A DNA stretch of 64,000 bases from Gemmatimonadota bacterium. Lineage in GTDB: Bacteria > Gemmatimonadota > Gemmatimonadetes > Gemmatimonadales > Gemmatimonadaceae. The stretch is taken from assembly GCA_028287305.1 (NCBI GenBank), contig JAQBPX010000038.1:558001-622000 (forward strand), read 5' to 3'. Below are positions 1-64,000 of the stretch, in pieces. Each line of letters opens with the position of its first letter. The first letter of the stretch is position 1. The notes under the pieces were generated by a model. It made no database searches. It was not told where the DNA came from and saw only the letters and a list, made by a program, of their open reading frames with translations. Made by a program: the position numbers and the translations under genes.

Positions 1-5
1 TCCTC

Positions 6-3000
6 GTGACGCGTTCTGACATCGTACTTGCAGAGCCCGAAGCGCCCAAGGTTCCGACCGCCGCACAGTTCGCGGTCGTCCGTGAGCGCAGGCAGCACCT
101 GCTCGTCTCGGCTGGCGCCGGCACCGGCAAGACGTTCACCGTGGTGTCGCGACTGCTCTACGAGGTGGGCGTCGCCGTTGGCGGTGAGGTGGTGGACTCG
201 CCGCTCGCGCTGGAAGACGTCGCGGCCATCACGTTCACGAACAAGGCCGCTGCTGAGCTCAAGCAGAAGTTGCGCGACGGGCTACGCGATGCTCACCGTC
301 GCGCCGATGCGTACGCGGTAGACGGCGCGCGCGTCGGCACCATTCACGCCTTCTGCGGCGACATCCTCCGAGAGTTCGCGCTGCGTAGCGGGCGAAGCCC
401 GTCGCTGTCGCTGATGGAGGAAGGCGAGGCCAGCGTGCTGGCCGAGCAGGCGGTGACGGAAACACTGCTCGGCGCGCTGGATGAAGCGCCGAGTGCGCAG
501 CTCGCGAAGGGACTTTCGACGCTGCTGTCCATGTATTCGGCGAAGGACATCGCCACGTGGATGGGTGAGCTGGTCGAGAAGGGTTCGTCGCTGCCGGCGC
601 TGTTCGCGAAGCGCGCGCAGTTCGGCAGCAACGAGCGCACCCTGGTGGAGCTGGCGACGCTGGCGCAGGCGCGGCTGGAAGAGATGCTCGTGGAGCGCGG
701 GGCGCTGGACTTCGACCGGATGATCACGTGGACGCGCGACCTGCTGCGCGATGACGCCGGCGCTCGGCGCGCGCTGCAGCGGCGGATCAAGCTGCTGGTG
801 GTGGATGAGTTCCAGGACGTGGATCCCGTCCAGCGCGAGATCGCGTACCTGCTGGCCGATCCCGAGAGTGGTCGCACCGACACCACGCGACTGGTGCTGG
901 TGGGCGACCCCAAGCAGAGCATCTATCGGTTCCGCAAGGCGGACGTATCGACGTGGCGGTTCGTGGAGCGCGACTTCGCCGAGCGTGGCTGGGGGCGCGT
1001 GGTGCCACTCACGTACAATCGTCGAAGTGTGCCGGCCATCCTCGGCTTCGTGGACCATGCGATCGGCACGCTGCTCGACACACCGCTGCGCGGTGGTGAG
1101 CTGGAGGACTTCGAGGTGGCCTACGCGCCGCTGCATCCCCTGCGCCCCGATGGCGATCGCGAGCATCCCGTAGAAGTGATCGTGATCCCGCCCAATGAGG
1201 AGGGCAAGGCGCAGAAGGCCGAGGTGGTGCGGCTGAGCGAGGCGCGTGCGATGGCGCGTCGCGCGAAGGAGCTGCACGCCGACGGAGTGCCGTGGAAGGA
1301 AATGGCGCTGCTGATGACGAGCTGGAGCGGCCTGGAGCTGTATACCGATGCGTTCGCGAAGGAGAACATCCCGACGTATGCGCTGCGGAGCGATGGATTC
1401 TACGAGTGCATGGAGATCGTCGACTGCCTCGTGGCGCTGAAGGCCATTCGCGATCCGAGGGATGATCGCGCGCTGGTGGGTTTTTTCAGGTCGCCGTTCG
1501 TCGCGGTGTCGGATGAGACATTGCTGCGGTTGAGGAAGGGAGTGGCGGCGGGCCCGTTGTGGAATGGGCTCACTGGATTTGCGCTCGCCGATGCAGCCGA
1601 GGCGGCGCGCCTTGCGCGTGGCGTGGAGCTGCTGCGGAAGTACTCGGCGCTGCGCGATCGCGTGCCGAGCGCGACGCTACTCGAGGACCTCTTGGAGGAA
1701 AGCGGCTACCTGGCGCACCTCGGGCTGATGGGCGCGGATGGGCTGCAACGCCTGGCCAACCTGCAGAAGCTGGTGCGCACCCTGGGCGTGATGCGCGAGG
1801 AGAGCCTGGGCGAAGCGCTGGCGACCATCGGCCGCGCGCGCGAGCTGGGCGTGCGAGTGGGCTCGGCGCGGCTGCACGCCGAGGGCGACGATGTCGTGAC
1901 CATCAGCACCGTGCACTCGGCCAAGGGCCTCGAATGGAGCGTGGTGTTCTGGTGCGACCTGGTGCGCGGCAAGTCGGCGGATCGCACGCGCCTGTATGTG
2001 GCCGGCGATGAGATTGCGCTGGCGCTGCCGGATGTGGAGAGCGATGAGCAGCCGGAGAACGTGCTGCGCCTGAAGGAGCGGATCTGCGCGGAGCAGGATG
2101 CGGAGACCAAGCGCTTGTGGTACGTAGCTGCGACGCGGGCGAAGGACTTGTTGGTGCTGGCCAGTATCGCGCAGAAGGATGCGCCGGCGCCAAAGGCGGC
2201 GAAGAAGAAGAAGGGCGCGGATGCCGCGGAGGAAGCGGAGGCGTTGCAGGTGGGCGGCGTGTACAAGCCGCTAGGCAATGCGTGTGCTGAGTTGAGCGCG
2301 GCGTTCGGTGGGCTCGCTTCGCGAGCGGCCGACCCGTCATCCCCGCCCTCGCAGTCATCCCGAGCGCAGCGAGGGATCTGCCGTTACGAGTCTCGCTCGG
2401 GGCGACAGTTCTCCGCCCTGGTACTAGAAGTAGACCGCGTAGTAACCCAGGAAGACGGAGCCGCGGAAGAACTAGCCGTAGTCTCCCCGGACTCGCTCTC
2501 CGCCCCCTATGCACCGATCGAACTGGAAGCCACCCGCTGGCGCCAGTCCGCCACGCAGTTGATGGCCCTGGAAAAGGACAAGCGCTATCATGATCTACGG
2601 TACCTGCTAGGCCTGAAGCGCGAATGGATCACCGCTGCGGACGGAACCGCATCGTGGAATGGCACTCCTGGCGAAAGGCGCGCTGATGGCTCACGCGATC
2701 CGATTACGCACGGCTTGATCGTGCATGATGTTCTCGAGCACTATCGCGAGGACGCAGACGTCGAGGAGTTGATTGGCAATGCGATGGATCGCTGGGATCC
2801 AGCGATGGCGTCAGGCGATTTGCAGAGCCTTCGCCAATACCGGGAAAGGCTTGCCCGCGTCATGGCCGTTGCCCTCAACGAGCCGCAGCTGCGTGACGTG
2901 CTCAGCGTGTCCGGCGCGCGACAGGAGCTGGCGTTTGTTTGGCTGCGTGAGCTAGGTCAGGTCGACGGCAAGCTGGACGTCGCTGCTCGCCACGAGCAGC

Positions 3001-3170
3001 AGTATCAGGTGGTCGACCTGAAGACGGGGCCGTCGGATTTGGGGGAGCTGGAATCGCGCTACGGACTGCAGCGCAGGACGTATTCGGAGGCAGTTGAGGC
3101 TATCTGCGGCTCACAGACGACGTTTGCCTTCGTCCTCGCGGACAGCCCACCCACCACGACAGCCGGCTAG
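6..3170 (+). CDS. addA: AddA-type UvrD-family helicase/exonuclease subunit
   Basis: This 1054-aa protein is a double-strand-break repair helicase-nuclease of the AddA/RecB class, expected to work with AddB. It has Walker A GAGTGKT at residues 37-43, a DEFQD Walker B at 267-271, the UvrD motif GDPKQSIYRFR and a late VAATRAKD motif. The C-terminus carries a RecB-like nuclease with DGKLD, VVDLKTG and a QRRTY (QxxxY) signature. The GTG start overlaps a TGA at 7-9 in another frame, so an upstream gene (plausibly addB, outside the window) probably ends there with a GTGA coupling. Residues around 783-794 are encoded by a dispersed repeat and look like a non-essential insertion. The chain is otherwise intact. 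AddA is preferred over UvrD because of the C-terminal nuclease. Confidence 0.9.
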   Translation: MTRSDIVLAEPEAPKVPTAAQFAVVRERRQHLLVSAGAGTGKTFTVVSRLLYEVGVAVGGEVVDSPLALEDVAAITFTNKAAAELKQKLRDGLRDAHRRADAYAVDGARVGTIHAFCGDILREFALRSGRSPSLSLMEEGEASVLAEQAVTETLLGALDEAPSAQLAKGLSTLLSMYSAKDIATWMGELVEKGSSLPALFAKRAQFGSNERTLVELATLAQARLEEMLVERGALDFDRMITWTRDLLRDDAGARRALQRRIKLLVVDEFQDVDPVQREIAYLLADPESGRTDTTRLVLVGDPKQSIYRFRKADVSTWRFVERDFAERGWGRVVPLTYNRRSVPAILGFVDHAIGTLLDTPLRGGELEDFEVAYAPLHPLRPDGDREHPVEVIVIPPNEEGKAQKAEVVRLSEARAMARRAKELHADGVPWKEMALLMTSWSGLELYTDAFAKENIPTYALRSDGFYECMEIVDCLVALKAIRDPRDDRALVGFFRSPFVAVSDETLLRLRKGVAAGPLWNGLTGFALADAAEAARLARGVELLRKYSALRDRVPSATLLEDLLEESGYLAHLGLMGADGLQRLANLQKLVRTLGVMREESLGEALATIGRARELGVRVGSARLHAEGDDVVTISTVHSAKGLEWSVVFWCDLVRGKSADRTRLYVAGDEIALALPDVESDEQPENVLRLKERICAEQDAETKRLWYVAATRAKDLLVLASIAQKDAPAPKAAKKKKGADAAEEAEALQVGGVYKPLGNACAELSAAFGGLASRAADPSSPPSQSSRAQRGICRYESRSGRQFSALVLEVDRVVTQEDGAAEELAVVSPDSLSAPYAPIELEATRWRQSATQLMALEKDKRYHDLRYLLGLKREWITAADGTASWNGTPGERRADGSRDPITHGLIVHDVLEHYREDADVEELIGNAMDRWDPAMASGDLQSLRQYRERLARVMAVALNEPQLRDVLSVSGARQELAFVWLRELGQVDGKLDVAARHEQQYQVVDLKTGPSDLGELESRYGLQRRTYSEAVEAICGSQTTFAFVLADSPPTTTAG
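2352..2386 (+). repeat. Short interspersed repeat inside addA
   Basis: This copy of the repeat GTCATCCTGAGCGNAGCGAA plus GGATCTGCCGTT lies within the addA reading frame and is translated as SSRAQRGIC. The reading frame continues through it. Other copies in the window are at 15541, 22286, 37829, 38334 and 60336. It falls in a low-complexity linker between the helicase and nuclease parts of the protein. Confidence 0.85.
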
Positions 3171-3175
3171 GCGCG

Positions 3176-3934
3176 TTAGGACTGCCGACGAACTCGTGTC
3201 GAAGTCCTTTTGCCTATTCCGATGGACGTGATATGGCGAGACGCGAGGCCCATGAAGTCGTGTCCCGCAACAAGCCTCCAGGAACCGTCCTCCTGCCTCC
3301 GGCAGAGAGCGAGGCGCGCATGACCGCGTGCCATGACCATTCGGCGAAGCCGCTGCTCATCCTCTGGTAGCGCCGCCAGCTGGGCTGCTCCCTCGCCCGA
3401 GAACAGCGCGGCCTCATCCGCCTCGTTCCGATACACGACGTGCGCAGCCATCTCGCCATCCGGCACCGAACCCAATACCACATAGTCGAAGCGGAGACTC
3501 GTCGACGAAGCTGACATGAGGGCGACTGCCTCTGGTGGCGCCTGGCCCTGTTCTACAAGTCGAAGGACCTGCGCCCGCGGCGAGTGCCCCTCCAACCAAC
3601 TGGCGAAGAGGGCGACCGGATCCGCCTCGCTCACCTGCGACATCGACGAGTAACCCGGCAGTTGCCGCTGCAAGCGCGACTCAGAGTCGATCTGCTGCCG
3701 ATGGTGAGCCGCCTGATACTCCGCCACCTCGCGAGGCATCTCCGGATCGAGACGCATCAGATCTTCCGGCTTCAGCACCTGCTCAGGCAGAAGCGGCGCG
3801 AACTGGTCAACCTTCTGACGCTGGAAGGCCCGTAAGCTCACAGGATCGCAGTGCATAGCGGCGATCCGCCAATCTTCCACGTTCAGCGCGGCTAGTGCGG
3901 AATGGAAGAGTGGAGTGGGATCTGAAAACGACAT
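3176..3934 (-). CDS. Unrecognised 252-aa protein
   Basis: I do not recognise this protein. Its start is the ATG at 3934 (MSFSDPTPLF), chosen because GGAG lies about six bases upstream; the in-frame extension to 4084 adds an arginine- and cysteine-rich stretch without a ribosome site. The sequence is mostly helical and soluble, with charged Q/E-rich segments around residues 35-100 and a beta-rich C-terminal half. No signal peptide or membrane segment is visible. It lies about 207 bp downstream of the 1156-aa protein on the same strand and runs to within 6 bp of the addA stop, so the two genes converge. It may be the last gene of the accessory operon, but no motif links it functionally. Confidence 0.6.
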   Translation of the reverse strand: MSFSDPTPLFHSALAALNVEDWRIAAMHCDPVSLRAFQRQKVDQFAPLLPEQVLKPEDLMRLDPEMPREVAEYQAAHHRQQIDSESRLQRQLPGYSSMSQVSEADPVALFASWLEGHSPRAQVLRLVEQGQAPPEAVALMSASSTSLRFDYVVLGSVPDGEMAAHVVYRNEADEAALFSGEGAAQLAALPEDEQRLRRMVMARGHARLALCRRQEDGSWRLVAGHDFMGLASRHITSIGIGKRTSTRVRRQS

Positions 3935-4141
3935 CGTCTGCTCCGCAGGTGAAGGGCAAGCTGGACCTCGCTGCCGGATAGCGCATGCCGACCTGCCGGG
4001 TGATGCGCCGCAGCGATAGTTCCGCATTCGAGGACCAACTCGAGAACGGTTGCGTTTGTTCGCGAGGGGATTCGCTGGAGGCAACTCGCCTGACGCGACA
4101 GCGTTGGCGTAGGCTTGGGTACCTCGGTGCTACGTGGTTGT

Positions 4142-7100
4142 TTACAGAACTGGTCTGAAGCGGCCAAAACCGGGATATCCTTCGTCCCCGAGTCGATTTA
4201 GAAGTAGCAAGGCCGCTGACTGGGTCGACGCCGAACCGAGTGAAAAGGCTGCCCGAAAGACAGGGCCCAGCTCTTTCTCGGGAACTCTCGGCCATTTCGA
4301 TGTCAGCTCGATCTCGACAGCTCGCTCCATCATCAGATACGTCCCGTCGGGGTCAGCCGCGGCCAGCTCCTCTAGCCTCCTCCAAAGAAGATGGAGGGTG
4401 CCATTTGCATTGCGAACGAGCCTCAGGGTCCGTACTCCCAGCATGATCACGTCTTGCACTGAAATCCATGGCGTGAGACAGAGCCACAGAAGACCATTCG
4501 CTTCCTCGTCAAGTCGCTCCGACTCGATCTCGCCTTCCAGCTGTGACAACCTCCACCGCCAAAGGTCAACCAGGCGAGCAACGTATTCCACTGGAACGCT
4601 CTCAGATTGCTCGGAGGCATCGCTCCAGCCTCGAAAAATGGTCCAAAGTCCATGCGAGATGTCTTCGGCAGGCGCATGAGCGAAGGTATTCTCAATCAGG
4701 TTATCGTTTTCCCCAATGGAGGCGAGTCCGCGAAGGAGCGCGATAAGTACGTGCTCAACCAGATGCCGCTCCGGCTCCCATGTCCGGGAAGGTCCCTCGC
4801 CCGCGATCACAAGAGGGTTTGCGATGGCTTGCGCGTACCACGGTCGCAACAGAACAAACGCTGAGTCAACAAACCCAGCGCGAGCGAGGTAGGCCGCCCA
4901 TACCGGATTGCTGGTTGGACTCGCTGTTGCATCATCGAGCAGCGCTGTCGATTGCTCCGACAACCACTCTGGCGCGAACCACAGCAGCTGTGGAAGGTAC
5001 GTCCCGATCACTGCACGGGCGGCTAGCCCTGCGCGACCGTGTTTAGTCAGGATGGACTGAACCGCGGGAAGTACCCGCACGGCGATCTCGCTGCGAATAG
5101 CCATCGCCTCGTGACTGGCGTCCGAGCCTTCCCTCCGGCGGTGATTGTATTCGGCCAATGCTAGGCGCACGACAAGTTCAGTCGTGCGACCCGAAAGAGC
5201 GTTCATCGAAGCGACCAAGACACCTTCCATGGTCTGACACGTCTCGTCATCAGCATCCTCCTTCCAGAGTCTCGGATCAGAAAGAAGTCGCGAAACAATA
5301 GGAAAGAGGTCCGACGTAGGCTCAAAGGCTGCGTTGATCGTCCATTCACGTGCAAGGTCGATGGCTGCAGCCGTCACGGTCTCCCATTCAGGCCCTGTCA
5401 GGTCACTCTCAATACACATACGCAAGAGATCCGCGATAGAAGCGGCTGGCGCGTCTCCGCCTTGCTTGAGGCGCTGCGAAAGACCCCACAGAACGCCGGA
5501 CACTCCTCGTGATCCACCCGCTCGGAGGATAGCCGTCGCCAGTTCGATCGATCTGTCAGGAGCGCTTACAGCGAGTCGCTGCATCTCGTCCTCGAGCCCT
5601 CTCAACGTCGGCCTATCGAAATTGCCGTCGGGTATCCACTCGAGAATGGATCGCGCGACATTCTCGGCCGACTCCGTCAGCAGAGACTCACTCGAAAAAG
5701 GCGAGGACTCCCTGACCCAGCCTGCCGAACCGGAGGACCATCCGATTTCAATGAGATCGAGGTCTTGCGGAGCGAGCTCTGAAGGGACGTACGATAGCTG
5801 CTCGGCAAGCGGCAATAGAAGCTCTGGAACGTGCTTGCCGAATCGTTTGAGCTGACGCCGTTGCCAGTAGGCGAGCGCAGTTTCTCGAGTGGAGTTCCCC
5901 CCGGTTTCTGAGAACCATTCGATGAGCTGGTCTAGATAGTCGTCGGCAGGACCTCGCGTGAGAGTTCGCAAGAACTCTCGTTGGGCCTGGACGCCCGCGT
6001 CGGAAAATCTCCGACGCAAGACGTCCCCGACCTCGCGTCCGGGCATTTCCCATTCAAGAACATCGGGCCTCTGAAGGAGCCGATCGACCTCGATTGTGAG
6101 CTGCGGCGCAACGTGCCCGACGACGAAATAGTGCAAGCGTTGTCCGATCCCTTTTGGCAAGCTGGATAAGAAGTGAATCACCCAACTTGCATTCTCAGCG
6201 CTAGCGCTCGAGTAGTCCTTGGCGACTCGCGCGATCGCGCGAACGAAGAGCGCCCTAACGTCGTCGCTGCTCGCCGACTCCTCCAGGCTAGAGTACCATC
6301 GACTCTCGCGCGCGGTTTCGTCGGCATACGCAGCATCAACCGACCGCATAGCTGCTCTCAGTTTGGCGCCAAGCAGCTCCAGCACGCCGCGAGGGTCAAC
6401 GGAAGCAATGGAGGGAACGAGACGCTCGAGCGCCTCTTGAGCATCGTAAAGATCAATGCGCTCGAGCAGCCACGCTGTTGAATACAAGTACCGCTGTGAG
6501 CCATCCGCCTCGCCACTTTCACCTTCAACTTCGCGCCGCCGCATCCACAAGAGCGTACTCAGCAACAGTAGCACCGGCCCGGAATCGACGATTGCTACAT
6601 GCTCGCCTAACGCGAGTAGAGCCGCCGGCAGGACGACTCGAGGAAGAGAACGCAGCCCCAACGCGATGTGCCTAAGGACTGGCGCAGCTTGCTCCGCGGG
6701 TAGCAGCGCAGCTGCCCGAGCCGCTGCATCCCACACGGCGGGGTTGTCATTCTCGAGCGGGATCGCCTCGATGCGAACAGCTACAGCACGCGGCGCAGTG
6801 GCTGCCACTTGCACCAAATACTCGCCTTCGAGCCAGCTCACCAGCGACCATGAACCATCTGGATGAACGGTGCGACCAGGTGGATGGTCAAAGACCTTGA
6901 GCCGCTCGAGCACGGGGAGCCACTTGGGATCTCGAAGCTTCTGCAGGAAGTACCGCCTGAGCGCCGGCCTTACGAGAATTCGCTTGAGATCATTCTGATG
7001 GTGAGGCGTCGGGTGCTCAATCGCGAGAATTGCATCGGCCTCGTCCTGAGCGTCGAAGTATGGCGCGATCCGGCCTGCCGTGAGCGACGCCAATTCTCGA

Positions 7101-7612
7101 AAATCTGCCGCCGCAGTGCTCGTGGTTACGCGATTCGCCACGAAATGCGCCTCGCCATTAAAACGTTGGTGCATTTCCAGCCAAGCGGTAACCAGCGGAT
7201 TCTGCGGGTGCAGTCTCAGCGCTCTCGCGATCGAGCCTCGGTGCTTCTCACCCTCCGCGATGGTCGCGCTTTCCGCAGACGACAACTCCGGTGCGCCTTC
7301 GGCAAGAAGGCTGATAATCCCCACACTAAGCTCGCGACCAGCCTCTGCAATAACGTAGCTATTGCCGGGGACCTCCCCCCGCTCACACAGCTCGATACCA
7401 ATGCGAAAAAGGCCAGCGAGCTGAGGATCAACCCGACTCAACTCCGCCGCGACCGCATGCTCACGAGCGCTCAGTTCGAAGCCTGCCGGCGAAAATGCGG
7501 GTGAGCGGGGCGGGGCGGACGATCTGTTTGGTGCATCGGCGTCGGCCGGAACCTGACCTGCTCCCTCGAAACCCTCACCTACCATCAGTGTGTGATCAGC
7601 CTTAGTTGCCAT
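4142..7612 (-). CDS. Large helical scaffold or sensor-like protein, unknown family (1156 aa)
   Basis: This 1156-aa protein is the third cistron of a coupled XRE-kinase operon; its ATG overlaps the kinase stop by 11 nt. I see no P-loop, nuclease, TIR, SIR2 or protease motif and no signal peptide. It is almost entirely alpha-helical with W-rich repeat-like blocks. Residues 1-45 form a disordered Ser/Pro/Ala leader. A region near 230-330 reads like an effector-to-sensor junction (WLPVLERLKVFDHPP, then SWLEGEYLVQVA and ENDNPAVWDAA). A later block has PVWAAYLARAGFVDS followed by LLRPWYAQAI. From memory, similar wording occurs in the helical C-terminal parts of large STAND- and SIR2-associated conflict proteins, but this is an impression, not a search result. 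Its role as a substrate or sensor partner of the kinase is inferred from the gene overlap. Confidence 0.75.
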   Translation of the reverse strand: MATKADHTLMVGEGFEGAGQVPADADAPNRSSAPPRSPAFSPAGFELSAREHAVAAELSRVDPQLAGLFRIGIELCERGEVPGNSYVIAEAGRELSVGIISLLAEGAPELSSAESATIAEGEKHRGSIARALRLHPQNPLVTAWLEMHQRFNGEAHFVANRVTTSTAAADFRELASLTAGRIAPYFDAQDEADAILAIEHPTPHHQNDLKRILVRPALRRYFLQKLRDPKWLPVLERLKVFDHPPGRTVHPDGSWSLVSWLEGEYLVQVAATAPRAVAVRIEAIPLENDNPAVWDAAARAAALLPAEQAAPVLRHIALGLRSLPRVVLPAALLALGEHVAIVDSGPVLLLLSTLLWMRRREVEGESGEADGSQRYLYSTAWLLERIDLYDAQEALERLVPSIASVDPRGVLELLGAKLRAAMRSVDAAYADETARESRWYSSLEESASSDDVRALFVRAIARVAKDYSSASAENASWVIHFLSSLPKGIGQRLHYFVVGHVAPQLTIEVDRLLQRPDVLEWEMPGREVGDVLRRRFSDAGVQAQREFLRTLTRGPADDYLDQLIEWFSETGGNSTRETALAYWQRRQLKRFGKHVPELLLPLAEQLSYVPSELAPQDLDLIEIGWSSGSAGWVRESSPFSSESLLTESAENVARSILEWIPDGNFDRPTLRGLEDEMQRLAVSAPDRSIELATAILRAGGSRGVSGVLWGLSQRLKQGGDAPAASIADLLRMCIESDLTGPEWETVTAAAIDLAREWTINAAFEPTSDLFPIVSRLLSDPRLWKEDADDETCQTMEGVLVASMNALSGRTTELVVRLALAEYNHRRREGSDASHEAMAIRSEIAVRVLPAVQSILTKHGRAGLAARAVIGTYLPQLLWFAPEWLSEQSTALLDDATASPTSNPVWAAYLARAGFVDSAFVLLRPWYAQAIANPLVIAGEGPSRTWEPERHLVEHVLIALLRGLASIGENDNLIENTFAHAPAEDISHGLWTIFRGWSDASEQSESVPVEYVARLVDLWRWRLSQLEGEIESERLDEEANGLLWLCLTPWISVQDVIMLGVRTLRLVRNANGTLHLLWRRLEELAAADPDGTYLMMERAVEIELTSKWPRVPEKELGPVFRAAFSLGSASTQSAALLLLNRLGDEGYPGFGRFRPVL

Positions 7613-8444
7613 CGCTCAGAGCGACGGCCACCACAAAGGCCGCACTTACTCCAAGCGCAATATTCCAGTTCCGCTGAGAGCGAATACTTTCCCACCCCTC
7701 GCCGCGTAGGATTCGCTTTAGATCGTTCGCACTCGGACGCGACCTAGGATCGGCGTGCGTCGCGATCGCGATCGCCTCTCTCAACCTTCGGCTAGCCGCA
7801 TGCTTCGGGGCCAGTTGAAATGAACAACCCTGTTCAGGACGTCTACCGCTGATGAGGTGGTGAAGAGAGGCGCCAAGCGAAAAGATGTCGCCGTCCTGAG
7901 AAATCTCGCCGCCACCGAACACCTCCGGCGCGCAGTATCCTGGCGTTCCGCCCCGATGGGCTGCAAACATGACTGTACAGCCGCAGCCGTTCCCGAGCGG
8001 GTCAGCGACAAGCGTCTGACCGTTCTGGCCAAGCAATAGGTTGTCCGGCTTGATGTCGCCGTGCGAGATCCACCTGCCGTGGAGTTGCGCCAGCGCGCCA
8101 GCGACGACTACCCCGATGTTCTCTACCTGTCCCGAGCTCAGGAGACCCGCAAACTGGGTCAGAGAACCAGTAAGGAGAGGCATGACGTAGTAGGGTCGCG
8201 CCGTCTGTAGATCAGACCACAGGATTGGGACGACACCAGTTACTCCTAGCGATAGGATGCGAACCTCGCGCTCGAACAACCGTCGCATCTCAGCAATGTG
8301 GGGATCGCGCAGAACTTTTACGACGACCCTCTCGCCATTAGTAATCCGAGTGCCCGCGAATACATCTCCGCAACCGCCTGAGCCGAGGGGCGCTAGACCT
8401 GCGAATTCGCTCAGTCCAGGAATTCCAACAGGATTATTCTTCAC
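7602..8444 (-). CDS. Membrane-tethered Ser/Thr protein kinase (Hanks type, variant DFG)
   Basis: This 280-aa protein has most landmarks of a bacterial Ser/Thr kinase. They are a glycine-rich loop GSGGCGDVF (21-29), VVVKVL with Lys43, a catalytic loop HGDIKPDN (128-135) with Asp130, the APE-type GTPGYCAPE (166-174), DIFSLG (186-191) and the late Arg in RSRPS (236). HGD replaces HRD, as in many HGD-type kinases. The DFG metal-binding motif reads DPL (148-150), so Asp is kept but Phe-Gly is lost. A single hydrophobic segment at about 260-276 ends the protein, which would leave the kinase cytoplasmic on a tail anchor. The GTG start overlaps the regulator stop as GTGA. It is short (no PASTA or other sensor), so input probably comes from its partners. 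Confidence 0.85.
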   Translation of the reverse strand: MKNNPVGIPGLSEFAGLAPLGSGGCGDVFAGTRITNGERVVVKVLRDPHIAEMRRLFEREVRILSLGVTGVVPILWSDLQTARPYYVMPLLTGSLTQFAGLLSSGQVENIGVVVAGALAQLHGRWISHGDIKPDNLLLGQNGQTLVADPLGNGCGCTVMFAAHRGGTPGYCAPEVFGGGEISQDGDIFSLGASLHHLISGRRPEQGCSFQLAPKHAASRRLREAIAIATHADPRSRPSANDLKRILRGEGWESIRSQRNWNIALGVSAAFVVAVALSDGN

Positions 8445-8722
8445 GCTCGCTTCCTCGATGGCCCGTAGGCCATACGAAAGAGATTGTAGAGAAACACGCC
8501 TCGCTCATTGTTCGCGGCCTTTCTGATAGTGGCTGCCGGGTGGCCGACAGCCATTGCAGCGTGGAGTGCGCGGTAGATGTCTAGAACGGATCCGGTCGGA
8601 GAGGAGTGCCCGCCCTCCCACCGATTGACCGACGCGAATGACACTGCCAAGAGTTGCGCCATATGCTCCTGACTATATCCAAGGCGACGACGTACATCGG
8701 CGAGTGAAGCGGGCGTCAGCAT
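8441..8722 (-). CDS. XRE-family helix-turn-helix regulator
   Basis: This 93-aa protein carries a helix-turn-helix of the Cro/CI-XRE type: VRRRLGYSQEHMAQLLAVS followed by SVNRWEGGHSSPTG. A C-terminal stretch of about 35 residues has no recognised fold. I chose the ATG at 8722. The longer TTG start at 8758 would place the -35 box of a good promoter inside the gene. The stop overlaps the kinase start as GTGA, so the two are translationally coupled. It is the first gene of the operon and most likely autoregulates it. Confidence 0.85.
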   Translation of the reverse strand: MLTPASLADVRRRLGYSQEHMAQLLAVSFASVNRWEGGHSSPTGSVLDIYRALHAAMAVGHPAATIRKAANNERGVFLYNLFRMAYGPSRKRA

Positions 8723-8729
8723 ACAATGC

Positions 8730-8758
8730 ACTCTAAGAGCCACCCGCGTTGGTGTCAA
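8730..8758 (-). promoter_or_regulatory. Sigma-70 promoter of the XRE/kinase operon, probably leaderless
   Basis: On the minus strand TTGACA (8758-8753) is followed after exactly 17 bases by TAGAGT (8735-8730). The ATG of the regulator begins seven bases after the -10 box, so the transcript should start at or next to the start codon. No Shine-Dalgarno is visible, which fits leaderless translation. Confidence 0.7.
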
Positions 8759-8777
8759 GCATCTGATATGACAGTTG

Positions 8778-9704
8778 TTATATGTATTCGCCGTTCACAA
8801 CCTTCGGCAGCTCGGGTCGCACAAGGTACCCCTGGTTGTCAATTCCGCGCCTTCCAGACTTCGACAGATTGAGGACCGCATCCACCTCGGCGCGAGACTT
8901 GAGCCCTTCGAGCTGGGGTACATATGCACGCCAGAACTGGGAGATCTTTCGAGGGCGTAGACCGCATCGCCAGACAATCCTGCGCGCTGCATATGCGATC
9001 AGGTCTGGCTCACCCTTCTTCGCGAGTGTGAATCGAAGCCGGAGCAGCAAGGTTTCGTACGCAGTGCAGAGCGACAACGCGAACGCTAGCGGCAACATCG
9101 CCAAGGAGAGAATCGGTCCAATCAACATCGTCCGAATTGCAAATCCGACTGCGAACGTATCCAGATGGCTGACTGCCGCTTGAACGCCATGGGCAACAAG
9201 CATGAACCCGAGTGCGGCGAGCAACCATGAAGTAAGAGTGGCGACGCTATTGAGTGCACTATCGGATCGCGCAATCGTATCTGCGGCGATCAGCAGAACC
9301 AGAGACGGCAATAACAGCAGTTCAATAGACAGCGGATACGTATACTCATTAATCAGCCACTCGAATATCAGGGTCACTTTGACTTGATTAAGAACCAACC
9401 GACGCCAGTACCCTCTCCGCTCAGCAGCTCGGTCGAGTCCCGCAAATGTCAGGGCAATTCCGGCGAAGAGAAACCAGAGCACGGCGTCCTTTCGCAATCC
9501 CGGTCTCCAGATGCCGAGACTAGCAAGAAGTGCCGCTATGCCGACCACGTAGCCCGCAGCCAGGCCAACCGGAAGCACAAGCTTCCAATGAAGGGCTGAT
9601 CGCGCGAGGCTGAGGAGAGAGGATCTGACCCTCCTCGTGCCGAGAGCAATGGTGAGAAAGACGAGGGACCACAACCCTGTCGCCACCTCACGAGTCGAAA
9701 GCAT
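8778..9704 (-). CDS. Multi-pass membrane protein, unknown
   Basis: This 308-aa protein has about six hydrophobic segments, at roughly residues 10-22, 42-62, 75-88, 125-143, 155-175 and 190-215. They are followed by a positively charged cytoplasmic-looking C-terminal domain of about 90 residues. I do not recognise a family or see catalytic motifs. It reads in the same direction as the downstream XRE/kinase operon and stops only 19 bp before that operon's -35 box. It could therefore be cotranscribed or be an accessory membrane component. A link to the kinase, itself tail-anchored, is inference from position only. Confidence 0.65.
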   Translation of the reverse strand: MLSTREVATGLWSLVFLTIALGTRRVRSSLLSLARSALHWKLVLPVGLAAGYVVGIAALLASLGIWRPGLRKDAVLWFLFAGIALTFAGLDRAAERRGYWRRLVLNQVKVTLIFEWLINEYTYPLSIELLLLPSLVLLIAADTIARSDSALNSVATLTSWLLAALGFMLVAHGVQAAVSHLDTFAVGFAIRTMLIGPILSLAMLPLAFALSLCTAYETLLLRLRFTLAKKGEPDLIAYAARRIVWRCGLRPRKISQFWRAYVPQLEGLKSRAEVDAVLNLSKSGRRGIDNQGYLVRPELPKVVNGEYI

Positions 9705-10055
9705 CTACCGGGACAATTCTGTTAGCATGGTTTCGTTACGTCTGTCATTGGCTACGATCCTGAGGTGCGCGACTCCGCCTTGCTCAAGCCAAGAATACAT
9801 GCGAGCCACTTGCGGCACGATGCTCGTGCACGGCTATCCTCTTTTCGAATAAACTGTGGTCCAGATTCTGTCCCGAAGTTGAGACCAATTCGTGCTCGCG
9901 GTTGTCAACTACTGGACGGAACGAGATTAACAATGGAGCGGTGCACTAGGCGACGCGATGCTCGCGTTGCTCGACACGCTTATGTAGGTGAATAATAATG
10001 TCCGACATGTCATTCCTTGGCTGAAGCTCGAGCGGCGCAGAAAGTGGCGCGTTGT
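9705..10055. other. Gap without a supported gene
   Basis: These 351 bp separate the membrane protein from the DUF2075 gene. Short open frames exist on the plus strand, but none shows a ribosome site, plausible composition or recognisable protein. No repeat of the families found elsewhere was seen. It presumably holds the promoter of the membrane protein gene, which I could not define. Confidence 0.5.
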
Positions 10056-11984
10056 CTAGCGCGAGTCAGATGCGTTAGTGAGCTCGCGAAAGCCCGCGGC
10101 AACTAGGAACGCGTACGTGTCATGGAGCTCTGAGAGCGGCGGCACATATACAACCGTGCCGTCTCGCCCGCGTGTTAAAAGCACCCGGTATGCGTTAACG
10201 CGGAGCTGAAAGGGATCACGAACCTTCGCCGAGCGCAGATAACCTCGAGCCCCGGCGGACGACCACTTTTCGTTTAGGCGCATCAGGTCAGTCCCCCACC
10301 CAAGCAACGCCGCATCCAACTCGAGCCCCTGGGCGCCGAACTCCGTCACGCAGGACTCGAGTAGCCGGCAGCTTCGGCCTTCGTAGGCATCCTCGTCCTC
10401 TCCATACCACGGCCCCATTCGAACACGCTTCGTCGACTGAAAGTCGTTGAGGATGCCGAAGTGCTCTAACGCCTTGTCCTTCGACGACGCTAGGATGCCA
10501 AAACGTGCGGATGGATCCTCTCGGTAGCGATCCCTGAGGTACCCCTTCGCGACGTCCAGGTCGCGTGTGATCCGTAGGTGATATCCATCTGCGTTGAGGC
10601 GAGCCGCAATGGGACGTAGCTCGTCGACCGGAGCACCTTCCAGCAGCTTCGCCACGAACGTGTGCAGTTCCTTAGCCTGATGGAATCGCAGTTCCGTGTC
10701 GAGGTTCAGCGTGCCCTTCACCTCGAACGGAACCGATCCGTCGCGAAACAGTCCAGCGACTCCAGCGGGACCGTGAACAGTCCATTCCGCGCTCTTGCCT
10801 GAGTGCTCGACGGCAGTGCGCCATTGGCCTAGGCCTGCTTCCTCGCCAACATGGATTTCCTGTCCGCTGCCGATCAACCCAACAACCACACACCACTCCG
10901 GGATTCGATCGGCAAACCGAATGAATTCCTCGGGCTCTGAGCGCACGTCGTCGCTCTTGTGCGAGACTCGCATCTTGTCGATGTCGAAGGCTCGTTGCGC
11001 CTCGTCAAAGACCAGCACGTGCTCCGGCGGAACCGCTTCACCTCTCGAGTAGCGCTTGATGTAGTCCTTCACTCCACGCACAAACGTCTTTCCATCTCCC
11101 GCCGAGCGCATCTCGTATTGCAGCACCTCGACTAGCGGACCATTGCCGCTGAGAAACACAGCCGGCGCGGTTGGCTTGCCGCTTCCCCGGTCGACGGCAA
11201 GATCGTCCAGATAGTCAGCGTGCACCGCCTGCAGCCCAACGAGCGTCTTGCCGGCTCCAGGCACGCCCGTCAGCAGAATCAGGTGCCGAGATTTCGTGAG
11301 CGCTGCCTGATGCACGATGCGGCTTATCTCATCCAGCGAGGGTCCGGTCGCCGCGTGTGCGCGCTGAATAGTGCGAAGTGTTCCGCTGCGTAACAGCTCG
11401 CGCGCGGCCTCCACGAGAGTTGGAAGTGGACAGTATGCGTCATCCGACAGGAACGCCGCGCGATCGATTGTGGGGCGCGGATTATCCTTCGTGATTCTTG
11501 CGACCAGCTCGTCGAGGTGATCTGGCCCCGCGACGTGCACTCCGTCAATCTCCTGCACGTAGCCTCGCGCCCGTGTGGGCACGAGAACGGCGGTCACTTC
11601 CCTTCCCGCGCACTCCCGATGGTAGTTGCGTAGGTCACGCGCATACGCGGACGCCTGGTCTAGATCGGCCTGCGATGGATAGAGCTTGCCTTTGAGCTCT
11701 ATCACCATCACTCCAGCGCCGACGAGCAGGATCACGTCGGGGCGACGCGACTCCATCGGCAGTTCGTACTCGAGAATGGCCGAGTACTGCCGCGCGAGCT
11801 CGTCCCGCACCAGGACCTCGGACACTTCCTCCTGAAGGTCCGGCAGCGCGGCGTCCCACGCGCGCACCTGTTCGGGACTGGCATCGCGAATGAACTCAGC
11901 GAGCTGCTCACGGATACGCCGGGCCGGAGCATCTCGAAATTCAGAGAAGCTTGACTCCCATCCGCTGCGGGGGCGTTCGGTCAT
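10056..11984 (-). CDS. DUF2075-type P-loop helicase fused to an N-terminal RecB-like nuclease domain
   Basis: This 642-aa protein (numbered from the ATG at 11984) begins with a PD-(D/E)XK-like module. RRPDVILL supplies Asp83, VMVIELKGK supplies Glu96 and Lys98, and a following QASAY matches the QxxxY signature of RecB-family nucleases. A superfamily 1-like ATPase follows, with Walker A GVPGAGKT (240-247) and Walker B DEAQRAF (327-333). The end has the RVLLTRGRDGTVVYVPP motif typical of DUF2075 (COG3410) proteins. The ATG is preferred to the TTG at 12017 because GGAA lies upstream of it. It follows the HNH-like gene by about 70 bp on the same strand. A role in phage or plasmid DNA attack is an inference from the domains and the island context. 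Confidence 0.85.
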   Translation of the reverse strand: MTERPRSGWESSFSEFRDAPARRIREQLAEFIRDASPEQVRAWDAALPDLQEEVSEVLVRDELARQYSAILEYELPMESRRPDVILLVGAGVMVIELKGKLYPSQADLDQASAYARDLRNYHRECAGREVTAVLVPTRARGYVQEIDGVHVAGPDHLDELVARITKDNPRPTIDRAAFLSDDAYCPLPTLVEAARELLRSGTLRTIQRAHAATGPSLDEISRIVHQAALTKSRHLILLTGVPGAGKTLVGLQAVHADYLDDLAVDRGSGKPTAPAVFLSGNGPLVEVLQYEMRSAGDGKTFVRGVKDYIKRYSRGEAVPPEHVLVFDEAQRAFDIDKMRVSHKSDDVRSEPEEFIRFADRIPEWCVVVGLIGSGQEIHVGEEAGLGQWRTAVEHSGKSAEWTVHGPAGVAGLFRDGSVPFEVKGTLNLDTELRFHQAKELHTFVAKLLEGAPVDELRPIAARLNADGYHLRITRDLDVAKGYLRDRYREDPSARFGILASSKDKALEHFGILNDFQSTKRVRMGPWYGEDEDAYEGRSCRLLESCVTEFGAQGLELDAALLGWGTDLMRLNEKWSSAGARGYLRSAKVRDPFQLRVNAYRVLLTRGRDGTVVYVPPLSELHDTYAFLVAAGFRELTNASDSR

Positions 11985-12054
11985 TAATTGAGATTCCGGG
12001 AGACTGGATCGAGCCAAGCTGCGTAGCTGAGGAAGGAATCGCCAGGTGACTCCT

Positions 12055-13164
12055 CTACTTGTCCGATGGGCCTACCAGGTACGGCCACGCGGCCGCAGGA
12101 ACCTTCGGCCAGTGATAGTATCCGGAACTGAGGTAGCTGTTGGAGCTCACAGCCGAACTGAAGTCCCTGTGAACATCCTCCTTCGTCAGCTCGAAGTCGC
12201 CCACGGGGGTGCTGATGCGAACACGCTCTCCGTCGGCCAGTGATTCGATCACAGATGCCTTCAGTCGAAATCGCGAAGCCGAGTATCGCTGGACCGCTCC
12301 ATTGCTCCTCGATCGCACCATCGGCGCCAAGGGTGAAGTCTCTTCAGGGATCGGCGTGGACTCGGTCCCGTACGTGTACTGGAGTTCCGGATTGCCAGGC
12401 AAGAGGACCGCGAGATCGCCACGACCCTCAGCGAGAAACTCAACCCAGACGTTCCGATAGCGTCGCGCATATAGCTCCGCGAAATACCCGATCACCCGCC
12501 TATCGCCTCCCCACTGCTGCCAGTCTGTCTTCGGCAGCAGGAAATAGTTGCAGGGGTGGAGATTTCGAATGCACCTCCCAACAACTTCCTCACGCGACCA
12601 GCTCGCGTAGTCCACATCTCGGTTCTTCACGTCAAAGATGTGCGCGATGTGCCAGCCCTTCGCGTTGGCCGTCTGCTTCGGAGTGGTCGCGGGGACGTCG
12701 AACATGTGCGTGGGGATGGTCTCGATCACCGTTGCCATCGCGCCGTCGGCGACCTCGCATCCCCGGAACAGCGCGGCCTGCGTCCACCAGGCCGGCGCAT
12801 TGTCCGTCATCTTCATGCGCTGGCCGGCGCTGGTCGCGTACGTCTCGCGTCGCACGGTGTCTCGCATGTGACGCAGCAGGAACAGCGGGTCGCTCGAGCG
12901 GACATGGTTCATCAGCGCCCGATGGAACGCCTCGACGACCCGCGGGTCCGGCAAGTTGGGCACGATGTAGCGGTCGCTCAGCTCCTGGAGGGTGCCGTCA
13001 AACTCGGCCGGACTCTCCAGCATCTGCCGTTTCGAGTCCCCGGCGAGTTTCGCGTCAGCAGCTGTTCGGATCTCGGGGTTTCCCACTTCAAGTCTCCTGA
13101 GATGGGCCTCGGGCAGGTCCCTCGGTGGCCGAGGCGACGTAAACATGCCCGCGCCCCCCGACAT
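12055..13164 (-). CDS. HNH-like protein paired with the DUF2075 helicase
   Basis: This 369-aa protein has no signal peptide. Its middle carries an HNH-like beta-beta-alpha signature: WHIAHIFD (171-178) followed about 25 residues later by NLHPCNYFLLP (201-211). The first His pair and the Asn of the third element sit where HNH nucleases place them. No zinc-binding CxxC pairs are seen. The region before it is helical; the region after is beta-rich and ends in YYHWPKVPAAAWPYL. It is the first gene of a two-gene minus-strand unit with the DUF2075 protein. The start is the ATG at 13164; the ATG at 13146 is also possible. The nuclease call is tentative. Confidence 0.65.
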   Translation of the reverse strand: MSGGAGMFTSPRPPRDLPEAHLRRLEVGNPEIRTAADAKLAGDSKRQMLESPAEFDGTLQELSDRYIVPNLPDPRVVEAFHRALMNHVRSSDPLFLLRHMRDTVRRETYATSAGQRMKMTDNAPAWWTQAALFRGCEVADGAMATVIETIPTHMFDVPATTPKQTANAKGWHIAHIFDVKNRDVDYASWSREEVVGRCIRNLHPCNYFLLPKTDWQQWGGDRRVIGYFAELYARRYRNVWVEFLAEGRGDLAVLLPGNPELQYTYGTESTPIPEETSPLAPMVRSRSNGAVQRYSASRFRLKASVIESLADGERVRISTPVGDFELTKEDVHRDFSSAVSSNSYLSSGYYHWPKVPAAAWPYLVGPSDK

Positions 13165-13394
13165 CGCGCACCGTCTCGTAGCGTCTCACTGTCAGATTTC
13201 TCGTCGTGCAACCCGCATTTTATCCGCATTCCGCGAATCGTGAACCGGGCATAAACTCACATTATCCACCCGCAGGCCCCTCTACAGGCCCTTCCGGCCC
13301 ATTTCGCCCGCGGCCCCAACCGTGCCTTTATTGCGGACACGAAAGCCGACGATAGGCTCTCCTGACCTCCCCCCCCTCGTCCAAAGGACCACTC

Positions 13395-13778
13395 ATGCTG
13401 CGCCAGCGAAAGGGCTTTACGCTCATCGAGCTGCTCATCGTCGTCGTCATCATCGGCATTCTCGCCGCGATCGCGATTCCGAAGTTCGCCAACACGAAGT
13501 CGAAGGCCTACATCACGGCCATGAAGTCCGACCTCAAGAACCTGACGACCGCCGAAGAGGCCTTCTTCGCCGATTCCGCCAAGTACTCGACGTCCACCAC
13601 CGCCATCAACTTCAAGCAGTCGACCGGCGTCAACGCCCCGACGATCGTGACCGGTTCCGGCTTCTGGACGGCCACCGTGTCGCATTCGCAGCTCTCCGGC
13701 AAGGTTTGCGGCATCGGCGTCAACACGACGAACCCAACCGTCACCACCGCTGGCGAAGGCGAGCCCGCCTGCAACTAA
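13395..13778 (+). CDS. Type IV pilin / prepilin
   Basis: This 127-aa protein has a textbook type III signal sequence. The short basic leader MLRQRKG is followed by FTLIELLIVVVIIGILAAIA; PilD would cleave after Gly7 and methylate Phe8, with Glu5 of the mature protein present. The hydrophobic helix is followed by KF and a Ser/Thr-rich globular head. Two cysteines (GKVCG and EPAC at the end) could form the D-loop disulphide. It is a PilA-like major-pilin candidate by length. It stands alone on the plus strand and ends in a strong terminator. Confidence 0.93.
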   Translation: MLRQRKGFTLIELLIVVVIIGILAAIAIPKFANTKSKAYITAMKSDLKNLTTAEEAFFADSAKYSTSTTAINFKQSTGVNAPTIVTGSGFWTATVSHSQLSGKVCGIGVNTTNPTVTTAGEGEPACN

Positions 13779-13796
13779 GGCTGTCGCTGCAAACTG

Positions 13797-13824
13797 AAAG
13801 GGCCCGGCAATCGCCGGGCCCTTT
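13797..13824 (+). terminator. Intrinsic terminator of the pilin gene
   Basis: A perfect 12-bp stem (AAAGGGCCCGGC with its complement) and a 4-nt loop are followed by TTTTCTTTT, 18 bp after the pilin stop. Because the next gene converges from the right and ends at 13842, it may work in both directions. Confidence 0.93.
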
Positions 13825-13841
13825 TCTTTTGCCCCCACACG

Positions 13842-15323
13842 TCAGTCGTACACGCAGAAGTACCTCGCCTGCGCATACGTCTTCAGCAACAGCTTGACGC
13901 CGGTCTCCCACGCGCCCTTTCTCGCCGGCGCGGGCAAACCCTTCGTGAGCGCCTGCTCCAGGTGCGCCAACGCCTTCACGCGCCCGGCCTCCGCACCCGC
14001 CTTGTAGTCCGAGTCGTTCGCATACCCCGCATGCGCACCATGCGCGAGCGCGAACAGGTCTCCCTGCGCGAGCCCCGCATACAGCTGCACCACCGGGTCC
14101 GCATCCCCGCGCGCCAGCGCCGCCTCCGCGCGCGCGATCACGACACTGTACTGGTCGGCGCCATCGCCGCACGCGGCCTTCGTGCTCCACCCCTCCGACA
14201 ACAGCTCGACGAACGCGACGTGACCCGCCGACCCCACTCCACCCAGTGAATCGGCGCGCCAGGCCATCCACAGCAGCGGACGCTCATACTGCACGGTCGC
14301 GCCGAGCGGATCGGCGCCCAGCTGCACATGCGCGGCGTCGAATCGCGCACGCGTCTCACGCGCCTTGCCTGCGGTGTCTGCGTCGAGGTTCGCCGCATAC
14401 GCGTGCATCACCATGTCCGTCGCGAGCAGCGTCGCCGAGCGCGCGCCCGCGGGCATCGTTGCCGTCGAGTCGCGCGCGAACACGTACGCATGCAGCATCG
14501 CGCTGTCCGTCTTCGCATCCTGCACCCAACTCGAGTCGCCGCGCGCGCCCATGCGCGCCACCACCACCTGCAACAGCGGCGCGACCTTCGCGTCCGCCAG
14601 CTTGAGCGCGGCCTGCAGGCGCCCCGACCTGAGCGAATCGAGTCCCTGGGCCATGGCGTCATCGCAGCGCGCGTCCTTCTGCCGTTCGTCGAAGTCCTCC
14701 AGGCACGCGCCCGGCGCATACGCCGCCACGATCACGCGCCACGGGTGCGACGTCGGCAACAGCTCGCCCTCGTCGTGATACTGCACCGCCGGATCGGAGC
14801 CGAGCACCACGCGCGTGTCGCCCACACTCCAGCTGCGTGCGTGCTGCCACTGTCCCGCGCCCTGCCCCGCCATCTTCGACCCGTTCACCCCCGCGCCGAG
14901 CGCCGGCGTCAACCGATGACTCGTGGAATCCGACGCGGCCTGCACGCGCATCGAGTCCGCCACATTGCGCACCAGCCACACCGACCGCAGCGTGCACTTC
15001 CGCTCGGCGAACTGCCCCGAGTCCACGGGCCACGGCTCGCCGGCCTGCGGCGCCGGGATGTAGAACACGGCCGAGCGATCGACGTCGGCGCCGTCTATCC
15101 GGACACGATGCTCCGCTGTGCGGCACACGCGGTCGTTCCGGGCTGCGGTGGGCGCCGCGAGCGAGACGGTGTCGCCCGGATGCGAGGCGAGCCAGGCGCC
15201 GAGGGTGATCGTGGTGTCCACGCCCCGGGTCATGAGGACCAGGTCGTCTGCGGGAGTTATCGGGGCGGAATCGTGGCAGGCGGTCAGGGCGGCTGCCAGG
15301 AGGAGAAGTCTGGTTGGGCGCAT
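13842..15323 (-). CDS. Secreted lipoprotein, unknown function
   Basis: This 493-aa protein starts at the ATG at 15323 with a lipoprotein signal (MRPTRLLLLAAALTAC, Cys16). The body is Ala/Asp-rich. It begins with a beta-rich region holding paired cysteines (DRVCRTAEH, ERKCTLRS), followed by a helical, TPR-like C-terminal half with LDSLRSGRLQAALKLADAKV and ALARGDADPVVQLYAGLAQGD. I do not recognise a family. Its upstream region holds an inverted repeat, and its stop faces the pilin terminator. Confidence 0.75.
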   Translation of the reverse strand: MRPTRLLLLAAALTACHDSAPITPADDLVLMTRGVDTTITLGAWLASHPGDTVSLAAPTAARNDRVCRTAEHRVRIDGADVDRSAVFYIPAPQAGEPWPVDSGQFAERKCTLRSVWLVRNVADSMRVQAASDSTSHRLTPALGAGVNGSKMAGQGAGQWQHARSWSVGDTRVVLGSDPAVQYHDEGELLPTSHPWRVIVAAYAPGACLEDFDERQKDARCDDAMAQGLDSLRSGRLQAALKLADAKVAPLLQVVVARMGARGDSSWVQDAKTDSAMLHAYVFARDSTATMPAGARSATLLATDMVMHAYAANLDADTAGKARETRARFDAAHVQLGADPLGATVQYERPLLWMAWRADSLGGVGSAGHVAFVELLSEGWSTKAACGDGADQYSVVIARAEAALARGDADPVVQLYAGLAQGDLFALAHGAHAGYANDSDYKAGAEAGRVKALAHLEQALTKGLPAPARKGAWETGVKLLLKTYAQARYFCVYD

Positions 15324-15340
15324 TCTTGAAGCTACTGCGG

Positions 15341-15531
15341 AACTGATGGCGTGTGGCTTGTGGCTGGGGCCGCAGTCGTCGGGCCTGGGTAGAGTCGGCT
15401 CGAGGGGAGTGGCCTGAACATCCGGGCATGGGGCGATCCTCACGCCATGTCGTTCTGGCCATCGGCCCCGCGCCGTCGTTACCCAGGCCCGTCATCACAT
15501 GCCCCAGCCACAAGCCACACGCCACTCAGTT
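15341..15531. repeat. Inverted-repeat element between divergent genes
   Basis: Arms 15341-15394 and 15477-15531 match as an inverted repeat over about 54 bp, including GGCGTGTGGCTTGTGGCTGG and GGGCCTGGGTA in both. A single copy of the same phrase recurs at 60239-60261. The short interspersed repeat abuts its right side. Confidence 0.8.
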
Positions 15532-15540
15532 ACCCAGGCC

Positions 15541-15574
15541 AACGGCAGATCCTTCGCGGAGCTCACGATGACAG
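15541..15574 (-). repeat. Short interspersed repeat copy
   Basis: AACGGCAGATCCTTCGCGGA continues to ACGATGACAG and is a slightly diverged copy of the repeat also found in addA. It lies just upstream of the histidine kinase start, directly beside the inverted-repeat element. Confidence 0.75.
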
Positions 15575-15593
15575 CCGGAGATATCTTTAGGTA

Positions 15594-17873
15594 ATGTCCC
15601 GCTCGCTGTGGAATCCTCGCACGCTGCGCTCGCGACTGCTTCTCGTCGTGCTCGCGGCGTTCGTCCCGAGCTTCATCACCGTCGCGCTCGGCGCGATCCA
15701 GCTGCGGCGTCATGCTCGCGATGACGCCGAGGGGAGCGCGCTCGCCCTCGCGCGCACCGTGGCGCGGCAGGAGCAGCTGCAGCGCGGCGCCGTGACGCGC
15801 GTGATCGGCGCGCTCGCGCACGACTCGGCGCTCATCGCGGCGGTGTCGGACCCTCGCCGCGCCAACGCGTGCATCGGGCGACTGGAGGGCCTCGTCTCGC
15901 GCTTCGCGCCCTTCCGCTCGGTGGCCATTCGCGCGCTCGACGGCAGCGCGCGCTGCCACATTCCAGCGGAGTCGAGCGACGCACCCGACGCGGCGCTGCG
16001 TGCATCACTCGCGACGGCGCTGAGGACCAGCGGGTTCGCATCCACCGGCTACGTCTTCGACACCGCCGCCGACCTCGCGATCCTGCACGCCGCGCAGCCG
16101 ATCGTCAACGCGCGCGGTGAGGTGGTGGGCGTCGCGACGCTCAGCATGGGTGCCGACTGGATCAAGCGCATGATCCCGGACCTGCATCTCGACAAGAGCG
16201 CGACGCTCACGATCCTCGACACTACCGGCGTGGTGGCGCTGCGCCATCCGGAGGGGCGGGCGATCGAGGGGCGGCTGCTGCTTCCCAACAGCGTCCTGCG
16301 CAAGCTCGTGATGCACGACGGCTCGGCGGCCCAGGAAGGCACCGGCATCGACGGCACCGGGCGCTTCTATGCATATGCGCGACTGAGTCGCGGGTTCGCG
16401 AGTCCGCCGCAGAGCGTGATCGTCGGCATTCCCCAGGCCGTGGCGCTGGCGGAGGCGAATCGCCAGGCGCTCCGGAACCTGCTGGTCGTGCTGCTGCTCG
16501 TGCCGCTCGCATTGGGGAGCGCGTACGTGCTGGCCGACCGCTACGTGCTGCGCGGCATCGACCAGTTGGCGGATGCAGCGAAGCGCGTGGAGCGCGGGGA
16601 GTTCGGCGTCCCCACTGGCATCAGCCAGAACGAGGGAGAGCTCGGTGAGCTCGCGCATGCGTTCGACCAGATGACGCAGTCGCTCGACCGCCGGCAGCGC
16701 GAGCGCGAGGGCGCGGCGAACGAGCGTCGCGCGCTCGAGCAGCAGGTGCAGCAGGCGCAGCGCCTCGACTCACTCGGCCGCCTTGCGGGCGGCGTCGCGC
16801 ACGACTTCAACAACCTGCTCACGGTGATCACCTCGTACAGCGACCTGCTCGCGCTCACGCTCACCGGTGAGCAGCGCGACGAGGTGGAGGAGATCCGTCG
16901 CGCCGCGCGTCGTGCGGCGCTGCTCACGCGGCAACTGCTCTCGTTCAGTCGCAGGCAGGAGGTGGAGCGCGCCACGGTGGACCTCGGCGGCGTGGTGCTC
17001 GACACCGACGGGATGCTGCGCGGCCTCGTGAGCGGCGCGGTGGTGATGGAGCTGAGCGCGGCGCGGCGCAGCGCATGGGTGATGGGCGACGTGGGGCAGA
17101 TCGAGCAGGTGATCGTGAACCTGGTGGTGAACGCGCGCGACGCGGTGGGCGGCAAGGGTCGCATCGGCGTGAACGTGCGCACGCTCGACGCGACCGACGC
17201 GCGCCCGGCGGCGGCGCCGAGTGGCGCGCTGGTGGTGCTGGAGGTGCAGGACGACGGGCAGGGGATGGACGACGACACGCGCGCCCGCGTGTTCGAGCCG
17301 TTCTTCACGACCAAGCCCACGGGCAAGGGGACGGGGCTCGGCCTGTCGACCGTCTACGGAATCGTGCGCGAGATGGGCGGGCACATCGAGGTCACGAGCG
17401 CGCCGGGTGCGGGCGCGAAGTTCAGCGTGTACCTGGCGGCGGTGCCGGCCGGGTCGCCGACGACGCGCACGTCGCTCGAGTTCGGAGCGCCCGCCACGGG
17501 TTGGGGCGTGCGCATCCTGCTGGTGGACGACGACGACGCCGTGCGCATCGCCGCGGCGCGCACGCTGCGCGATGCGGGGTACGTCGTGCACGAGGCGAGC
17601 GGCGGCGCGGCGGCGCTGGCGCAGTGGGACGGGCTCGGCGGCGCCGTCGACATGCTCGTGACGGACGTCGTGATGCCCGGGATGGACGGGTGGGCGCTGG
17701 CGGGGGAGTTGCGCGCTCGGCGAAGCGGGTTGCCGGTGCTGTTTTGCTCGGGGTATACGCGCGACGAGGGCTTCGTGGACCGGGCTGGGGCGGCGGGGAT
17801 GAGGCTTTTGGAGAAGCCGTATGCGACCGGGGCGTTGGTCGAGGCTGTGAAGACGGTGTTGGAGGAGGGGTGA
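15594..17873 (+). CDS. Hybrid sensor histidine kinase (Cache-HAMP-HisKA-HATPase-REC)
   Basis: This 759-aa inner-membrane sensor has TM helices at about 15-37 and 294-314 enclosing a periplasmic Cache-like domain, then a HAMP segment. The dimerisation helix carries the phosphoacceptor in GGVAHDFNNLL (His403). The ATPase has the N box NARDAV (Asn513), G1 DDGQGM (about 553-558), F box FEPFFTTK and G2 GKGTGLGLS. A C-terminal receiver has the acidic cluster VDDDD (644-648), the acceptor in VTDVVMPGMDGW (Asp691) and the conserved EKPY lysine region. The signal is unknown and no response regulator is adjacent, so output probably passes through its own receiver to a distant protein. Confidence 0.93.
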   Translation: MSRSLWNPRTLRSRLLLVVLAAFVPSFITVALGAIQLRRHARDDAEGSALALARTVARQEQLQRGAVTRVIGALAHDSALIAAVSDPRRANACIGRLEGLVSRFAPFRSVAIRALDGSARCHIPAESSDAPDAALRASLATALRTSGFASTGYVFDTAADLAILHAAQPIVNARGEVVGVATLSMGADWIKRMIPDLHLDKSATLTILDTTGVVALRHPEGRAIEGRLLLPNSVLRKLVMHDGSAAQEGTGIDGTGRFYAYARLSRGFASPPQSVIVGIPQAVALAEANRQALRNLLVVLLLVPLALGSAYVLADRYVLRGIDQLADAAKRVERGEFGVPTGISQNEGELGELAHAFDQMTQSLDRRQREREGAANERRALEQQVQQAQRLDSLGRLAGGVAHDFNNLLTVITSYSDLLALTLTGEQRDEVEEIRRAARRAALLTRQLLSFSRRQEVERATVDLGGVVLDTDGMLRGLVSGAVVMELSAARRSAWVMGDVGQIEQVIVNLVVNARDAVGGKGRIGVNVRTLDATDARPAAAPSGALVVLEVQDDGQGMDDDTRARVFEPFFTTKPTGKGTGLGLSTVYGIVREMGGHIEVTSAPGAGAKFSVYLAAVPAGSPTTRTSLEFGAPATGWGVRILLVDDDDAVRIAAARTLRDAGYVVHEASGGAAALAQWDGLGGAVDMLVTDVVMPGMDGWALAGELRARRSGLPVLFCSGYTRDEGFVDRAGAAGMRLLEKPYATGALVEAVKTVLEEG

Positions 17874-17907
17874 CCTATTTGGACTCGGAAGTGATGAACT
17901 GCGGAAC

Positions 17908-18120
17908 TGATGGCCCGTAGGCCCGTGGGCCCGTGGGCTCGAGCAAGGACAGGGTAGCGGCGCCTTCGGCGCCTGCTTCGTCATCAGTTCGAGGTTAACG
18001 GCACTCGGGCCGGCGCGCGCCAGCGGCTGTTCCTTGTAACGAATGACGAAACGGCGCCGCCAGGCGCCGCTCACCGCTTCAGTGCTGTAGCCCACGGGCC
18101 TACGGGCCCACGGGCCATCA
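17908..18120. repeat. Nested inverted-repeat element with tandem-repeat arms
   Basis: Arms 17908-17939 and 18089-18120 pair at 30 of 32 positions. Each arm is itself a roughly 9-bp tandem repeat of GGCCCGTGG type. Inside, a second arm pair (GCGGCGCCTTCGGCGCC and ATGACGAAACGGCGCC regions) continues the stem toward a GC-rich centre. The element fills the gap between two convergent genes, so it may also stop transcription from both sides. Confidence 0.85.
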
Positions 18121-18143
18121 CGGCAGGTCCGCCGTTCGGAAGC

Positions 18144-18650
18144 CTATCCCCCCACCCTCGGCACCGCGTCCTTCATCCGCTCCGACAGCAACTTGGTGGT
18201 AAACCGGCTCCCCTCGGAAATCCGCTCGACCTCGACCGCTATCGAGTCGATCGCATTCTCCATCCGCTGGAGGCGCTCCCGCATCTCGCTGTCGATCGGC
18301 GCGGGCGCCGGTTTCGCACCGCCTTCCAACCGCTTGCCCAGCGCGCGCATGATCGGCATGAGGACGATCGCCACTACCACCAGCCCGACCAGCCCGCCCA
18401 CGAACATCATCCGCTCGTACGCGGGCGTGCGATTGGCGCCATCGTAGTACGGCGGGTTCACGACGACGCCCGGCGTCCCCTGCCCCGCCTTCGCGCGGAG
18501 GATCTCGCTCCGCACCTGGTCCCGGATCGACTGCGCTTCCTGGCGTGCCGCGTCGGCCTGGGCGCGCGCGGCAGTCGCCTGCGCCCGGGCGCCTTCGGCC
18601 GCGGCCTGCACCCCCTCACGGGCGGCTTCCTGCGCTGCTGTCTGCTGCAT
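18144..18650 (-). CDS. Coiled-coil membrane protein, unknown
   Basis: This 168-aa protein (ATG at 18650) starts with an Ala/Gln/Arg-rich coiled coil (about 1-55) with AQATAARAQADAARQEAQ. After a short Gly/Pro linker comes one transmembrane helix, at about 80-100 (MMFVGGLVGLVVVAIVLMP). A second predicted coiled coil, RLQRMENAIDSIAVEVERIS, lies near the end. No enzymatic motif is present. An upstream in-frame ATG at 18707 would add a basic unlikely leader. It is probably a structural or scaffold protein. Confidence 0.75.
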   Translation of the reverse strand: MQQTAAQEAAREGVQAAAEGARAQATAARAQADAARQEAQSIRDQVRSEILRAKAGQGTPGVVVNPPYYDGANRTPAYERMMFVGGLVGLVVVAIVLMPIMRALGKRLEGGAKPAPAPIDSEMRERLQRMENAIDSIAVEVERISEGSRFTTKLLSERMKDAVPRVGG

Positions 18651-18775
18651 TGCGTGGCTCACGGGGCGATGGGGGTGCGGGCGACTGATCCCTGAACTAC
18701 GGGCCATGCCGGCCCGGGGATTCGATCCTTACGCCCAATAATGCCACCCCGCTCGCCCGCGGGCGAGGTGCCGGT

Positions 18776-19678
18776 TCACTGCCCTGAACCCGCCTGAACG
18801 TTCATGACGTCGAGCGCCGCACGCAGCCCTTTCGCGAGGGTCACCGCGTCGTCGTTCGCCCAGAAGTGCATGAAATAGAGGTGGGGCTGCTCGTCGATGA
18901 GGTGCGAGTGCAGGCCAGTGGGCTGGATGCCATGGGCCAGCAGCGCGCGGATCACCTTGTTCACCTCGGGCCCGCGCATGACGAAGTCGCCGGTGATCGC
19001 AGCGCGGCCGCCTCCCGTGGGCTGGAAGTTGATTGCGGTCGCGAGACCCATGGATGGCGGGATCACGTGACCCATCTCCGTTACCTTCTCGCGCCTCGGG
19101 ACCGCGACCTGGTACACCACGCCATTCAGCTTTCCGGAATAGCGCAGCGCGTGGGCGATGGCAGCGGTATCGAGCTCCGCCGCGCTCGCCGCGGCCGGCG
19201 GGGCGGGCGGCCCGAGCGGCGTAGCGGACCTTGCGAGCGCCGCACGAATCGACGTCGCGATCCTCACGGCATTGCCACGCGCCATGACGTGCATGTACAT
19301 CACGTGCGGCGTCTCCATCAGCAGGTGATTGTGCAGCGCGGACTGGTCGATGCCCGCCGCCTGCAGGGCCCGCATGACGTCGCCCACCTCCGACTCGAGC
19401 AGGACGAGGTCGCCCATGCAGATCGCCTCGGTGCTCGAGACCCGCATGAACGCGACCCAGCTCCCCAGCGCGAGCGCGGGCTTCAGGGTCACGCCCCCGG
19501 CGACCACCGCCAGGTCGCTGCGCGGAAAGGCGTACTTGTACACGCCCCCGGGCTGCGGGGAGCCGGGACGACCGAGCGCGGTGTCGACGTCCCCCCACGA
19601 CGCGCTCGCCGCATGCGCCTGCGCGGGCGCCACCCTCGCGAGCAGTACGAGTTGCAGGACGTAGATCGCTCGGCGCAT
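18776..19678 (-). CDS. DUF1259 (LppY/LpqO-like) secreted protein with two tandem domains
   Basis: This 300-aa protein has a signal peptide ending near AQAHA. It contains two copies of the DUF1259 unit. Each ends in a His-rich motif, LHNHLLMETPHVMYMH in the first and LHSHLIDEQPHLYFMHF in the second, which may bind a metal; no activity is established. The ATG at 19678 is chosen over 19690 because GGAGG sits five to six bases before it. It stands alone on the minus strand. Confidence 0.88.
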   Translation of the reverse strand: MRRAIYVLQLVLLARVAPAQAHAASASWGDVDTALGRPGSPQPGGVYKYAFPRSDLAVVAGGVTLKPALALGSWVAFMRVSSTEAICMGDLVLLESEVGDVMRALQAAGIDQSALHNHLLMETPHVMYMHVMARGNAVRIATSIRAALARSATPLGPPAPPAAASAAELDTAAIAHALRYSGKLNGVVYQVAVPRREKVTEMGHVIPPSMGLATAINFQPTGGGRAAITGDFVMRGPEVNKVIRALLAHGIQPTGLHSHLIDEQPHLYFMHFWANDDAVTLAKGLRAALDVMNVQAGSGQ

Positions 19679-19817
19679 GGCTGCCTCCATGGGGAAAATT
19701 GCGCGCCGGTGTCGGCGACATGAGGTGAACGCTAACGCGGGGGCCTGCCACGCGCGAAGGCGGCGCTACGGACCAGCTCGCAGCTGAACTGGAACCGGCC
19801 TTGCACTCCAGCCAGTC

Positions 19818-20174
19818 ATGCCGCAGCGCAAGCACACCGACCCAAGGGGGGTGGAGTGGCGAGTTTGGGCTACGAAGCCGGAGAGTGATTCGCCGCTGGC
19901 GAAATACTATCCGGGGGGCTGGCTCACGTTCGATTGCGGTGGGGAGACGCTGCGGCGGATCTCGCCCATTCCGGCTGGCTGGCTGATGGCCGACGGCGCG
20001 CGGCTGGACCTGATGCTGAGGGCAGCGGAGGAAGTGCCGAGGCGTACCGGGGAACGGTTGCGGGCTGAGAGGCCATCCGGCTTCCCCGTGGCGGGGCCGG
20101 AAAAACTGCCTGAACAGGACAACAGCCGAGAACTGCTGGACGAGGGCGGGACTCCTGACAGCGGGGCTTTCTAG
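19818..20174 (+). CDS. Small conserved-looking protein, unknown
   Basis: This 118-aa protein reads as a real gene because of its aromatic-rich core. GVEWRVWATKP is followed by YYPGGWLTFDCGG, then RRISPIPAGW and a helix LDLMLRAAEEVPRR. I recall similar small hypotheticals in Gemmatimonadota, but cannot verify this. The C-terminal 40 residues look unstructured and are partly encoded by one arm of a degenerate inverted repeat. The stop overlaps the stop of the convergent GxxExxY gene by 4 bp. No strong ribosome site is seen. Confidence 0.6.
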   Translation: MPQRKHTDPRGVEWRVWATKPESDSPLAKYYPGGWLTFDCGGETLRRISPIPAGWLMADGARLDLMLRAAEEVPRRTGERLRAERPSGFPVAGPEKLPEQDNSRELLDEGGTPDSGAF

Positions 20175-20563
20175 TTGTTTTCGCGGCGCTTGAAGTCGGG
20201 CTTCGGGCCGAAGTTGAAGAGGAACCCGAGTTTCTTGCCGCTGATTTTCAGGTAGTTCTGCAGCTGCGCCATGTGGATGCCGTGGATGGCTTCGGCGGCC
20301 TTGATCTCGACCACGATCTCGTCGTTCACGAGCAGGTCGGCCCGGAAGCGGCCCACGCACTCCCCCTCGAACCACGCGTCGAGCGCTACCTCCGTCACCG
20401 CGCGCATCTCGCGCTTCCGCAGGGTGATCGCCAGCGCGTTCCGATAGACGCTCTCGAGGTGCCCGTGCCCCAGCGAGCGATAGACGTGGTAGTACCCCTG
20501 GATGATCCTCCCAGGCACGTCATCCCGCGCAAACTCCCGCCGTTGTCCAGCATTTTCCGTCAT
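20171..20563 (-). CDS. GxxExxY family protein, copy 1
   Basis: This 130-aa protein has the family signature GHGHLESVYRNAL (GxxExxY), followed by a core resembling PD-(D/E)XK nucleases: FRADLLVNDEIVVEIKAAE with Asp and ExK. It ends in LGFLFNFGPKPDFKR, the usual family ending. Function in this family is not established; a nuclease fold is suggested by the DxnExK pattern. A paralogue is at 49364-49807. Degenerate inverted arms with GGACAA and GCTGGAC motifs flank it (about 20115-20152 and 20541-20580). Confidence 0.9.
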   Translation of the reverse strand: MTENAGQRREFARDDVPGRIIQGYYHVYRSLGHGHLESVYRNALAITLRKREMRAVTEVALDAWFEGECVGRFRADLLVNDEIVVEIKAAEAIHGIHMAQLQNYLKISGKKLGFLFNFGPKPDFKRRENN

Positions 20564-20685
20564 TGTCCCAGCTTGCTGTCAGGGTCCGCCAATATGACGC
20601 TGACCGGCCCGGCGCGAGGACGATTGGGACTCCCGAGGGACCTGAACCTCGCCGCCGACCTCATCCATACATAGATTCCCCGAGC

Positions 20686-22224
20686 ATGACAGACAGCCGA
20701 GCCTGGCGGTACGTTCTCGTGGTCGCACCAGCGCTGCTCTGCATGCTGTTGAGCCTGTTCGTGTACAACGGCGTGCGACGCACCCGTGAGAGCCGCCTCC
20801 TCGTGGCCCATACCCGCGACGTCCGCCAGCGCGCCACAATCACGCTCTCGCGCCTGCAGGACGCCGAGACTGGCCAGCGCGGCTTCCTCCTCACCGGCGA
20901 GGAGCGCTACCTGGCGCCGTACGAGCGTGCGCTCGCGGCCCTCACGGGCGACACCTCCCTGCTGCGCTCGCTGACCGCCGACAACGCGCAGCAGCAGGCG
21001 CGTCTCGATACCCTGCGCGGCTTCATGCAGCTCAAGCTCGAGGAGCTCGCGAGCACCATCGCGGCGCGCCGCGCCAGCGGGCTCGATTCCGCCATGCGCA
21101 TCGTGCGCACCGATCGCGGGATCGTCGCCATGGACTCGATCCGCGCGGTGACCGGCCGCGTGATCGCCGAGGAATCTTCGCTGCTCGACCGTCGCCTGGC
21201 GACCGAAGTGCGACGCGGCCGCGCGGTGACGCTGATCCTGTTCACGGGCACGCTGCTGGCCGTCATCCTCGCGATCCTCGTCAACGCGACGCTGCTGCGC
21301 CACGCGGAGGCCGAGGAGCAGCTCGCCGCGGAGCTCGACCTGCGCAACCAGCACCTCGAGGAGCAGGCGGTGGAGCTCGAGCTGCAGTCGCACCAGCTGC
21401 AGGACCAGGCCGCCGAGCTCGAGATGCAGAATGAGGAGCTGACGTCGGCATCGGATGAGCTGACCGAGCGCACGCACGATGCGGAAGTGGCCAACGCAGC
21501 CGCAGACGAGGCGCGCGTCGCCGCCGAAGATGCGAACCGCGCGAAGAGCGAGTTCCTGGCGGTGATGAGCCACGAGCTCCGCACGCCGCTCAACGCGATC
21601 GCCGGCTACACACAGCTGATGCAGCTCGGCGTGCCGGAGCCGGTGTCGGCGGCGCACCAGGAATACCTGACCCGCATCCAGCAGAGCCAGTATCACCTGC
21701 TGGGGATCATCAACTCGGTGCTGAACTTCGCGCGCATCGAGGCGGGCACCGTCCACTATGACGTGACCGACGTCGCGGTGAGCCCGCTCCTCGCGAGCAT
21801 CGAGGGACTGATCGGCCCGCAGCTGCAGTCGCGCGGCCATCGCTACCGTTGCGCGCCCTGCGACCCCAGCCTCGTGGTGCGCGCCGACGCCGACAAGGTG
21901 GTGCAGGTGCTGCTCAACCTGCTCTCGAACGCGATCAAGTTCACGGCGCCCGGTGGCAGCATCACCCTCTCTGCCGTGGCGTGTGACGGCCTGGCGCAGC
22001 TTCGCGTGGCCGACACCGGCGCCGGAATCCCCGCCGACAAGGTGAAGTCGATCTTCGCGCCCTTCGTGCAGCTCGACACCTCGAAGAGCCGCGTCACCGA
22101 GGGCACCGGCCTGGGCCTCGCGATCTCGCACGACCTTGCGATCGGGATGGGCGGGTCGCTGTCGGTGGAGAGTGAGGTGGGGAGCGGGTCGGTGTTTACG
22201 TTGTCGTTGCCGTTGGCAGGGTGA
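20686..22224 (+). CDS. CHASE3 sensor histidine kinase
   Basis: This 512-aa kinase (ATG at 20686) has TM helices at about 8-28 and 181-203 enclosing a CHASE3 periplasmic domain, recognised by RLQDAETGQRGFLLTGEERY. A long coiled coil rich in E/Q/L (205-285) links to HisKA with FLAVMSHELRTPLN (His296). The ATPase follows with NLLSNAIKFT, VADTGAGIP and GTGLGLAIS. It lacks a receiver, so it should phosphorylate a separate regulator that is not encoded next to it. Confidence 0.93.
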   Translation: MTDSRAWRYVLVVAPALLCMLLSLFVYNGVRRTRESRLLVAHTRDVRQRATITLSRLQDAETGQRGFLLTGEERYLAPYERALAALTGDTSLLRSLTADNAQQQARLDTLRGFMQLKLEELASTIAARRASGLDSAMRIVRTDRGIVAMDSIRAVTGRVIAEESSLLDRRLATEVRRGRAVTLILFTGTLLAVILAILVNATLLRHAEAEEQLAAELDLRNQHLEEQAVELELQSHQLQDQAAELEMQNEELTSASDELTERTHDAEVANAAADEARVAAEDANRAKSEFLAVMSHELRTPLNAIAGYTQLMQLGVPEPVSAAHQEYLTRIQQSQYHLLGIINSVLNFARIEAGTVHYDVTDVAVSPLLASIEGLIGPQLQSRGHRYRCAPCDPSLVVRADADKVVQVLLNLLSNAIKFTAPGGSITLSAVACDGLAQLRVADTGAGIPADKVKSIFAPFVQLDTSKSRVTEGTGLGLAISHDLAIGMGGSLSVESEVGSGSVFTLSLPLAG

Positions 22225-22285
22225 CATCCCGCGTACTGCCGTCTTCCTGGGCGCTGCCGAAGCGGTAGAGGAGCCAGGGAAGCGG

Positions 22286-22314
22286 CGGATCCCTCGCTTC
22301 GCTCAGGATGACAA
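22286..22314 (-). repeat. Short interspersed repeat at the end of the ABC ATPase gene
   Basis: This copy, read on the minus strand as TTGTCATCCTGAGCGAAGCG plus AGGGATCCG, overlaps the last codons of the ATPase gene. The TGA inside the repeat is the stop codon. The protein therefore ends in a repeat-derived ALSS. Confidence 0.85.
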
Positions 22315-23424
22315 TGCCCTGAGCGTCTTACCCGTCCCCGCATCGAACAGCTGCATCTTCTCCCGCCGCGCTCGCAGCCGCACGACGTCCCCAACGCGCG
22401 CCCGGAGCCCCGGATCGCTCCGCACCGTGATCGTCGCACCTCCCGTTCGCAGGTGCAGCAGCTGCTCGTGGCCGAGCGGCTCGACCAGCTCCACGGTCGC
22501 CGGCACTGCATCGGTGCCGTCGTCGGTGCTGACCGCCAGGTGCTCCGGGCGCATCCCCACGATCACGTCGCGCGTCTCGCTCGCCAGCACGTGCGCCCGC
22601 AGCTCATCCGGCAGCTCCATGCGCACGCTCGGCGCCTCGGCGAGCGTTGCGTAGGCGCGACCGGCCTCTCCAACGATCGAGCCCTTCAACAGGTTCATCG
22701 GCGGACTGCCGAGGAACGCCGCCACGAACGTGTCGAGCGGATGGTTGTAGACGTTGGCGGGAGTATCCACCTGGCGCACGCGTCCCTCATGCATCACCAC
22801 GATGCGGTCGCCGAGCGTCATCGCTTCCACCTGGTCGTGCGTGACGTACATCATCGTCGCGCCCAGCCGGCGATGGATCGCGGCGAGCTCGCGTCGCATC
22901 TCGCCGCGGAGGGCCGCGTCGAGGTTCGAGAGGGGTTCGTCGAAGAGGAAGGCGCTCGGCTCGCGCACGATGGCGCGACCGATCGCGACGCGCTGGCGCT
23001 GGCCGCCCGAGAGTTGGCGCGGCGTGCGGTCGAGCAGCGGCACCAGGCCCAGGATCCCCGCGGCCGCGTTGACCTTCTCGGCGATCTCGGCGGCAGGGCG
23101 TTTCCGCAGCTTGAGTGCGAATGCCATGTTGTCGCGCACCGTCATGTGCGGATAGAGCGCATAGCTCTGGAAGACCATGGCGATGTCGCGGTCGCTGGGC
23201 GGCAGGTCGTTCACCACGCGGCCGCCGATCTTCAGCGTGCCGGCGGTGATCGCCTCGAGGCCGGCCACCATCCTCAGGGTGGTGCTCTTGCCGCAACCGG
23301 AGGGCCCCACCAGCACGATGAACTCCCCGGCAGGCACCGAAAGGTCCACCCCGTGCACGGCGACGACACCGCTGTCGTACTCCTTCCGGATGCCTTCCAG
23401 CTCGACCGTCGAAGGGCTACTCAT
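22303..23424 (-). CDS. ABC transporter ATPase, MalK/UgpC-like
   Basis: This 373-aa cytoplasmic ATPase should energise the sugar permeases encoded at 27855-29566. It has Walker A GPSGCGKST, Q loop FQSYALYPHMTV, signature LSGGQRQRVAIGRA, Walker B FLFDEPLSNLD and switch His in VTHDQ. The C-terminal TOBE-type regulatory domain of the MalK class holds GMRPEHL. The ATG at 23424 is chosen because AGAGG lies eight bases upstream. It is divergent from the GH1 gene with only 31 bp between starts. Its stop codon comes from an interspersed repeat. Confidence 0.95.
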   Translation of the reverse strand: MSSPSTVELEGIRKEYDSGVVAVHGVDLSVPAGEFIVLVGPSGCGKSTTLRMVAGLEAITAGTLKIGGRVVNDLPPSDRDIAMVFQSYALYPHMTVRDNMAFALKLRKRPAAEIAEKVNAAAGILGLVPLLDRTPRQLSGGQRQRVAIGRAIVREPSAFLFDEPLSNLDAALRGEMRRELAAIHRRLGATMMYVTHDQVEAMTLGDRIVVMHEGRVRQVDTPANVYNHPLDTFVAAFLGSPPMNLLKGSIVGEAGRAYATLAEAPSVRMELPDELRAHVLASETRDVIVGMRPEHLAVSTDDGTDAVPATVELVEPLGHEQLLHLRTGGATITVRSDPGLRARVGDVVRLRARREKMQLFDAGTGKTLRALSS

Positions 23425-23455
23425 GCTCGCGCCTCTGGATGCTAGATTCTGGTTC

Positions 23456-24811
23456 ATGACTGATTCGCAACGCTTCCCCAACGGCTTCCTCTGGGGCGCC
23501 TCGACGTCGGCCTACCAGATCGAGGGCAGCCCGCTCGCCGATGGGGCGGGGCCGAGCATCTGGCAGCGATTTGCGCACAGCCCGGGTCGCACGACGAATG
23601 GCGACACCGGCGACATCGCGTGCGATCACTACGCGCGCTACAAGGACGACGTCGCGCTGATGAAGCGACTCGGCCTGCAGGCGTACCGCTTCAGCATCAG
23701 CTGGAGCCGCGTGTTCCCGCAGGGCACGGGGAAGATCAACCCGGCGGGGCTGGGCTTCTACGAGCGCCTGGTGGACGAGCTGCTGCGCAATGATATCAAG
23801 CCGAACGCGACGCTGTTTCACTGGGACCTGCCCGCGGCGCTCGACGATCGCGGCGGCTGGCTCAACCGAGACGTGGCCGACTGGTTTGGCGATTACGCCA
23901 CCGCGGTGTTCGCGAAGCTCGGCGACCGCGTTCCGATGTGGGCCACGCTCAACGAGCCGTGGGTGGTGACGGACGGCGGCTACCTGCACGGCGCGCTCGC
24001 ACCGGGACACAAGAATCACTTCGAGGCTCCGATCGCCAGCCACAACCTGCTGCGCGCGCACGGCATGGGCGTGCAGGCGTTCCGCGCCGAGTCGCGCGTG
24101 GGGCAGGTCGGGCTCGTGGTGAACCTGGAGCCCAAGGATCCGGCGACGGACAGCGCCGCCGACCGCGCGGCCGCCCAGCGCGGCGACGCATACATGAATC
24201 GCCAGTACCTCGATCCCGTGTTCAAGGGGAGCTATCCCGAGGAGATGGTGGACATCTTCGGCGAGGCGTGGCCCGAGTTTCCCGCCGACGACTTCAAGCT
24301 GATCGGGCAGAAGGTGGACTTCATCGGCGTGAACTACTACACGCGCGGCGTGGTGCGAGACGATCCGACGTCGAGCCCCGTGCGCATCGCCTACGTGCGG
24401 CAGCCGGAGCACGCGTACACCGAGACGGGGTGGGAGATGCATCCCGAGTCGCTCACCCGCACGCTGCTCTGGGTCACGGAGCGCTACGGTCGCATTCCGC
24501 TCTACGTCACCGAGAACGGCGCCGCGTTCTACGACGCGCCGCACACCATTGATGGACGTTGCGACGATCCGTTGCGAGTATGGTACTACCGCGAGCACAT
24601 CAAGGCGGCGCGCGCGGCCATCGCCGGCGGCGCTGACCTGCGCGGCTACTTCGCGTGGAGCCTGCTCGACAACTATGAATGGAGCCTCGGCTTCTCCAAG
24701 CGATTTGGCATAGTGCACGTGAACTACCAGACGCTCGAGCGCACGCCCAAGGCGAGCGCGCACTACTACACGAGCGTGATCCAGAGCAACGGGGCCGTGC
24801 TGGACGGCTGA
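23456..24811 (+). CDS. GH1 beta-glucosidase
   Basis: This 451-aa enzyme is a retaining family GH1 beta-glycosidase. The N-terminal FPNGFLWGASTSAYQIEG signature, acid/base TLNEP (Glu167) and nucleophile YVTENG (Glu353) are all present, with NHDEN-like loops absent as expected. There is no signal peptide, so it should hydrolyse imported beta-gluco-oligosaccharides in the cytoplasm. It stands divergent from the MalK-like gene, and its stop faces the last gene of the ABC/GH144 operon 20 bp away. No ribosome site precedes the ATG; a weak TAGATT seven bases upstream suggests a possible leaderless start. Confidence 0.96.
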   Translation: MTDSQRFPNGFLWGASTSAYQIEGSPLADGAGPSIWQRFAHSPGRTTNGDTGDIACDHYARYKDDVALMKRLGLQAYRFSISWSRVFPQGTGKINPAGLGFYERLVDELLRNDIKPNATLFHWDLPAALDDRGGWLNRDVADWFGDYATAVFAKLGDRVPMWATLNEPWVVTDGGYLHGALAPGHKNHFEAPIASHNLLRAHGMGVQAFRAESRVGQVGLVVNLEPKDPATDSAADRAAAQRGDAYMNRQYLDPVFKGSYPEEMVDIFGEAWPEFPADDFKLIGQKVDFIGVNYYTRGVVRDDPTSSPVRIAYVRQPEHAYTETGWEMHPESLTRTLLWVTERYGRIPLYVTENGAAFYDAPHTIDGRCDDPLRVWYYREHIKAARAAIAGGADLRGYFAWSLLDNYEWSLGFSKRFGIVHVNYQTLERTPKASAHYYTSVIQSNGAVLDG

Positions 24812-24831
24812 CGCCCTTCGCCGCGCGGCGG

Positions 24832-27800
24832 TCAATAGCGGAACTCGATGGAGGCGGGCGCGCGGAGCATCACCGCGCGCCCGCCGTGCGTGAAGGAAGC
24901 TGGCACGCCGTCCACCAGCACCGAGCGCGGCGTGCGGCCGAAGGGGGCGTGGACCTCGATGCCGCCCGGAGGGCGCACACCGCGGACGTTCATGCTTACC
25001 GAGTTCGCATCGCCCTTTACGGTGAGCGTGAGTGCGCCCCACCAGGTCTGGATGTCCCTCACGGTCACGCCAGTTGGGGACGTCGCCCACTCGGTGGGAA
25101 CTCCGGCTCCTACTACGAGCACGCCATCCGCCTCGCGCTCATACGCAAGCATGTCGAGGGTGCCGCGAATGAAGTCGCTCGCCACCCAGCCGTGCGGCAT
25201 GTCGCCGATGAACTTTGGCATGCGCACGTCCCGCCACACGGCCTCGCTCCACTGGTTCCACTCGGCGGGTCGCTGCATGGTCATGAGCCACTGCGCGTAG
25301 CTGCGCGCGCGCTCGGGTTGGCCGAGGCGAATGAAGGCGCCCACGTCGCGCCATTCGTAGGGGACGAAGACGTCCCACTTCGATCCAGGCGCGCGACGCC
25401 GCTCGAGCGTGGCCCAGGCGCTGTCGAAGGTTGCTCGCATCGCGGGTGCGAGCGACGGAGCCAGCGCCTGTGCCGGCTCCAGCGCCATCGTGCTTGACGT
25501 CGGATCCAGGTCACCGAGGTCGGCGGCTCCCGGGATCGTCTTGCGCTTGAAGCGCGTCATCGAGAGCGCCACGGAAGCGTTCACGTCGTGCTCCATCTCG
25601 ATCGCGGCCATTCGGAAGTGCGCGGCGCTCGAGTCATGCGCGATGACGGCCAGCTGCGACGCATCCTTCAGCCCGCGCACGCCCCACCAGTCATCCCAGT
25701 AGGAGTACGCGGGCTTGGCCGAGTAGCCCTCGTGGCTGATCGAGGGCGGCAGCAGCCCGAAGACGATCAGCGAGTCAGCTGCACGATACAGTGCCGTGCG
25801 GCGCGAGTTGCGCAGCGAGTCGAGGTGCGCGGCGACGCGCGCAATCGTCGGCCAGTGACGGAGCACCGTCGCCGTGTCGTGCGTGAAGCGCGCGTACTCG
25901 GCGATGAGGTAGAGGAACTCGCCATCGGCGTCGTTCTCCGTGACCGGATCAGCGCCGCGCGCATCCACGCAGCAGGGCACCTTGCCGTTCGCGAAGACGT
26001 TGGGCGCGAACCAGTCGATGAATGCCTTGACGTCGGCGGCGTGGCCGAGCCGCAGGAGCGCGGCGGAGGTGAGGGCGCCATCGCGGATCCAGCTGCGACG
26101 ATAGCTGCGCGTGCCGGGCTGGATGGCCGCGCCGCGGGCGTTGATCAATACGTGGGCGAGTGCAGTTCGGAGCGAGCGCGCGAGTGGGGCGCCGTCGGCG
26201 GGAAGGTCTACCCGGAAGGTGTCGAGTTCGTGATTCCAGAGTCGGCGGGCGCTCGCCACGCAGCAGCCCCAGTCACCGCGCATTGCCTCTCGACCCACGG
26301 TCGGGAGCACCACCGTCTGGATGATCTGTTGGCCCTTCTTCAGCGTGCGACTCCAGGACAGCGCGCCCTCAGAGAGACCGCTGGGATCGGCGACGATAGT
26401 ATCAGGTGGCAGCTTCCCGCGCCGAAGCGATTCGATCACTGCGGCGCTATCGAAGCGAGTTGCACCGAATGACGCGGGCCGGGACAACGACACAACGGCG
26501 TCGGTGTCGTTCACGATCACCACGTGGCCGTTGAACGCGAGCGACCGAATGCTCGCCGCGCCACCGGCCGCGCCGAGAAACTGCCAGGGTGGATTCACCT
26601 GCACGGGCCGGATCGCGGCGAAGAGCGTCACGTCGCGCGTTCGTGAGGACCGATTGCTGACGGTGTAATCGATCCAGAGCTGCGACTGTCCTGGCTGGCC
26701 AATTACGTACGCGCGCACTTCGAGCGTGAGGCTGTCGGCGATGCGCGTGACCGTCGGAATCGGCAGCGACCCGCCATCCAGCGAATGCGTGGTGACGCCA
26801 TCGCGCCACGTGAGGAGCTTCCCTTCCGAGTACACGAACGGCTCGACCGAGAAGCTGCCCGGGCGCGACTCCACCGCGCCGTCCTCGCTGATCAGGGCGT
26901 CGCGCTCGTCGCGCGGGAGGCCGAGCACGGTCCAGTACTGCTGCTGCCCGGTGAGCGAACGGGGCCAGTCACCCGGCGCGCTCGACTCGGCGACTCGCTC
27001 GAGGAATGCACTCGGACTCGATGCGGCGCTGTCCGAGAGGATGCGCCACGACTTGAGGCTCAGGGTGCCCGTCTCGGCGCGCAGGCGGAGGTACGGCGTC
27101 TCCGTGCGCGGCAGGTGGAGGAAGCGGCGTCCGCCGCCGCCTCCGCGCACAGCGCGAATGGAGGTCCATGTGATGCCATCGTCGGACGTCTCGACGTTGT
27201 AGTTCGACGCCCATCGAGTGGCCGGCCAGTCGAGCACCAGTCCGCCGAGCTGTCGAGCGCCGTGGAAATCGAAAGTGATGGAGCGCGCGGTGGTCGTCAC
27301 ACGCGGCGCGACCTTGTCCGACACGGGGCGCGAGAGCGGCGTGAGGGACATGTCGTCGAGGGCGAGCCAGCCCTGTCCTCCCTGCCCTGCGGTGAATGCG
27401 ATCTCGAGGGCGGCGATGCCTCGGGGCGGTCCGCCGCCGAGCGGGCCCCACGCGAAGCTCAGGTCGGACGGGCGGAAGCGCAGGCGCGTCCATCCGTTCG
27501 TCACCTGCAGGTCCGGGTGCCGCATCCACCAGACATTCAAGCCGGTGGAGTCCACGAACTTGAGCTCGAGGGTGTTGGGCTTCGCGCTACCGCGGACGTA
27601 GAGGGTGATCGCCCAGTACGGGGGGAGTGCGGCCATCTTGAACGGGCGGCGTGCAACGGCGTAGCCGGCGTGGGCGTGGAAGTCGAAGTCCATTCGGAGC
27701 GAGCTGCCTGTTACGCCGGAGTCGGGGCGCAATGCGAGCGTCACTCCGTCGCTTGGAATCGCCTTGTAGGCGGATATGTCGTCGAAGGATTCCAGCGTAA

Positions 27801-27858
27801 CGGCACCTGCCCCGCCTGCCAATGTGGCCAGCGCGAGCATCGCTCCCACCCACCTCAC
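24832..27858 (-). CDS. Secreted (alpha/alpha)6 glycoside hydrolase with discoidin-like domain
   Basis: This 1008-aa protein starts at a GTG (27858) that overlaps the upstream permease stop as GTGA. A signal peptide (AMLALATLAGGAGA) leads into a jelly-roll carbohydrate-binding-like region. A discoidin/F5-8C-like domain (VLDWPATRWASNYNVETSDD) and a large beta domain follow. The C-terminal catalytic-looking domain resembles six-hairpin hydrolases, with YRRSWIRDGALT, a DADGEFLYL stretch and NQWSEAVWRD. I cannot assign a CAZy family. As the last gene of the TonB/GH144/ABC operon it probably trims the imported glucan in the periplasm. Confidence 0.8.
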   Translation of the reverse strand: MRWVGAMLALATLAGGAGAVTLESFDDISAYKAIPSDGVTLALRPDSGVTGSSLRMDFDFHAHAGYAVARRPFKMAALPPYWAITLYVRGSAKPNTLELKFVDSTGLNVWWMRHPDLQVTNGWTRLRFRPSDLSFAWGPLGGGPPRGIAALEIAFTAGQGGQGWLALDDMSLTPLSRPVSDKVAPRVTTTARSITFDFHGARQLGGLVLDWPATRWASNYNVETSDDGITWTSIRAVRGGGGGRRFLHLPRTETPYLRLRAETGTLSLKSWRILSDSAASSPSAFLERVAESSAPGDWPRSLTGQQQYWTVLGLPRDERDALISEDGAVESRPGSFSVEPFVYSEGKLLTWRDGVTTHSLDGGSLPIPTVTRIADSLTLEVRAYVIGQPGQSQLWIDYTVSNRSSRTRDVTLFAAIRPVQVNPPWQFLGAAGGAASIRSLAFNGHVVIVNDTDAVVSLSRPASFGATRFDSAAVIESLRRGKLPPDTIVADPSGLSEGALSWSRTLKKGQQIIQTVVLPTVGREAMRGDWGCCVASARRLWNHELDTFRVDLPADGAPLARSLRTALAHVLINARGAAIQPGTRSYRRSWIRDGALTSAALLRLGHAADVKAFIDWFAPNVFANGKVPCCVDARGADPVTENDADGEFLYLIAEYARFTHDTATVLRHWPTIARVAAHLDSLRNSRRTALYRAADSLIVFGLLPPSISHEGYSAKPAYSYWDDWWGVRGLKDASQLAVIAHDSSAAHFRMAAIEMEHDVNASVALSMTRFKRKTIPGAADLGDLDPTSSTMALEPAQALAPSLAPAMRATFDSAWATLERRRAPGSKWDVFVPYEWRDVGAFIRLGQPERARSYAQWLMTMQRPAEWNQWSEAVWRDVRMPKFIGDMPHGWVASDFIRGTLDMLAYEREADGVLVVGAGVPTEWATSPTGVTVRDIQTWWGALTLTVKGDANSVSMNVRGVRPPGGIEVHAPFGRTPRSVLVDGVPASFTHGGRAVMLRAPASIEFRY

Positions 27859-28679
27859 TTGACGCTCCCCTCGGTCACGCCTTCCACGTAGTAGCGCTGC
27901 AGCATCAGGAAGAGGATCAGCACGGGCAGCACGGTGATCACCGCGCCGGCCATCATGAGCTCCACGTCCTGCGCGTGCTCGCCCACCAGGCCGGCGAGGG
28001 CCACGGGAAGCGTGTACTTGCGATCGTCGCTGAGCACGATCAACGGCCACATGAAGTCGTTCCAGGTGGCCAAAAAGGTCCAGAGCGCGAGCGTCGCGAG
28101 CACGGGCTGGATGGTGGGCAGCACCACCGACCAGAACACGCGGGCCTCACTCGCGCCATCGATGCGCGCGGCGTCGAGCAGGTCGTCGGGGATCGCCAGC
28201 GCGTACTGGCGCACCAGGAAGATCCCGAAAATGCTCGCGAGCCCGGGGATGATCACGCCGCCGTAGTTGTTCACGAGGCCCAGCGACTTCACGAGCAGGA
28301 AGAGTGGCAGCATTGCCACCTGCACAGGAATCGCGAGGCCTGCCGCCAGCACGCGAAAGGTCGAGTCGCGCCCCTGGAAGCGCAGCTTCGCGAACGCGTA
28401 GCCCGCCGCCGAGTTGATCGCGAGCGCGCAGACGGTCGTGACCACCGCCACCAGCGCGCTGTTCAGCGCATAGCGTCCGAGCGCCAGCCGCCCGAACAGG
28501 TCGCGGTAATGCTCGAGCGTGGGATGATGCGGGATGATCGACGGGGGCAGCTGCGTCGCCTCGCCGGTGGCCATGAACGAGGCGCTGAGCATCCAGAGCA
28601 GCGGGAAGAGCGACATCGCGCCGAATACGATCAGCGCGCCATTCAGCAGGATGCGTGAGCCGCGATCACGGTCGCTCAT
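27855..28679 (-). CDS. ABC sugar permease, MalG-like
   Basis: This 274-aa inner-membrane protein has six transmembrane segments and the EAA loop DAARIDGASEARVFWSVVLP, where the ATPase docks. The tail VEGVTEGSVK is typical of MalG-type carbohydrate permeases. Its ATG overlaps the preceding permease stop as ATGA, and its own stop overlaps the next start as GTGA. It forms a heterodimer with the adjacent MalF-like permease. Confidence 0.95.
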   Translation of the reverse strand: MSDRDRGSRILLNGALIVFGAMSLFPLLWMLSASFMATGEATQLPPSIIPHHPTLEHYRDLFGRLALGRYALNSALVAVVTTVCALAINSAAGYAFAKLRFQGRDSTFRVLAAGLAIPVQVAMLPLFLLVKSLGLVNNYGGVIIPGLASIFGIFLVRQYALAIPDDLLDAARIDGASEARVFWSVVLPTIQPVLATLALWTFLATWNDFMWPLIVLSDDRKYTLPVALAGLVGEHAQDVELMMAGAVITVLPVLILFLMLQRYYVEGVTEGSVK

Positions 28680-29566
28680 GCGGCCGCCTTGGGCGAGATG
28701 CGGCGCTGCAGCAGCGTGAAGAGCACGATGAGGATGAACAGCAGGAACGCGATCGCCGCGGCGACGCCCAGCCGCCACCAGCGGAAGCCCTCCTCGTACA
28801 TGTAGAGCACCAGGCTGGTCGTCGCGCGCAGCGGGCCGCCCTGCGTCATCACGTACGGCTCGGTGAACAGCTGCAGGTAGCCGATCATCGTCACGACCAC
28901 CACGAAGAACAGGGTGGGCGCGAGCATCGGCAGCGTCACGTGACGGAAGCGCTGCCATGGCGTGGCGCCATCCAGCGCGGCGGCTTCATGCAGCTCGCGC
29001 GGGATGTTCTGCAGCCCCGCGATGCAGATCAGCATGTTGTAGCCGAAGTTCTTCCACGTGGCCATCAGGATGATCGCGGGCATCGCCCACCGCGGGTCCC
29101 CCAGCCAGTCGATCTGGTGCACGCCTACGTGGCCGAGCATCCAGTTGAACAATCCGTAGCGCGGGTGATAGAGGTAGCGCCAGACAATCGCGACGGCCAC
29201 CAGCGTGGTCACGAAGGGCGCGAAGAACACGGCGCGCGCGGTTCCCTTCCAGCGCACGGCGCGCGCATTCACCAGCATCGCCGCGCCGAGCGAGGCAGCC
29301 ACGGTCAGCGGCCCTCCCACGATCGCGAAATACAGGGTGTTCTTCATCGCCTGCCAGAACAGCGGCTCGTGCAGCACGCGCGAGTAGTTCCGGAACCCGA
29401 CCCAGCGCGCGGCGTGCCAGTCGGCCAGCGCATAGAGGTCCACGTCGGTGAAGCTCAGCCCCACCGCCGCGATCACCGGTCCCAGGAAGAACACGACGAT
29501 CAGCAGCAGCGCCGGCGACACGAACCACCAGCCCGGGGCGATCCCCCGCCGGCCCTTTCCGCTCAT
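28676..29566 (-). CDS. ABC sugar permease, MalF-like
   Basis: This 296-aa protein has six transmembrane segments and the EAA motif HEAAALDGATPWQRFRHVTLP. The N-terminal GWWFVSPALLLIVVFF is typical of MalF/UgpA-type permeases. Its ATG at 29566 overlaps the binding-protein stop as ATGA. It lacks the large periplasmic loop of enteric MalF, as in most carbohydrate ABC permeases. Confidence 0.95.
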   Translation of the reverse strand: MSGKGRRGIAPGWWFVSPALLLIVVFFLGPVIAAVGLSFTDVDLYALADWHAARWVGFRNYSRVLHEPLFWQAMKNTLYFAIVGGPLTVAASLGAAMLVNARAVRWKGTARAVFFAPFVTTLVAVAIVWRYLYHPRYGLFNWMLGHVGVHQIDWLGDPRWAMPAIILMATWKNFGYNMLICIAGLQNIPRELHEAAALDGATPWQRFRHVTLPMLAPTLFFVVVVTMIGYLQLFTEPYVMTQGGPLRATTSLVLYMYEEGFRWWRLGVAAAIAFLLFILIVLFTLLQRRISPKAAA

Positions 29567-30837
29567 GGCTTCCGCTCCCGCATCCAGCGGCGCTTCTCGA
29601 GGATCGCGTCCACGTCCTTGTCGAGACCCGCGAGTGCGGCGTCTTCGGTCTCGCGCCCACGCGCCGCGCGCTCGGCTGCCTGCGCTACGCGCGAGGCGAT
29701 CAGCTCCCACTCCGGCACGCGGGCCGTGGGCGTGATGCGGCCCAGCTGCGTGCGGAATGCGGCGAGCTGCGCGTCCTCCACCAGCGCCGGCGCATCCCAC
29801 GCCGAGCGTCGCGCCGGCAGGTCGCCCACCTTCTCGTAGAAGCGCACCTGCCGCGCCGGGTCGCTGAGGAAGGCGATGAACTTCCACGCCACGTCCTGGT
29901 GCGGCGACTTCCGCATGATCACAAGGCTCGAGCCACCCGCCAGCGAAACGCCGGCACTGTCCGGCCCGGGGAGCGGCGCCGTGGCCCACTTGCCCTGCAG
30001 CGAATCCGGCAGCCGCTTGCGGAACTCGCCCACGTTCCACGGGCCGGTGATGTACATCGCCACGCGCCCCGCGGCGAACTCCTGGTAGACGTTGCTGATC
30101 TGCGTGTTCGCGAGCGCCGGCGCGAGTCCCTGCCTGAACAGCTCCACGTAGAAGTGGAATCCCTTCCGGAACTTCGCATCCTGGAAGGCGGCGCGCGTGT
30201 CGTGATCCGACAACAGCGTCGCGCCCGCCTGCAGCCCGAACACCACCGGTTGCGCCCACTCATCGAGGGGCATCAGCGCCGGGAATGCGCCCGCCGGCTG
30301 CACCTTCTTCACCGCGGCGAGCGCGCCCTGCCACTGCGCCCACGTCACCGGCGGCGACGTCACCCCCGCCTTCGCCAGCAGGTCCGTGCGATAGAACATG
30401 ACGCGCGTGTCCACGTACCAGGGCACGCCATAGAGCACGCTATCCACCACGTTCGTCGCCAGCACGCCGGGGAAATAGTCCCCCCTCGGCACCGCCATCG
30501 AATCGCGCGCCACCAGCGTGTCGAGCGCCTGCAACGCGCCGAGCGCCGAGAACTCTGGCACCCACGTGTTGCCGAGCTGTGCGACGTCGGGCAGCGCGCC
30601 CCCCACGTACGCCGTGAGGAGCTTCTCGTGCGCGGCAGTCCAGGGGATCTGCTGCACTCGGACGTGGACGCCGGGATTCGCCTGCTCGAACTCGCGCGCG
30701 ATCGGCGCCAGGGCTTCGCCCTCGCTGCCGAACGCCCACACGCGCAGCTCGACGCCGGCTGTCGGCGCGCCCGTGCAGCTCACCGCGAAGCCCGCGATCA
30801 TGGCTGCCGCGGCGAGCGCGGCGACGGATCCTCTCAA
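29563..30837 (-). CDS. ABC sugar-binding lipoprotein (family 1 SBP)
   Basis: This 424-aa solute-binding protein has a lipoprotein signal ending AVSC (Cys21) when read from the TTG at 30837. The ATG at 30801 would truncate the signal. Family features include FEQANPGVHVRVQQIPW, YGVPWYVDTRVMFYRTD and the sugar-binding-type GRVAMYITGPWNVGEF. It starts 7 bp after the GH144-like gene and is coupled to the permease gene, so it should deliver the oligosaccharide produced by that enzyme. Substrate is inferred from neighbours, not from residues. Confidence 0.92.
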   Translation of the reverse strand: MRGSVAALAAAAMIAGFAVSCTGAPTAGVELRVWAFGSEGEALAPIAREFEQANPGVHVRVQQIPWTAAHEKLLTAYVGGALPDVAQLGNTWVPEFSALGALQALDTLVARDSMAVPRGDYFPGVLATNVVDSVLYGVPWYVDTRVMFYRTDLLAKAGVTSPPVTWAQWQGALAAVKKVQPAGAFPALMPLDEWAQPVVFGLQAGATLLSDHDTRAAFQDAKFRKGFHFYVELFRQGLAPALANTQISNVYQEFAAGRVAMYITGPWNVGEFRKRLPDSLQGKWATAPLPGPDSAGVSLAGGSSLVIMRKSPHQDVAWKFIAFLSDPARQVRFYEKVGDLPARRSAWDAPALVEDAQLAAFRTQLGRITPTARVPEWELIASRVAQAAERAARGRETEDAALAGLDKDVDAILEKRRWMRERKP

Positions 30838-30844
30838 CCGCGCC

Positions 30845-32317
30845 TCAACAGCGCGTTGCCAGCCATCCGCCGGTGAAGCCGGCCCGGCACAGCCCGCGCA
30901 CCACGTTCGCGTCGCGCTTCATCAGTCCCCATACGAACTCACTCCGCCAGTTCTCGACCATGCCCACGATCGGGCCCAGGTCGATGGCCAGGTAGTCCGT
31001 GTCGAACCAGGAGAGGCCGGCCTCGATGTGCCCATGGTGCAGCGGCGGGCCCGGCGTGCGAAGGGTGGGGTTGAAGGCATCCACGAAACCATACTTCCCG
31101 AACAGCCCATCGCCATAGGTGGTTCGCATCGCGACCAGCGCCGGGATGGCGACCTCGGGCGCAAACGCCACCGATCCGCCCGCAGCCGTGGGCGCGATGG
31201 TGCCGTCGTCGCGCAGCTCGTTGCTCGCCGCGCCACGGGCCCAGTAGGTGTGGAACTCCCGTGGGCGCCCATCGAGGGTGAACGCCGAGTCGAGGGGTCC
31301 GTCGCTGGCGGTCAGCCCCCAGGCGTTGGCCCCATAGTCTCGCCAGCCATTCGGGTTCGACACCGCATACGCGCGCTGCGAGAGCGTGGCACGCCGCGAG
31401 TTCTCGAAGTAGTCGATCCCCGTGCCGCGCATGTACTCGTCCTGGATGCCCCTGAAGTCGAGCCAGAGCTGCGAGTACTGATGGCCGAAGAGCGGTGCGA
31501 ACTGCAGGAACGATTGCCCCTGGAAGGTGCCCCACGTGTAGCTGCGCGTCCACTCGGCCCACGCCTGGGGATCCACCGGGTGCGTTGGAGAGCCGAGCGC
31601 CAGGACGTAGAGGAGCATCCCCTCGTCGTAGCCGCGCCAGCTGCTGATGTTGAAGCCGCGCTGGTTCTGGTACTGCGCACTCTCGGGGCGCCAGCTCATG
31701 TTCACCACCGGCGCGCCGTCAGTCGCCCATTGCCAGTCGGCGCGGCGGTAGATGGAGTCGGTGAGCGCGCGAATCTCGACGTCGCGCGCGTCGGCGCTGG
31801 AGAAGTACTGGCTGCAGGTCAGCGCCCCGGCGAGCAGGAGCGCGGTGTCGATGGTCGAGAGCTCGACGGTCTGGAACCGGAGGCCGGTGTCCATGTCGAG
31901 GAAGTGGTAGAAGAATCCCTTGTAGCCGGTGACGCCGGTCGCCTGCGGACCCTGCGGCGCCGTCCAGAAGAAGCGGAGCGTGGAGAGCACGCGCTCGCGC
32001 GCGGCGTCACGCGTCACCCAGCCGTGCTGCACGCCGATGGGATAGGCAGTGAGCGCGAAGCCCACCCCAGCCACGCTCGAGAACGACTTGGTGGGCCAGC
32101 GGTCGGGCGTGAGGCCGTTGCGCGGGTTGGTGGTTTCCCAGAAGAAGTCGAAGGTGCGGCGCGAGAGCGTGTCGAGAAATGCGCGTTCCCCTGGCGTCGC
32201 CGTGTAGGGAACACTCGCGGACGTCGTGGGCCCCGCGATCCGCGCGCATGCCGACCCCATGCCGGCCGCGCTCACCGCGAGCGCGACCGACAGGAGGTTG
32301 CGGTTCAGTTGCAGCAT
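30845..32317 (-). CDS. GH144-like endo-glucanase (glucoamylase-type fold) lipoprotein
   Basis: This 490-aa protein belongs to the glycoamylase family (PF10091 type), which includes GH144 endo-beta-1,2-glucanases. The N-terminal RRTFDFFWETTNPRNGLTPDR region, GYKGFFYHFLD and WARGAASNELRDDGTIAPTA are landmarks. The signal peptide ends GSAC (Cys24), so it is probably a periplasmic or outer-membrane lipoprotein. The ATG at 32317 has AGGAG just upstream and is 7 bp past the receptor stop. Beta-1,2-glucan is the likeliest substrate from family knowledge, supported by the GH1 enzyme nearby. Other beta-glucans are possible. Confidence 0.85.
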   Translation of the reverse strand: MLQLNRNLLSVALAVSAAGMGSACARIAGPTTSASVPYTATPGERAFLDTLSRRTFDFFWETTNPRNGLTPDRWPTKSFSSVAGVGFALTAYPIGVQHGWVTRDAARERVLSTLRFFWTAPQGPQATGVTGYKGFFYHFLDMDTGLRFQTVELSTIDTALLLAGALTCSQYFSSADARDVEIRALTDSIYRRADWQWATDGAPVVNMSWRPESAQYQNQRGFNISSWRGYDEGMLLYVLALGSPTHPVDPQAWAEWTRSYTWGTFQGQSFLQFAPLFGHQYSQLWLDFRGIQDEYMRGTGIDYFENSRRATLSQRAYAVSNPNGWRDYGANAWGLTASDGPLDSAFTLDGRPREFHTYWARGAASNELRDDGTIAPTAAGGSVAFAPEVAIPALVAMRTTYGDGLFGKYGFVDAFNPTLRTPGPPLHHGHIEAGLSWFDTDYLAIDLGPIVGMVENWRSEFVWGLMKRDANVVRGLCRAGFTGGWLATRC

Positions 32318-32324
32318 GTGGCTC

Positions 32325-35270
32325 CTAGAAGTCGAGCACCGCGCCCAGCTGCAGGCGACGGGGGTCGGCAATCACGCAGCCGGGCCGTGCAAAGTCAGGA
32401 TTCGCCGTGCGCACGCCATTGTTGTTGGTGAACGCCACGTCGTTGAAGCAGCCGTAGTTGTTGAAGTTGAAGATGTTGAACAGGTCGGCGGTCACGCCGA
32501 TGCGCTTGCCGTTCATCGCGGCCAGGTCCTTCCGCAGGCGCAGGTCCATGTTCCGGTAGGCCCAGAAGTTCGGGATGATGAAGCTGTACTTCTTCGACGA
32601 GCCCGTGCCGCGCTGGAACGCCGGCGTGCTGCCGGAGAAGTCCTGCGCCGCAAAGCGGTTGCCGCTGCCGAGCGTGAGCAGCGTGCTGGCCTGGATGCCC
32701 CATGCCCACGGGAGGTCGAGGATGCCATTCGCCACCAGGCGATGGCGCTCGCTGTTGTCGATCTCGTGGCGCCCGAAGCCGAAGGCGGTCACGCGCGGGA
32801 AGCTGAAGAGGTCGACGCCTTCGCCTTCCGCCTTCGCGAGCGTGTAGGCCAGCCCGGCGCCCCAGCCCGTCTTCTCGCTCGTCTTGTGATACGGGCGGTC
32901 CACCTGCAGGAACATCGCGTTGTACCACGTGTGCACCGTGTTGTTGGCCACGAGCACGTTGCGGTATGCCGGGATGTTCTTGTTGGTGCAGCAATCGCCA
33001 TTCGTCTGGAGGCCGAAGTTGGCCCACTCGAAGCTCAACCCGTTGTAGCTGCGCGTGCCGGTGTACGTCACCGCCGCGCTCACGCCGCCGAACAGGTGCT
33101 TGATGCCCACATTGAACTGGTTCGACTTGGGCGGCTTGAGGTTGTTCGGCAGCAGGAACACCTCGATCGGCGGGGCCGAGCCACTGCCGAGCGCCGTGAT
33201 CAGTCCCTGGCGGCTGAAGTACTTGGGATCCCACGCCAGCACGCCATTCGCCGGGTCGGCGGTCTGCGCGAAGCGGAAGAAGTAGTTCGGGTGCTGCAGG
33301 TTGAACGTCTCGTCGAGCAGCGAGTTGTACGTCTGGCGATCGTAGAAGATGCCGATGCCGCCGAACACGGTGGTCGTCTTCGCCTCATCCAGGTCGTACG
33401 AGAGGCCGAAGCGCGGCTGCACGGCGCCGAGGAAGTTCTTGCGCTGCGTGCCGTCGGTCACGTAGTTCGCCACGTTGAACTTGAGGATCAGCGAATCCTT
33501 GTAGGCGAACAGCGAGTCACGGACCTTGCTCGGCGTCACGTAGCTCGTGTTGAACATCTTGGTCTCGTAGTCCCAGCGCACGCCCAGGTTGAGGGTGAGC
33601 TGGCGCATCGGGCTCCAGTCGTCCTGGATGTAGAGTCCCGTCTGCGTGTTGTTCGTCTTGAGGATCGGGTTGCCGTAGCCCAGCTCGGCCGCGACCGGGA
33701 ATGCGTTGTTGTTCGCGTTGCTGAAGGTGAAGAAGGGGTTCTCGTTCAGCTGCTTGTTGATGTCGTACGAGACGAAGTCGGCGTTGGCGCCCATCTTGAT
33801 GGCGTGCGTGCCACCCATCTTGAAGCCGCTCCACGAGTAGTCGTCGCGGAGTGACGTGCGACCCTGCTTCAGGTTCTGGCGCGTGTCGGCGCCGCCGAGG
33901 CGGTTGCCGCCGTCGTACTGCAACCCGACCGAGGTGAAGTTCAGCGGCTCCGGATTGTACTGGTAGTACTGGTGGCTGAGCTGCGCTTCGTTCACGCCCT
34001 CGTTCATGTAGAGCGTCTGCTTCACGCGGCCGGTCCACACGGTGTTGCGGAAGTTCTCCGCCGCCGAGTAGGCGCGCTGCGCATCGCCGAACTGGCCGCC
34101 GAAGCGGCGGATGTCGGTCTCGTGGCGGAAGTCGCCCGAGGCCTCCCAGAGCTGCTTCTGCGAGGGGCTGTACGTCAGCTTCGCGAAGCCGAGGTTCGAG
34201 CGGAACGGGGAGGTGTTCGACTGCCCGTTCAGCGTGGAGACACTCGACGGGAGCTTTGTGACGTCGCCGTTGAGTGCGAGGCGACCCTGCCGGTCCTGGT
34301 AGTTGCCTTCATAGGAGCCGAAGAAGAACAGCTTGTCCTTCACCAGCGGGCCACCGCCGCTGATTCCCATCAGGTAGCGCTTGTAGTCGGGCTTCACGAA
34401 GTTCGCGTTGCCCGCGGCCGCCGCGCGCTGGAAGGTGTCGAGCGCCACGAACTTCTGCGTCTGGACGTCGGCGAAGGCGCTGCCGGTCCAGGTGTTCGAG
34501 CCGGACTTGGTGACCGCGGTGATGATGCCGCTGGACGCCTTCTGGTATTCCGCCTTGAAGTTCGACGTCACGATGCGGAACTCCTGCACCGCGTTGCGCG
34601 GGAAGGGATTGCCGCGGCTGTCCTGCTGTCCGGCGACGCCGCCGACGAGGATGTCGTTCTTGTACGATGCGCCGTCCACGAAGACGTTGACCGCCGCCGG
34701 CGCCTGCGCGCCGATCTGGAAGGTCTTGCTCGCGCCGTTGATGCGATCCGGGTCCACGCGCGTGCCCGGTGCGAGCGCGGCGAGGTCGAGGATGTTGCGG
34801 CTGGACGTCGGCAGGTTGTTCACCTGCTGCTGCGACACGTTCGTCGCGACTTCCGAGGTGCTGCGCTCGGCGCTGGCCGCCTCGGCCACCACCTGCACCG
34901 ACGCGATCTGGCGCGCCGCCTCGGAGGCGATGAAGCTGGCGTCGACGGAGGCGCCGACCTGCACGACCACCGTGCGCGTCTGCGGCGCGAAGCCGATGCG
35001 ACGCATGCTGACCTCGTACTCGGCGGGGCGCAGGCCGCTCATGGTGTAGGCGCCGCTGGCGGCGGTGGTGACGCCGCGAACCTGGTTGGTGGCCGTGTTG
35101 CGCGCGGTGATCTGCGCGTCCGGCACGCCGGCGCCGGCCGCGGAGCGTACGTCGCCGCGAATGGTGCCGGTGGTGACCTGCGCGCTCGCTGCCTGTGGAA
35201 GCAGCAGTGCGCCCACCGCGACGAGGGCCGCGATGGCGAGCCGACTAGTGGGAGACAATTGGAGTTTCAT
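32325..35270 (-). CDS. TonB-dependent receptor with carboxypeptidase-regulatory-like N-domain
   Basis: This 981-aa outer-membrane receptor has a signal peptide of about 31 residues, then a beta-sandwich with GTIRGDVRSAAGAGVPDAQI and GLRPAEYEVSMRRIGF. A plug (SSRNILDLAALAPGTRVD) and a 22-strand barrel ending in a terminal Phe (AVLDF) follow. It resembles Oar-type receptors more than SusC. The ATG at 35270 is chosen because GAGGA lies nine bases upstream; it overlaps the 3' end of the LacI gene by 26 bp, so the regulator and receptor are coupled. It probably imports the glucan or its fragments across the outer membrane. Confidence 0.92.
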   Translation of the reverse strand: MKLQLSPTSRLAIAALVAVGALLLPQAASAQVTTGTIRGDVRSAAGAGVPDAQITARNTATNQVRGVTTAASGAYTMSGLRPAEYEVSMRRIGFAPQTRTVVVQVGASVDASFIASEAARQIASVQVVAEAASAERSTSEVATNVSQQQVNNLPTSSRNILDLAALAPGTRVDPDRINGASKTFQIGAQAPAAVNVFVDGASYKNDILVGGVAGQQDSRGNPFPRNAVQEFRIVTSNFKAEYQKASSGIITAVTKSGSNTWTGSAFADVQTQKFVALDTFQRAAAAGNANFVKPDYKRYLMGISGGGPLVKDKLFFFGSYEGNYQDRQGRLALNGDVTKLPSSVSTLNGQSNTSPFRSNLGFAKLTYSPSQKQLWEASGDFRHETDIRRFGGQFGDAQRAYSAAENFRNTVWTGRVKQTLYMNEGVNEAQLSHQYYQYNPEPLNFTSVGLQYDGGNRLGGADTRQNLKQGRTSLRDDYSWSGFKMGGTHAIKMGANADFVSYDINKQLNENPFFTFSNANNNAFPVAAELGYGNPILKTNNTQTGLYIQDDWSPMRQLTLNLGVRWDYETKMFNTSYVTPSKVRDSLFAYKDSLILKFNVANYVTDGTQRKNFLGAVQPRFGLSYDLDEAKTTTVFGGIGIFYDRQTYNSLLDETFNLQHPNYFFRFAQTADPANGVLAWDPKYFSRQGLITALGSGSAPPIEVFLLPNNLKPPKSNQFNVGIKHLFGGVSAAVTYTGTRSYNGLSFEWANFGLQTNGDCCTNKNIPAYRNVLVANNTVHTWYNAMFLQVDRPYHKTSEKTGWGAGLAYTLAKAEGEGVDLFSFPRVTAFGFGRHEIDNSERHRLVANGILDLPWAWGIQASTLLTLGSGNRFAAQDFSGSTPAFQRGTGSSKKYSFIIPNFWAYRNMDLRLRKDLAAMNGKRIGVTADLFNIFNFNNYGCFNDVAFTNNNGVRTANPDFARPGCVIADPRRLQLGAVLDF

Positions 35271-36330
35271 CGAAGCCATTCCTCGCTGTGGATGATGCTG
35301 CTGGCTGCCGGGAGGGTGCGCTGGTCGGGGAGCCGCAGGAACCGCGGATGACCAGGTGAGTGGGAAGGACACTGCGACTCGCCACGTTCGTGGGTGGCGC
35401 GCGGTTGTCGAGCGCGTCGAGGAGGAGCGCGGTGGCCTGCTGCCCGAGCGCGGCGATTCCGACGCGCACGGTGGTGAGGGATGGGTTGAGGTAACGCGCG
35501 ACGGGGATGTCGTCGAAGCCGACGACCGCCATGCGCTCGGGGACGGTGATGTCCTGCTCGCGCAGGTAGCTGATGGCGCCAATGGCCATCGCGTCGTTCG
35601 CGGCGAAGATTGCCGCCGGGGGCGACAAAATCCCCATGAGCGTGGCGGCGCCCTGCCAGCCGCTCTCCTCGGAGAAGTCGCCGCGCACGTAGAGCTCCGG
35701 GTCGATGGGCAGCCCGGCCGACTGGAGCGCGGCGTGATGGCCGCGCTCGCGCTCGAGCGCATCGGCGTTGTGCGCGGCGCCGGCAATGAAGCCGATGCGG
35801 CGGCGGCCGAGCGAGAGGAGGTGTTCCGTCATCGCCTGCGCCCCACCGAAGTTGTCGACGGTGATGGTCTGCACGCTGCTGCTCGCCGCGGCGCCGTTGA
35901 TGAGCACCGTGGGGAAGTCGGCGGGAAGGACCTCGGCCACGTCGGCGGCGTCGACCTCGGGAGCCATGATGAGGAGCCCGTCCACGCGGCCGCGCATGGC
36001 GCGGATGGCGGAGCCGATGCCGCGTGCGTCATGATGCGAGCTGGAGACGAGGAGCGAGTGCGAGGCGCGCTGCGCGGCCTGGTCGATGCCGCGGAGGAGC
36101 TCGGAGAAGAATTCGCCGTAGAGATCGGGAAGGATGACACCGAGTGCGGCGGCGCGGCGGCGGCTGAGTGAGCGCGCGGAGCCGTTGGGTACGAAGTGGA
36201 GGGAGCGGGCGACCTGGAGGACGCGCTCGCGCGTGTCAGGGCTGACGGGTGCACTCGAGTTGAGTACGCGCGAGACGGTGGCGACGGAGACGCTGGCGAG
36301 TCGTGCGACATCCTTGATGGTGACGGTCAA
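35245..36330 (-). CDS. LacI-family repressor of the beta-glucan operon
   Basis: This 361-aa regulator has the LacI helix-turn-helix IKDVARLASVSVATVSRVLN at residues 5-24, the hinge, and a periplasmic-binding-like effector domain with GLLIMAPEVD, IFAANDAMAIGA and VVGFDDIPVARYL. The start appears to be TTG at 36330, because the only upstream ATG runs into a stop. It overlaps the receptor gene it precedes. A palindromic LacI-type box lies about 52 bp upstream, so autorepression of the operon, relieved by an imported sugar, is likely. Confidence 0.92.
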   Translation of the reverse strand: MTVTIKDVARLASVSVATVSRVLNSSAPVSPDTRERVLQVARSLHFVPNGSARSLSRRRAAALGVILPDLYGEFFSELLRGIDQAAQRASHSLLVSSSHHDARGIGSAIRAMRGRVDGLLIMAPEVDAADVAEVLPADFPTVLINGAAASSSVQTITVDNFGGAQAMTEHLLSLGRRRIGFIAGAAHNADALERERGHHAALQSAGLPIDPELYVRGDFSEESGWQGAATLMGILSPPAAIFAANDAMAIGAISYLREQDITVPERMAVVGFDDIPVARYLNPSLTTVRVGIAALGQQATALLLDALDNRAPPTNVASRSVLPTHLVIRGSCGSPTSAPSRQPAASSTARNGFDETPIVSH

Positions 36331-36381
36331 GCGTTGACCCGGCTCATGCGGAGGTGCCGCCCGGCGTCGGGCCCCAGCTGG

Positions 36382-36397
36382 ATGAAAACGTTTACAT
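36382..36397. promoter_or_regulatory. LacI-family operator
   Basis: ATGAAAACGTTTACAT is a 16-bp near-palindrome with the central CG pair typical of LacI-family boxes. It lies 52 bp upstream of the lacI-type gene. On the minus strand a TTGACG (36415-36410) is followed after 15 bases by TAAACG within the box, so the operator overlaps the likely -10. Confidence 0.75.
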
Positions 36398-36471
36398 CGG
36401 GAGCGTCGGCGTCAAGAGGCAGGGCTAAATCAGCTAGTCTCGGCGGGCAAACAACTGTTTTTGGAGAGAGG

Positions 36472-36596
36472 CCGGCCCGCTGGCCCGCAGGCCCGCGGGC
36501 TCGAACACCGACAAAGAAGCGCTGCGCGCTTCGTTACTGGTTCCCGGTCAACATGGAACGAACGACAAAGGCGGGCGCCTGTTGGCGCCCGCCTTC
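36472..36596. repeat. Modular hairpin element with tandem phrase
   Basis: A tandem phrase (GGCCCGCTGGCCCGCAGGCC type, 36472-36498) is followed by GCTCGAACACCGAC (36499-36512) and a hairpin GAAGCG-CTGCG-CGCTTC (36516-36532). A 12-bp perfect stem with a 4-nt loop follows at 36568-36595. The same modules recur at 37829-38365 and, diverged, at 17908-18120. Confidence 0.8.
36568..36595 (-). terminator. Likely terminator downstream of the beta-propeller gene
   Basis: A perfect 12-bp GC-rich stem with a 4-nt loop lies 55 bp past the stop of the minus-strand gene at 36650. It is followed on that strand by a weak T-containing stretch. It is part of a repeat module, so the terminator role is inferred from position. 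Confidence 0.5.
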
Positions 36597-36649
36597 GTTG
36601 TCAGGGCAGTTCCTCAGCCCCTCATACCTCAGCCCCTCAAACCCGCAGT

Positions 36650-37702
36650 TTAGTGCTTGATGGCGAAAAACCAGCTAGCCACGATCGGGCCACGGGGTCC
36701 ACGCTGACCGGGGGTCGGTGCCGGCGCACCGGCAGCGGGCGCCGGCGGCGGCCCATACTCCGGCTGGAACAGGTAGGCCGTGTGCGTCGCCGGGTCCACC
36801 GCGATCGTCTTGGCGCCACGCATCGTGGTCACGGTGGCGACCACCGTGTACTTGTCGGGCGTGTCCTGATGGACCACCGTGACGTTGCCCGACTGGCCCG
36901 CCGGGATGTAGATCAGCTTCTGGCTGGCATCCCAGCCGAGGGCGTCCACGCCGTCGCCGTTGGCGATCTGCGCGACGATCGCGCCGGTGGTGCCATTGAC
37001 CACCACCGAGATCTTGCCGCAGCCCGCGAAGATACGGTCGCTCGGCTTGTCGTAGGCGATGCCCGTCGGTCCGTCGCACGGGGCGAGGGGCCACGAGTGC
37101 ACGACCTTCATCGTCTTGGCGTCGATGACCTGGATCGTGTTCTTGCCCTCGTTGTTCACGTAGATCCAGCCCTTGCCGTTCGAGGCCGCGCCCTCGGGGG
37201 CGTTGTCCTCGAGCTCGGTGACGCCGGTGATGTCACCGGTGTTCGGGTCGAGCGCCACGGCGGTGCCGATCGGGCGGCTGTGGTTCGTGAGGATCACGCG
37301 ATCGTCGGACTCGTCGTACATGATGCCGTCGAGGCCACCCTGCGGGATCTTCACCTTCTTGATCGCCACGAGCGTCTTGAGGTCGAACACGGTGACGGTC
37401 GAGTCGCCGCCATTCGTCGTGAAGCCGTGCCCGGACTTGGGCGCGAGCGCGATGCCGTGCATGCGCGGCGTGTTCGGGATGTCGCCGAGCACCTTGCCCG
37501 ACTGCCCGTCGATGACCATCACGTGCGTGCTGCGCGAGACGAACACGCGGCCGGTGCCTGGCTCGGCGGTGAGGTAGTCGGTGCCGCCATCGCTGCCGAT
37601 GTCGTACTTCGCAACGGTGAAGGTCTGTGCGTGCGCGGCAACCGGCATCGCGATCACGGCGAGCGAGAGCGCCGCAACGGCGGCGAGCATTGGCTTCTTC
37701 AT
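36650..37702 (-). CDS. Secreted YncE-like beta-propeller protein
   Basis: This 350-aa protein has a signal peptide (MKKPMLAAVAALSLAVIAMP to AHAQ). Repeated blades follow, of the type GRVFVSRSTHVMVIDGQSG, STVTVFDLKTLVAIKKV and KTIQVIDAKTMKVVHSW, as in YncE and other seven-bladed propellers. The C-terminus is Pro/Ala-rich. The ATG at 37702 has AGGA eight bases upstream. It stands alone between two repeat elements; binding partner or substrate is unknown, and no catalytic residues are evident. Confidence 0.85.
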   Translation of the reverse strand: MKKPMLAAVAALSLAVIAMPVAAHAQTFTVAKYDIGSDGGTDYLTAEPGTGRVFVSRSTHVMVIDGQSGKVLGDIPNTPRMHGIALAPKSGHGFTTNGGDSTVTVFDLKTLVAIKKVKIPQGGLDGIMYDESDDRVILTNHSRPIGTAVALDPNTGDITGVTELEDNAPEGAASNGKGWIYVNNEGKNTIQVIDAKTMKVVHSWPLAPCDGPTGIAYDKPSDRIFAGCGKISVVVNGTTGAIVAQIANGDGVDALGWDASQKLIYIPAGQSGNVTVVHQDTPDKYTVVATVTTMRGAKTIAVDPATHTAYLFQPEYGPPPAPAAGAPAPTPGQRGPRGPIVASWFFAIKH

Positions 37703-37828
37703 GGAGTTCCTCGAGGTGGGAAGGACTGTATGAAGATACGCGGTATTGGATCGCTGCGTTGGGCGGACATGCGGCGAAACTGACTGCGGAGTAACAGCGA
37801 CTGCCGTCATGGGGTAACAGCGACTGCC

Positions 37829-38365
37829 GTCATCCTGAGCGCCGCGAAGGATCTGCCGTTGTGGTTGGCCGCTCTACCGGTCCGGCAGGTCGGTGGTCTG
37901 TGGTCTGTGGCCCGGACATGATGTGGAAGGCGGGCGCCTGCGGGCGCCCGCCTTTGTCATTGGTATGGGGTTCACATGTTCGAGGGGGTGGCGATGCACA
38001 GCGATACCGGGGTCCGGTTTGCCTGTTGCCTGAAGCCGGAAGCTCGAGCACTGACAACGAAGCGCTGCGCGCTTCGTCATTGGTTTTCAGTTGACATGTT
38101 CACGGATAACGAAGCGGCGGCTGAAGGCCGCCGCGTACCGCGTCAGTGTTCGAGCCTCAGGCTTCAGTCTTCAGGCAACCGTAACTCGGTATCGGCCGTT
38201 ACTGCCGGACTCCAAACTCCTAACCAGGAACGAATGACAAAGGCGGGCGCCCGCAGGCGCCCGCCTTCCTTGTCATGTCCGGGCCACAGACCACAGACCA
38301 CCGACCCGCAATACCGGTAGAGCGGCCAACTACAACGGCAGATCCTTCGCTGCGCTCAGGATGAC
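37829..38365. repeat. 537-bp giant inverted-repeat element (arms about 134 bp)
   Basis: Arms 37829-37963 and 38233-38365 are inverted copies at roughly 90 percent by eye. Each arm contains, from the outside in, the short interspersed repeat, CCGCTCTACCGGT, GGTCGGTGGTCTGTGG, CCCGGACATGA and a 12-bp hairpin of AAGGCGGGCGCC type. The inner 270 bp hold two further opposed modules, GCTCGAGCACTGAC (38042-38055) and its inverse (38142-38155), each beside a hairpin. No ORF is present. It fills most of the 707-bp gap between the propeller and transporter genes. Confidence 0.9.
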
Positions 38366-38408
38366 TGCAGGGCTGCGCTCAGGATGACTGCAGGGCTGCG
38401 CTCAGATG
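38346..38408. repeat. 23-bp tandem repeat
   Basis: A unit GCTGCGCTCAGGATGACTGC plus AGG is repeated with a 23-bp period, two full copies and a partial third. It runs from the right arm of the giant inverted repeat up to the stop of the transporter gene. Confidence 0.85.
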
Positions 38409-38409
38409 C

Positions 38410-39801
38410 CTATAAGCCCGACGAAGGCACCGCCTGCGCCGTCATGGGCGTGGTCAGCTTCTCCCCGACATCCGCCTTGAGCGTCGAGGCGCTCTCCCCC
38501 ACGTCCTCCACGAACATCACCGACACCGCCGCCAGCAGCATGCAGATGCCGCCGAGCATCACCGTGTACAGGGGCGCGTCGGGATTCGCGTCGCCGAAGA
38601 TCATGCGCGTCAGCGGCCCGAAGAACAGCGACGCCAGGATCTCCGGAATCACGATGAAGAAGTTGAACACGCCCATGTACACGCCCATCCGGTGCGCGGG
38701 CAGCGCCGTGGACAGGATCGCATACGGCATCGAGAGGATCGACGCCCATGCGATGCCGACGCCCACCATCGAGATCAGCAGCAGGTACTTGTCGTGGATC
38801 ATGTACACCGAGAGCAGCGACAGTCCACCGCAGATCAGCGCGCCGGCATGCACCTTCTTGCGGCTCGAGATGGCCGCGAGCTTCGGCAGCGCGAGCGCCA
38901 CGATGAAGCACGTGATCGAATAGAAGGCGAATGCGAACCCGCCCCACTCGATCCCCTGCGTGTAGAGCTCCGACTTGGGATCCGTCGCCCCGAACACGTG
39001 GCGCGCGACGGCCGGCACGAAGAACAGCCACATGCAGAACAGCCCGAGCCAGGTGAGCAGCTGCACCACGGCCAGCTGCTTCATGGTCCTCGGCATGTTG
39101 CGGATGGAGTCGGTGATCTCGCTGATCAGCTCACCCAGCCCGCCATGGCCGCGCGTCGCGCGGTCCTTGGCGCCCAGGTCCTCGGGCGGGAACTCGCTCG
39201 TGGTGCACACCGTCCATATCACGCACGCCAGGAACACCACCGCGCCGGCCTGGAACGAGTACTTCACCGTGAGAGGGATGCCGCTCGCCGTGTTGCCCGT
39301 CACGCCCAGCACGCGCAGCATGAACGGGAGCGCATTCGCCAGGCTCGCGCCGATGCCGATGAACAGCGACTGCACCACGAAGCCCGTCGTCCGCTGCTGC
39401 GGGCTCAGCTTGTCCGCCACGAACGCGCGGAACGGCTCCATCGAGATGTTGATCGACGCGTCCAGGATCCACAGCAGGCTCGCCGCCATCCAGAGGCTCG
39501 TGGACGTCGGCATGAAGAATAGCGCGACGGAGGCGAGGATGGCGCCCGTCAGGAAATAGGGGCGACGCCTGCCCAGTGGCCCCCACGTGCGGTCGCTCAG
39601 CGCCCCGATGATCGGCTGCACCAGCAACCCGGTGAGCGGCGCGGCCAGCCAGAGCAGCGGCACCTGGTCCGGGCGCGCCCCCAGCTTCTCGTACACCGCC
39701 GACATGTTGGCCAGCTGCAGCCCCCACCCGAATTGGATCCCCAGAAAACCAAAGCTCATGTTGAAGAGCTGAATGGGGCTCAGACGCGGCCTTTCGGTCA
39801 T
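38410..39801 (-). CDS. MFS sugar porter (maltose/sucrose-type, SLC45-like)
   Basis: This 463-aa inner-membrane protein has 12 predicted helices and the MFS loop [21 protein letters not shown] with a conserved second loop [11 protein letters not shown]. The N-terminus [21 protein letters not shown] is typical of the maltose/sucrose transporters of SLC45-like or GPH type that sit in Sus-like loci. The ATG at 39801 has AAGG upstream. It is divergent from a secreted GH13 enzyme, 116 bp away. It should import maltose or maltodextrins released in the periplasm. Confidence 0.9.
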
Positions 39802-39905
39802 TGACCTTCTCGTGGTAGGAGGGGACGTGCCCCGGACGGGATCCGGCGGTGGCCGGCCAATGCAAAGATGCGGGCGCACATGGCCCACGGAAAGTGAAAA
39901 AGAGG

Positions 39906-39911
39906 TACAAT
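39906..39911 (+). promoter_or_regulatory. Possible -10 box of the GH13 gene, leaderless start
   Basis: TACAAT lies six bases before the ATG at 39918, so transcription would begin at or near the start codon. The -35 region is poor, so confidence is low. Confidence 0.4.
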
Positions 39912-39917
39912 TGCGGG

Positions 39918-41552
39918 ATGAGAATCGCCTCCGCCCTGCCCCTCGCGCTGCCCCTCGGCTTGCTCCTGCTCGCGGCTCCGGCGAGCGCGCAGCTCTCGCC
40001 GCCCGCATGGACCCGCGGCGCCACCTGCTACGAGGTGTTCGTCCGCTCCTTCTTCGACAGCGACGGAGACGGCGTCGGCGACCTGAACGGCCTCACCGCG
40101 AAGCTCGACTACATCAACGACGGCAAGCCGCACAGCGCCACGAGCCTTGGTGCGAAGTGCATCTGGCTCATGCCGATCGCGGAGTCGCCCAGCTATCACG
40201 GCTACGACGTCACCGACTACTACCGCGTGGAGCGCGACTACGGCACGAACGCCGACTTCAGGCGCTTCATCGCGGCGGCGCACAAGCGCGGCATCAAGGT
40301 CGTGATCGACATGGTGCTCAACCACGAGTCCGTGTGGCACCCGCAATTCCAGGCGGCCATCCAGGACACGGCGTCGCCGTACCGGAAGTGGTTCCGCTTC
40401 GAGAAGGTGAAGCCGACCGAGCTCAACCCGTGGGGCAACAGCAACTGGCACAAGTCCCCCGCCGGCGACGAGTACTACTACGGCTTCTTCGGGCCGCACA
40501 TGCCCGACTTGAACTACACCTACCGCCCGGTGGTCGAGGAAGCGAAGAAGGTCGCGAAGTTCTGGCTGCAGGAGATGCACGTCGATGGCTTCCGCCTCGA
40601 CGCCATCTCGTACCTGGTCGAGGAGAACGGCCAGATCGCCCACACCCCCACGACGCACGCGGTGTTGCGCGAGTACCAGGCCTACCTGCGCCAGCTGAAC
40701 CGCGACGTCTTCACCGTTGGCGAAGTGACGGGCACGGTGTCGGACCTCAAGGGCTACTACCCCGACCAGCTCGACTCCTTCTTCGGGTTCGAGGTGGCCG
40801 ACAGCATCATCTCGGCGGTGAACACGGGCTCGGCCACCGCGCTCTTCCCGCCCCTGCTCAGCGCGCTGGCGAACCTGCCGCGCGACCGCTGGACGCCCTT
40901 CATCGGCAACCACGACCAGCCGCGTCCCTTCACGAAGCTCAAGCAGGACGCAGCCCGCACGCGCGTGGCCACGATCATCAACATGACCATGCCGGGGATG
41001 CCCTTCGTCTACTACGGCGACGAGCTCGGGATGATCGGCGACAAGCCGGACGAGCGCATCCGCACGCCAATGCAGTGGACGGGCGCGCGCGGCGCGGGCT
41101 TCAGCACCGCGATGCCGTGGGCGCGCCTTCAGTCCGACTCCGCGACGTCCACGGTGGCCGCCGAGATGAACGATCCGCAGTCGCTGTGGACGCTGCATCA
41201 CGCGCTCATCGCGCTGCGCACGTCGAACCCCGCGCTCGGCCGCGGCACGCTGACGCTCGCCAGCGCGAACGACCAGGCCGTGCTCGCGTACGTGCGGCGC
41301 GATGCAGGCCGGGCGGTGCTCGTGGTGGCGAACCTGGGCGCCGCGCCGATGAACAACGTGTCGATCAGCGCTGCGGCCGGCGCACTGCCGGCGGGGACAT
41401 GGGTCATGAAGTCGTTGCTTGGTGGTTCGAATGGGAGTGCGTTGACGGTCGCTCAGGACGGATCGTTCAAGGGCTATGTGCCAACGGCATCACTGGCGGC
41501 GAAGAGTGCGTGGGTGTTCGAGTTGGTAAGTGGCGGAGCCAAACAGCATTAG
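39918..41552 (+). CDS. Secreted GH13 alpha-glucan hydrolase
   Basis: This 544-aa enzyme has a signal peptide cleaved after about residue 24 (APASAQ). The TIM-barrel follows, with CYEVFVRSFFDSDGDGVGDLNG, region II GFRLDAI (nucleophile Asp228), region III TVGEV (acid/base Glu269) and region IV FIGNHDQ (Asp333). The long DSDGDGVGD loop is a calcium-binding-type feature shared with alpha-amylase and alpha-glucosidase subfamilies. Exact specificity cannot be read from the sequence. It is divergent from the sugar porter. Its TAG stop lies inside one arm of an inverted repeat. Confidence 0.93.
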   Translation: MRIASALPLALPLGLLLLAAPASAQLSPPAWTRGATCYEVFVRSFFDSDGDGVGDLNGLTAKLDYINDGKPHSATSLGAKCIWLMPIAESPSYHGYDVTDYYRVERDYGTNADFRRFIAAAHKRGIKVVIDMVLNHESVWHPQFQAAIQDTASPYRKWFRFEKVKPTELNPWGNSNWHKSPAGDEYYYGFFGPHMPDLNYTYRPVVEEAKKVAKFWLQEMHVDGFRLDAISYLVEENGQIAHTPTTHAVLREYQAYLRQLNRDVFTVGEVTGTVSDLKGYYPDQLDSFFGFEVADSIISAVNTGSATALFPPLLSALANLPRDRWTPFIGNHDQPRPFTKLKQDAARTRVATIINMTMPGMPFVYYGDELGMIGDKPDERIRTPMQWTGARGAGFSTAMPWARLQSDSATSTVAAEMNDPQSLWTLHHALIALRTSNPALGRGTLTLASANDQAVLAYVRRDAGRAVLVVANLGAAPMNNVSISAAAGALPAGTWVMKSLLGGSNGSALTVAQDGSFKGYVPTASLAAKSAWVFELVSGGAKQH

Positions 41553-41651
41553 CCGCGGACTACCGCGGACTACCGCGGACGAGTGCAACTACAAGGACCT
41601 TTTTTGCAATCGTCCGCGGTCGTCCGCGGTCGTCCGCGGCAAAGCTGTTTT
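41541..41651. repeat. Inverted repeat with 10-bp tandem arms between convergent GH13 genes
   Basis: Arms 41541-41588 and 41604-41651 form one near-perfect stem with a 15-nt loop. Each arm contains three tandem 10-bp units (CGCGGACTAC in one, GTCCGCGGTC in the other). The arms share the GCCGCGGAC phrase with those flanking the GxxExxY gene at 49364. Placed between convergent stops, it may act as a two-way terminator. Confidence 0.9.
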
Positions 41652-41656
41652 GCTTT

Positions 41657-43033
41657 TCACTTCACCAGCACCCGATACCCATGCGCCGGCACGTCCACCA
41701 ACCCTGACGCGCCGAGACTGACCGCGCCCGACGAGAACCAGTCCCGGTACGTCCCCGGAGCACTGAGCGCCGAGTACGACACGGACTTCGAAGCATCACC
41801 GAAGTTCACCATCACCAGCACCGTGTTCGACCCGGCGCTGCGCGTGAAGGCGTACACGCGAGTGCCTCCATTCGTGGCGAGGGGCAGCTCAGCCCCTCCC
41901 GCAGAGCCATTCGCCAGCGCGGCATTCCCGTGCTTGAGCGCCATCACCGACGTGTACCAGTTCGCGAGCGACGCGCCCGTGAAGTCCACGGTGTCCTTGT
42001 CGAAGAAGCGCAGGCGGCGGTTGAAGCTCGCCTCCTGCCCCGTGTAGATCAGCGGCATCGAGTTCCGCAGCGTGGCCGCCAAAATGAAGCTCGGCACGTG
42101 GTTCGCCCCCATGCGCTCGAACTCGGTCCCGTTCCACGAGTTCTCGTCGTGGTTGCTGGTGAAGTACATGCGGTACGCGTCGGCGGGATACGCGGTCGCC
42201 TGGCGCGCCAGGTACGCGTCGATCTCCGAGGTGGGCATGTTGCCCTTGGAGATCTCGTTGAGCATGTGGTGGAATTCCCAGCCGTACGTCATGTCGAACG
42301 CGCTGTGGAACTGCGGACCCTCGGCCTCCGCCAGCATGAAGATGTCCGGCTTGGTCGCGGCGAGCTGCTTTCGCGCATCCACCCAGAAGTCCATGGGGAC
42401 GCCGCCCGCCACGTCGCAGCGGAAGCCATCGAGCTTCATCTCCGTCAGCCACCAGCGCATCTCGGCGATCATCTCGGCGCGCATCGCCTGGTTGTCGTAG
42501 TTGAGCTCCGCCACGTCGGTCCAGTCGGTCTCGCGATCGTGATCGTCGCGCGCGTTCGAGATGGTTCCGTCGGCGTGATGGACGTACCAGTCGGGATGCT
42601 GCTTGATCCACGCGTGATCGAACGACGTGTGGTTCGGTACCCAGTCGAGGAGCACGCGCAGCCCGACGCGATGCGCCTCGGTCACGAATGCCCTGAAGTC
42701 CGCGGCGTTGCCGTACTCGGGGTTGATCGCCGTGTAGTTCGACACCGAGTAGTAGCTGCCGAGCGGTCCCTTGCGACGCTCGACGCCGATGGGCTGCACC
42801 GGCATCAGCCACACCATGTCCACGCCGAGCCCGGCGATGCGCGGCAGCTCCTTAGTGAGCGCGGTAAACGAGCCGCTCGGCGTGTACTGCCGCACGTTGA
42901 TCTCGTAGATGCTGGCGTTGCGCGACCATTGCGGATGGCCGACCTGCGGGGGCCCCGCCTGCTGCATGGTGGTTGCGGCAGAGCACGCGCCGAGCGCGAG
43001 GAGTGCGACGAGGGAGCGGATGGGGTGTCTCAT
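41657..43033 (-). CDS. GH13 alpha-amylase lipoprotein
   Basis: This 458-aa enzyme is a lipoprotein (LGAC, Cys17), probably on the outer membrane like SusG. The GH13 landmarks are YEINVRQYTPSGSF, VLLDWVPNHTS, GFRCDVAG (Asp207), FMLAEAEG (Glu236) and TSNHDENSW (Asp296). It is the last gene of the Sus-type operon; its ATG overlaps the upstream stop as ATGA. It should release maltodextrins for uptake by SusC/SusD. Confidence 0.94.
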   Translation of the reverse strand: MRHPIRSLVALLALGACSAATTMQQAGPPQVGHPQWSRNASIYEINVRQYTPSGSFTALTKELPRIAGLGVDMVWLMPVQPIGVERRKGPLGSYYSVSNYTAINPEYGNAADFRAFVTEAHRVGLRVLLDWVPNHTSFDHAWIKQHPDWYVHHADGTISNARDDHDRETDWTDVAELNYDNQAMRAEMIAEMRWWLTEMKLDGFRCDVAGGVPMDFWVDARKQLAATKPDIFMLAEAEGPQFHSAFDMTYGWEFHHMLNEISKGNMPTSEIDAYLARQATAYPADAYRMYFTSNHDENSWNGTEFERMGANHVPSFILAATLRNSMPLIYTGQEASFNRRLRFFDKDTVDFTGASLANWYTSVMALKHGNAALANGSAGGAELPLATNGGTRVYAFTRSAGSNTVLVMVNFGDASKSVSYSALSAPGTYRDWFSSGAVSLGASGLVDVPAHGYRVLVK

Positions 43034-45666
43034 CGGTTGTTCCGGATAGGGGACGCCACGCGCGTCACGCGCACGCGGTCCAGCACCGCAGTGTTCACGC
43101 GGCCGTTCATGTTCTCGTCGAGCGGCGTGAATGCCAGCACGAGGGTGTGCGTGCCGGCCGAGAGCCGCACGCGCAGGGTGTTGCTCCAGCCGAACTCCGA
43201 CCAGCGCTGCACGCCGCGCTGTGGCAGCACGATCACGCCCGCGGTGTCGGCATCCACGAGCAGCGTGCGGACGCCGACCTTGTCCTCGGTGTTCACGGGA
43301 CCGTTGCCGTTCGCGTAGCGGACGTCGATCGCGTACTCGCCATCCCGCGCGACGGTCAGGGGGAGCGTGACGCGCGTGTTGGTCGTGCGCGTGATTGTCA
43401 GCGCTCCACTGCTGTCTCCGCCCACTGGGCGCACGAACTGCTCGGCGTCCGGCGGCAGCAGGCGTACCGGCTCGCTGAGGAAGGACTCGTCACCCACGCG
43501 GTTGATCGCCAGCACCTGGTATTCGTCGAGGCCGTCGCGGGTGGCGACGCGAACGCTGTTCGCCGTCACGCTCGAGAATCGCTGGCCATTGCGGAGCACG
43601 CTGTACCTGGTCGCACTGGGAACTGCGTCCCAGCGCAACGTGCCGCCCACAAGCGACGCATGCGGCGTGGCCGGCGCGAATCTGCTCTCGACTTCGTGTA
43701 CCGACGTCTTCGACCGGCGCCCATTCATCACGAGCTCGATGCGGTGCTCGCCGGTGAGGCTGGCGGGCACCTCGGCGCGCGCGATGGCATGACCGTCCAG
43801 CGTCGCGGTCCTTACCGAGTCGCCGAAGCCAGTCACGGTGATGGTGAGGGTGGCGTCGCGGTAGTGCAGTCCGGAGAGGGTGCGCGTTCCCGAATACGAA
43901 AGGGGCACCATCGGCCGGAACGCCAGCAGCTTCGGCTCGAAGCGCATGCCGAACAGCAGGCGATACGTTCCCGCGAGCGTGCCGGCCACGCTCCAGAGCT
44001 GGCGGTCGGAGTTGAGCGCGGTGCCTTCATAGTGGCCCGTGCTGGCCACCATGTTCTCCTTGTTGGTGAGGAAGAGCGCCGCGCTGCGGGTCGCGTCATC
44101 CAGCCCGCGCTGCACCGCGGTCGTGTTGTGCCCCTCGGCCGCCGCCCAGGTCCAGTAGGCGGTGACGAAGGGCCAGATGGTGCCGTTGTGATAGAAGCGC
44201 TCGCCGGCGATCGAGGGCCAGAAGGTCGGCACGCCTGCCGCGACCACCGGCGCGTGCGTCATCAGCGTGCGGCGCTGCTCGGGCGACGCGCTCCCGTAAA
44301 TCGCAGCGAGCGCCTCGCCCAGCGCGTCCGATCGCGGCGACCATGCGCTGCTCGCGCGACCGTAGCGATACTGCGCGAACCAGCCCGCGTCGGCGTTCCA
44401 CAGCTGTTGCGTCATCCCCAGCTGAACGCCGCTCGCGATCGAGTCCCAGCGGGCCGCGGGCTCGCCGAGCAGGCGCGCCATGTCGGCCAGCGTGCGATAC
44501 GCCGCGTAGTGCACGGCGTTGGTGCCGAGGTTCTGCGACTGGTAGATGTCGGCCGGCTGCATCCAGCGCGGGTAGCTCTGCTCGCGCCAGTCCATGAAGC
44601 TCGACTCACCGTTGAACAGGCCGGTGCGTTCGTCGCGAACGGCGTGGAGGTCCGCTTCGGCGGAGCGCCGCGTGATGTCGTACGCGCGGCGCAGCCAGTC
44701 GCGGTCGCCGGTCACTGCGAAGAGTTCCCATGCGGCGAGTGCCCACACCATGCGGTCGGAGGACACCGGCCACGAGCCACCGGTGCCGGTGTCCTGGATG
44801 ATGCGGCCACTGCTGTCAACTTTCGCCATCAGCGATCGCTTCACCGCATCCGACGCCACGATCGCCAGCGAGAGGATCGTGCTGAGCGAGATGTCACGCG
44901 TCCACACGCCCTCCCACTTGGCGCCGGCGGAGAGCGCGCCATCGGGGCGCACCAGCTGCCGCAGCTCCTCGAGCGACAGCAGATACGTCGCATCCTGGAT
45001 CTTCTGCGAGCTCGTGAGCTGCGGGAACATGCTCACGTCCATCGAGCGCGCCCAGATGCCGCGACCGTCGCGCGTGGCGGGGCGCGTGTACTGCGTGGGC
45101 ATCCGCACGGTGCCCTCGTAGATGCCATCGCCATCGGCATCGCGCAGCTCGAGCGGAGAGCCGGGCTTCAGCGCACCGTAATCCCATGTGAGCGGAGCCG
45201 GGTCGCCGAGCACATACAGATGGTCTATATGAGTGACGGCCGCGCCCAGGTTGGGCACATACGTACCCTTCGTGCGAATCGCCTTCAACACGCCCCGCGC
45301 ATCCACGCGAAAGGTGAGCTGCGCGGGCCCGTCCTCGCTGCTGCTCGATTGCTCGGGGGTGGGCGGCGGCGGCTCGCGCTCGTCGCCGAATGCGTACACG
45401 CGCGTCACCAGCCTTCCCTTCACCGGACGCAGCCAGATGGTGTGCTCGGTTCCGCCGGGGAACTCGTTCTCGAGCCCGTTGATGCTGAAGCGGAAGCGCA
45501 CCTCGCGCGCCGCGCGCGGATAGCTCGAGACGATCGTGTCGCGCGACAACGCAACCGCCGAGAAGCGGCCCTGCCGAACGGAGCTGTCGGTGACCGAGAA
45601 GCGTTGCGCCCCCGCTGCCAGTGGCAGCAGGGAGAGCATGGCGCCGTGGAGCACGCGCAGCGTCAT
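43030..45666 (-). CDS. Secreted six-hairpin (GH63/glycogen-debranching-like) glycosidase
   Basis: This 878-aa secreted protein has a signal peptide ending AAGAQ and an N-terminal beta-domain. An (alpha/alpha)6 catalytic domain follows, with WEGVWTRDISLS, WPVSSDRMVWALAAWELF and HNGTIWPFVTAYW. A C-terminal fibronectin-like segment and a CBM6/35-like module (DGEYAIDVRYANGNGPVN) end it. It resembles trehalase, GH63 or glycogen-debranching-like hydrolases found in Sus-type loci. Substrate is inferred as branched alpha-glucan from context. It starts 14 bp after the GH97 stop and overlaps the GH13 start as ATGA. Confidence 0.85.
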   Translation of the reverse strand: MTLRVLHGAMLSLLPLAAGAQRFSVTDSSVRQGRFSAVALSRDTIVSSYPRAAREVRFRFSINGLENEFPGGTEHTIWLRPVKGRLVTRVYAFGDEREPPPPTPEQSSSSEDGPAQLTFRVDARGVLKAIRTKGTYVPNLGAAVTHIDHLYVLGDPAPLTWDYGALKPGSPLELRDADGDGIYEGTVRMPTQYTRPATRDGRGIWARSMDVSMFPQLTSSQKIQDATYLLSLEELRQLVRPDGALSAGAKWEGVWTRDISLSTILSLAIVASDAVKRSLMAKVDSSGRIIQDTGTGGSWPVSSDRMVWALAAWELFAVTGDRDWLRRAYDITRRSAEADLHAVRDERTGLFNGESSFMDWREQSYPRWMQPADIYQSQNLGTNAVHYAAYRTLADMARLLGEPAARWDSIASGVQLGMTQQLWNADAGWFAQYRYGRASSAWSPRSDALGEALAAIYGSASPEQRRTLMTHAPVVAAGVPTFWPSIAGERFYHNGTIWPFVTAYWTWAAAEGHNTTAVQRGLDDATRSAALFLTNKENMVASTGHYEGTALNSDRQLWSVAGTLAGTYRLLFGMRFEPKLLAFRPMVPLSYSGTRTLSGLHYRDATLTITVTGFGDSVRTATLDGHAIARAEVPASLTGEHRIELVMNGRRSKTSVHEVESRFAPATPHASLVGGTLRWDAVPSATRYSVLRNGQRFSSVTANSVRVATRDGLDEYQVLAINRVGDESFLSEPVRLLPPDAEQFVRPVGGDSSGALTITRTTNTRVTLPLTVARDGEYAIDVRYANGNGPVNTEDKVGVRTLLVDADTAGVIVLPQRGVQRWSEFGWSNTLRVRLSAGTHTLVLAFTPLDENMNGRVNTAVLDRVRVTRVASPIRNNR

Positions 45667-45679
45667 GCCGCCTCGCGCG

Positions 45680-47755
45680 TCACTTCACCCGCCGAATCCT
45701 GATCGCCTGCCCTCCCCCCGCCGCCATCACCACCTGCAGCGTGGTCGAGCGCGTCACCGGTTTCTGCGAGATCGCGATCGCCGTCGGGTTGTCCCGCCAG
45801 CTCGCGCCCTTTCCGTCGGCATACACCTCGGCCACATAGCTGCCGGCGCCGAGGAAGCTGAGCGGCACGCTCACCGTGCGCGCCTCCTCATCGGTGATCG
45901 CGCCCACGAACCACTCGTCCTTCCCCTTCGCCTTGCGCGCGACCGCGACGTAATCGCCAATGCGCCCGGAGATCACCCGCGTGGTGTCCCAGTCGACGGC
46001 GACGTCGCGAATGAACTGGAAGGCCGGCTGCCCCTCGTAGTTCTCGATCAGGTCGGCCGCCATCTGCACGGGCGAGTAGAGCACGACGTACAGGGCGAGC
46101 TGCTTGGCGAGTGTCGTGCGGGGTCGCGAGTCCTCGGGCTTCCGCGCGACGCCCTCCGGGCGCTTCACGAGCAGGTCGAAGATCCCCGGCGTGAAGTCCA
46201 TGGGCCCCGAGAGCAGCCGCGTGAAGAAGAGGATCGTCTCGTGCTCGGGCGGGTTGCCGCCTTCCCCGCCCCATGCGTTGTACTCCTGCCCGCGCGCGCC
46301 CTCGCGCGACATCATGTTCGGCCAGGTGCGGCGCTCGCCGGTGTCGTGAATGGGCTCGTGCACGTCCACCATGATGCCGTACTTCGCCGCGGTCTCCACC
46401 ACGCGGCGGTAGTGGCGCACCATGTACTGCCCCGTGTGCGAATGCCCTTCCTGCGTCTTGTCGTTCACGTACCCGCTCTTGATCGACTTGATGCCGAGTC
46501 GCTGGTAGAGCGCGAACGCGCTGTCGAGCTGGCGCTCGTAGTTCGCGATCCCCATCGCCGTCTCGTTGTGGCCGATGATGGTGACGCCCTTCTGCTTCGC
46601 GTACTGCGTCACGGCCTGTATGTCGTAGTCGGGATACGGCTGCGTGAAGGAGAACTGGCCGTGCGTGCCCATCCAGTCGCCATTCCAGCCGAGGTTCCAT
46701 CCCTCCACCAGCACGCCCTTCAGGCCGTTTGCCGCGGCGAAATCGATGTAGCGCTTCGTGTTCGCCGTCGTCGCCCCGTGCTTCGGGCCCTCACCCCACG
46801 TGAAGGTGTTGAGGTGCATCCCCCACCAGATGCCATCGTACTTCATCGGCGCGATCCAGGCGGTGTTCGCGATCCGGCTCGGTGGGTTCAGCTTGAGCCC
46901 CAGCACGCTCGGCGCCAGGTCTTCCACGCGATCGGCGAGCTGCAGCGTGCGCCAGGGCGTGATGAGCGGCGCATGGCCGCGCACCTTCACGCCATCGGCC
47001 CACGGCGAGAGCGACACATGCAGCGTGCGGCTCTCGAACTTCCCCGCGAGTGTCATCCCCGCGTAGTCCACCAGGTGCGCCTCGTGGATCACGGCCTTAA
47101 TGCCGTTCTGCAGCTCGAGCGTGAGCGGCGTGTGCACCGTGTCGAGGTTGCTCACCGGGCTCGCCGCGAACAGGTCCTCGTAGCGATCCGGGCGCGGCTT
47201 GCTGGCGGAGATCCACCAGGCGCGCGCATCGTCGGCGATGGTGAACTCGGTGAGCTCGTCGCTCATCTCGTAGTCACCGAACGCCGCGCTCTCCGCCACC
47301 TCGTAGCAGAACGCGATGCCGTCGTCGAAGGCGCGCACGACCACCGTGAACTTCCGCCCGGGCGCGACCATCTCCTCCACGCTCACGCGCAGCTCGTTGT
47401 GCTGGTCGCGCACGCGCGACACCTCGCCCCACGGCAGCGTGAACGTCGAGTCGTAGGTGGCGCGGGTGGAACCCGTGATCCGCAGGCTGTCGCTGAGCGC
47501 GCGCGCCCCGCGGAACGCGAACCCCAGCCGCGACGGCAGGATGACCTTCATCCCGCGCCGCTCCACCCCGTAGAACAGCTGCCCGTGCTGCGTGCCGATC
47601 GACACGACGTTCTTCGCGTCGGGACTCGCCACCGTGAGGGGCGCAGGATCCTGCGCCCGCGCGCGGCACGGCACCAGCACGAACATTCCCAGCACGAGCG
47701 ACGCACGCGCCGCCGCGCGAACCCGGCGCGCGCGGGTGATTCCAGTCAGTCTCAT
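45680..47755 (-). CDS. GH97 alpha-glucosidase (SusB-like)
   Basis: This 691-aa secreted protein matches the SusB/GH97 family. It has an N-terminal beta-super-sandwich, then a TIM-barrel with YDGIWWGMHLNTFTWGEG, GVLVEGWNLGW, YGIMVDVHEPIHDTGERRTWP and GNPPEHETILFFTRLL. The Glu residues in the last two motifs fit the inverting catalytic arrangement of SusB. The signal peptide ends ARAQ, so it acts in the periplasm on maltodextrins. It lies in the operon between two amylase-type genes. Confidence 0.96.
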   Translation of the reverse strand: MRLTGITRARRVRAAARASLVLGMFVLVPCRARAQDPAPLTVASPDAKNVVSIGTQHGQLFYGVERRGMKVILPSRLGFAFRGARALSDSLRITGSTRATYDSTFTLPWGEVSRVRDQHNELRVSVEEMVAPGRKFTVVVRAFDDGIAFCYEVAESAAFGDYEMSDELTEFTIADDARAWWISASKPRPDRYEDLFAASPVSNLDTVHTPLTLELQNGIKAVIHEAHLVDYAGMTLAGKFESRTLHVSLSPWADGVKVRGHAPLITPWRTLQLADRVEDLAPSVLGLKLNPPSRIANTAWIAPMKYDGIWWGMHLNTFTWGEGPKHGATTANTKRYIDFAAANGLKGVLVEGWNLGWNGDWMGTHGQFSFTQPYPDYDIQAVTQYAKQKGVTIIGHNETAMGIANYERQLDSAFALYQRLGIKSIKSGYVNDKTQEGHSHTGQYMVRHYRRVVETAAKYGIMVDVHEPIHDTGERRTWPNMMSREGARGQEYNAWGGEGGNPPEHETILFFTRLLSGPMDFTPGIFDLLVKRPEGVARKPEDSRPRTTLAKQLALYVVLYSPVQMAADLIENYEGQPAFQFIRDVAVDWDTTRVISGRIGDYVAVARKAKGKDEWFVGAITDEEARTVSVPLSFLGAGSYVAEVYADGKGASWRDNPTAIAISQKPVTRSTTLQVVMAAGGGQAIRIRRVK

Positions 47756-47770
47756 TGACGTTCGACCGGC

Positions 47771-49354
47771 TTAGGGACGGGCGTTCGCGTCGATCGCGAT
47801 CGCGGAATTCGCTGCAAGGGAGAGCTTGATGCTGCCGTCCGTCTCGACCGTGATGCGCGTACCTGCGCAGCCCGTGGCCGACTTTCCGCCGGTGATCAAC
47901 TCGCAGTACACCCCCGCGGGCAATCCCGTCGGCACCGCCTGCGTCACCGTCGTGGTGTTCCGGTTGATGGCGACGAATCCCTTGTCGCCCCGCGAGAACG
48001 CGATCGCGTTGGCGCCGTCGTCCCACCAGCGATTCACGTCCGTGCCGGCGACCACCTTCCGGAACGCGACCATGTTCGCGATGTACGGGTCGCGATGCTC
48101 GCAGACGAACTGGCCAATGGTCGCCGTCTCGAGGCTCGACGCGCACGTCGTCGGCAGCGTCCATCCATTCGCGTCGCTCGGCGGTCCCTGGGAGTTTCCA
48201 CTGGGGCAGCTGAATGCGAAGCTCGAGAGCACCAGCGGATAGCCGTACGGCTGCGCGAGCAGCCACACATTGGCCAGGCGGAAGGTCTGCGGGTCGCGGT
48301 AGCTCAGCCCGCAGTTGTGCTGTGTGTCGTGATTCTGCAGGAAGATCACCGCCTTGTCACTCGGGATCAGCCCCCACGCGCTCGGCGAGAACTGCTTGCC
48401 CGCCGGCCCGTTCGGGTTGAGGTCCGAGATCGCCTGCCCGTTGAGCTTCGTGAACTTGTCGCCCACGCCGGTCACGGTGAACTCGGTGATGTCCGCCGCG
48501 CCGCCGGAGTCGTATCCCTCGCCGTAGTAGTCGCGCGGCGAGAGCGCCTCACCAGAGCCGGCGGCGATCTCCAGGTAGAAGTACGGAATCGCGCGTCCCT
48601 CTGCCTTGAGCGTGACGTTGACGATCGACATGATGCTGTCGAGGTCCACCTGCTGCATGTGCTTCGCCGCGTCCACGCGATAGCCGGCGACGTCGGCGCG
48701 CGCGAGCGCGATCAGGTACCCCGCGATCTTCTGTCGCACCGACGGGAGCGACGTGTCGAGGTCGGGCAGGCCGAACAGCTCGCAGTCCTGGACGTTGGCC
48801 GCGTCGGAGTAGTTGCCCACCGTGCAGCCCGGGTGGAAGTCGGTGGGCGAATAGAGCCCCGGATAGCTGTACTTCGTGTACGCCGTGCCATTGCTGCCGG
48901 TGCCCGGGCTCGGCGAGTTGGTCATGTGGTTGATGACCGCGTCCACGATGATGTCAACGCCCACCGCCTTGCAGCGCTGCACCATGGCGCGGAACTCGGT
49001 GCCGCTGCCGGAGCGGCTCTTCTCGATCGAATAGCTCACCGGCTGGTAGCGCTCGCTCCAGTCGTGGCTCGGCGTGATGCTGTGCTCGTTCGGCGGCGAG
49101 ACCTGCACCGCCTTGAACCCCTTGGGCGCGAGCACCGTCTCGCACTCGCTGGCGATGCTGTTCCACGGCCAGTCGAACAGGTGCACCGCGACGTCACCCG
49201 CAGCGCCGTGACCCGTGGCTCGGTAGGTGGAATTGAGGGTGGGGCGAGTCACCGGGCCGGCGACGGTGCCGGTGATCTTCGGGGCACTGCTGCCGCATGA
49301 AATCAGTGCCGCTGCGCAGGCGAATGATGCTGCTCGTTCCAGTACTCGTCGCAG
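47771..49354 (-). CDS. GH13 alpha-amylase (animal/actinobacterial type) with unusual start
   Basis: This lipoprotein-like alpha-amylase has GDVAVHLFDWPWNSIASECE, GYRVDAAKHM (Asp), FYLEIAAG (Glu) and FLQNHDTQHN (Asp), as in secreted animal and Streptomyces amylases. The N-terminal signal RRVLERAASFACAAALISC is clearly present, yet no ATG, GTG or TTG precedes it in frame. The nearest candidates are CTG at 49354 or 49342, and I use 49354. Upstream in-frame residues are only antisense to the GxxExxY gene. The gene may have lost its original start when the GxxExxY element arrived. Four or more cysteines suggest disulphides. Confidence 0.88.
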   Translation of the reverse strand: MRRVLERAASFACAAALISCGSSAPKITGTVAGPVTRPTLNSTYRATGHGAAGDVAVHLFDWPWNSIASECETVLAPKGFKAVQVSPPNEHSITPSHDWSERYQPVSYSIEKSRSGSGTEFRAMVQRCKAVGVDIIVDAVINHMTNSPSPGTGSNGTAYTKYSYPGLYSPTDFHPGCTVGNYSDAANVQDCELFGLPDLDTSLPSVRQKIAGYLIALARADVAGYRVDAAKHMQQVDLDSIMSIVNVTLKAEGRAIPYFYLEIAAGSGEALSPRDYYGEGYDSGGAADITEFTVTGVGDKFTKLNGQAISDLNPNGPAGKQFSPSAWGLIPSDKAVIFLQNHDTQHNCGLSYRDPQTFRLANVWLLAQPYGYPLVLSSFAFSCPSGNSQGPPSDANGWTLPTTCASSLETATIGQFVCEHRDPYIANMVAFRKVVAGTDVNRWWDDGANAIAFSRGDKGFVAINRNTTTVTQAVPTGLPAGVYCELITGGKSATGCAGTRITVETDGSIKLSLAANSAIAIDANARP

Positions 49355-49363
49355 CTTCCAGTC

Positions 49364-49807
49364 ATGGAAAGCAACGACAAGTGCATTCAGCCGCGGACGA
49401 GCGCGGACGAGCGAGGAAAACTGCCACGACTCGAACGAGGCGACACCACCGGAAGAATCATCAACGCCTTTTATCACGTGTACGGCACCCTCGGATACGG
49501 CTACCTGGAATCGGTCTATCGCAACGCATTCGCGATGACGCTTCGGAAGCGCGGCTTCGACGTAATTACCGAAGGCGAGCTCACGGTGAACTTTGAAGGA
49601 GAGATCGTTGGCTCCTTCAGGGCCGACTTGCTCGTGGACCTGAGCATCGTGCTCGAGCTGAAAACCGCGAAGGCCATCGACCCGGCACACGAGGCCCAAC
49701 TCCTCAACTACCTCAAGACCAGTGGCCTCGAGCTAGGCTTCGTCTTCAACTTCGGTCCGAAGCCTACGTTCAGCCGACGCGCCTTCACTCATCCTGGCCG
49801 GCGGTAG
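49364..49807 (+). CDS. GxxExxY family protein, copy 2, carried in an inverted repeat
   Basis: This 147-aa protein has GYGYLESVYRNAF (GxxExxY), FRADLLVDLSIVLELKTAK (a PD-(D/E)XK-like DxnExK pattern) and the ending LGFVFNFGPKP. It is a paralogue of the protein at 20171. Its first 25 residues are partly encoded by the left arm of an inverted repeat (49390-49424), whose mate is at 49818-49856. It runs opposite to the flanking Sus genes and separates susD from the amylase genes. The only ATG available is at 49364, outside the arm. Confidence 0.9.
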   Translation: MESNDKCIQPRTSADERGKLPRLERGDTTGRIINAFYHVYGTLGYGYLESVYRNAFAMTLRKRGFDVITEGELTVNFEGEIVGSFRADLLVDLSIVLELKTAKAIDPAHEAQLLNYLKTSGLELGFVFNFGPKPTFSRRAFTHPGRR

Positions 49808-49856
49808 TGACTATCCTGCAGCTCTCCGCGCTAGTCCGCGCTAGTCCGCGGCAAAA
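49390..49856. mobile_element. Inverted-repeat-flanked GxxExxY cassette
   Basis: Arms GCCGCGGACGAGCGCGGACG plus AGCG (from 49390) and, inverted, the same phrase ending at 49856 match at about 30 of 35 positions. Both arms are about 10-11-bp tandem repeats. They enclose almost the whole GxxExxY gene. The arm phrase is shared with the ORF-less inverted repeat at 41541-41651. Confidence 0.7.
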
Positions 49857-49888
49857 GCAGTTGCAGTTCCATCCACCCCGAAAGCAAA

Positions 49889-49926
49889 CAGCACACCGGC
49901 GAGGTTCGAACCTTACCGGTGTGCCG
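49889..49926 (-). terminator. Terminator hairpin after susD
   Basis: GCACACCGG and its complement form a 9-bp stem that continues, after one mismatch, into an inner AGGTTCGAACCT palindrome. On the minus strand it is followed by TGTTTGCTTT. It lies 81 bp past the susD stop, which suggests the susCD transcript ends before the amylase genes. Confidence 0.7.
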
Positions 49927-50006
49927 TTTCAATCGTGCAGTCAGCCCTTGTCCAGCCTTGTCCGGTCTTGTCCTGTTCAAGGCTGTTCAAGGGCCCCGGC
50001 GCGAAA

Positions 50007-51596
50007 TCAGTATCCGGGATTCTGCTTCAGGTTCGGATTCGCAATCAGCTCCGACGCCGGGAGGGGGTACAGGTTGCGGAAGGCCTCGGTCACCTTGCCG
50101 GCCGGCACGCCACCCTTCCACTGCCAGATCCCCGCCGTCGTGAAGAGCCCGTAACGGATCAGGTCCTGGCGACGGTGTCCTTCCCAGTAGAGCTCACGTG
50201 CGCGCTCTGCCAGGACGAAGTCCAGCGTGAGCTGGGCATCGGTGATGTTGTGGCTCGCGTCGCCGTAGGCACGCTGGCGCAGGGCGTTCATGTACGTGAG
50301 CGCCTGGGCACGCGAGCCGCCGCCGCCGCGCAGCACGGCCTCAGCGTAGATCAGGTAAGCCTCGGCAAGCCGGAACATCGGATAGTCCGTGTCCGGGAAG
50401 GCCGGGTTGCTGCCGGCCGCGCCCGTGGACGTGACGTTCCGGTACTTCGGCGCGCCGTAGCCATCGTTGAAGTTCGTGAGGTTCACGACATCCTTCGCCT
50501 GGCCGTCCGTGAAGAACGAGTTGGCGCGCTTGTCAGAGCCCACCACGCCGGCGAACTGGTTGACCAGCTCGGGACGCGCGCGGAGGCCGTACCAGCCACC
50601 GTCGATGCCATACGCTGCGGCGTTCATGTTGCCGCCGACCGATGCATGGATGAGGAAGGTGGTGCCGCCGAAGGACTGCGTGTGCAGCCCGTCCTGCGTG
50701 ACCGGGAAGACCATCTCGGGCGACAGGTTGTTGTCGGCCGCGAAGATCCGGCTGTAGTTCGGGTCGAGCGTCACGCCACTGCTGATCACGTCCTGCGCCG
50801 AGGCCAGGGCGGAAGCGGCATTGGCCGTTCCCGTGTAGACGCCGGCGTTCAGGTAGAGGTTCGCCAGGACCATGGCGGCTGCGGCCTGGCTCGCGCGACC
50901 GTACTGCACGGCGCTCGCGGTGGGCAGCAGCGGCTTGACGGCCTTCAGCTCGCTCTCGACGTACGCGTACACCTGCGCACGCGTGGCCTGCGTGGGCGGC
51001 GTGGCGCCGATCTGGAAGTCTTCCGTGACGAGCGGGATGTCACCGAAGAGGTCGATGCCATGCCAGTAGCTGAGCGCGCGGAGGAAGCGCGCCTCGGCAC
51101 GGTAGGTCTGGATGGTGGCCTTGAGGGCGTCCGGCGTGCCGCGGGCGGCGAGCTTGCCGTCCGTGGTCTCGCGGAGGAACTCGTTGGCCAGGCCGACCTG
51201 GTAGTAGATGCGGTAGTACATCGAGCCGAGGAACTGGTTGCTCGAGCCCCACTGCTGGGTGTTGAGCTCCTGCACGCCGGCGTCGTTCCAGGCGATCACG
51301 GCCTCGTCGGTCGGCAGCTCCTGCATCTGCCAGTAGAGGCGGACGTACTGCGAGAAGCCTTCGTCGATGCCGGCGATGTCGCCCTGTCCAGCCGGGCCGC
51401 TCTGGCCCGAGGTGGCCAGGCCGGCATACACCTTGGCGATGAAGGACTGGTAGCTGGACGGGTCGTTGAAGACGTTGGCGCCCGTCACCGTGGACTTGGG
51501 CAGCGTGGTCACGTCCGAGTTGCACGCGGTGACCGCGACGGCGGCCCCGAGCAACAGGGTTGCGACGACCTGTCGCGTGCTGTTCTGGATATTCAT
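50007..51596 (-). CDS. SusD/RagB-family glycan-binding lipoprotein
   Basis: This 529-aa outer-membrane lipoprotein has a signal ending VTAC (Cys25). The SusD/RagB fold is recognised by TYRAEARFLRALSYWHGIDLFGDIPL and ALTYMNALRQRAY, then AERARELYWEGHRRQDLIRYG and the family ending YPLPASELIANPNLKQNPGY. It caps the SusC barrel and binds glucan at the cell surface. The ATG at 51596 is spaced seven bases from AGGG. It follows susC by 26 bp. Confidence 0.96.
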   Translation of the reverse strand: MNIQNSTRQVVATLLLGAAVAVTACNSDVTTLPKSTVTGANVFNDPSSYQSFIAKVYAGLATSGQSGPAGQGDIAGIDEGFSQYVRLYWQMQELPTDEAVIAWNDAGVQELNTQQWGSSNQFLGSMYYRIYYQVGLANEFLRETTDGKLAARGTPDALKATIQTYRAEARFLRALSYWHGIDLFGDIPLVTEDFQIGATPPTQATRAQVYAYVESELKAVKPLLPTASAVQYGRASQAAAAMVLANLYLNAGVYTGTANAASALASAQDVISSGVTLDPNYSRIFAADNNLSPEMVFPVTQDGLHTQSFGGTTFLIHASVGGNMNAAAYGIDGGWYGLRARPELVNQFAGVVGSDKRANSFFTDGQAKDVVNLTNFNDGYGAPKYRNVTSTGAAGSNPAFPDTDYPMFRLAEAYLIYAEAVLRGGGGSRAQALTYMNALRQRAYGDASHNITDAQLTLDFVLAERARELYWEGHRRQDLIRYGLFTTAGIWQWKGGVPAGKVTEAFRNLYPLPASELIANPNLKQNPGY

Positions 51597-51622
51597 GGTC
51601 ATTCCCTTGTGAGTGGGCAGCA

Positions 51623-54610
51623 TCAGAACGTGAAGTTCGCGCCGCCCACGAACGTCCGTGAGCGAGGATAGATGTTGTTGTCGATGCCGTTCAGGCCGGC
51701 CGTCGGATCGACGCCGCTGTACTTCGTGTGCGTGAACACGTTCTGGATGGTCCCGAACAGGCGAACCTGCTTCACCGAGTACCGGTTCCGCAGCGTGTAG
51801 CCCAGCGTCAGGTTGTCCATCCGCACGAAGCTCGCATCCTCGACGTAGACGTCGGAGAAGTACTGCGGGTTCACGAAGTTGGTCTTCAGCACCGACGTGC
51901 TGAGGTTGACCGGGAAGCCGCCCTTCAACGCGTTGTAGTTGCCGATGTTCGAGGCCACGTTGTTGTAGACGTAGTTGCCGGTGTAGGCGCGCAGCGTGGT
52001 GCTGGCGTCGAAGTCGCGCCACGACATGTTCGACGTGTGCCCGAAGATCCACTTCGGCTGCGGGCTGTGGAACGCGACGCGATCATCCTGGTTGATCTGC
52101 TTGTCGTTGTTCTGGTCCACGTAGAGGTCCTGCTCGTTGATCGTGCCATCCTTGTTCGTGTCCGTGTAGATCGGGTTGCCCGACCCGTCACGGATGTGCT
52201 TGTACACGAAGAAGGAGTTCACCGGCAGCCCCGGCTGCAGGACCTCGATGTTGCTGCCCACGCCGCCCGCGATGCCGCCGGTCAGGATCTGTTCCTTGCC
52301 CGTGCCCACCGCGTTGATGTGCAGCAGCGTGTTCGTGTTGGTGGAAGCGTTGAAGTTGCCGCTCCACGCGAAGCCCTTGTTGCTGTTGCGGATGATGTCG
52401 GCCGCGATGCCCAGCTCGAAGCCGGTGTTCTTCATGCTGCCGATGTTCGTCGTGACGAAGTTCGACAGGTTGGTGCCTGCCGCGACCGGGACGTAGAAGA
52501 TCAGGTCCTTCGTCTTCTTGTTGTAGCCGTCCACGGTGGCCGTGATCCGGTTGTCCCAGAAGCCGAGGTCCGCGCCGAAGTCGTTCGACGTCGTCTGCTC
52601 CCAGCGGATGCCGGGGTCAGCGGCGCTCGGACGGATGGTCGTCACGAACTGGTTGCCGAACTGCACCTGGGCGCGCGCGTCGCCGATGCCATACGACGAG
52701 TAGGCGGCGTAGTTGCCGAAGGCCTGGTTGCCGTTCACGCCGTACGAGTACCGCAACTTGAGGTCCGAGAGGACGTTCAGGCGGCCCTTCATCCACGGCT
52801 CGTCGATGATGCGCCAGCCGAGCGCGGCCGACGGGAACACGCCGTACTGGTTGTCCGGGCCGAAGCGGCTCGAGCCATCGCGACGGACCGTGAGGCCCAC
52901 CAGGTAGCGGTCCATGAGCGAGAAGTTGGCGCGTGCGAACTGCGACACGAGCTTCGACTCGTCCACGTAGATGTAGTTGCTGTTCACCTTCGCCGCTGGC
53001 ACGCCGTTGGCGCCGAGCAGGTCGGAGGAGAGGCCCGACGCGAAGAAGCCCTCGTTGTCGTTCTTCGAGTCTTCGCGCGAGATGCCCGCCGTGAGGTCCA
53101 CGTGCGTCTGGTACATGCCCAGGTCGCGGCCGTAGTTGCCGTAGACCTCGAGCACGGTGTTCACCTGGCTCGGGCTGTTGCGGCTCACGTTGCCACCGTT
53201 GCTGCTGGTGACCTGGCCACGCTCGGTGCTCGGCGCGAAGTAGGTGCGCGTCGAGTTGGCGACGTCATACGCGCCGTTCACGGTGCCGGAGAGGCCAGCG
53301 AGGAACGGGAACGAATACTTCGCCTGCAGGTCGCCGAGGCTGCGATAGCCGACGCCCTTGTCGGTGATCTGGGCCAGCATCGCCAGCGGGTTGCCGGGGG
53401 CGAGGTTGTTGTTGTACTGGTAGTAGGTGCCCGCTGCCGTCAGCGGATTCTGCGTGGGGTTGAACTGCGTCGCGGTGCCGATCACGCCGCTCGGCGTATA
53501 GTCGTCCTCGGTGCGCGTCCCCTTGAGCGTGGCGCTGATGTTGAGGCGCTTGTTCAGGAGCTGGTCACCGTAGTGCAGCCCCGTGGACATGCGCTTGACG
53601 TTGGTGCCCTGGACCACGCCTTCCTGGTTCAGGTAGCCGAGCGAGAAACGGTAGAGCATGTCGGACCGGCCGCCGGCGAAGGCGAGCGAGTGGTCCTGGC
53701 CGAAGCCGTTGCGCTGCACCAGGTCGCGATAGTTCACGTTGCCGGCGCCGAGGAGGCTGACGCTTTCCGGCGCGTACTTGGTGACCGCGGCGCGGAACTG
53801 GTCGGCCGAGAGGACATCCGGCCCGCCCGTGACGCGCGAGCTCGAGATGCTGGTCGAGTAGGTGACCTGCGAGCCGGCCGCGCCCTGCTTCGTGGTGACG
53901 ATGATGACACCGTTGGCGCCGCGCGATCCGTAGATCGCCGTGGCCGACGCGTCCTTGAGGACGGTGATGTTCTCGATGTCGTCCGGGTTGATGAAGTTGA
54001 GCGGGTTGCGCCCGGACGAGATGCCGCCGCCGACCTGGAGCGGGACGTTGTCGATCACGAACAGCGGCTCGTTGCTGCTCGAGACGGACGTGCCGCCGCG
54101 AACGCGAATCGAGAGGCCGCCGCCCGGCTCGTTGTTCTCGATGACCTGGACGCCGGCCACCTTGCCCTGGATGAGCTGCTCGGGGCTGACCATGCGACCG
54201 GTGTTGAACTCCTTCTCGGTCACCTTCTCGATCGAGCCCGTCTTGTCACGCTCTTCCTGCGTGCCGTAGCCCACGACCACGGTGCCGAGTTGCACGGCCG
54301 TAGCCTTGAGGTGGAAGTCGGCGTTCGAGTTGCCGCCGGCCGTCACGATCACGCCGCGAGCGGAGTCCGGCGCGAAGCCGATGCGCGAGGCGCGCACCGT
54401 GTAGGTGCCGGGTCGCACGACGATCGTGAACTGGCCGTCATCGCGCGAGATCGCGCCGGCGCCGACGCCGAGCACGGTGACCTGGGCTCGGGGAATCGGC
54501 TGCTGGCCGTCCGAGGTGGTGACTCGCCCGGTGATGGTTCCCGTTTGGGCCAGTGCAGTGCCGCTCACGAGCGCCAGTGCAATGAGGCCCTTCAATCCTG
54601 TCCGCAACAT
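51623..54610 (-). CDS. SusC/RagA-family TonB-linked outer-membrane transporter
   Basis: This 995-aa receptor has a signal peptide (to ALAQ, about 22) and a carboxypeptidase-regulatory-like domain (GTITGRVTTSDGQQPIPRAQ). Then comes the hallmark VVVGYGTQEERDKTGSI, and a plug with PLFVIDNVPL and ATAIYGSRGANGVIIVTTK. A long barrel ends in ANFTF. It should import starch oligosaccharides with the adjacent SusD. Two adjacent ATGs exist; the second (54610) is best spaced from GAGGAG. Confidence 0.96.
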   Translation of the reverse strand: MLRTGLKGLIALALVSGTALAQTGTITGRVTTSDGQQPIPRAQVTVLGVGAGAISRDDGQFTIVVRPGTYTVRASRIGFAPDSARGVIVTAGGNSNADFHLKATAVQLGTVVVGYGTQEERDKTGSIEKVTEKEFNTGRMVSPEQLIQGKVAGVQVIENNEPGGGLSIRVRGGTSVSSSNEPLFVIDNVPLQVGGGISSGRNPLNFINPDDIENITVLKDASATAIYGSRGANGVIIVTTKQGAAGSQVTYSTSISSSRVTGGPDVLSADQFRAAVTKYAPESVSLLGAGNVNYRDLVQRNGFGQDHSLAFAGGRSDMLYRFSLGYLNQEGVVQGTNVKRMSTGLHYGDQLLNKRLNISATLKGTRTEDDYTPSGVIGTATQFNPTQNPLTAAGTYYQYNNNLAPGNPLAMLAQITDKGVGYRSLGDLQAKYSFPFLAGLSGTVNGAYDVANSTRTYFAPSTERGQVTSSNGGNVSRNSPSQVNTVLEVYGNYGRDLGMYQTHVDLTAGISREDSKNDNEGFFASGLSSDLLGANGVPAAKVNSNYIYVDESKLVSQFARANFSLMDRYLVGLTVRRDGSSRFGPDNQYGVFPSAALGWRIIDEPWMKGRLNVLSDLKLRYSYGVNGNQAFGNYAAYSSYGIGDARAQVQFGNQFVTTIRPSAADPGIRWEQTTSNDFGADLGFWDNRITATVDGYNKKTKDLIFYVPVAAGTNLSNFVTTNIGSMKNTGFELGIAADIIRNSNKGFAWSGNFNASTNTNTLLHINAVGTGKEQILTGGIAGGVGSNIEVLQPGLPVNSFFVYKHIRDGSGNPIYTDTNKDGTINEQDLYVDQNNDKQINQDDRVAFHSPQPKWIFGHTSNMSWRDFDASTTLRAYTGNYVYNNVASNIGNYNALKGGFPVNLSTSVLKTNFVNPQYFSDVYVEDASFVRMDNLTLGYTLRNRYSVKQVRLFGTIQNVFTHTKYSGVDPTAGLNGIDNNIYPRSRTFVGGANFTF

Positions 54611-54708
54611 CATGTCTCCTCGGGTAGGTGTGCTGGTCCGCGGCGCGCGTGGCTGCGGGTGAGATCGGAGTGCTGCTACCTGGCGGGTGGTTCGTGGAGA
54701 GGCGCGGA

Positions 54709-55620
54709 TCATGGAAAGAGCCACTCGACGGCGCCCTCGAACCGTCGAGCCCATGCTGTTTCGTGGTGAATGCCGGCGGGGTCGATCACGAGGCGGAGGT
54801 GGGCGTCCGGGACGCCCCGCTCGCGCAACGCGCTCACCACCCGCTCCGTTCCCTCGACGTACACCTGCGGATACGTCAGCGCGGTGCCGTCGGCACTGCA
54901 GACGTTCGGCTCGGCGAGGCGGCTGCGCTCATTGGCGCCGACGTCGAGGTAGAAGTGCACGTCGTTCGGCGGCACGCGGCGCTCGATGAGTGCCAGCAGC
55001 CGGTTCTTGGAGAGCCAGGGGCCGCCGGACTCAGCGAACCACACCGCGGTGGACATGGCCAGGACCTTCGAGAAGACGTCGGGCCGGGTGAGCCCCGCGT
55101 AGAGCGCGAACAGGCCCCCCATGCTCGACCCGCCGATCCCCGTATGGGCGCGCGCCGTACTAATGCGGTACCGTGATGCGACGCCGGGCAGCAGCGTGTC
55201 CACGATGAAGGAGAGGTAGGCCGCGGCCTCGCCCCCCTGCGTGGCATTGGCCCACGACGGGATCATCCAGTCCATCATGTGGCTGTTGGCCCAGGGGCCG
55301 TACTCGTCCCAGCGGTGCTCGCTGTTGTCGACGCCCACGATCACCGCGCCACTGCTGCGGCCACTCTCGACGAGCTGGTCCATGGTCTGGCCCAGCCTCC
55401 AGTCGCCGAAGGGACCAGCCGTGAAGAGGGACTGGCCGTCCTGCATCACGAGCACGGGCCAGGCGAGGTTCTCGTCGCAGTCGTAGCCGGGCGGGACGTA
55501 CACGCGAACGTTCCGCTGCCGCCCGTGGAGCTGGGGCATGCGGAGGGAAAACGTGTCGATCCGGCTCGGGGAGGGCTCGAGTCCGGGGGTCGTGGTCGCG
55601 CGGCCGAGAGGGACGGTCAT
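54709..55620 (-). CDS. Esterase, Fes/IroE-like alpha/beta hydrolase
   Basis: This 303-aa alpha/beta hydrolase resembles enterochelin-esterase-type enzymes. It has WPVLVMQDGQSLF, the nucleophile elbow GGSSMGG and a catalytic His in PAGIHHETAW. There is no signal peptide from the ATG at 55620. It lies about 98 bp upstream of susC on the same strand and may be cotranscribed. A second family member, secreted, lies at 57103. Its substrate, perhaps acylated glucan, is unknown. Confidence 0.85.
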   Translation of the reverse strand: MTVPLGRATTTPGLEPSPSRIDTFSLRMPQLHGRQRNVRVYVPPGYDCDENLAWPVLVMQDGQSLFTAGPFGDWRLGQTMDQLVESGRSSGAVIVGVDNSEHRWDEYGPWANSHMMDWMIPSWANATQGGEAAAYLSFIVDTLLPGVASRYRISTARAHTGIGGSSMGGLFALYAGLTRPDVFSKVLAMSTAVWFAESGGPWLSKNRLLALIERRVPPNDVHFYLDVGANERSRLAEPNVCSADGTALTYPQVYVEGTERVVSALRERGVPDAHLRLVIDPAGIHHETAWARRFEGAVEWLFP

Positions 55621-55650
55621 TGAAACGTGCGGCCCACCTTTCACGTAAAT

Positions 55651-55697
55651 GTGTAATTTGTACACGCAACGCTACGATTCCGTCACCTAGCCGTCAA
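55651..55697 (-). promoter_or_regulatory. Promoter and palindromic operator between esterase and Nudix regulator
   Basis: On the minus strand TTGACG (55697-55692) is followed after 17 bases by TAGCGT (55674-55669). Immediately downstream is the palindrome GTGTA-N5-TACAC (55651-55665), placed where a repressor would cover the start of transcription. Confidence 0.5.
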
Positions 55698-55740
55698 TAG
55701 CGGGTTTCGCCCGCACGGAACTGTCACCATCCTTCCGGTC

Positions 55741-56490
55741 GTGACTTCCATGGATTCCCGGGACCTCCGGATCGACCAGGCCCGCACCAGCATCGAGTTC
55801 CTGGGCAGCGATGCCCACGAGTACCTGCCGCACCTCGCGGTGGACTGCGTGGTGTTCGGCGTCCACGAGGGCGACCTCCGGATCCTGCTGACCCACTGGA
55901 CCAAGCGAGACCGGTGGAGCCTGCCGGGCGGGTTCGTCCGGAATGACGAGTCCGTGGACGAGACCGCCAGCCGGGTGCTGCGGATGCGAACGGGGCTCGA
56001 CGACGTCTTCCTCGAGCAGTTCCACACCTTCGGGTCGCTGGACCGTGGCCACCCCGGCGCCGACCGGTTCGTGTCGGTGGGCTACTACGCGCTGGTGGAC
56101 TTCTCGATGGCGACGCCCACGCCCGACGGCATCCTCACCGACGAGTGCCGCTGGTGGAACCTCTGCGGGCGCCCCGACCTTCTCTTCGACCACGACGAGA
56201 TGGTCGCCCGCGCACTCGGCACGCTGCGGTTGCAGCTGGGGACGCGGCCGATTGGCCTGACCCTGTTTCCGGATGACTTCACGTTGCCGGAGCTGCAGCG
56301 TTTGTATGAGACCGTGCTGGGCCGGTCACTGGACAGGCGGAACTTCCAGAAGAAGATGCGGGAGCTTGGGATCCTTACGCGGGTTGGGGAGAAGTCCACC
56401 GAGAACTCGCGCCGGGCTCCGTATCTGTATCGGTTCGATGCGGAGAAGTATGCGGAGGCGCTCGAGAGGGGAGACTCTCTCGCGTACTGA
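55741..56490 (+). CDS. Nudix-like transcriptional regulator (NrtR/AraR type)
   Basis: This 249-aa protein has an N-terminal Nudix fold and a C-terminal winged helix (FTLPELQRLYETVLGRSLDRRNFQKKM), the layout of NrtR- and AraR-type regulators. The Nudix box spans 64-86, with Gly64, Glu70, Arg78 and Gly85 kept. The three catalytic Glu positions are Val79, Met82 and Arg83, so hydrolase activity should be lost. It is divergent from the esterase and sits at the head of the Sus-type locus, whose regulator it probably is. The sugar-like ligand is unknown. Start is GTG 55741 or ATG 55750. Confidence 0.85.
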   Translation: MTSMDSRDLRIDQARTSIEFLGSDAHEYLPHLAVDCVVFGVHEGDLRILLTHWTKRDRWSLPGGFVRNDESVDETASRVLRMRTGLDDVFLEQFHTFGSLDRGHPGADRFVSVGYYALVDFSMATPTPDGILTDECRWWNLCGRPDLLFDHDEMVARALGTLRLQLGTRPIGLTLFPDDFTLPELQRLYETVLGRSLDRRNFQKKMRELGILTRVGEKSTENSRRAPYLYRFDAEKYAEALERGDSLAY

Positions 56491-56501
56491 GGCTTGGGGC
56501 T

Positions 56502-57099
56502 GCGGTAACTGCGTGGCTTCGGGCTTCGGGCGCGGGCTACGGTCCTCGGGCTTCGGTAACTAGCGGCCTCGGGGATTCGGTACGCTGCGCGTTCATTGGG
56601 TGACGGCGGCAGCGGCGGTGCGCGGTACCGTGGCGCATGCGCGATCCCAATAAGCTCGAAGTCTACGTTCGCTCGGTTGACCTTGCGGCCGAAGTCCTGA
56701 TCCTTTGCGAAGCTCTGCCGGTGCGCTTCCGCAAGCAGCTCATCGACCAGGTCGTGCGCGCCGCGCTCTCGATTCCCGGCAACATCGGCGAGGGGAACGG
56801 CAAGGACACTCATCGCGAGTACCTGCAGTACCTGCGCACTGCCACCGGCAGCGCGAACGAGCTGGCGGCCTATCTCGACGTGCTGCGGAAGGCGTTTCCG
56901 GCCGTCGTGAAGATCCCGGCCCTGCGCGAGGAGCTCACGACCTGCAAGAAGATGCTGGCCGGACTGGCGAAAACCGTGCGGAGCCGAATCGAGACGGAGC
57001 CGGATTAGCCGCCGTCATGCCGCCCTTCCCCGAAGCCGTAGCTACCGAGGCCCGAAGACTGTAGCCCGCGCCAGAAGCCCGAAGCCACGCAGTTACCGC
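56502..57099. mobile_element. Inverted-repeat cassette carrying an S23-type gene
   Basis: Left arm 56502-56561 and right arm 57040-57099 match as an inverted repeat over about 60 bp with few mismatches. The first 26 bases (GCGGTAACTGCGTGGCTTCG plus GGCTTC) are identical. A shorter inner pair (TGACGGCGGC / GCCGCCGTCA) closes on the gene. A four-helix-bundle ORF sits in the loop, the layout of 23S rRNA intervening sequences, but here outside any rRNA gene. Confidence 0.8.
56637..57008 (+). CDS. S23-type four-helix-bundle protein
   Basis: This 123-aa protein belongs to the family of proteins encoded in 23S rRNA intervening sequences. Landmarks are VYVRSVDLAAEVLILCEALP, FRKQLIDQVVRAALSIPGNIGEGNGK and YLQYLRTATGSANELAAYLDV. 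It is small, all helical, and forms pentamers in known relatives; its function is not established. It lies in the loop of a long inverted repeat. The ATG at 56637 lacks a clear ribosome site. Confidence 0.92.
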   Translation: MRDPNKLEVYVRSVDLAAEVLILCEALPVRFRKQLIDQVVRAALSIPGNIGEGNGKDTHREYLQYLRTATGSANELAAYLDVLRKAFPAVVKIPALREELTTCKKMLAGLAKTVRSRIETEPD

Positions 57100-57102
57100 C
57101 GC

Positions 57103-58281
57103 CTAAGGTTTTCCCCCCGAAAACAACCAGAGGTATGCCCTGGGAAACTCCCGCCTCCAAAACCACTCCGAATGCACTCCATCCGGAGGCATCGACGCCT
57201 CAATGGAGGAGCCGCGCAAAAACCCCGAAGCCACGAGCGTATCCACAAGCGCCGCCTGCTGGACTCCCATGGAGCCATCGGGGGTCTCCTTGCCGCCCAC
57301 CACGAAGTAGAACTTCGGCGCCGGTGTGAGTGGTTTCACCTTCTTCACGAATGAATAGAGCTCCGGCGCCGTCCAGTGCGCCGACGAGAACACGCCGGCG
57401 CGACCGAACACCGTCGGATACTTGAGCGCCGCATACAGCGAGATGAGCCCGCCCATGCTGGAGCCCATCACCCCCGTGTTCTCGCGCGACGGCATCGTGC
57501 GATAGTGCGCATCGATGTAGGGCTTGAGCGTCTTCGCCAGGAAGTCCACGTACCTGTCGCCCTCGCCTCCCATCAGCGCGGGATTCGCGTTCTTCCACGG
57601 GTTGTACTCGGACATGCGGTGGGTCTCGCCATTGTCCACCGCCACCACGATCACGCCGCGATCGCCGAGTGCGTGCAGCGAGTCGAGCGTCTCGTCGATT
57701 CCCCACTCGCCCGCGAAGCTGGTGGCCGCGTCGAACACGTTCTGTCCGTCATGCATGTAGAGCACGGGATAGCGCAGCTTGCTCGTCGCGTAACCGGGCG
57801 GCAGGTACAGCCACACGCGACGCTCGCGTCCCAATTGCGGAATCGCGAAGGTGTCGCTGAGCACGTGGACGTTGGCGCTCGCCGTGTGCTTTCTCGGCGT
57901 GCCGACCCCCGACTTCGTGTCCCAGCGCGCCACCACCACGCTCAGCGTCTCGGCGCCCGTTCGCGGCACCGTCGCGGTGCGGTTCGCCATCTGGTCGCCA
58001 TTCGCGAGCAGCTCGACGTGGTCCCACGACCCCACCGTCAGCTTGAACTCCACGGTGCCGGTGACTCCACTCGGCATCGTGATCGCCCAGGTGGAATCGG
58101 CGAGCCGCGTCATCTTCCAGCTGGCCGAGCCGGGATTCCACCCGTTGAAGCCGCCCGCGACGTAGATCGCGGCGTTGGCCGGGATCGGCGGCGACTTCGT
58201 CACGTGAATGGTCAGCTGCGCGGCGGCGGGCGTCGCCAGGGCGAGCGGGAGCAGCAGCGCGAATGCGACGGAGATCTTCAT
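57103..58281 (-). CDS. Secreted esterase with N-terminal E-set (CBM48-like) domain
   Basis: This 392-aa protein has a signal peptide ending PAAAQ and an E-set/CBM48-like domain with IYVAGGFNGWNPGSASW. A Fes-like alpha/beta hydrolase follows, with YPVLYMHDGQNVFD, the elbow GSSMGG and His in PDGVHSEWFW. It is a secreted relative of the esterase at 54709. The last codons abut the right arm of the S23 cassette. The E-set domain suggests a glucan-bound substrate. Confidence 0.88.
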   Translation of the reverse strand: MKISVAFALLLPLALATPAAAQLTIHVTKSPPIPANAAIYVAGGFNGWNPGSASWKMTRLADSTWAITMPSGVTGTVEFKLTVGSWDHVELLANGDQMANRTATVPRTGAETLSVVVARWDTKSGVGTPRKHTASANVHVLSDTFAIPQLGRERRVWLYLPPGYATSKLRYPVLYMHDGQNVFDAATSFAGEWGIDETLDSLHALGDRGVIVVAVDNGETHRMSEYNPWKNANPALMGGEGDRYVDFLAKTLKPYIDAHYRTMPSRENTGVMGSSMGGLISLYAALKYPTVFGRAGVFSSAHWTAPELYSFVKKVKPLTPAPKFYFVVGGKETPDGSMGVQQAALVDTLVASGFLRGSSIEASMPPDGVHSEWFWRREFPRAYLWLFSGGKP

Positions 58282-58333
58282 GCGCGAACAATGCACGGAT
58301 CTGCGGTTCGCCGCCACTGAAACGACCAAACAG

Positions 58334-58448
58334 CAACAGCCTTGAGCCACGGGTTGCACTGAGCCGCTGCGCGGCTGACACTGGCATGTAATGGCCGTGT
58401 TGCGCCTGCGCAGCAGGCGCCCGTGAAACCCGTGGCTCAAGTCAGTTG
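58334..58448. repeat. Inverted-repeat element between divergent genes
   Basis: Arms 58334-58359 and 58423-58448 match at 23 of 26 positions around CTTGAGCCACGGGTT. Between them are two hairpins (GAGCCGCTGCGCGGCT and GCGCCTGCGCAGCAGGCGC), the same arrangement as other elements in the window. Confidence 0.85.
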
Positions 58449-58506
58449 CAGTTGAGGTAGTTTCCCCAAGCTTGACCAATCGACCGGCGATCCGCACCAT
58501 CACCGC

Positions 58507-60213
58507 ATGCCACGCACCCGAATCCTGGCCGGCGCGCTGCTCCTCGCCGCCTGCGCCCGCCCCGCCACCGCTCCCTCCCCCGCCACTGCGACCTACGACG
58601 TAGTCATCGAGAACGGTCGACTGGTCGACGGCACCGGCAACCCGTGGAGCTACGGTGACGTTGGCATTCGCGGCGACCGCATCGCGGTCATTGCGCCGCG
58701 CGGCGGACTCACTGGGGCTCGCGCGACGCGACGCATCGACGCGCGCGGCCACATCGTGTCGCCCGGTTTCATCGACATCCAGGGGCACTCGTGGGACAAC
58801 CTGCTCTGGCGCGACGGACGCGCCGTGAGCAAGGTGACGCAGGGCGTCACGAGCGAGATTCTCGGCGAGTCCACCACGCCCGCCCCGGCGAACGCGCTCG
58901 TGGATTCACTGGTGCTCAGGGACGACGCGAACCCCCTGCGCGCCGCGCTGCAACCGTCCTTTCACGGCGAGCACGGCTTCGACGCATGGCTCTCGGCCAT
59001 CGAGCGCCACGGTAACGCGATCAACGCGGGCTCGTATCTCGGCGCGTCCACGGTGCGCGCGTACGCCATGGGCCAGGCACCCGGCGCGCCGAGCGACGCG
59101 CAGCTCGACACCATGCGCATGGTGGTGCGGAACGCGATGCACGACGGCGCGTTCGGCATCTCCACCGCGCTGATCTATCCCCCCGGCGGCTACGCGGGCA
59201 CGCGCGAGCTGGTCGAGATGGCGAAGGCGATGTCGCCGTATCATGGCGGCTACATCACGCACATGCGCTCGGAAGACGACTCGATCTTCCAGGCGATGGA
59301 CGAAGCCTTCCGCATCGGAGTGGAAGGCCACGTGCGCGTGGACATCTATCACCTGAAGACGTCGAACAAGGAGAACTGGGGCAAGGCGCCGGCGGTGATC
59401 GCAAAGATTGATTCGGCGCGTGCGAGCGGCTTCGACCTGGGCGCCACCATGTACCCGTACCCGTACAGCGGCAACAACCTCGGCGAGTGCATCCCCGACT
59501 GGGCATCCGAGAACGGCAAGCTGCTCGCGAACCTGCGCGACGCCGCCACGCGTGCGCGCATCGTGCGCGAAATGGCGGACCCGAAGGGTCACGTCCTCTG
59601 CCAGCGGCAGGGCCCCACGCTCTACATGATCACCGACTTCCGGAAGCCGGAGCACGCGAAGTACGAGGGCAAGCTGCTCAGCGAGATTGCCGACGACATG
59701 AAGCTGCCGTGGCCCGACGCGATCGTCGAGTTGATCACGAGCGAGGGGCGCGACCTCTCGAAGATCAACTTCTCGATGAGCGAGGACAACGTGCGGCTGC
59801 AGATCGCGCAGCCATGGGTCGTGATCGGCACCGACGCCGGCAGCTTCGATCCCGACTCGGCGAAGAACATGGTGCATCCGCGCGCCTATGGCTCATACCC
59901 GCGGATCCTCGGACGCTACGTGCGCGAGCAGCACCTCTTCACGCTCGAGGAGGCCGTGCGCAAGATGACGGGAGGCGTCGCGTCACGACTCGGGATTCGC
60001 GATCGCGGCCTGCTGCGCGAGGGGATGTTCGCCGACGTCGTGGTGTTCGACGACGCGACGATCATCGACCTCGCGACCCCCGCGAAGCCCCATCAGATAT
60101 CGAAGGGAGTCGAGTGGGTGCTCGTGAATGGGGAGGTGGTGCTGGCCGACGGGAAGTTCACGTCAGCGCGGCCGGGGCGGGCGCTGCGCGGGGCCGGCTT
60201 CGGGATGCCGTAG
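58507..60213 (+). CDS. N-acyl-D-amino-acid deacylase-like amidohydrolase lipoprotein
   Basis: This 568-aa protein is a D-aminoacylase-type amidohydrolase, with VIENGRLVDGTG, SPGFIDIQGHSWDNLL, GGYITHMRSE, the HLK lysine region DIYHLKTSNKENWGK and the late metal Asp region IGTDAG. The first metal site reads IQGHS rather than the common HxH, so only one of the two His is kept. The signal ends LAAC (Cys16), making it a lipoprotein, unusual for cytoplasmic D-aminoacylases. It probably acts on periplasmic D-amino acid or dipeptide derivatives. Confidence 0.88.
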   Translation: MPRTRILAGALLLAACARPATAPSPATATYDVVIENGRLVDGTGNPWSYGDVGIRGDRIAVIAPRGGLTGARATRRIDARGHIVSPGFIDIQGHSWDNLLWRDGRAVSKVTQGVTSEILGESTTPAPANALVDSLVLRDDANPLRAALQPSFHGEHGFDAWLSAIERHGNAINAGSYLGASTVRAYAMGQAPGAPSDAQLDTMRMVVRNAMHDGAFGISTALIYPPGGYAGTRELVEMAKAMSPYHGGYITHMRSEDDSIFQAMDEAFRIGVEGHVRVDIYHLKTSNKENWGKAPAVIAKIDSARASGFDLGATMYPYPYSGNNLGECIPDWASENGKLLANLRDAATRARIVREMADPKGHVLCQRQGPTLYMITDFRKPEHAKYEGKLLSEIADDMKLPWPDAIVELITSEGRDLSKINFSMSEDNVRLQIAQPWVVIGTDAGSFDPDSAKNMVHPRAYGSYPRILGRYVREQHLFTLEEAVRKMTGGVASRLGIRDRGLLREGMFADVVVFDDATIIDLATPAKPHQISKGVEWVLVNGEVVLADGKFTSARPGRALRGAGFGMP

Positions 60214-60238
60214 GGGGCGTGGGGTGTTGGTAACAGCT

Positions 60239-60370
60239 GGCGTGTGGCTTGTGGCTGGGGCGGCGGTCTTCGGGCTGAAGTAACTACGGCATGGGGCTGA
60301 TGGCTTGCACTACAGGGCTGCGGGGAGCACCCACGCAGTCATCCTGGGCAACGCGAGGGACCAGCCGTTG
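60239..60370. repeat. Single arm of an intergenic element plus short interspersed repeat
   Basis: The phrase GGCGTGTGGCTTGTGGCTGG plus GGC (60239-60261) is identical to part of the inverted repeat at 15341. GTAACTAC and GGCATGGGGCTGATGG follow. A diverged copy of the short interspersed repeat lies at 60336-60370, close to the BlaR1-like stop. Confidence 0.75.
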
Positions 60371-60376
60371 CCGTGC

Positions 60377-62494
60377 CTACTTCTCCGCCACCCCCATCGC
60401 GAGGATGGCGTGCGGCGCGGCGCGCATTACCTGCGATGCGGCCATCAGGAGCTTCGGCAGCTTTCCGTCCGATGCCAGGCTGAGGAGCGCGAGGCCATCG
60501 TGGATGGTCGACTCCAGTTGGCCTGGATAAGAGGAATTGGGCCTGAAGATCGCGCTGAGGGCTACGTGCTTCGCGAACTTCGATTTCACGGTGAAATCGG
60601 GATTGAAGATCACGCCGATGATCATGCCGTCTTCCATCGGACGGTAAGCTTCCGGAAAATCGGCGCGCGCTATCGAGTCCACGCGCATGCCCATGCCTTC
60701 GTACGGCGAGGATGCTTCCTTTGCGGATCGCGACACAGGCCTCGAAGTCGCTCCCATGGTCACGGCGGAAATGACGACCACGCGTGGTGCGTGATCCAGG
60801 GGGCCCACGATCAGCATCTGCATCGCATCCAGGGGGTGCGGTGAGCCAAGCGCCAACATGTCGTTGCCCGTCAAGTCATCCCGTATGTGGTCAGAATTCG
60901 GCTTGAACACCGCGTCATGCGTGACCGCCTTGGCGAATTTCTCGAGCAGCCGTCCATCGGGCGAATAGATCACGACGATGATCAGTGCACCGCTCGTCAT
61001 CGTGCGCGCCTCGGGGAAGTCCTTCGCAATGATCGAGTCCGTCACCCGGCCAATGGCGTCGTTGGTGAGGTGAGTAAGCAGTACGGCACCGACGTCCGGA
61101 AAGTCGGAGGGGTCCACCTTCGACGGCTGGTTCCTTGCCTCGATGGCTACGAGGATCGTCGCGTTCAACTCATGATGCAGCTCGATGCTCGAGTGCTCGA
61201 TGTGCGTTCCTGAGGAATAGTGCGGATCGGTGATCTTTCGCAGGTCGTGCGCCTTGAGCTTTCCATCGGCGCCATACACCAGGGCAATTACCACCTGCGT
61301 CGTGTCTGATCGCTCACCCAGGCCGGGGTAATAGAGTTCGATGGCGCGTCTCGGCTGCGGCGAGAGTGCGCCAGACATACGCGGCGCCTCGGTCGTTGCA
61401 GCACTACCTGCCTTGTTTTCGAACATGAGCGGCTTGCTACCCGCCGCACTCGCCAGCTGCTGCCGCTCCGCGGGCGTGATGCTGCTCGCCACCGAGTCAT
61501 TCTTCATCAGGCTCGCGAGCTCCCCGATCAGCTCATGCGCCCGCGCCCTCGGCGCCAGCTCGGGCCTGGGCGTGTAGCACGCTGCGACCACGAGCGCCGC
61601 GGCTGCGGCGCCGGCGAGGTACACCTTCCACGAGGCAGTGCGCGCAGTGCGAGTCATGGCGTCGATCCTCCGTTCGATCATGGTTGACGGCTCGGCGAGC
61701 GCCGCTACGGGCGCCACGCCTGCAAGGGTGCGCTCGACCACGTCGAGCAGCAGGGTGCAATACGCGCGCGGGTCCACGCGCGCCTGCAGTACGCGCGCGT
61801 CGCAGTCCATCTCGATCGCATGACGCAGGCGTCGCAGCGCATACCAGAGCGGCGCGTTCCACGGCATCAGCGACACGAGCAGCGTCGCGCCCCAGAGCAG
61901 AAGTGGATCGCCGGCGCGCAGGTGCTCGCGCTCATGCGTCATGATCGTGCGCTGCGCCGGCTCGTCGAGCGTCTCGACCCATGCGGGCACCACGATTTCG
62001 TGATGCACCAGGCCGATCACCGCGGGGCCCACGTCATGCGACACGAGCACCGGCACGCCGGCGATCACCTGCTCCCGCCACGCGCTGCGCATGCGCGACA
62101 CGCGCCACGCCGACGTCCCCAGCAGTGCGACGCAGGCAATGGTGCCGAGGATCCAGAGCAGGAGCAGGCCGGCGTCGGCGCCGAGCGACGGTGAGGCAGC
62201 GACCGATTCATCAGGCGCGCTGGCCACACCTTGCCTGACTGGGATCGTCGTTGTCGAGACAGGAGTGCGCGCCGCCGGCAGCGGCTGCGTCACCTGCGCG
62301 TTTCCAGCGTCACTCACGCGCGATGCCTTCGTCGACGTCATCACCGCTGCGCCAGACATGACGATCGTCCCGGCGATCGCCACGAGCCACAGCATTCGCT
62401 TTCGCGCCGACAGGACAGGCAGTGCCTCGACCACCGCTGCCGCCCCCGCGAACAGCACGCCGATGATCGTCGCGTACAGCATGAAGGCGAGCAT
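60377..62494 (-). CDS. BlaR1-like M56 membrane metalloprotease with repeated C-terminal domain
   Basis: This 705-aa protein has four or five transmembrane helices and the M56 zinc motif MTHEREHL (His187, Glu188, His191), with AIEMDCDARVL following. After the last helix (about 290-307) there is no penicillin-binding sensor. Instead about 390 periplasmic residues contain at least two similar units, IIAKDFPEA / ALIIVVIYSPDGRLLEKFAK and IARADFPEA / MIIGVIFNPDFTVKSKFAK. A weaker third precedes them. Its ATG overlaps the BlaI stop by one base. It should cleave the repressor on sensing an unknown envelope signal. Confidence 0.9.
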   Translation of the reverse strand: MLAFMLYATIIGVLFAGAAAVVEALPVLSARKRMLWLVAIAGTIVMSGAAVMTSTKASRVSDAGNAQVTQPLPAARTPVSTTTIPVRQGVASAPDESVAASPSLGADAGLLLLWILGTIACVALLGTSAWRVSRMRSAWREQVIAGVPVLVSHDVGPAVIGLVHHEIVVPAWVETLDEPAQRTIMTHEREHLRAGDPLLLWGATLLVSLMPWNAPLWYALRRLRHAIEMDCDARVLQARVDPRAYCTLLLDVVERTLAGVAPVAALAEPSTMIERRIDAMTRTARTASWKVYLAGAAAAALVVAACYTPRPELAPRARAHELIGELASLMKNDSVASSITPAERQQLASAAGSKPLMFENKAGSAATTEAPRMSGALSPQPRRAIELYYPGLGERSDTTQVVIALVYGADGKLKAHDLRKITDPHYSSGTHIEHSSIELHHELNATILVAIEARNQPSKVDPSDFPDVGAVLLTHLTNDAIGRVTDSIIAKDFPEARTMTSGALIIVVIYSPDGRLLEKFAKAVTHDAVFKPNSDHIRDDLTGNDMLALGSPHPLDAMQMLIVGPLDHAPRVVVISAVTMGATSRPVSRSAKEASSPYEGMGMRVDSIARADFPEAYRPMEDGMIIGVIFNPDFTVKSKFAKHVALSAIFRPNSSYPGQLESTIHDGLALLSLASDGKLPKLLMAASQVMRAAPHAILAMGVAEK

Positions 62495-62880
62495 CAGTTC
62501 GCGTCCTCATGCTTCTCGGGCTCGCCGAGCCGCTCATCGAGCAGCGCGCGCATCTTCGCGAGCTTCTCGCGCGACAGTCCCCGATCGCTCACCAGCTGCG
62601 TGAGCAGCGCCTCGGCCGACCCCTGGAACACCTTGTCCACCAGGTGCTTCACGCCGCTCGCCTCGGCCTCGTGCCGCGCGACTGTGGGGAAGTAGCGGTG
62701 CGCCTTCCCCTCCCCCTCGTGTCGAAGGAACCCCTTGGCCTCGAGGGTGCGGAGCAGGCTGAGGACGGTCGTGTACGCGAGGTCGTCGGTGAGCTTCTCG
62801 CGGACCTCGGCCACGGTACCGGAGCCGAGGTCCCAGAGGACGTTCATGAGGTCGAGCTCGCGGTCGGTGAAGCTGGGCAC
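62494..62880 (-). CDS. BlaI/MecI-family repressor
   Basis: This 128-aa repressor has the BlaI winged helix LTDRELDLMNVLWDLG-like start and the recognition region LAYTTVLSLLRTLEAKGFLRHE, followed by HRYFPTVARHEAEA where M56 proteases usually act. The start is GTG at 62880 with AGGAG eight bases upstream. It is coupled to the BlaR1-like gene and represses both through the paired operators upstream. Confidence 0.95.
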   Translation of the reverse strand: MPSFTDRELDLMNVLWDLGSGTVAEVREKLTDDLAYTTVLSLLRTLEAKGFLRHEGEGKAHRYFPTVARHEAEASGVKHLVDKVFQGSAEALLTQLVSDRGLSREKLAKMRALLDERLGEPEKHEDAN

Positions 62881-62890
62881 GGGGCGTCTC

Positions 62891-62952
62891 CTACTAGAGG
62901 TCTAGTAGACAATATGGTGTTCTACGACTTCTGTCAACTAGAAGGCTAGTAG
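62891..62952 (-). promoter_or_regulatory. BlaI promoter with two operators
   Basis: Operator 1 is CTACTAGAGGTCTAGTAG (62891-62908), a palindrome with 8-bp arms. Operator 2 is CAACTAGAAGGCTAGTAG (62935-62952). Between them, on the minus strand, TTGACA (62937-62932) and TATTGT (62914-62909) are 17 bases apart. Operator 2 touches the -35 and operator 1 covers the transcription start. Confidence 0.92.
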
Positions 62953-62958
62953 GTTGGG

Positions 62959-63033
62959 TATCCTGAACTTGCGATTGCGCATAGTTCAGTTTAGGTGTTA
63001 TCCTGAACTATGGACGGCTGCTAGTTCAGTTTA
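62959..63033. promoter_or_regulatory. Duplicated 40-bp operator-like repeat before the fic gene
   Basis: The unit TATCCTGAACT, 13 bases, then AGTTCAGTTTA is present twice with a 40-bp period (62959-62993 and 62999-63033). Each unit is an imperfect inverted repeat around AGTTCAG. It ends 16 bp before the fic start, so it is a likely regulator-binding site. Confidence 0.75.
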
Positions 63034-63049
63034 TCCAGACAGGTCAGCC

Positions 63050-64000
63050 ATGCCCGGACAGCTCCTCGACCTCACTTGGCCGCACGATCCCGCGGCGCAC
63101 GCCCCGCCGAAGCACCGGCGCGCGTGCCGCTATCACCCGTTCGTACCGGACACACTGTCCTCGCTCACACTGACCCTCGGTGCGGACCTCGCGGGCGCGG
63201 TCTCCGGTGCACAGCAGGCCCTGCACGCCCTGAATGCGCGGGGCGCTGCACTCGCCCCCCTCGCTCGGCTGCTCCTCCGGACAGAGTCGATCGCCTCCTC
63301 CCGGATCGAGGGAATGGACATCGGGGTTCGGGCGCTCGCTCGCGCGGAAGCGCGATGGGAAGCCGGAGTGCCCGCCGGCCCGAGTGCGCGCGAGATCCTC
63401 GCCAACATCGATGCCATGGTGCTGGCGATCGACGAGGCCTCGCGAGTCGACCGCTTCGGCATGCACGAGATCACGAGCATTCACGCGCGCCTGCTCGAGC
63501 CGGGTCCGCAGAAAACGATCGCGGGACGCATCCGCACTCGCCAGAACTGGATCGGCGGCAACGAGTACACGCCATGCGGTGCCGCGTTCGTCCCGCCGCC
63601 GCCCCCCGAAGTGCCGCGACTGCTGGATGACCTCTGCGAGGCGATCAACGACGACACGCTGCCCCCCCTCGTGCAGGCGGCGCTCGTTCATGCACAGTTC
63701 GAGACCATCCATCCATTCGACGACGGCAACGGGCGAACTGGACGCGCGCTCATCCAGGTCGTGCTCCGGAAGCGCGGAGTGGCGCCGGACTACCTGCCGC
63801 CGATCAGTGTCGTGCTCGCCTCCGCGAGGGAGCATTACATCCAGGGGCTCACCCGCTTTCGCGGCGATGACGTCAACGCTTGGATCGAGCAGTTCGCGAT
63901 CGCGACCGCCCGGTCGGCGCACCTTGCGCAGTCCTATCTCGACGCTGCGTTGGCGAGCGGGGAACGCTGGCGCGCCATGCTCGCATCGCACCCGGCGGCT
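63050..64000 (+). CDS. Fic-domain AMP transferase, 3' end beyond the window
   Basis: At least 317 codons are present. The N-terminal part carries the inhibitory helix motif SSRIEG (Ser83 to Gly88, the [S/T]xxxE[G/N] pattern). The active-site motif HPFDDGNGRTGR lies at 221-232, with catalytic His221. This is a class II autoinhibited Fic fold; relatives often end in a winged helix and control their own expression, which would fit the duplicated operator upstream, but the C-terminus is cut off. The target is unknown. The start ATG has AGGTCA upstream. Confidence 0.93.
   Translation, partial: MPGQLLDLTWPHDPAAHAPPKHRRACRYHPFVPDTLSSLTLTLGADLAGAVSGAQQALHALNARGAALAPLARLLLRTESIASSRIEGMDIGVRALARAEARWEAGVPAGPSAREILANIDAMVLAIDEASRVDRFGMHEITSIHARLLEPGPQKTIAGRIRTRQNWIGGNEYTPCGAAFVPPPPPEVPRLLDDLCEAINDDTLPPLVQAALVHAQFETIHPFDDGNGRTGRALIQVVLRKRGVAPDYLPPISVVLASAREHYIQGLTRFRGDDVNAWIEQFAIATARSAHLAQSYLDAALASGERWRAMLASHPAA

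Follow-up and report, generated by a model that had tools for sequence, protein, structure and literature searches.

An S23 gene in the loop of a heptad-armed hairpin

In the 64,000-nt stretch of Gemmatimonadota DNA analysed here (the window), a single unit occupies the whole gap between two convergent genes that lie outside the element, an NrtR-like Nudix regulator (55741–56490, + strand) and a putative esterase (57103–58788, − strand; a mechanical ORF whose true start is probably further in). The left (5′) arm of the unit (56498–56575, + strand) is made of degenerate GGCTTCN heptads and starts 7 nt past the regulator's stop codon. The right (3′) arm (57027–57103, − strand) is an inverted copy with the same heptads and ends at the stop codon of the esterase gene. 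The two arms are 91% complementary over a gap-free 65 nt (56498–56562 and 57039–57103) and 90% complementary in a gapped alignment of 78 and 77 nt, which scores 113 compared with 18–21 for shifted and shuffled controls. The heptads are clearest at 56515–56556 (+ strand), where TRF reports a period of 7, the consensus GGCTTCG and 6.1 copies. The only family-matching ORF in the hairpin loop is a 123-aa S23 (23S_rRNA_IVP) four-helix-bundle gene at 56637–57008 on the + strand, with scores well above the cut-offs for both PF05635 (E = 7.6e-20; 71.6 bits, cut-off 33.8) and TIGR02436 (E = 1.4e-21; 76.8 bits, cut-off 24). As RNA, the + strand of the unit folds far better than its shuffled versions (z −10.5, 20 shuffles).

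The original prediction had placed an S23-type gene inside an inverted repeat outside rRNA, and both points hold. The unit is not in rRNA because no Rfam family, rRNA included, matches within 54–60 kb of the window, and its flanks are the regulator and the esterase. Two features had been overlooked: the tandem-heptad make-up of the arms and the presence of further arm copies across the genome. That the inverted repeat surrounds an ordinary gene by chance was rejected as having next to no likelihood, on the basis of the shifted, shuffled and mismatched-flank controls and of the repetition of the arms.

Arm copies in the source genome and S23 loci elsewhere

The search for further arm copies that had been suggested for this genome showed that the arms are not unique. 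The 4.37-Mb source genome contains eight S23 genes and about 25 copies of the window arm, with and without an ORF. Among the 11 inverted pairs of this arm that were counted, 10 are units of 160–220 nt without an S23 gene and the eleventh is the window unit. The ORF-less pairs tend toward gene ends, like the S23 unit. Two further S23 arm families in the same genome likewise have ORF-less inverted pairs.

One of these pairs, unstranded and without an ORF, lies in the window at 17912–18116. Its 8-nt tandem repeats (GGCCCGTG) stand at 17912–17938 and, inverted, at 18090–18116, and are akin to the arms around the S23 gene of L004 in the same genome; the hairpin is thus broadly of the type described above. 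An inverted pair of 10-nt tandem repeats at 41553–41580 and 41610–41639 (CCGCGGACTA and TCGTCCGCGG) may be such a hairpin built on a 10-nt unit, and further short 10-nt tandem repeats lie at 49392–49417 and 49825–49850. The window also carries a 23-bp tandem repeat, GCTGCGCTCAGGATGACTGCAGG, at 38349–38405; a similar tract, GCTGCGCTCAGGATGACTGCAG, adjoins another arm copy on contig C1 (L010, 300–410).

Across 25 arms and 62 aligned columns, 25 columns are invariant and 17 vary widely, and position 7 of the heptad is A, G or T but almost never C. At the variable columns, agreement is 0.42 within a hairpin versus 0.46 between hairpins (permutation p 0.86). RNA pairing was rejected as the cause of arm conservation because the variable columns mismatch within one hairpin. 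Something besides pairing would therefore conserve the arm skeleton, and recognition of the repeated motif is the simplest reading. A first impression that the arms have a polarity relative to the gene was dropped; an inverted repeat reads alike on both strands.

To establish how general this layout is, S23 loci were gathered from relatives and from many phyla, Methanophagales archaea included (L062, L111). Inverted arms surround 145 of 187 S23 genes, compared with 1 of 187 in a control that combined left and right flanks from different S23 loci; about one fifth of the surveyed genes have no detectable arms. A first multi-phylum set gave 48 of 72 loci versus 0 of 268 shifted windows, in a later set, drawn from six genomes, arms flank 17 of 27 loci (six of these overlap the earlier set), and among eight S23 loci read from plasmids of cyanobacteria, six have this layout. 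Self-similarity within the near flanks is in sharp excess at lags of 7 and 14 nt and in smaller excess at 8, some elements having an 8-nt or a weak period. The heptads vary from element to element (AGTTCTC, GGACGGT, AGTAGTC and GGGACCG, among others), and an AG or GG core is usually kept. A search for S23 carried by phages gave no match.

On a Pseudanabaena plasmid (L168, 2489–2848), cas6 and cas4 of a type I-D CRISPR-cas cluster are separated by an S23 gene whose long heptad arms are of GGCTTTT type. As read from the sequence, an S23 unit on a Nostoc plasmid (L161, 2483–2851) lies between two ribonucleotide reductase genes and one in X. arboricola (L095, 2001–2294) apparently between accB and accC, so that these two units split essential or co-expressed gene pairs.

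Between genomes, S23 similarity and heptad similarity rise jointly, and do so more than after shuffling of the heptads inside each genome (p 0.003), a co-variation that linked inheritance predicts too. A profile of relatives matches PDB entries 2gsc and 2rld, which contain five chains each; that a pentamer would suit arms of a few heptads is suggestive only.

Gene-end position and turnover

The arms typically lie flush against genes, with a median of 3 nt between the arm start and the adjacent gene's stop codon. By mechanical ORF calls, which left 70 loci unclassifiable, S23 loci favour convergent over divergent gaps (26 versus 9), and between tandem genes S23 is co-oriented with the operon in a ratio of 29:11 (p 0.006), a bias owed mostly to the non-Gemmatimonadota set (23:3).

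Two S23 units of a relative (genome G024) are precisely missing in G039, of the same genus, where the flanks are 7 and 11 bp apart. We traced the site of the second unit through its family. It is empty (GACTAG-AGCT or close) in G136, G106, G131 and G039, carries S23 with GGGACG-type arms in G024, G119 and G127 and S23 with GGGAAG-type arms in G114, and holds an ORF-less hairpin of GGGACTG/GGGAATG heptads in G109 or of GACGTCA/GACATCA heptads in G138. One orthologous site therefore shows all states, empty, hairpin only and hairpin with S23, and the heptads are swapped as a block. The S23 unit is present there in four genera, which suggests either an ancient unit that was lost several times, and did not jump often, or a favoured site that has been used repeatedly. 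At another orthologous site, in two genomes of one genus (L141 and L149), the flanks are 80% identical and the S23 unit is no longer alignable; the S23 proteins are 62% identical and the arms wholly changed. S23 is under purifying selection, with dN well below dS.

The elements examined gave no clear case of a target-site duplication. One site has a CTAG-like stop-codon sequence on both sides, a pattern that the need of both genes for a stop codon could mimic. An approximately 80-bp palindromic, ORF-less and REP-like repeat without heptads (G024 L158, 7254–7346) is absent at the syntenic place in G039 and present elsewhere in that genome.

These results largely support the proposal that the hairpin and its S23 gene form a unit not confined to rRNA, since the unit recurs outside rRNA and precise empty sites exist for elements of relatives. 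For mobility the support is partial: filled and empty sites may reflect precise loss of S23-bearing copies as well as gain. The expected empty allele was found for such comparable elements but was not obtained for the window element, because the regulator and the esterase are not conserved together in relatives: of the 79 genomes in the family only 8 have a similar regulator, and the esterase lies near it at 0 of the 7 other loci.

Related systems and the possible role of S23

S23 genes have been known until now mainly from insertions in rRNA genes. The likeness to intervening sequences (IVSs) that had been drawn for the window unit proves a good analogy: in the rRNA IVSs of Coxiella and Leptospira an S23 ORF lies between inverted arms, in the loop of a long stem and in sense with the host transcript, as here, and in Coxiella GACAGAT heptads stand in tandem just before the ORF (PMC4990558). 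The window unit differs in lying between protein genes; no S23 locus among the 60 surveyed is in rRNA. It differs also in having ORF-less hairpins with its heptads scattered through the genome. In this last respect it resembles the REPIN/RAYT system, with dispersed intergenic inverted doublets, a rare gene bordered by that repeat, and a gene and repeat that differ between families (PMC3116915). It is not a RAYT system because S23 is no transposase, whereas RAYT proteins are Y1 (HUH) transposases. In addition, the arms here are tandem heptads rather than the single palindromic REP of a REPIN, genomes with several S23 genes are common, and no transposition intermediate was seen. MITEs are also short, repeated, gene-less inverted-repeat units, but the elements described here have no transposase relative, no firm target-site duplication, and arms of tandem heptads.

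Orphan heptamers reported from several bacteria have in common with these arms that degenerate 7-mers stand in tandem at the ends of genes, some of them in inverted pairs. The GGGAATC repeats of Xanthomonas were reported as quadruplex-forming, with 70–75 cases of close inverted pairs (PMC4692102). In an X. arboricola genome, GGGAATC heptads border the only S23 gene, and the GGGAATC dimer occurs 188 times and the reversed pattern 0 times. Judged by the published descriptions of the repeats, the Nostoc heptamer GGGGA(C/T)T (PMC4692102), the Beggiatoaceae heptamer TAACTGA (PMC4679880) and the TDNGATT/NNTGAGT heptamers in P6b of the Nostoc trnL intron (PMC4476775) are candidate kin of S23 arms. 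The author who described TAACTGA suggested, as the possible mobile element, a protein that binds the repeat (PMC4679880). S23 is mentioned in neither PMC4692102 nor PMC4679880, and in the open-access PMC literature we found no prior link between S23 and heptads beyond the Coxiella repeats.

The explanation that we favour, with slightly better than even confidence, is a widespread two-part element analogous to REPIN/RAYT. One part would be the hairpin, with arms of tandem, often degenerate heptads flush against gene ends; the other, present in some copies only, would be the S23 gene in the loop, acting in trans to support the hairpin family. S23 would recognise its own heptad array, which is likely, on either an extruded DNA hairpin or a transcribed RNA hairpin, and such recognition would support the spread or persistence of the hairpin family, ORF-less copies included. 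That spread depends on S23 is plausible. Cutting and joining would fall to host enzymes because S23 has no known catalytic domain. Given the place of the unit between one gene's stop and another's start codon, its RNA hairpin could be cut out like rRNA IVSs, which RNase III excises, and insertions would then stay nearly silent. Speaking for this reading are the repetition of the arms, their conserved skeleton, the joint rise of S23 and heptad similarity, the empty sites and changing states, the selection on S23, and the heptads of X. arboricola and Coxiella. Against it stand the sharing of one S23 site by four genera, the lack of a clear target-site duplication, the S23 genes with no detectable arms and the elements with 8-nt or weak periods.

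The main rival is a purely regulatory role, which we regard as unlikely though well worth weighing. Here S23 would be a domesticated RNA-binding regulator that binds inter-cistron heptad tracts in mRNAs and affects termination, processing or stability, with its own arms serving autoregulation and the dispersed hairpins as targets. TRAP, which binds spaced triplets, provides a comparison. Such a role fits hairpins flush with stop codons, the 29:11 orientation of S23 with operons, purifying selection on S23 and old conserved elements at orthologous sites, as well as the report that most Xanthomonas GGGAATC repeats are transcribed (PMC4692102). However, precise presence or absence between close relatives, block-wise heptad change at one site and the presence of many families in one genome look selfish, and the neighbouring genes have no noted functional theme.

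That the arms are passive hairpins, made of tandem repeats by slippage, with their inversion kept by template switching and S23 hitch-hiking in the loops, is improbable. Tandem 7-mers that alter in both length and sequence are as slippage predicts, long palindromes readily undergo precise deletion, and terminator function is conceivable for three convergent hairpins that lie at gene ends. This account does not explain why one small gene family occupies the loops in many phyla, and template-switch correction predicts a match between arms at the variable columns, where none is seen. Less probable by far is a retroelement akin to diversity-generating retroelements (DGRs), with arm variability produced by reverse-transcriptase mutagenesis and S23 as a relative of Avd. 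The two proteins do belong to related four-helix-bundle families (PMC10053308), and the columns of the arms fall into invariant and highly variable ones. Yet RVT_1 reverse transcriptase has no match in the source genome, estimated to be 100% complete, and no template/variable repeat pair was seen. DGR mutagenesis converts adenine to any base, unlike the near absence of C at position 7, and DGR-type mutagenesis was rejected for the source genome because of the missing reverse transcriptase and the wrong base pattern.

Under the two-part explanation, S23 is the probable cognate protein of a hairpin population. We put forward more tentatively, at somewhat less than even confidence, that such elements are a class of mobile hairpins apart from transposase, retro and intron elements, in which a cognate S23 spreads or maintains tandem-heptad hairpins, and to which the rRNA IVSs and the Xanthomonas, Nostoc and Beggiatoaceae heptamers would belong. 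S23 genes are widespread and their function is unknown, and heptamer repeats stand without a partner in several bacteria; the link between the two is a candidate explanation for each. It also makes an old question directly testable, namely whether rRNA IVSs come from a mobile element whose ORF aids mobility, because it brings together a small protein with structurally solved relatives and a short repeat.
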